Under the pieces are notes generated by a model. It was not told the origin of the DNA. It saw nothing but the letters and a program-made list of their open reading frames with translations, and did not search any database. The position numbers were made by a program, and so were the translations under genes. 25,081 nt of DNA from Monosiga brevicollis MX1 (lineage: Eukaryota > Opisthokonta > Choanoflagellata > Craspedida > Salpingoecidae): NCBI RefSeq assembly GCF_000002865.3, contig NW_001865044.1, positions 1,096,955 to 1,122,035 on the forward strand. Direction: 5' to 3'. Position 1 is the first letter of the stretch, and each line of letters starts with the position of its first letter. Below, piece after piece: positions 1 through 25,081 of this stretch.

Positions 1-2
1 GA

Positions 3-110
3 CTCGATACGAGCCATCCAAAGTTCAAGTACGATCTCAAAGTGAGTCGACCTGCGAAACACTGGCCACCACTTGACGATCGGCTTTGCAAGTTACCTCA
101 GCCTAGCTGA
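3..110 (+). CDS. Possible 3' end of a gene that starts upstream of the window
   Basis: Starting at base 3 there is an open stretch reading LDTSHPKFKYDLK. It ends at base 41 directly before a textbook donor (GTGAGT at 42). An acceptor at 91-92 would add LPQPS and a stop at 108-110, with the phase kept; an acceptor at 100-101 would also work. The implied intron of about 50-60 bp is shorter than others in this window, and I recognise no protein family. This is a weak suggestion based only on splice-site shape and an open frame. Confidence 0.2.
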   Translation, partial: LDTSHPKFKYDLKVSRPAKHWPPLDDRLCKLPQPS

Positions 111-181
111 AGCGTGACTGTGAGAGAGGTCGTCGAGATGATCCATTTTCTTTCTTCTTTTGGCGTGATGGTCCCATTTCG

Positions 182-232
<51 letters not shown>

Positions 233-1232
233 AACATGACGACCTTCTCGCGAACGCGTCCTCCCCACCAAGAGGGAATGTCGAACTGGACCAACGCCTC
301 CACCTTCATCACTTACACACCCACACACGCCTGCACACACACACGAGCCACACACCACTTTTTATCGTGTGCTTCCATCGGTCTTGCTGCGAGTTGCGCC
401 ACTCCGCTCCCGAGTGGCTCAACGCGGCGACGACCTCGGACATTTGTGTCGCCTGCCACTTGAGCAAATCCACCTGCCCTGTTCCCCGCCGTTCCCCTCG
501 CTCCCCCGCTCTGGCCACCCCAACCGCCTTTTAGTCGTCCGGCTCCCAATGTAGGACATTGGGCATCCCCAGCCTCCACGCCTGCCCCTCACCCGCTTGA
601 ACACACCCTGCCGCCGCTATCACCGTCCGGCTCCGCCACCTGCCTCTCGGCCTCCGTGTCGGCTGCACAACCACATCACCGCTTGTTCGTTTGCACCAAA
701 GGCTTGACGGGGGGGGGTTGTGGGGACTCTTCGCCTGATACACTTGTGTTCAAACTCGGAATCTGCCCGCACAACCTCTCTCACTCCTCTTCTCGGGGTG
801 CATCATGACCCAATTTCCATGATCAAGTCGTCAGCTGACTTCATGTGCATCTTGCCCTTGATGAAACCCCATTCCAGCTTCGACCCGGCCGGCCGACTGT
901 GTCGCCCTGTAGTCTGCAGCACCATCAACCTCTGGGCAGCCGTGCACTCCGCGTCATTTGTCCACCCCGGCAGGACACGCCACCCACCACACGTGCCACG
1001 CCCAGGTGAAGACTGGTGACCCCCCGGTGCCCATCCCCAAGTGCGTGCCCTGTCTTTGGTGGTCCCCGTCGGCATCGATGCCTTTTGCCCCCGCCTCACC
1101 CCTAGCTCAACAGATACTCATATCTAACGTGTGGCTACCCGTATGTATGCATGCATCCCCCGCTTTCCACCGTGCAGCGTTTCCTGCCCTTCTGGCTGTC
1201 GCCCATCAACTGACACCGACAAATCAAGCGCC
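111..1232. other. Intergenic DNA and probable 5' leader of the zinc-finger gene
   Basis: I see no convincing coding exon here. The region holds a (CA)n microsatellite, further CA-rich sequence to about 360, and C-rich sequence that is probably promoter or 5' leader of the following gene. Reading frames of 60 to 100 codons exist on both strands, but they lack family motifs and overlap each other. Confidence 0.5.
183..230. repeat. (CA)24 dinucleotide microsatellite
   Basis: An uninterrupted run of CA units, 48 bp long, seen directly. A looser CA-rich stretch follows at about 313-356. Confidence 0.97.
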
Positions 1233-2739
1233 ATGACTCATCACGACCTGGACGGCACCGAACCAACTGGCATGCAAGATAATCAACCCTTGTGGCAGTG
1301 TGCCACCTGTCAAGTGCAGTTTTTGCGCCGGTGCGTTGTCTTGTTTTTCAAGTCCGCCGGCCCGCACGCAAAGTCTGCTCCTTCAGCCTCCCCCGGCTTC
1401 TTTGCCTCTCCACATGCTCACACTCACCCACGTGTTTCACCCCCCCACCCCCCTCTGCTTGACCCCGACAGCGAACATCTTGTGCGCCACAACCGTCGCC
1501 ACACTGACTCCCACCGCCAAACATGTCCACTCTGTCATCGTATCCTTCACCGGTGAGCCTTTGACAACCCTAATTACGCCCATCACTGTACGACGCCCAT
1601 GTCGCATGAATCAAGTCTCATGACCCACCCCCGCCTGATGCCCTGTGTACCACACACAGCTCGGACCACGTCAAATACCACCTCAGTGCGTGCCAAACTA
1701 CCAGTCGCCTCTTAAAGTTGTAATAACATGACTTGCCGCTCACCGCAGTGCCTGTACTTTTTGCCCTCGATCATGGCGCATCGCAGTGTCCCACTTGGAC
1801 GTGCGCCCATATGAATGTGAATCGTGTGGGAAGCGCTATCGCCAGCAATACTCGCTCCAACGCCACCAGAGCAAGATGAAGCACTCTGGTATTAAGGAGC
1901 ATGAATTTGATCTTGAAGCCCTCGTGCATGAGAAGCAACAGTCAGGCAGCCCGATTCCCAAGGCTCGGGAACGCCGACCCAACCGTAGTCTCTCAGACGC
2001 TGACGAGACCACTTCCAATCCTGATCACGATACCAGCCATTCATCTGCTTTGGCCATGCTCACAAAAGCAGCCGCTGCTACAAACCCCGCCTGGGCCTCG
2101 CCTCAGCATGGCATTAGCAGTCACACCCCACCTCTGCCCTCGCACCGTCACCATGGATCGGGTTCCGATGACAGTGGGCTCCCTGCTTCCAAACGCAGCA
2201 AACCGGGGTCTTTCTCTGATTCTTCACGAAACGAAGAGTCCATTCGAAGCGCCGGCTTGGCTCCCTCGCACGGGCTCGATGCAGCACATCTTGCTCAAGG
2301 TCTCGTGCAACCTGCTGGCAACGCCGATGCTGGCACCGCAGCTGCAGCTGCAGCCGCCATGGCCGGTGGTGCAATGCCACCCTGGTTGTCCAACTCCCCC
2401 GCTCTGATCAACGCCCAGTCACAGATGCAAGCCGCCCAGATGCAGGCGCAGTTTATGACCATGATGATGATGCAGCAAGCCTTGGTCAATAACATGGCCA
2501 ACATCCAGCCAAACTCCTTGGCCATGACCAGCGCCTCATACGTGCCCCCGGCCTTTTTCAATAACCTGCCCCACATGGCCAACACGGGCAACCTGCCCTC
2601 CCACCCGGCCTCGACCCTCGGTCTAGCCTCACAAGTTGGCCTCAAGAGTGAACCCACCTTCACCCCCAATCTGAGTGGAACCTCCATGCCCGCAAATTAT
2701 GAGCGGCAGTCAGTCACACAGTCCAGCGGTGGCATATAG
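1233..2739 (+). CDS. Three-finger C2H2 zinc-finger protein, probable transcription factor
   Basis: Four exons, 1233-1330, 1472-1552, 1660-1685 and 1787-2739, give 385 residues, and every intron is GT-AG with matching phase. Three classical C2H2 fingers appear only after splicing: C23/C26/H39/H43, C51/C54/H67/H71 and C79/C82/H95/H101. The first two use the C-x2-C-x12-H-x3-H spacing and the third ends H-x5-H. Introns cut through fingers one and two, and the third intron falls between the histidines of finger two. The linker before finger three (LDVRPYEC) resembles the TGEKPY type. The rest is low-complexity: Ser/Pro-rich, an alanine run near 2335-2361, then a Met/Gln-rich stretch near 2424-2480, as in activation or interaction regions. 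This suggests nuclear DNA binding; the target is unknown. An in-frame ATG at 1143 is an alternative start. I cannot name an orthologue. Confidence 0.85.
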
Positions 2740-3830
2740 ACCCCCCTCTTCACGAGAATTGGCTAAGCGATATCTTATTACGGCTCTACCATGCCTGTGG
2801 TCGTGTGATCTTGAAGCGCTGACTTCTCTTCATGTACTCTCTGGGTGCACGCCGCGTTGTTGCTGGTTCGCAGTTTCCCTTCAGCATTGGCCCACCTCAT
2901 TTATTTTGATGTTTATCAGGCGAGCGGCATCTCATTTGCTCGCCTCTTGCTTAATACCTTGTCCCGCTTGCCTTGGTTCCGGAACCGATGTGCAACATGT
3001 CCTTGTTTCCTGTGCTGTTTCATCCCAACCCCCTCTTCTCTCGTTCCAGTGATGTTCCTGTGTTGTTTTGCCAGTCTCTCCTTGTGTCGATTTTTGCTCC
3101 GGCTTTGTCGGTCGCCGATTGTGTTATGCAAGAGTGCCGGGTCACTCTTGCCTTGCCTGAGTTGGTATCTATGGCTGGCCTACAAACCACCCATCGCCCC
3201 ACTCTTTGTTCTTCATGTGACCATCATTGGCGCGCTTCGCGTTGCCTTTCTACCACGCCTGAACATCCTTGGCTTCCACTTTCCACCACCCCATGTCATT
3301 GCCCATCTTAGCATGCCGGCCGTTCGCCTGTGCCGCGGGCTGTGCTCGCGGCTGTCATGGATGGTGGCGTGCATCATAATCTTATTTGCCTGGTCTGTGT
3401 TGTCTTGGCGCTTGCTTTGGAAACACACAAACCTGTGCCGCTCCATGACCCATAATTTCAAGGGTGTTTTGTTCCTGGCCAAAGCTCCTTTTGATGGAGC
3501 CATGCCGACCCTTGATGCCGAAGAGGCAGTACCATTGCCTTTCGTTTCTTGTTTTTATGTTTTTGCCACTTGAACAATTTAGGACCTTTCTCCGCAATTT
3601 GTGGTCATCCATTCCTTTTCGTGTGTTGAAAAATCTGCTCCGCGTGTGACCGACCACCAAAGGAGAAACAAAAACTTGCAAAGCGAAAGGCGGCTGATGT
3701 TATGCAGATCAGTCAAATGTGGCCGTAGGAGGAAGGAGGTGTACGCTGGTTTGATTTGTGAATCGCATGGAACATCATACTTCGGCTGCTAGTCGTGCAG
3801 CAGGGTTCCTCGCTTTTTATGTTCCCCTCC
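2740..3830. other. 3' flanks of two convergent genes
   Basis: The zinc-finger gene ends at 2739 and the STEEP1-like gene ends, from the other strand, at about 3831. The T-rich sequence between is probably their 3' untranslated DNA. A 242-codon open frame at 2845-3573 has Cys/Leu/Phe-rich composition with no family motif, so I treat it as chance. I saw no clean AATAAA signal. Confidence 0.5.
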
Positions 3831-5199
3831 CTACAATATCATGCAAGCACGTAGACGGGTGAGGCAACGAGGTGTATTCATAAGAAACATGATTCCAAAG
3901 GCGTGACGATTGACGACCAGCTCGCTGACTCTGCAGACCCGATCGGACAGCCGCATCTCAATGTGGATCATGCAAGGTCGGACCTGATGCATTTGAGGCT
4001 TTGATGAATAATTTGCTTGCCGGCCGAGGACCCGATGAATGATGCGGGCGTCGGCCTCGTAAGCTTTGTCGGCTTGGAGCTGAGCACGAGGAGTCAGTGC
4101 AAAAGACACGGTGAGGACTGGCAAGTAGCGTGACTCAGCACAATGTCATGTTCTTGCCCATGGCAACAGAGCCATCCCTACTCACAAGCTGAGCCTCTTC
4201 TTCTTCATGCTCGTCGGTTGTGCTGATGGAAGTACCAAAGGGTACAGTTGACGGGATGGGCGCAGCCTGTGCCGTCTGTCAACCATGAAGACACGCACGT
4301 GCATACAGGATCACAAACCATGAGCTCAGGCGTCTGATACAATTTGAATTGGCTGCAACAAGCGCATGAAATTCCTGGCAATCGGGAGGCCTGACCGGAT
4401 CAAAGCTGCGAGCAAATTTGTCGAGATCAGGCTCCTGCCCTTTAGCTACAAAACCATCTGTCCCAGCCCGCATTAGCATGTGAGTGTGACAGCTCCTTGG
4501 TGTAGTGGGTGCAGCCAACAGCGACTCAAGTCTCTGGGTTGTGGCTTGCGCATGGCTTGACGGAACACCCACCTGGCAGGAGATACAAGAAGTTTGGCTG
4601 ATTATCAATGGTATATGCTGTGGGGAGGCCACACCCCTGGCATTTCAGGCTGTGCCGTTTCTCAACACCTTCAGCTCTATCAGTCAAAAGAAGTTGACAA
4701 GGTGCGCAGCGCCAAGGTGAGAGGAAGGAGACCTTGAGAAGCACACGCGCGCACATGCAACCACACGCCCGCACGCACACACACACATCCAACGTACCGC
4801 CGGATATAAAGGGGATGGTCGGTTTGAAATTGGTGTCGGGCCTGATAACGGCCCTGGTCCAGGACACTGGCACCATCTGTCTTGCGTTGAGGCAACTGAT
4901 CCAACACCACATCTGTGCCGGGTGCCGCCGTCAGCAAGTTGTCTGTCTGTATAAGCCGTCAGCCATCGTGCAGACGGTCGAGCAACGAGCCCTCACCTGT
5001 GATGATGGCGAGTTGACCGCATATACAAAAATAGGCCACAAGATCATCCTGCAGCGCAAGTCAGGTCATGATCATCCCATGATTCACCCACCACTCTACA
5101 CGTCGCTCTACACGCCAAGCTTGACGTCCAGGCGTGCCATCACCAGCCACCACGACGACAGCAAACGACGATGCGGCATACCTCTGCAGTTGCTGCCAT
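3831..5199 (-). CDS. STEEP1: STEEP1 (CXorf56/UPF0428) family protein
   Basis: Reconstructed exons, 5' to 3' on the minus strand, are 5199-5182, 5048-4997, 4942-4798, 4676-4573, 4445 to about 4310, 4266-4186, and 4079 to about 3831. The first four join in phase. The product starts MAATAEDDLVAYFCICGQLA, which matches the YYCLCGQ opening of animal STEEP1. Further on come LYIRRAEGVEKR (LYLRRPEGIERQ in human), the second Cys pair CQGCGLP (CAKCGLP), and STTDEHEEEEAQL then LQADKAYEADARII (the STIDEEEEE region and following helix). In humans STEEP1 promotes ER exit of STING, but the family is broadly eukaryotic, so the conserved role may be more general trafficking. The 3' border of exon 5 and the extreme C-terminus are unresolved. 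The length of about 250-260 residues is close to the human protein. It is divergent from the coiled-coil gene that starts at 5748. Confidence 0.8.
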
Positions 5200-5747
<548 letters not shown>

Positions 5748-7776
5748 ATGGACTCTCAAGGCAACATGAGCTCGAGACCAGACTCTGCACGACCGAGCTC
5801 GCAATCGAGCTCTCGGCCGGCATCGCGGCCTGTGCTGCCACCCATTTCCGTCGCAAGCCCAGGTGGCAGTGAAAATGGAAAAGCCTCAGCGCTCCCAACT
5901 CAACAGGAAGCCGATCCGTGGATCGCAGGCTTTGATGGGCTTCATTTGGCCGTACGTCATCTGCTGGCTGACGATGCAGCCCTTGTTCGAGAGTATCCCA
6001 TGCGACCGGACGATTGATGCCGAAAACAATCTGGGTTGCGACGTAGGTGGATGCGTTGCAAGTCCAGCTTCAACATGCCTTGCAATCACGACTCAAGCAC
6101 GGTACGCTGAGCTGATAAATGTATGCAGCGACAGGCGCTGGCATCATCATTGTCGTTGATGGAACGGCCTTCGTCTCGTGCATAAGCATGTGTTGGATGT
6201 CTGCTGTGCTCACCTGGCGGCTGTGCGTACAGCCCTGCAAGCAGCACAAGCCGAGGCCGAGGCCCGCTCAACGGAGGCTCAAGACAAATGGATGGCAGAG
6301 CTCAGCAAAGTCAACACGGCCCTCAACGCAACTCGGGCTGTTGTGCAAGACCAAGCAGAGCAGCTCGCCAAACAGGCTGCCAAGCTCGAAGCACGGACTC
6401 AAGAGCAAGAAATGCAGCAGGAGGCGTACAGACAGTTAGAGACCTTGCATGCTTCTTGTACTGCGGGCACTGCCGAACTGGAGAAGGAGCGGGAACGCCT
6501 CCGCCACAAACTATCCAGCGCTTGCGCAGGCGAAAAGCAAGCTCAAGATGCTCTGGTATGCAGGCCCATGGCGAGAGTCGCGTGGAGCTGAGTTGAGTGT
6601 GTCGGCAAGAGTCTTGGTGCACCTGTTGCGTTTACAGCTTTGAGACTGACAAAGACATGGATCGACATGTACTTCAACGCGTAGACAAGTGCCTCATTGG
6701 AACATGCAAAGGCTCTACAAGAGACAGCACAAAGGAGCGAAAAGAAGCTCGAGCAAGTGCGGCAACAACTCGTTACTGCTCGTGCAGAGCGGGACAAAGC
6801 GCAGCAAGACTTGGAGCGTCATAAGGTCTGCCTGCATGCATCTCTTGTACAGACCCCTTGAACCTATCCCTCGTGCACACCATCGCGGTTTACAATAGTT
6901 GGCTGGATATCTCATGATTGGCTTATTGGGGTGGGGATTGCGGACCTGCGGGGGCTGCGGGGGCTGCCGAGGACTCAGTCTGCGCGAGAGGAAGAGAATA
7001 AAGCCCATCAACAGACTCACAAGCGCCTGCGTGCCGAAAACGAGCGTCTAAAGAAACAGCTGGCCGAAGCACAAGACCAAGCCGAGACGGCCAAGGTCTG
7101 AATATGGATTTTGAGCGTGGCATCACAATGCTTGCAAAGGTATTCCCAGGCCCAATGACTTGTCAGGCCATTGCATATCATGATAGAAAGCCCAACAAGC
7201 TCTGGAGACGAGTGTTCAAAAGCTTCAGCGGGAAAGAGATGCGGACCTTCAGGTACGCTTCAACAACGCCAAGGTGTCTTGGGTCGCTGGAGGGTCGAAT
7301 TGGCGTTTAGAGAGTGCGTCAAAGCCCATCCGGTAACAAGGACGGTGCGCTTTTGGTATGTAGCTTAAAGATAGGGAGATTACGCGTCTGGAACATGCTT
7401 TGAGTAAGTGACGCAAACTCTGAACGAGATATATTATTATATAACATCTGATGTACGCATGGGTACCACCTCATCCAGATCGATCGTGTATGAACGAAGC
7501 AGATGCGATTCGCGCGCAAGCAGCAGCAGCAGCGTCACACGCCGCCGCCAAGCCTGTTGTCTCGGCGCCGACAAATGCGGACACGATCGACGAGGCGCGC
7601 TTACGCGCACTCATTACAGCGGTAAATGCGCAAACCTGTTGAACCTGTGCGCGTGGTCTGTGAGTGCTAAGATTGTACTGGGAACGACTGCTTTGTAGAA
7701 TCGAAAGGAGAAGAGGCGGTTGGCTCAACTGGAACCACGCAAACTGGCCAGCCCTAGACGCCAAGACGGACGATGA
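5748..7776 (+). CDS. Orphan coiled-coil protein
   Basis: Eight exons give 385 residues with all phases closed: 5748-5951, 6187-6555, 6685-6825, 6979-7095, 7187-7252, 7364-7403, 7479-7621 and 7699-7776. The first about 55 residues are a Ser/Pro/Arg-rich disordered tail. From about residue 70 the protein is almost entirely heptad-rich coiled coil, with charged stretches such as LEKERERLRHKL, SEKKLEQVRQQL, RLRAENERLKKQL and VQKLQRERDADL. An Ala-rich stretch follows (AQAAAAASHAAA), and a basic end (NRKEKRRLAQLEPRKL) closes it. There is no catalytic motif, signal peptide or membrane segment. Such proteins usually act as scaffolds or cytoskeletal and centrosomal factors, but nothing here identifies which. 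The first intron (5952-6186) is the least certain, since its acceptor is only moderately pyrimidine-rich. Confidence 0.75.
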
Positions 7777-8482
7777 GAAGGGACGCTGTTGGCAAGAGCC
7801 GACTCGGCCCTCAACATTGTTCCAAAAAATTGACCCCTTTACACGTTCTTCTGGCTGCGAGTCTGTGCTGAGCAATGCTTGGGGACATTGCTTCTGCGCG
7901 TGGTCTTGGCAGCCATGGCACTTGCTTCATGAGTGAGAGTGAGAGTAAGAAAAGGTAGCGCACGGTGTGGTGTCGCACCCATGTGGTTGCGAGCGCCATG
8001 CCACGAGGTGCGCGGATGAGTGACCTGGAGTTGTCTTTGCCACTGTTCTCAGAGCAAGTTGCCACAGACGTTTTGCTGCATGGCCAGACCGAATGTGCAT
8101 GTCGTCCATTTATTTGTACCTGTCTTGCTAATGCGGTTTGCGGGTCAAGAACGAGTTTTGCGTTCGTCTTGTCGCGACGGCCTCATGGCCAGATGAGATG
8201 GTGGCGAGGCGGCAGCGTCAATGCCGCCTCGAGGCCATACCGATATTATGCTCTGCCCCTACCAGGTGCAGGTGATCAAGGGGAGGGGGCCAGCATCGCT
8301 GGGGGCTTGCTCGATGTCATAAAAGGTATTGTATGACAGCCAATAAGGATCACGAAGGCACAGCGTGATGCTTCCCATAGCTCATGAAAAATAAAGCGCA
8401 GAGTGCCAAAAGTCAGACAAACGACATCACGACACAACATTACAACACTACAACACTACTTGACGGCGACAACACGACCACG
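7777..8482. other. Gene-poor stretch downstream of the coiled-coil gene
   Basis: This holds the 3' flank of the coiled-coil gene and a strong hairpin around 8179-8236. AATAAA at 8389-8394 is a possible polyadenylation signal on the plus strand. Frames at 7811-8065 (-) and 7965-8336 (+) show no family motif. Around 8440-8480 the sequence is ACAAC/ACTAC-rich. Confidence 0.4.
8179..8236. repeat. Nested inverted repeat (hairpin)
   Basis: The inner arms are CGAGGCGGCA (8205-8214) and TGCCGCCTCG (8222-8231), a perfect 10-bp stem with a 7-base loop. Outer arms GGCCTC (8179-8184) and GAGGCC (8231-8236) could pair instead of, or next to, the inner stem, sharing one base. It is GC-rich and should be stable as DNA cruciform or RNA. 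Function is unknown. Confidence 0.7.
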
Positions 8483-8914
8483 CTACTGTACCTTTGCAAC
8501 GAAGAACCGCTCGTGCGCTTTGGCGACTGGGGCAGGGTCGACGTCATCAAGTCGGCTGGGAGGCCTACCTGGACATGCCGTCGACTCGCTTGTCGGCATG
8601 TCATGCTGAGCACCATCATTCGCACCATGCATGAGATGAAGACGGCTCTCGGCAACACACGCTTCTTGATTCTGGACAGCAAGTCGTGAACGAGTCAAGG
8701 CGAGCCGGCAAATAAGATGGCAACCAGGCCAGATGCCAGCTCGCAAGCCTAAGATCAATGCACCCTGTGCTAGTTGCACAGCGCGCGCGACTCGGTATGC
8801 GTGCATCGATGTAAGTGATTCCTTACCGGTGCCTGGGTCGCGAAAGAGCCATCCGGCCATCTTGGCGTGTTCCATCACACGCAGAAGCTCGTGCATCAAA
8901 CCCACATGCCCCAA
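8483..8914 (-). CDS. Weak hypothetical reading frame, unrecognised
   Basis: The minus strand is open for 143 codons; the first ATG gives MHELLRVMEHAKMAGWLFRDPGTG. A good donor (GTAAGG) lies just after that segment, with an acceptor 78 bases on that keeps the same frame. Either an unspliced frame or a two-exon gene is therefore possible. Another donor-like site (GTACAG) lies at the far end. I recognise no family. It sits between a plus-strand gene end and a pyrimidine-rich tract. Frames this long arise by chance in GC-rich DNA, so transcript data would be needed to believe it. Confidence 0.25.
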   Translation of the reverse strand: MGHVGLMHELLRVMEHAKMAGWLFRDPGTGKESLTSMHAYRVARAVQLAQGALILGLRAGIWPGCHLICRLALTRSRLAVQNQEACVAESRLHLMHGANDGAQHDMPTSESTACPGRPPSRLDDVDPAPVAKAHERFFVAKVQ

Positions 8915-8940
8915 GCTTGGATATGGGATATCGCTTTTCT

Positions 8941-9138
8941 AATTTCTCTCTCGCTGCCTCTCTCCATATCTGTCTACCTATGCCTCTATCTCTGTCTCGC
9001 TGTCTCTCTGCTTCACTCTCTCTGATCCGGCTTTTCTTTGTCTGTTCACTCCTCTGTTTCGTACTCCATCTCTCTGATCGTCTGCGTCTTCTGCTCTGTC
9101 CCTCTCCATCTTCTCTCCCTTGTCTCTCTTCTCTTGCT
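8941..9138. repeat. Imperfect CT-rich pyrimidine tract
   Basis: About 200 bp of plus-strand C/T-rich sequence dominated by CTCTCT, TCTGTC and TCTTCTC units, followed by an A-rich patch (about 9154-9171). It looks like a decayed microsatellite. Confidence 0.8.
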
Positions 9139-9362
9139 TTCTCTTCCACTCATAGAAAAAAAGAAAAACGAAACCCAACCAACACACATCATTGTGCAGG
9201 TGGCCGCTATTGGCAGTGCTGCTTCAACCCTTACCCCTGACCCCTGACCCCCAAAAAGGTGGCGCGCGCGTCCGTCCGTGCCATCCCATCCATTCCCCCA
9301 GCTCATCTCCTTGACCAGCCTCCAACCAAAAGTTCTGGGAGGAGCTGTAGGAACAAGCGAGC

Positions 9363-9388
9363 ATCACCCCATCACCCCATCACCCCTA
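9363..9388. repeat. Short (ATCACCCC)n tandem repeat
   Basis: About three consecutive 8-base units (ATCACCCC) are readable directly on the plus strand. Confidence 0.75.
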
Positions 9389-9530
9389 CCCTCTTTTCCC
9401 ACACATCCATCATCACCTTCAACAGCGTCAAGCGGGTTTGTTTTCTCGGCAACCAACTCGCACCCTTTTAACCCCTTTGTGACCGCTGAAAGACTTGCCC
9501 ATACAGCAATTGGCTGCTGGTGTCTTGGGG

Positions 9531-9562
9531 TGCCTGCCTGCTTGCCTGCCTGCCTGCTTGCC
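9531..9562. repeat. (TGCC)n tetranucleotide repeat
   Basis: A run of TGCC/TGCT units, about eight copies, seen directly, in non-coding DNA. Confidence 0.85.
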
Positions 9563-10055
9563 GACCTCCCCCCTCTTCACTCGGCCAACAAACCGCACTG
9601 TCCTTCCACTTCCAACCACACCTACACTTCCACACACCATCACCATCCATCACCCTATGGTGGACGGCCGTGTGTGCCCCATTGAGCCAGTTCACTTGAA
9701 AAAAACCTACACCATCAACCATTGACCCATTGGTTTAGAGTGCGACCAAACAAAACCGCAGCAACGCCTTTTGCCCTTTGACGCGCCCTTGTCGCCTTGT
9801 CCTTGACAGTTTCGGGGGTGATCTGCAAAGACACGCATGCAACGCTCTGTCACAACCCCTTCCTACCCTCTTCTCTTCTCCGAAACTCGGATGCCCTTCC
9901 CTACTGCCCCGTTGATTACTTCTCCGTGTCTTTCTTGAACGCGCTGCAGTCGGTCAAGGCGCCATCAAGCACGCTCCAGCTGAAGCGCGCCCCCTCCCCT
10001 CTTTCTTTTTCGCTTTTTTTTTTTTTTTGCACTTTTGCGGGTAAGCCTTGGCTCT

Positions 10056-10121
10056 CCCCCCCCCCCCCCCCNNNNNNNNNNNNNNNNNNNNNNNNNNNNN
10101 NNNNNNNNNNNNNNNNNNNNN
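10056..10121. other. Poly-C run ending in a 50-base assembly gap
   Basis: Sixteen C residues (10056-10071) are followed by exactly 50 N (10072-10121). A poly-T run lies just before, at 10014-10028. Fifty N is a typical placeholder, so the true gap length is unknown. The homopolymer probably stopped the sequencing. Confidence 0.95.
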
Positions 10122-10175
10122 CTCTTCAGCCTGCGCTAGGCGCCCACGGCAATGACATTGGCGCTCACTCTCTCG

Positions 10176-10209
10176 CACGCACGCACACACAGACACACAC
10201 ACACACACA
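10176..10209. repeat. AC-rich microsatellite
   Basis: Imperfect (AC)n sequence with GC and AG interruptions, in non-coding DNA just after the assembly gap. Confidence 0.85.
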
Positions 10210-11196
10210 TACCACACACATGCAACCCTTTACAGCAAACTCGGCGCGCCTAAGCTCTCTCATGCCCTCGTCCTTGCCCATGCCCGTACGATAGAACCCC
10301 ACTCGACTGTGAAACCAGCCCCTTCTTCCCTTCTTCCCTCTATTCAAGCCCCGCTCTTTTCCCCCCGAGCCGATCAATCCTCCTCTTGCCTTGCCAGCAC
10401 GCACACTTCAAACGCGAGTGAACGTGTGCCTTCATTCCAGTCTCAAGCGAGCACGCATCCGCAGCGGACACTGTGCCGAAAAAAGACAAGACGAACAGTT
10501 AGTGTGTGTGTGTCCGCTCAAAAGACTGACACGCGCCAAGCTTCCCGTCCTGCTTGCCTTGAACTTGTGCCCGCTGCGCTCGACGTGTGGGCGACAAGAC
10601 AGCATAGCATTTCTTCAAATCTGACCCCCGACCAGACGAAAGGGAAGAACATTGTGGTGTAGTTGTGAGGGGCCACCAAGCACATTCTCCGCGCGCTTGT
10701 CCTGCCAGAACAGAATAGCAGAGCCTCTCCACCTTGCTCATTGATGAGTTTTTGACCAAGAACGTCTCTTTGCAACCACGACCCCGCCGTCTGGTTTGGA
10801 TGCCTGTGGCGAGCTCGTCATGCCAGGTTGCCGTGCGACTTTGAATGCAAAAGTGATGCAGCGGACTTGAGTACTCGCGTACTTGAAGAGCTTTGGGTGC
10901 CGTTGTGAAACCACCCTTCCTTGGCTAGACCCCGGCGCTTACCTGCCGCCGCCGTGCTTGACCCCTGGTCATTGACAACGTCCTTTCCTACACCACCACC
11001 ACCAACCGACGACCAACCAGTCTTGCCCATCCACACTCAGAGCGGGGGGGTGGGTTGCCCCCTCCATCACCGCGCACTGCCCGAGCGTTTCGTTTGACCC
11101 ATCCACCACTCTGCGTTCGGGCTTGGCCCTCCTTTTCATCAGTCTTCCCCCTTTGGCTTGGGTTCTGGTCCCCTTGCCCATTGACAACATTCCGCC

Positions 11197-14100
11197 ATGA
11201 CTCGACCAGAACTCGCACTTCTGACACGAGGCCCGGCCTGTGCAGCAAACACCGCAGCCCCTGCCGTCTGCGCATCAAGCCTGGTCCCGCCGCTTCCAGC
11301 CCCGGTAGCAGACTCAGACCTCGTACCCACCAAACGAGGGACCACCAGTCCCGCTCCCGTGGCTGACGCAGATTCGCAGCCCACTGCCATTTCGTCCTCC
11401 TCGTCCCCGCCGGAGATTGTTGTTGCACCCGAGCTACCTGTTGCGACCGAGCGCCCCCCCTTGTCACATCAATCCTCCAGCATCTCCTCCGGCCTGACCG
11501 CTTGCTCATTAAACTCCGAACTTGGCACGACTGCCCTTCTCAACTCGGCCCTCGACTCCCACACAAGCCGCCCGCCCTCCTGGCTCCAGCAAGTTCCGAC
11601 CACATCATCCGCCCCCGCTTCCGCTCTTCCGGGCGCGACCATCCCCTTTCACCTGACTTCGCCCTCCGCCTCGCGGGTGACCTGCCATTCACCACTCCAC
11701 CACTCCCAATCCAATACTCCCCTGTCCAGCTCCACCAGCCTCTCCAGTGGAGCGAGCGCTGAGTTTCCGCCCAGCCGAGCAATTTCCCGATCCAATTCCC
11801 CGAGTCGACGGCCACCCCCCATCATGCTATCCCTTCGTGGCCCCAACACGAGCCAGGGTGGCTCGTACACCGATCTCCTTCCCACGACCCCCCTCTCCCG
11901 GCGCCACTCCGGTGATCGCATTCGCAAAGTGGCCATCCTCAACAAGGCTGCCTCAACCACCCACAGCGTCCATGGAGGTGATTTCGAAACTCGGTCTGCC
12001 CATTTTGCCTCCTCCACGCCCCCGAGCCACAGCAGCGATCCGGGTCAGGAGAATCAAACAATCCTCAAGCGCTGCACCACCATCGAGACGGACAAGATTC
12101 GCAGCATGCAGCAACAGGAGATTGAGCAGGTGAATCAATATCGAATGTTTCAGGTCCTGGGACGCGGCGCGTTTGGCACTGTCCGCCTTGCCCGCGATAT
12201 CAACTCGGACAACCTCTTTGTACGTTCTCAAACCCTTTGAAAATGCCCCCCTTTCCCCCTCCCCCCTTCTCCTCCTTCCCCCGTCCGTCTGCTTTTGTTG
12301 TTGTCCCCATGGCCTCACTCACGCGCCGCTCCCCGCGTGTCATCCCCGGATGGTGATCACAACAAAACAAACTGCTAGGCGGTCAAGTGTGTTTCAAAGC
12401 GACGCCTGCGACGAAAGACCTTTGGGCGCGCCCCGGGCTTAGCCTCCACCCGCGGTCCCACCCCAACCCGAGGTCCCAACGGGAGCATTTTTGACCTGAC
12501 TCAACAGATTGACAGCATGCTCGGACGAGAGGTCGGAATCCTCAAGCGCTTGGACCATCCCAACATTATCCGTCTCTTTGAGGTGATCAATGATCCCGAA
12601 CATGACATTGTCTACATGGTCATGGAGCTCATGCGCAGTGGTGTCGTCATGGACATGGCCAAGCCAGACTCGATCGTCCAGCTGTCCGAGACACGGGCCT
12701 GCGCTTACTTTCGCCAACTCGTGCTGGCCATTGAATACCTGCATGCCCGTCGCATCGTCCACCGGGATGTCAAACCGTCCAACCTTCTCTTGACTGATGA
12801 TGGCCTGATTAAGCTGACCGACTTTGGCGTCTCCCACTACTTTGAAGACCCCCTGACAGACTTCTGCCTCTCCCGCACCGAGGGCACCCCTGCTTTTCTT
12901 GCTCCCGAGTGTTGCGACGCCAGCGTTGAACAGTTTGATGCCCGCGCCGTGGATATCTGGGCTTGTGGCGTCACCCTCTATTGCTTTCTGTTTGGCACCA
13001 TGCCTTTCAAGGGTACTACCGCTTACGAAACCTACAATAATGTCCTCAACGAGGAAATCAGCTTTGATCCCTCCCTTCGCCCTACGCCCCTGACCCCGGA
13101 AGCCTTCAACCTCCTGCGCCGTGTGCTCGACAAGGACGCACAACAACGAATGACCATGGGTCTTCTGCGGCGTCATGCCTGGGTCACTCGCGATGACACA
13201 GATCCCATGCCCAGCGTGGCGGAAAACGTTGGACGCCAGCACATGATCTCCGTCCGAAAATCCCGCACCTACTTCAACACGGATCAGCTTGCCCTTTTGA
13301 GTCCCAGCCCGTCCCGCTCTGGTACCATGGAATCTGAGGAGCATCGCATCACGCGTGATCGAGTTGCACTTCTCGTACCCAGCCTAAGCGCCGCGAGCCG
13401 AGACTCGGTACCAGATCGCGACAGCCACCCCAGCCTGATGGTTCCCTCGCTGACGCTGGCCTCGTGCTCATCATCATCCAGCGCTCCCTCCCCAGCGCTT
13501 TCCTCCACGACATCACTTGCGACCCTGGTCATGGTCAAATGTATGCTCATGCGTCGCAGCTTTGCCCACCCTCTGCGTGCCAGACACCGGCGCCGCTTAT
13601 TGGGATCCAAGGCTTTCAATTTTGCCTCTGTCGACTCAGGCCTGAGCCATTCGCAATCAGACCTTAACGTCCTGCACCGCAACAATGACGTGGAGGCCCC
13701 CCGCGTCCGCGCTATATCCGACAGTAGCCCCATGCGTACGGGCTCGGGCAGCGCTCATCGTGTTGATCCTTCCCAACAACTGCAGCAAAGATGGGCTGAC
13801 AACCCCGTGTTGCAGGCCGCCGCCCCAGAAGCCGTTCGAATGATGCAGCCGCCGTCTGCCTCAATGGCTAGTCGCCAGGCACTGCAGCACACCCGCAGCG
13901 GCCCGAGTGAGGGCTACATGTGTGCTTCAGAACGACCAGGCGGACCCCTGATACCGACACGCCTGCCCATGACGGCCTCACCCGACAGTCTCCCCTTTGG
14001 CTCGAGCAAACCCCGCAACTTGAGCCCGACGAGCAAGGCCAATTCCCCCAAAGCCATGTTGGCGGAGCGCCAGGCGTTGGCGGCTCGGCGCGGGCTGCAG

Positions 14101-14265
14101 GCTTCAGACCGGTTCAAGAGTGGCAGTGCCACGGCTGGTCCGACTCCCCAAGCGCCTGCTTCGGCTCCTTCCTCGGCTGCACCCTTCAAAAACCTGCGTC
14201 GTCAACAGCGTTTGAAGCATGTTTTGGCCTCTCGCAATTTGATGGGGCATCACACGTCCATCTAG
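11197..14265 (+). CDS. CAMKK: Ca2+/calmodulin-dependent protein kinase kinase (CaMKK)
   Basis: Two exons (11197-12219, 12379-14265) join in phase 0 and give 969 residues. The kinase domain spans about residues 316-610: glycine loop GRGAFG 322-327, ATP lysine K344 (split from the loop by the intron), helix-C E392, catalytic HRD with D471, DFG 489-491, EGTPAF and APE 516-518. Between K344 and helix C lies an Arg/Pro/Gly-rich insert (about 352-377, RGPTPTRGP). This insert is diagnostic of CaMKKs, where it serves recognition of CaMKI/IV and AMPK. Downstream, residues 719-739 (SLATLVMVKCMLMRRSFAHPL) match the autoinhibitory/calmodulin-binding segment of animal CaMKK. About 315 Ser/Pro-rich residues precede the kinase and about 230 follow the calmodulin site, making it much longer than human CaMKK (about 500-590). 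The start is the first ATG after an in-frame stop. Likely role: Ca2+-triggered activation-loop phosphorylation of downstream kinases. Confidence 0.93.
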
Positions 14266-15179
14266 TATCGGCCTGCCGCCTTGTCTCCCTCAAAAAAGCC
14301 ATGCAAGTCGTGCGCTTCACCTGGCCGTTGATTCCTTTCTGATTTCGTATGTGTACCTCTGATACACCGTAGACGCCATGCGTCCCACCTGGTCGTTTGT
14401 GCCGTTTCCGCTCTCTGCGTGCCTTGGGGTATTGGGTGCTGTCCATGCCCCGCCATGCTTTGCGTGTTCCCTTTGTACGACAGTGACGTTTGCATTGTCA
14501 CCAGCCTTCCTCTCCTAGAATCCGTCGCTCCTCTCCTTGATTATTTTCATTTCTGTTTATTTTCTCCCGTTCTTACACCAAGCCCCTCCCCCTTGTTTTG
14601 ATTTTTTGTTTCCACACTTTCGCAGCTTTTTTTTTCCCGAGTTTACATGCCCATTCTCCTGCGTATGGTGTTCTTCTTGAGTGGTGTTGCCGTTTGTCCA
14701 TGAGAACCACAACTCTAATCCTTGTACATGTCGGCCTCTTTGCGGCAATTTTTTTTTTTTTTACCTTTTGTGTCTTCAGGACCGTGATATCGTGACAACC
14801 CTTTATTTTGCTTCAATCATTTCGAGTGAATAGCTTTTTTTTCCCTTTGTTAGGCTCCACGCATTTTCTTGCGCCATTCGCAAGAGCTTGCTGTGTGGCA
14901 CTTCAATGAATCGAGTATACTTTGACAAACTCGCGTGACCTCTCATCAATGACAAAGTGGCTAGCATAGACGGCCACTACTTACGACCCGACTTTGAACC
15001 GCCTTGTTTGGTCACGAGTTATGAGCCGAAGCAAAACCGTGCTGTTGACAAACATGCCAGAGCAGGTTTCGTGCACGGCGGTCCTAAACGAGGCATTGAG
15101 AATTCGAATCAGCAAATGTGAGGTGCATTGTGTTGGACCGTCAAGGTGTGTGTATGAGACTCTTTGTGTTTCGCTGAGC
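14266..15179. other. 3' flanks of convergent kinase and sulfotransferase genes
   Basis: T-rich, non-coding sequence between the stop of the kinase gene (+) and that of the sulfotransferase gene (-). It includes several poly-T runs (about 14627-14637 and 14751-14761). No exon or RNA gene is recognisable. Polyadenylation sites for both genes should lie here. Confidence 0.55.
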
Positions 15180-18177
15180 CTATGGACGGGAGGTTTGCAA
15201 ATAGTCGACTCGAAGTGGCACTGACTTGGTAGGCGGCCCCGTGAGATGAGACAGATACTCGCCCGGACGATAGAGCACGCCTTGCAATTGCTTGTCCAAT
15301 GGCAAGTCCCGATATGGCCGGCACCGTGCTTGAGCAGCGCCCAAATAGTTTTCAAGCTCCGCCACCTCCCGCCACGCTTGAGGCGCGCGTCGCGTCGTCA
15401 TGCTCAAAATTTCGCCACCAGCTTTGACAAGGACGACATCTGCCCATAAAAGCTTGGTAATGGCCTTGCGGAGGGATGCATCGAGTTCGGTAGGAGTGCC
15501 GACGATGTTGGTCAAGGTTGATCCCGGTCTCGAGAGCAAGGCTGGGTCAGCTAGCTGCGCCAAGTCCGACAGCCGCAGACAAGCCTGTCGTCGCAGGTGG
15601 ACGAGGGACTCAAGATAGCGCTCAGCTACCAGAAGCGCGCCCAGCTGAGGTAGTCGCCGAAATATGGCGGGTGTGATGGCGTCGACACTTGTCAGATGGG
15701 CATCCAGGCCGAGAGCGCGTGCTTGCCCGTTGTCGAGGGCCCGCTGCACGTGGTTGGGCAATTGAAGAACGAGCTCGTCAAAGCGGGAGACAAACTGAGC
15801 AAGAGTCACGCTCATTGGCGAGGCTTCACCGCGCACACGGGCAGCCTTGCTCAACAACTCGGGCACTCGATACTCATGAAAGAGGCGGACGAAGCGCTCC
15901 ACGGGCTCCATAAGCAGGACCATATCAATGACGGGAGGGGCAGCAAACGCGGGAGGACGAAAGTCTTTCCACAGAGGATCTGTGGCTCCAAAGTTGAAGG
16001 GCACGCGGTGTTTACCACGATCGGTGACGGTACGGAAGCGCTCGGCAATCTGGGATGGAATGGCCGGGGCCAGGTGTCGTCGGTAACCATAAGCGTGAAT
16101 GAGGCGCATGAGATGCTCGTCGGGGTTCCCCGGGATGCGGAAAAGAAGCAGGGATTGGCGCGGTAGGAACTGGGTATGGCACTGCGTCACGGAGGGTGGG
16201 GCCCCGGCCAGGTGTTTGAGGTGGCGACTAAAGGCCATCGAGTCCATGAGGGTGTAGCGACACTGGCGCTCAATCTCAGGCATGTTACTCTGCACCTCGA
16301 GGTAGCGACGATGTGTGTGTTCGTCGTTGGCGACCAGCGGCTCACAAGTTGAAGAAAGCGAGCGCATTTGATGTCGAAACTCGGCAAGTTCTTCAGCAAA
16401 GTCGTCGTACAGCGCAATCCGTCGCCAGAGCGAGGCGTTGAAGTGCTCAAATAGCTGGCGGTCGCAGTAGTTCATGGCAAGAATTTGCTCATCCAACTGG
16501 GTTGGGGGAGGCTTCCGAGAGCGCGAGCTGCGTTGCTTGAGAGAGATGTACAGCACGTCCTCAAGGTCCCAACACCATTCCTTCCGCAAAAGGACGAGGC
16601 TCTCATCCATGTAGTTGGTAACCAGGACGAAGAATGTTTTTTCCATGTCTGCAATCAAATTTGCAATCTCGTCTGGTGAGGGCTGGGTGCCGAGGCCGAG
16701 GTCAAAGCACTGGCTGTTCTCGAGGAGATTGCGGTCACCCTTATTGGCAATGTCCCAGTCTAGCTTTTGCATAAACTCCTCCAGGCTAACGTCTCGTTTT
16801 GTGCGAGCGCGAATGTGAGCAGGCACGGCCCAATAAGTCCAAGATGACTTGACATGGCTCACGGGGTCACGTAAAACGGTGATATATGGCGCGTCTGGTA
16901 CGAGCGCATCCAGCGCCGGGCGCGAATACCTGGAAACCGACGCATTCATCAAGGCAGAGGCGAATGAGCGAGGACCTTGACGACACCAAAAGGAATTGCC
17001 TTCTGCATGGTCGGGCTGAGACCCGGTGCGACTGACCGGACGTGCGCTGAGCAGAGCACATCGTAAGACTACGTGGGCCAACGTCGCAAACGACATGCGC
17101 AGTCGATGAGTTCAGAGACGGACAATGGTGGTGTGGACCTTCAAAGTCGCGACCGATTCCAGAAGGCGAGGCTAATCTCGCAACCACAAACCTTCCTCGG
17201 ATGGCGATGCTGATCCCAAACGGTATTGATGATTCGCGACGCATTCAAATTTGGCCAGGAGTAGAACAGGTCATCGCGGGGCAGTGCAGCTGCCAGATCT
17301 GCAGTAGCATGGTTGAGGGTGTGGGGCCAGGCGGCAGCAGCCGACCACAGGTGGTGCATGAGATGTAGATCAAGCGTATGTCTGCGTAATGCGATCGGGC
17401 AGGGCGAGTCTGCGGGAGGCACGCGTTGACCCACCATGTTTGTGGGTAAAGCGATGAAAAATGTTGGCCAGCGTGGAGGATCCCGTCTTGTGAGTTTTGA
17501 TGTAGACAAACCGCTTGATCATGCCCTCGCGGGCGGCGCAACGTTCGTGGCTCTGAAAGCGTTTGGTGCTGGCCTAGATGACATGCGCAGGGCCCAAGCA
17601 AAGATGAGAATGCGGCTGATATGGTTTCCTCGGTTCATCGATGCCGATCACATGGAGGGGTAGGGCCAAGGTAGTCGGCTGGAACTTGCTTGATAGACAT
17701 TTGGCTGACTTGTGTCAATGAGAGGCTTGATGGTAATTTGATCGCGCGCCGCCATGCCTGGCACTTTGTAATCAATCTCGAAAGCGAGCGTTTCACTCAG
17801 GTTTCCCCCTTGCCACGCATCGGGATCGCCGCCTCCCTCCTCCTCCTCCTTGGCGGCCCAGGCGTCATGGAGTGCTCGAGGCTGTTCTAAGATGCTGCAC
17901 AGCCAAGCGGCCAGAGGCGTTCAGGGTCAGCAGCACGTGGTGCATCGTTGAGGATGTACAGACAGACGGACGAGCCTTGGGCGTACCCGTCAAAGATGGC
18001 GTCTGGGTCCTTTGCATGCCAGCGGTCCACGAGCCACCACCAGGCTATCATGACCCCCACGATGCCGACGGGGCCCAAGGCCGCCAACCTCCGACGCCAG
18101 ACAACCCGCATGACTGCTCGTCGCCTTTCGCGCCCGACCACACGAAATGGCGAGCCCCTTGCTGAATTTGCATGCAT
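15180..18177 (-). CDS. Gal-3-O-sulfotransferase (GAL3ST family), tandem-domain, type II Golgi membrane protein
   Basis: Minus-strand exons are 18177-17987, 17894 to about 17690-17655, 17573-17435, 17409-17192, and about 17014-15180. Exon 1 encodes a short basic tail and one membrane anchor (LAALGPVGIVGVMIAWWWLV), the type II Golgi layout. Exon 3 carries the PAPS 5'-phosphosulfate motif VYIKTHKTGSSTLANI (17472-17501 core). Exon 4 has ALPRDDLFYSWPN, like the ALPRD segment of animal GAL3STs. Exon 5 has the 3'-phosphate motif ITVLRDPVSHVKSSW (16839-16876), then FDLGL, YMDESLVLLRKEWCWDLEDVLY and FNASLWRRI, all family landmarks. The enzyme should transfer sulfate from PAPS to C3 of galactose on glycolipid or glycan. 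After domain 1 the frame continues about 330 residues into a second, degenerate domain. The product is about 870 residues, roughly twice the usual size. The exon 2 donor and exon 5 acceptor (17014 or 16929) are uncertain. Confidence 0.85.
15230..16160 (-). other. Second, degenerate sulfotransferase domain within the GAL3ST gene
   Basis: By eye the C-terminal part aligns to domain 1 in the same order. SLLLFRIPGNPDEHLMRLIHAYGY (16086-16156) stands where the PAPS-binding THKTGSST strand-loop-helix should be. MVLLMEPVERFVRLFHEY (15870-15923) replaces LRDPVSHVKSSW. LGLDAHL with LVAERYLESLVHLRRQACLRLSDL replaces FDLGLG with YMDESLVLLRKEWCWDLEDVL. REVAELENYLGAAQARC matches the closing helix AEFRHQMRSLSSTC. 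The fold landmarks persist, but the Lys/Gly/Ser residues that hold PAPS are gone, so this copy is probably not catalytic. It is part of the same open frame, not a separate gene. Confidence 0.7.
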
Positions 18178-18634
18178 GCAGTTATGCGTCCGCGATGTTG
18201 TTGTTCGTGTTGTTGCAGCAAGGGCACAGAGTTTGTGACGCCTTTTATAAACTTAATGCAGTATCCTAACTCTGCTAACGTTATATTGCTATTGCTTCTT
18301 GATGTGCATTTTGCTGTAGTTTATCAAGTTTATGCAGTAGATGTGTGCTGCAGCCTCTGAGGGTGATCATTGGTGGAACTGTCGGGTGGAGCTGTTGGAC
18401 AGCTCCTGTCGGGTGGACAAGGTCAATGTGCCAGCTCGAGGGAGCGCCTCAACAGGATGATGGCTGTGAGCAAAGCCAGCTTGCTGCCTGATCAGCTGCG
18501 TGCCTACAGTCGGTGAAAGGATGGTGCGCAGACTCGCCGGTTTATGATTATGTTTATTATTCACCCCGCCTAATAAGCTTGATGAAGGTCATCTTCGGCG
18601 ACAACGAGCGAGCGGCGCGAGGCAGCTGAAAACG
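18178..18634. promoter_or_regulatory. Divergent intergenic region between sulfotransferase and Pol X genes
   Basis: The 457 bp between the two divergent start codons should contain both promoters. The sequence is more A/T-rich at about 18235-18350 and 18541-18580 than the neighbouring genes. It holds a direct repeat and a small hairpin (18378-18416). No unambiguous core promoter motif is visible. Confidence 0.45.
18388..18406. repeat. Perfect 8-bp hairpin flanked by direct repeats
   Basis: GGAGCTGT (18388-18395) and ACAGCTCC (18399-18406) are perfect inverted repeats around TGG. An identical CTGTCGGGTGGA lies on each side (about 18379-18390 and 18406-18417). It falls in the shared promoter region. 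A transcription-factor site is one possibility, chance another. Confidence 0.65.
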
Positions 18635-20509
18635 ATGAAGCCGATTTTGTATTTCATCGACAAGTCATGGGCGCCTTCGCAGAACCGCGGGCGCATCTGG
18701 AAGGAACGGCTGGTTCAATTGGGCGCCACGGTCACCGAGTCTCCCGAGACGGCAACGCACGCTATTGTCGGACGCACTCGCCATGTGCCGGCCCCGATTG
18801 CTGCTTTGACTCCGCACTTGCGCTTAGTGGGAGCCCCGGCCATTAATGATGTCTTGCGCGAACGCTGTCTTGATGCGCTTGAGCGAGAAGCCCACCACAT
18901 AGTAGTTGACGTGACCGGTGGGGTCCCGGCCAACTTTGCGCTCGATGCTCCTGAGAGCAAGCCCCGTGCGGATCCAGATGCCAGCGGCTCTGACCGTGCC
19001 ACGCCGGTGCCGGGCACTGATGAACAACAGGAGGCCACACGCGTCAAACGCTCTCCTGCCTCCCACTCAAGCTCCCTCTCAGGTGCAGCGCCTCCTCTCA
19101 AACGCCGAAACGCGCTTGCCGCCGGTATGTTTTTTGCCTTTGGGCTGGGATACCAAGCAGAGCCTAGCCGGGGCCACAGCTGAATGGAAGCCTCTCCCCT
19201 CACATCAGACCTTGGCTTGGCGACACTTTGTCCTTGATTCTTCTCATGTTGATTGATGCTCGCCCCTGCCGCTTTCTTTGAGACGCACGTAGATGCGTCT
19301 GGTCTCTCCCCCGGGTCTCGTTCGCGACGTCTGATGCAGGACGGGGAAGTCAGCCCCGAAGTACCAACACGAACGCCGCCCCGCAGAGCTGACTGCCAGC
19401 AGCTGGTGGGCTGCTTCTGGGCCGTAAGTCGAGACCATGGCAACAAACCACTGGTCGCCGCCCTTGAGCTGCTTTCCTTTGATCGAGAAATGCACGGAGG
19501 CCTTCAGGTGCCGCACGCTGCCACAGCCTCCAGCTCCTCGCTAGCCTACCGACGTGCTGCCATGGCGCTGCGCGCGATTCCGTTTGAGGTGCAAAGCCTG
19601 GACCAGCTGACCAATCTCCCGCTTCTCAATCGCGCAGCACATGAGGCCGTACAGTGGGTGCTGGACCATGGGACGTTGGCCGGCTTCCCGCGGCTCTATC
19701 ATGAAAGCGATCTCGATGCGCTTCGGGACCTGCGTCGACTCTGGGGCGTTGGGGTGCGATTGGCCTGGCAATTTTTGCAGCACGGTTGGCGGTCTGCCGA
19801 GGCCGTGGTCAAGGCTGTTCACGAGGGTAAATTGAAACCTGCCAACGCACAACTCGAAGCCTGCTGTCGTGACTGGACAGACTTGTGCTTGCCCATTCCC
19901 CGAGAGCGCATTGATGCGCTGCGAGTCTGGATACTAGGCCTCGTGCAAGCGGCAGACCCGGGTGCGCGGGTGACTGTCACGGGTGGTTACCGACGAGGGA
20001 ATTCAGAGTGTCACGATGTAGACTTGATCATTGCCGCCAGTGCCATGGCGCCCGGGGCTTTGCTGCAGCGCGTGCTAGCAGATGTTCGCCAGGCAGGCTG
20101 CCTGGTGTACGCACAGGATGGTGCCGGCCCAGCAGCCGCGGAGGCGCATCAGAGCCTTCAGCGCAAGCTCTCTTCGCGTGCGCTGCCGCTGCAGCGCTCG
20201 CACTCTACTTTTGATGACTTGCCCCGCGCGCTCTGCATCATCTGCGAACCCGAGACCAAGACCAAGCGCAGGGTCGACTTGGTGCTCTGTGCAGCCGCCC
20301 AGGAACCCTTTGCGGTCTTGGGTTGGACGGGGAACCGCATGTATAACAGGGAGATACGCCGCTGGGCCGATGCACACGGCTTTCATCTCACGGCCGCCGG
20401 CTTGTGGGATCTTGAGCAAGGCGGCGTCTTTGTACCTGCCGAATCACCAACTGCCATACAACGCCTGCTGGGCCTGCCCACTTTGTCCCCCGAACAACGA
20501 CATCATTGA
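18635..20509 (+). CDS. Family X DNA polymerase, Pol mu/TdT type, with N-terminal BRCT-like domain
   Basis: Two exons (18635-19124, 19293-20509) join in phase 1 and give 568 residues. Residues 1 to about 85 look like a BRCT domain (ILYFIDKSW, ATHAIVGRTRHV, LRLVGAPAINDVL). About 85-205 is a polar linker. The 8-kDa/helix-hairpin-helix part follows, with LWGVGVRLA at 313-321. The palm has TGGYRRG (394-399 core) then HDVD with D405 and D407, and the third carboxylate D492 in RRVDLVL. G507-W508 (LGWTGN) replaces the Tyr-Phe of Pol beta and lambda, and H404 before the Asp pair is also a Pol mu/TdT trait. A long segment before D492 fits an extended Loop 1. The C-terminus IQRLLGLPTLSPEQRHH closely resembles that of Pol mu. 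Expected role: gap filling in non-homologous end joining, with the BRCT domain docking on Ku/XRCC4-ligase IV. Template-independent activity cannot be judged. Confidence 0.9.
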
Positions 20510-20652
20510 CCGTGTGCGTGTGCGATACCCCGCCCAAGCTGCTATCTAATTTTATCTTTACACCCATCGCCCCTTCAGGATAATTGAATTTGAACCACAG
20601 CCGAAGCAATGGTGCGGCGAGTCGTCGGGCCCGCACCGAGCACAGTCGGAGT

Positions 20653-20711
20653 GAAGCTGGCATAGGTGGTTTGAAACAAAACACCTGTGCCAGCTTCTTT
20701 TGAAGCTTGGC
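20653..20711 (+). ncRNA. Long inverted repeat with a third arm copy; possible structured RNA
   Basis: GAAGCTGGCATAGGTG (20653-20668) pairs with CACCTGTGCCAGCTTC (20682-20697): 16 bp with a single A-to-G difference that is a G-U pair in RNA. The 13-base loop is GTTTGAAACAAAA. After TTTT comes a near-copy of the 5' arm, GAAGCTTGGC (20702-20711), which could compete for the 3' arm. It starts about 145 bp past the Pol X stop, so it may be in that gene's 3' UTR. It could also be a small mobile-element terminus. The ncRNA label is tentative. Confidence 0.35.
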
Positions 20712-20831
20712 TTGTCAGACAGGAGCCATTCCATTACCAGCTGTCATCGGCCCAAGCGATGGTGTTACTAAATGTCATGATTTAACAGCTCTTCCAACGC
20801 GTGTCGCCCTTTTGTCTATTTCTTTTGTATT

Positions 20832-20928
<97 letters not shown>
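20832..20928. repeat. (CT)n microsatellite
   Basis: A 97-bp CT run interrupted only by G at 20855 and 20923, about 490 bp upstream of the ACP start codon. Confidence 0.96.
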
Positions 20929-21419
20929 TACAACCCTCTTTCACTTCTCCGTTCTTCTTTGAGATTTTTTTTTCAGTCGCTGACTCTCTCTCTTCCTCTT
21001 CACTCAACGCAGGTCTGTGTGTGTGTCTCGGGCGCTTGTTGTGCGCGGGGGATGGGCCTGCGGAGGACGTATTGGGTCGCACGGTGCCAGGTGGCCGGGT
21101 GTCTTGCAAATACAGCAGATGAGGGAGTCTGGCTATGCTTCAAAGTCAAGGCCCCGGGTGTCTTCTTTCCTCTGCGTCTCGCATGCTCACAGGTTTACGT
21201 GGCCATTGGCTTGCAGGTTAGGCAGGCAGCGGCTCACTGGCGGCGCCAAGGGCTGTGTGCCCGTGTGCACAGCTTATGCTCCACGCGGCGTGGCCACTTC
21301 TGCGCCTTTTGAACATGTTTCACAAGGCGTTGAGGCGCTGTCTCTCTTTTCTCGACTTTGGCACGCATCAGCTCACCCGCCCTTGCCGCTTTGTCCAACG
21401 TAGACCACAGCCCAGCATC

Positions 21420-22435
<1,016 letters not shown>

Positions 22436-22927
22436 ATTGGCTGGCCACCGTCCCTCCTCGTGCTTCTTTTTCTTCCCCCTTCGCCATTTCCCACTTCTTT
22501 CTTTCCCTTCGTTTCCTACACTTTGGGCGTGGAACGTCTGTTGTCGTGCTCAAAGAGTGTCTTGACATATCTGCCTCTGGTCTGATTTCCCATCGTGGTT
22601 CGGATTTGACTTGCTGTGCGTGCGCACTGTGGAGTGTCACGCTCGTTCAACTTGGAGCGAGAAATGTCGACACGAGCGCCCGAGAGTCAGCTGCCAGCGC
22701 TCTTTGGATTACCTCTCAACCCTTCATCTTTGACCGCCTCCAATTGAATCATCAAAGTCGACTCCGCACCCCGCCTTGTTTCAGTGGGGTGTGCCATACA
22801 TTCGTTTACAATTTTTTTATCACCAAGCACGCCAACAGAGTTGCCTCGAGGCCGTCTATGTCACGATTGAACACCCATGTGCTCATAAGAAAGCGGGACC
22901 ACGAAGCGTCTTTCGCCTAGACACACG
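22436..22927. other. 3' flanks of convergent ACP and DUF4515-like genes
   Basis: About 490 bp with no supported exon. The first part is pyrimidine-rich (22450-22530). A plus-strand frame crosses the region without any family motif. It probably holds both polyadenylation sites. Confidence 0.5.
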
Positions 22928-24625
22928 TCACCCCGAGGAAGCACAATCTGGCGTGAGCATCCATACGTGGTCAAGCTGCCCACGAGCCTCAACATACCCT
23001 GTGGATCTGGCAGTGGCATCCAGTCCTCCAACGCGCGGGCTCTCCTCGTGAGGTGCGCTCAGCTGCAACAGGCGCTGGAGTTCACCATGCTGTTTCTTGA
23101 GCATGTCCTCACGCTCCCGCAAGGCCTGAAGCGTGTCGTGGGGACAAAACCTTGTGAACCAAGATAGATCAACCGCAAAACTCTCAACACGAGAGCATGA
23201 GCCAACGTGAGGTCTCGGTGACTCGGAGTTGCTATACAAACCTTATTTTCGCTAAAGAGCTGGACAAGTTGGCGCCGCAGCTGTTGGTTGGATTCACGAA
23301 CATTCTGTGAATGCTCATCGAGGCACTCAATCGCCTCCTGCGGTCCCGACATGATTGGCGACCACGATGCAGAAATGCAGGCGCATCAACAACATCAAAG
23401 CGGTTTAGGCAGGCCGTGAGAGAGAGGAACATGCCTGCATGCAGCAGAGGAGACGTCATTTGTGGCAAACAAACCTTGGCAGCTGCTTGCTCCAGCTTGA
23501 TGACTTCCTGGGTAGCATCGCGTTGAAAGCGGATCTTCTCGTGCAGCAAGTCCGCCTTAACCTGCTCAAGTTCAGACTCGTGTGCCTTTTGTAACCGATC
23601 AATCTCAGCTTCCAGTGCAGCAATCTCCTGCTCTTGGCTGCGTCGGTGCGACTGGAGGTTGACTGCGGTGAGCCTAAACGTTTCTCGTATCTGAACGCAG
23701 TTTCAGACAGAATGCCTTTTGGCCCAGGGCTTGAAAAGCTGAAAAGCCAAAATCTTTTCAAGCGCGCAAGCACCTACCGCCAGCTCGCTCATCTCCTCTA
23801 GTTGCTGGGTCACCTTGGCCAAATCTCGCTCGCGCTCAAGTATGGCATCTTGCAAGGCTATTATTCCAACCAAGAATAGAGACCCGGTACCCACAAATAC
23901 AAATACAAACACACAATGAGTGTGGCGATCAAGGGAAGGAGCACAGCTGAGTCAGTCATTGCTGTTGTGGTGGGAGTATGAAAAAAAAAAGTTTGCACAG
24001 TGGCACAGCCCGTACTCTTGGTGAGGTCGGCATAGTATTTGGATTTACGATCACGTTCGGCTTTGACCGTATCAATGGCCTGCTGGTTGCGGTCGGAGAT
24101 GCTCTGCACCTTGAGCTGCTGGCGCTCTGTCTTTTTGGACATGTAGGCCTCATACTCTGCTGCCTCCTCTTGCGAGCGCAGCAGCTCCTCACGCAGAGCC
24201 ATGTTCTGTATCCATGCAGTGCAGGGTCAACCATTAGGGTTCGCGTCGAAACGGACATGAGAGGATGTAAATTCGGCGGGGCGGAAGCCACCCACATGCG
24301 AGCGCGCTGTCTCGGCTTCATGGCGCGCAACCTCGAGCTCCCGCTCCACCGACTCCAGCTCCAGCCTAAAGTAATCCGAGCAAAGATCAAGGCTGAGCGA
24401 ACAAGACTCAAAGGGTTCCATACTGGGGCGGGGTTTTTGCGTCCAGGTGACCAACGGCCTGGGTGCAAGTCCAACAGTCGAGCCGTGGAAATGATCAAAA
24501 AGTTAGCAGGGAACGTGCCGAAGAGAAATTTCAGCCGCCGTCGGGCCGGCAACAGGTGCTGCCTTGGGAACTTTGGCGGCCGTGCTCTTCTTGCTGCCCT
24601 TTGTAGTCTTCTTCTTCTTGGCCAT
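22928..24625 (-). CDS. Coiled-coil protein resembling the DUF4515 (BBOF1/CCDC166/CCDC121) family
   Basis: Eight minus-strand exons give 310 residues with all phases closed: 24625-24515, 24458-24424, 24365-24296, 24205-24016, 23857-23778, 23627-23475, 23337-23242 and 23125-22928. The protein opens with a lysine-rich tail (MAKKKKTTKGSKKSTAAK) and is then nearly continuous coiled coil: ELESVERELEVARHEAETA, REELLRSQEEAAEYEAYMSK, LQDAILERERDLAKVTQQLE, EIAALEAEIDRLQKAHESEL and AIECLDEHSQNVRESNQQLR. The basic start, the EYEAYMSKKTE region and the ending xECLDEHSxxxRExNQQLRRxL followed by an ALRERED helix resemble, from memory, the DUF4515 family. That family includes the basal body orientation factor BBOF1, so a ciliary or basal body role is plausible. 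The first donor (GTTCCC) is weak and the tiny 35-base exon rests on phase alone. The last about 25 residues may be intron read-through. Confidence 0.7.
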
Positions 24626-24705
24626 GGTGACAAGTGCGAGATGGATAGTTGATCACCGAGCCTGAGCTCAATCAATGCTCTTACGCCGAAAAAAAAAAAG
24701 ATCTG

Positions 24706-24729
24706 GGTGTGTGTGTGTGTGTGTGTGTG
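24706..24729. repeat. (GT)12 microsatellite
   Basis: Perfect GT run, 24 bp, directly visible, about 80 bp upstream of the minus-strand start codon at 24625. Confidence 0.93.
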
Positions 24730-24839
24730 GTTGGCAACACACATTCATGAGCAAACAAGAAAATCGAAATCCTTGTTGAGCCGAATCTCTTCGGGAACTG
24801 TGTAGTCTCCCCGCAGACTCGTTTTCGCGAATTGCACTG

Positions 24840-25029
24840 TTCTCTCTCTGTCTCTGTCTCTGTCTCTGTCTCTGTCTCTGTCTCTGTCTCTGTCTCTGTC
24901 TCTGTCTCTGTCTCTGTCTCTGTCTCTGTCTCTGTCTCTGTCTCTGTCTCTGTCTCTGTCTCTGTCTCTGTCTCTGTCTCTGTCTCTGTCTCTGTCTCTG
25001 TCTCTGTCTCTGTCTCTGTCTCTGTCTCT

Positions 25030-25080
<51 letters not shown>
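24840..25080. repeat. (TCTCTG)n hexamer array passing into (CT)n
   Basis: TCTCTG repeats run from about 24840 to 25027 almost without interruption (about 30 units). A short irregular join (TCTCTTCTCTG) leads into pure CT to the window edge. The tract may continue beyond the window. Confidence 0.95.

Positions 25081-25081
<1 letters not shown>

Follow-up and report, generated by a model that had tools for sequence, protein, structure and literature searches.

Gene structure at the locus

The window, the whole 25,081-nucleotide stretch of Monosiga brevicollis DNA analysed here, contains a minus-strand gene predicted to encode two galactose-3-O-sulfotransferase (GAL3ST) domains in one chain, an intact domain and a degenerate domain, hereinafter designated D1 and D2, respectively. 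A protein kinase domain (12517-14265, plus strand; PF00069, 1.7e-49) is convergent with the sulfotransferase gene. Matches to a DNA polymerase of the beta/lambda type lie at 19253-20509 on the plus strand (thumb, PF14791, 3.6e-16; palm, PF14792, 1.6e-9), and 50 Ns at 10072-10121 probably mark an assembly gap. The 3' flank was also scanned for sigma-70 promoters and terminators, and the outcome was set aside as irrelevant for a eukaryote.

The longest stop-free stretch on the minus strand extends over 17111-15183 (643 codons). The first-pass annotation had proposed one continuous minus-strand frame over 15180-17573, which does not hold: translation of these coordinates gives four internal stops (17372-17370, 17273-17271, 17174-17172, and 17114-17112), all upstream of 17111. 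With three GT-AG introns spliced out, located by eye and then checked for reading frame, a 658-residue core without a stop is obtained, and the landmarks of the family follow in order. Three of the four stops are intronic in this model, and the stop at 17273 is exonic and falls in another frame once the transcript is spliced. Because of this placement of the stops, and because D1 keeps its motifs, a pseudogene reading was rejected.

The exon with the 5'-PAPS motif of D1 lies at 17435-17522 (minus strand, as for all exons, introns, and motifs of this gene). Its upstream limit is ambiguous; in 15 of the 27 possible joins to the preceding exon, the acceptors lie between 17575 and 17527. It is followed by intron 1 (17299-17434; GTGGGT...CTGCAG, 136 nt), a D1 exon beginning HDLAAALPRDDLFYSWPNLNAS (17192-17298), intron 2 (17069-17191; GTTTGT...CACGTAG, 123 nt), a short D1 exon encoding SYDVLCSAHVR, which includes His74 (17037-17068), and intron 3 (16930-17036; GTCAGT...TTCCAG, 107 nt). 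The last exon (15180-16929, stop codon 15182-15180) contains the remainder of D1, a linker, and the whole of D2. There is no intron between D1 and D2, which are joined inside this one 1.75-kb exon.

A probable first exon lies further upstream, at 17987-18111. It begins with an ATG at 18111, which is beyond the coordinates of the first-pass annotation and is probably the start of the gene, and it encodes a hydrophobic, anchor-like stretch, MRVVWRRRLAALGPVGIVGVMIAWWWLVDRWH. The 3' end of this exon is a prediction, and its join is ambiguous: 27 joins are formally possible, the donor GTACGC at 17986 being one of them. The hydrophobic stretch, called by eye, is likely an N-terminal anchor of the kind found in type II membrane proteins of the Golgi. 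The gene models of two related loci described below, C47 and C30, likewise open with a hydrophobic stretch.

D1 keeps the motifs of the family

The open reading frame matches the Pfam family PF06990 (Gal-3-0_sulfotr) with 129.8 bits (1.7e-37; gathering cut-off 27), and its N-terminal half alone reaches 125.2 bits. D1 contains an intact 5'-phosphosulfate loop, KTHKTGSST (17472-17498), and an intact 3'-phosphate motif, LRDPVSHVKSS (16842-16874). In a profile alignment, two residues of D1 fall on like residues of HS2ST: His74, in the SAH motif, on a His, and the Lys of HKT on the Lys of PKT. The aligned His of HS2ST is catalytic. By eye, D1 His74 appears to correspond to H141 of human CST; the residue labels used below are the human CST numbers found in the accessible text of a docking study that used a computed model (PMC11500956). 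The working parts of sulfotransferases, as given in the accessible text of PMC11625862, are a loop Lys, a Ser, and a base, which is His or Glu. D1 keeps every motif residue checked in the alignment, including the 5' loop Lys, the 3'-phosphate Ser, and the His. D1 is probably an ordinary GAL3ST-type enzyme, with catalysis predicted from these residues.

The domain plan recurs at two other loci

In the 39.5-Mb genome (57 contigs), PF06990 has at least 11 matches, which were placed in five loci. C47 (L009, 869500-879000; gene at 2618 to about 6727, plus strand) encodes 1193 aa in the order active-active-dead, its third domain being without PAPS motifs. C30 (L012) encodes 747 aa in the order active-dead. 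Both spliced frames are open, with GT-AG introns, and both last domains pass the Pfam cut-off, with 51.7 bits for C47 and 64.5 bits for C30. Three of the five GAL3ST loci (the window, C47, and C30) end in a dead domain behind an intact one. The presence of two live GAL3ST domains in one chain, as predicted for C47, would be unusual in itself.

This recurrence bears on whether D1 and D2 belong to one protein. The gene was read from DNA, and D1 and D2 might be separate proteins, or might have been fused by annotation or assembly. We consider this very improbable. D1 and D2 lie in one intron-free open stretch, the run of Ns mentioned above is the only one in the window, and the same plan is found at two other loci. 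Because the plan recurs, a one-off or an assembly fusion is unlikely, and the latter was rejected.

The remaining two loci are both on C56. The gene at 1.378 Mb (L010) is single-domain-like, and the profiles gave no further domain across its 9 kb. The locus at about 2.93 Mb (L011:1005-4991, plus strand) is a single open frame encoding 1329 residues. It contains a Fringe-like glycosyltransferase domain (PF02434, 7.7e-11) and, at the C-terminus, a GAL3ST-like domain (44.2 bits). The latter keeps H84 and K85, and has Asn-Ile at S88-S89 and Glu at the 3'-phosphate Arg. The long stretch before it has no match in Pfam or among PDB sequences. This frame appears to join a glycosyltransferase to a further altered sulfotransferase domain, which groups in the tree with the single-domain C56 gene (support 100/98).

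Searches within the genome with single dead domains returned matches at these loci. D2 of the window alone gave two matches, itself and the dead domain of C47 (E 0.0014). The dead domain of C47 gave seven, all at known GAL3ST loci, and missed the dead domain of C30. Viral contigs and prokaryote genomes gave 150 and 50 pattern matches, respectively, among which no relative was confirmed, and tblastn against phages gave no match.

D2 is homologous to GAL3ST domains by sequence comparison

D2 comprises 332 residues (15183-16178). The earlier observation that about 330 residues repeat the GAL3ST landmarks after the GAL3ST domain is confirmed, and the repeat lies in the same exon. The Pfam model, which had been suggested as a check on each half separately, bears out the N-terminal half and fails to recover the C-terminal one: D2 alone scores 11.5 bits (E 0.14), below the cut-off of 27. 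Because the Pfam match of D2 alone is insignificant, we used profiles built from the same genome, together with shuffled controls.

When four active domains from the other loci are combined into a profile, with no window sequence included, this profile matches D2 with 42.7 bits (E 2.6e-15, calculated for a search against a single sequence). For the same profile, the best score is 5.8 bits in 1000 shuffles of D2 and 6.4 bits in all 3000 shuffles. The two halves also match each other directly, as the first-pass annotation had read them by eye (BLAST of D1 against D2, E 1.4e-5), and D2 matches the second domain of C47 with an E-value of 9e-9. Comparison of the profile of the four active domains with a profile of the three dead domains, D2 included, gives a probability of 99.8 (E 4.5e-28); with D2 removed from the dead set, the probability is 99.6. 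These comparisons, resting on same-genome profiles and on the sister genes, argue that D2 is homologous to GAL3ST domains.

When the window and the four other loci were scanned in all six frames with either profile, the matches at E <=0.01 were confined to the GAL3ST stretches described here. Against PDB sequences, the open reading frame of the window and the dead domains each gave one chance match (E 0.51 and E 0.66, respectively). An AlphaFold model of D2 computed from two sequences (D2 and one window row) has a mean pLDDT of 36.1, which makes it unusable for the fold.

Loss of the PAPS motifs in D2 and in the other dead domains

Both PAPS motifs are replaced in D2, and the replacements FRIPGNPD and MEPVERFVRL are present as the first reading gave them. 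The decayed 5' loop, FRIPGNPDEH (16113-16142), has Asp-Glu where active domains have Ser-Ser. The decayed 3'-phosphate motif, LLMEPVERFVRLF (15879-15917), has Met in place of Arg and Arg-Leu in place of Ser-Ser. Specifically, H84 is changed to Pro, K85 to Gly, S88-S89 to Asp-Glu, the 3'-phosphate Ser to Arg, and the residue aligned with H141, which lies in a poorly aligned stretch, to Pro.

The other two dead domains have lost largely the same residues. H84, K85, S88, S89, the 3'-phosphate Ser, and the aligned H141, in its poorly aligned column, are replaced in all three. K82 is also replaced in all three, in D2 by Arg, a conservative change; in the profile alignment, HS2ST has Arg at this position. 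T83 is replaced in one dead domain and kept in two, and the 3'-phosphate Arg is replaced in two and kept by C30. As part of the reading of D2 as a pseudo-sulfotransferase partner, which is set out below, D2 is rather likely to be unable to bind PAPS.

The alignment is free of gaps across the first motif, where the SS of KTHKTGSST has become DE in the window, DD in C47, and DD in C30. That both Ser88 and Ser89 are acidic in all three dead domains, the first always being Asp, looks selected. The acidic pair might bind a cation or a basic acceptor, or might serve a different reaction, in which case D2 would have gained a new activity or ligand. We regard such a gain as improbable, as no other credible family was found for the dead domains in Pfam or among PDB sequences.

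Comparison of the seven domains, four active and three dead, shows what has been retained. Nine of the 245 gap-free columns are invariant across all seven, among them two Cys positions and Glu-Ser within the DESLV motif, which would fit a retained fold in the dead domains. D2 keeps 19 of the 70 columns that are invariant in the active domains, and the other two dead domains keep 27 and 25. By this measure, D2 has diverged furthest among the dead domains.

Origin of the dead domains

The dead domains have five states in common that are absent from the four active domains. Shuffles have 0.58 such states on average, and 1 of 5000 attains five. Pairwise sharing among the dead domains also exceeds that in shuffles (reached by 60, 0, and 0 of 5000), with the caveat that the dead rows were aligned together, which may favour matches of this kind. 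Because the shared replacements exceed those in shuffles, a single origin of the dead domains is favoured by the sequences, though not shown.

Alternatively, each gene could have undergone its own tandem duplication, with the second copy losing function each time. The trees leave room for this. The branch uniting the dead domains is weakly supported (58/65 with the C56 domains and 67/57 without them), D2 is the longest branch in both trees, and the tree program warns of long branches. Trees constrained to group D1 with D2, or the domains of one gene with each other, are not rejected in any of five groupings (p-AU 0.09 to 0.15). Set against this are the five states shared three ways, compared with 0.58 expected, and the excess of pairwise sharing, which the joint alignment may have raised. 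On balance, separate origins seem unlikely.

Retention and possible role of D2

First-order Markov sequences simulated with the dinucleotide composition of the 326-codon C-terminal half stay open over that length in only 6 of 20,000 cases, and GC is lowest at the second codon position in D2, as it is in D1. The occurrence of a dead last domain in three genes suggests that it is kept for a purpose. D2 could instead be vestigial: the product of a domain duplication that drifts without function and is tolerated at the C-terminus. Its strong divergence, its position as the longest branch in both trees, and its score below the Pfam cut-off would be expected of such a remnant. However, an open frame of this length is rare by chance, two sister genes keep such a domain at the same place, and the dead domains have specific replacements and core residues in common. 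A vestige is therefore quite unlikely in our judgement.

We consider the best reading to be a Golgi sulfotransferase that has retained a pseudo-sulfotransferase domain as a partner, and we hold this reading to be somewhat probable. A fusion of an active enzyme with a pseudo-enzyme had been proposed at the outset, and the analysis agrees with it: D1 has every motif residue checked, D2 is homologous to it, the motif residues of D2 are mostly lost, and the plan is present at two other loci. The sequences support the homology of D2, the loss of its motifs, the intactness of D1, and the same state of the last domain in two sister genes.

The first-pass annotation had suggested glycan binding, internal dimerisation, or regulation as possible roles of D2. 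In general, a dead copy joined to a live enzyme may provide a permanent dimer partner, a module that binds the acceptor, or a means of regulation. The gene product here would be a carbohydrate sulfotransferase belonging to the galactose-3-O-sulfotransferase family and held in the membrane as a type II protein, a topology predicted from the putative anchor. D1 would be the working, PAPS-dependent enzyme. D2 would be a pseudo-sulfotransferase that has kept the structural core of the family and lost PAPS binding, and it would serve D1 in cis, as a partner built into the same chain. It might pack on D1 like the other half of a dimer, or it might hold the acceptor glycan beside the active site; either arrangement would tune the activity or specificity of D1. 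A partner or acceptor-binding role is, we think, the preferred one.

Comparison with known systems

Among known enzymes, the closest in kind are GAL3ST1/CST to GAL3ST4 (PF06990). D1 fits the family model, has KTHKTGSST and LRDPVSHVKSS, and likely follows an anchor. Animal GAL3STs have a single domain of about 400-480 residues. In contrast, the chain described here has a second, putatively PAPS-dead domain, and one sister gene has three domains.

HS2ST and HS6ST are more distant. They are the sole PDB sequences matched at E <=1 by the active-domain profile (0.007, 0.007, and 0.012), and the matched stretch of HS2ST covers both PAPS motifs and a His. However, they belong to a different family and the match is weak. 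HS2ST and HS6ST have a single catalytic domain.

The idea of dead sulfotransferases is already known. In its accessible text, PMC9539457, the one paper found to use the term, names pseudosulfotransferases as a class in a list of pseudoenzymes, citing a 2019 review and naming no protein. Our literature search, which covered chiefly open-access papers, found nothing on GAL3ST together with Monosiga or on two sulfotransferase domains. No active-dead GAL3ST tandem is described in the accessible text of PMC11625862. In their accessible parts, PMC6040629 names only a heparan-sulfate 6-O-sulfotransferase, PMC9346353 has Monosiga only in a reference, and neither covers GAL3ST. A search for Gal-3-O-sulfotransferase and domain architecture led to a paper that, by its title and abstract, concerns mucin engineering. 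In the literature searched, we found no description of a GAL3ST tandem with a dead last domain at three loci.

A dead domain retained in three genes of a probable close relative of animals would offer a simple system in which to study the role of such domains, and would bear on the pre-animal organisation of sulfation on cell-surface sugars. The genome also provides a set for comparison: the window and C30 have one live domain, C47 has two, and the C56 gene at 1.378 Mb gave no dead domain.

Regulation of a live paralogue by a pseudo-enzyme is well known among kinases. A model for the possible action of D2, by analogy, is the Fam20A-Fam20C pair of the secretory pathway, in which, according to the accessible text of PMC4421793, a pseudokinase raises the activity of its live paralogue. 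The pair differs in being of an unrelated enzyme class and in forming a complex of two proteins, whereas D2 is fused in cis and its effect on D1 would be a matter of prediction. A broader proposal, which we put forward tentatively and hold to be possible rather than probable, is that the dead domains constitute an old, dedicated class of pseudo-sulfotransferases of single origin, marked by the acidic pair, placed C-terminally in chains with one or two enzymes, and controlling or positioning sulfation in cis. Such a class would be the sulfotransferase counterpart of Fam20A.
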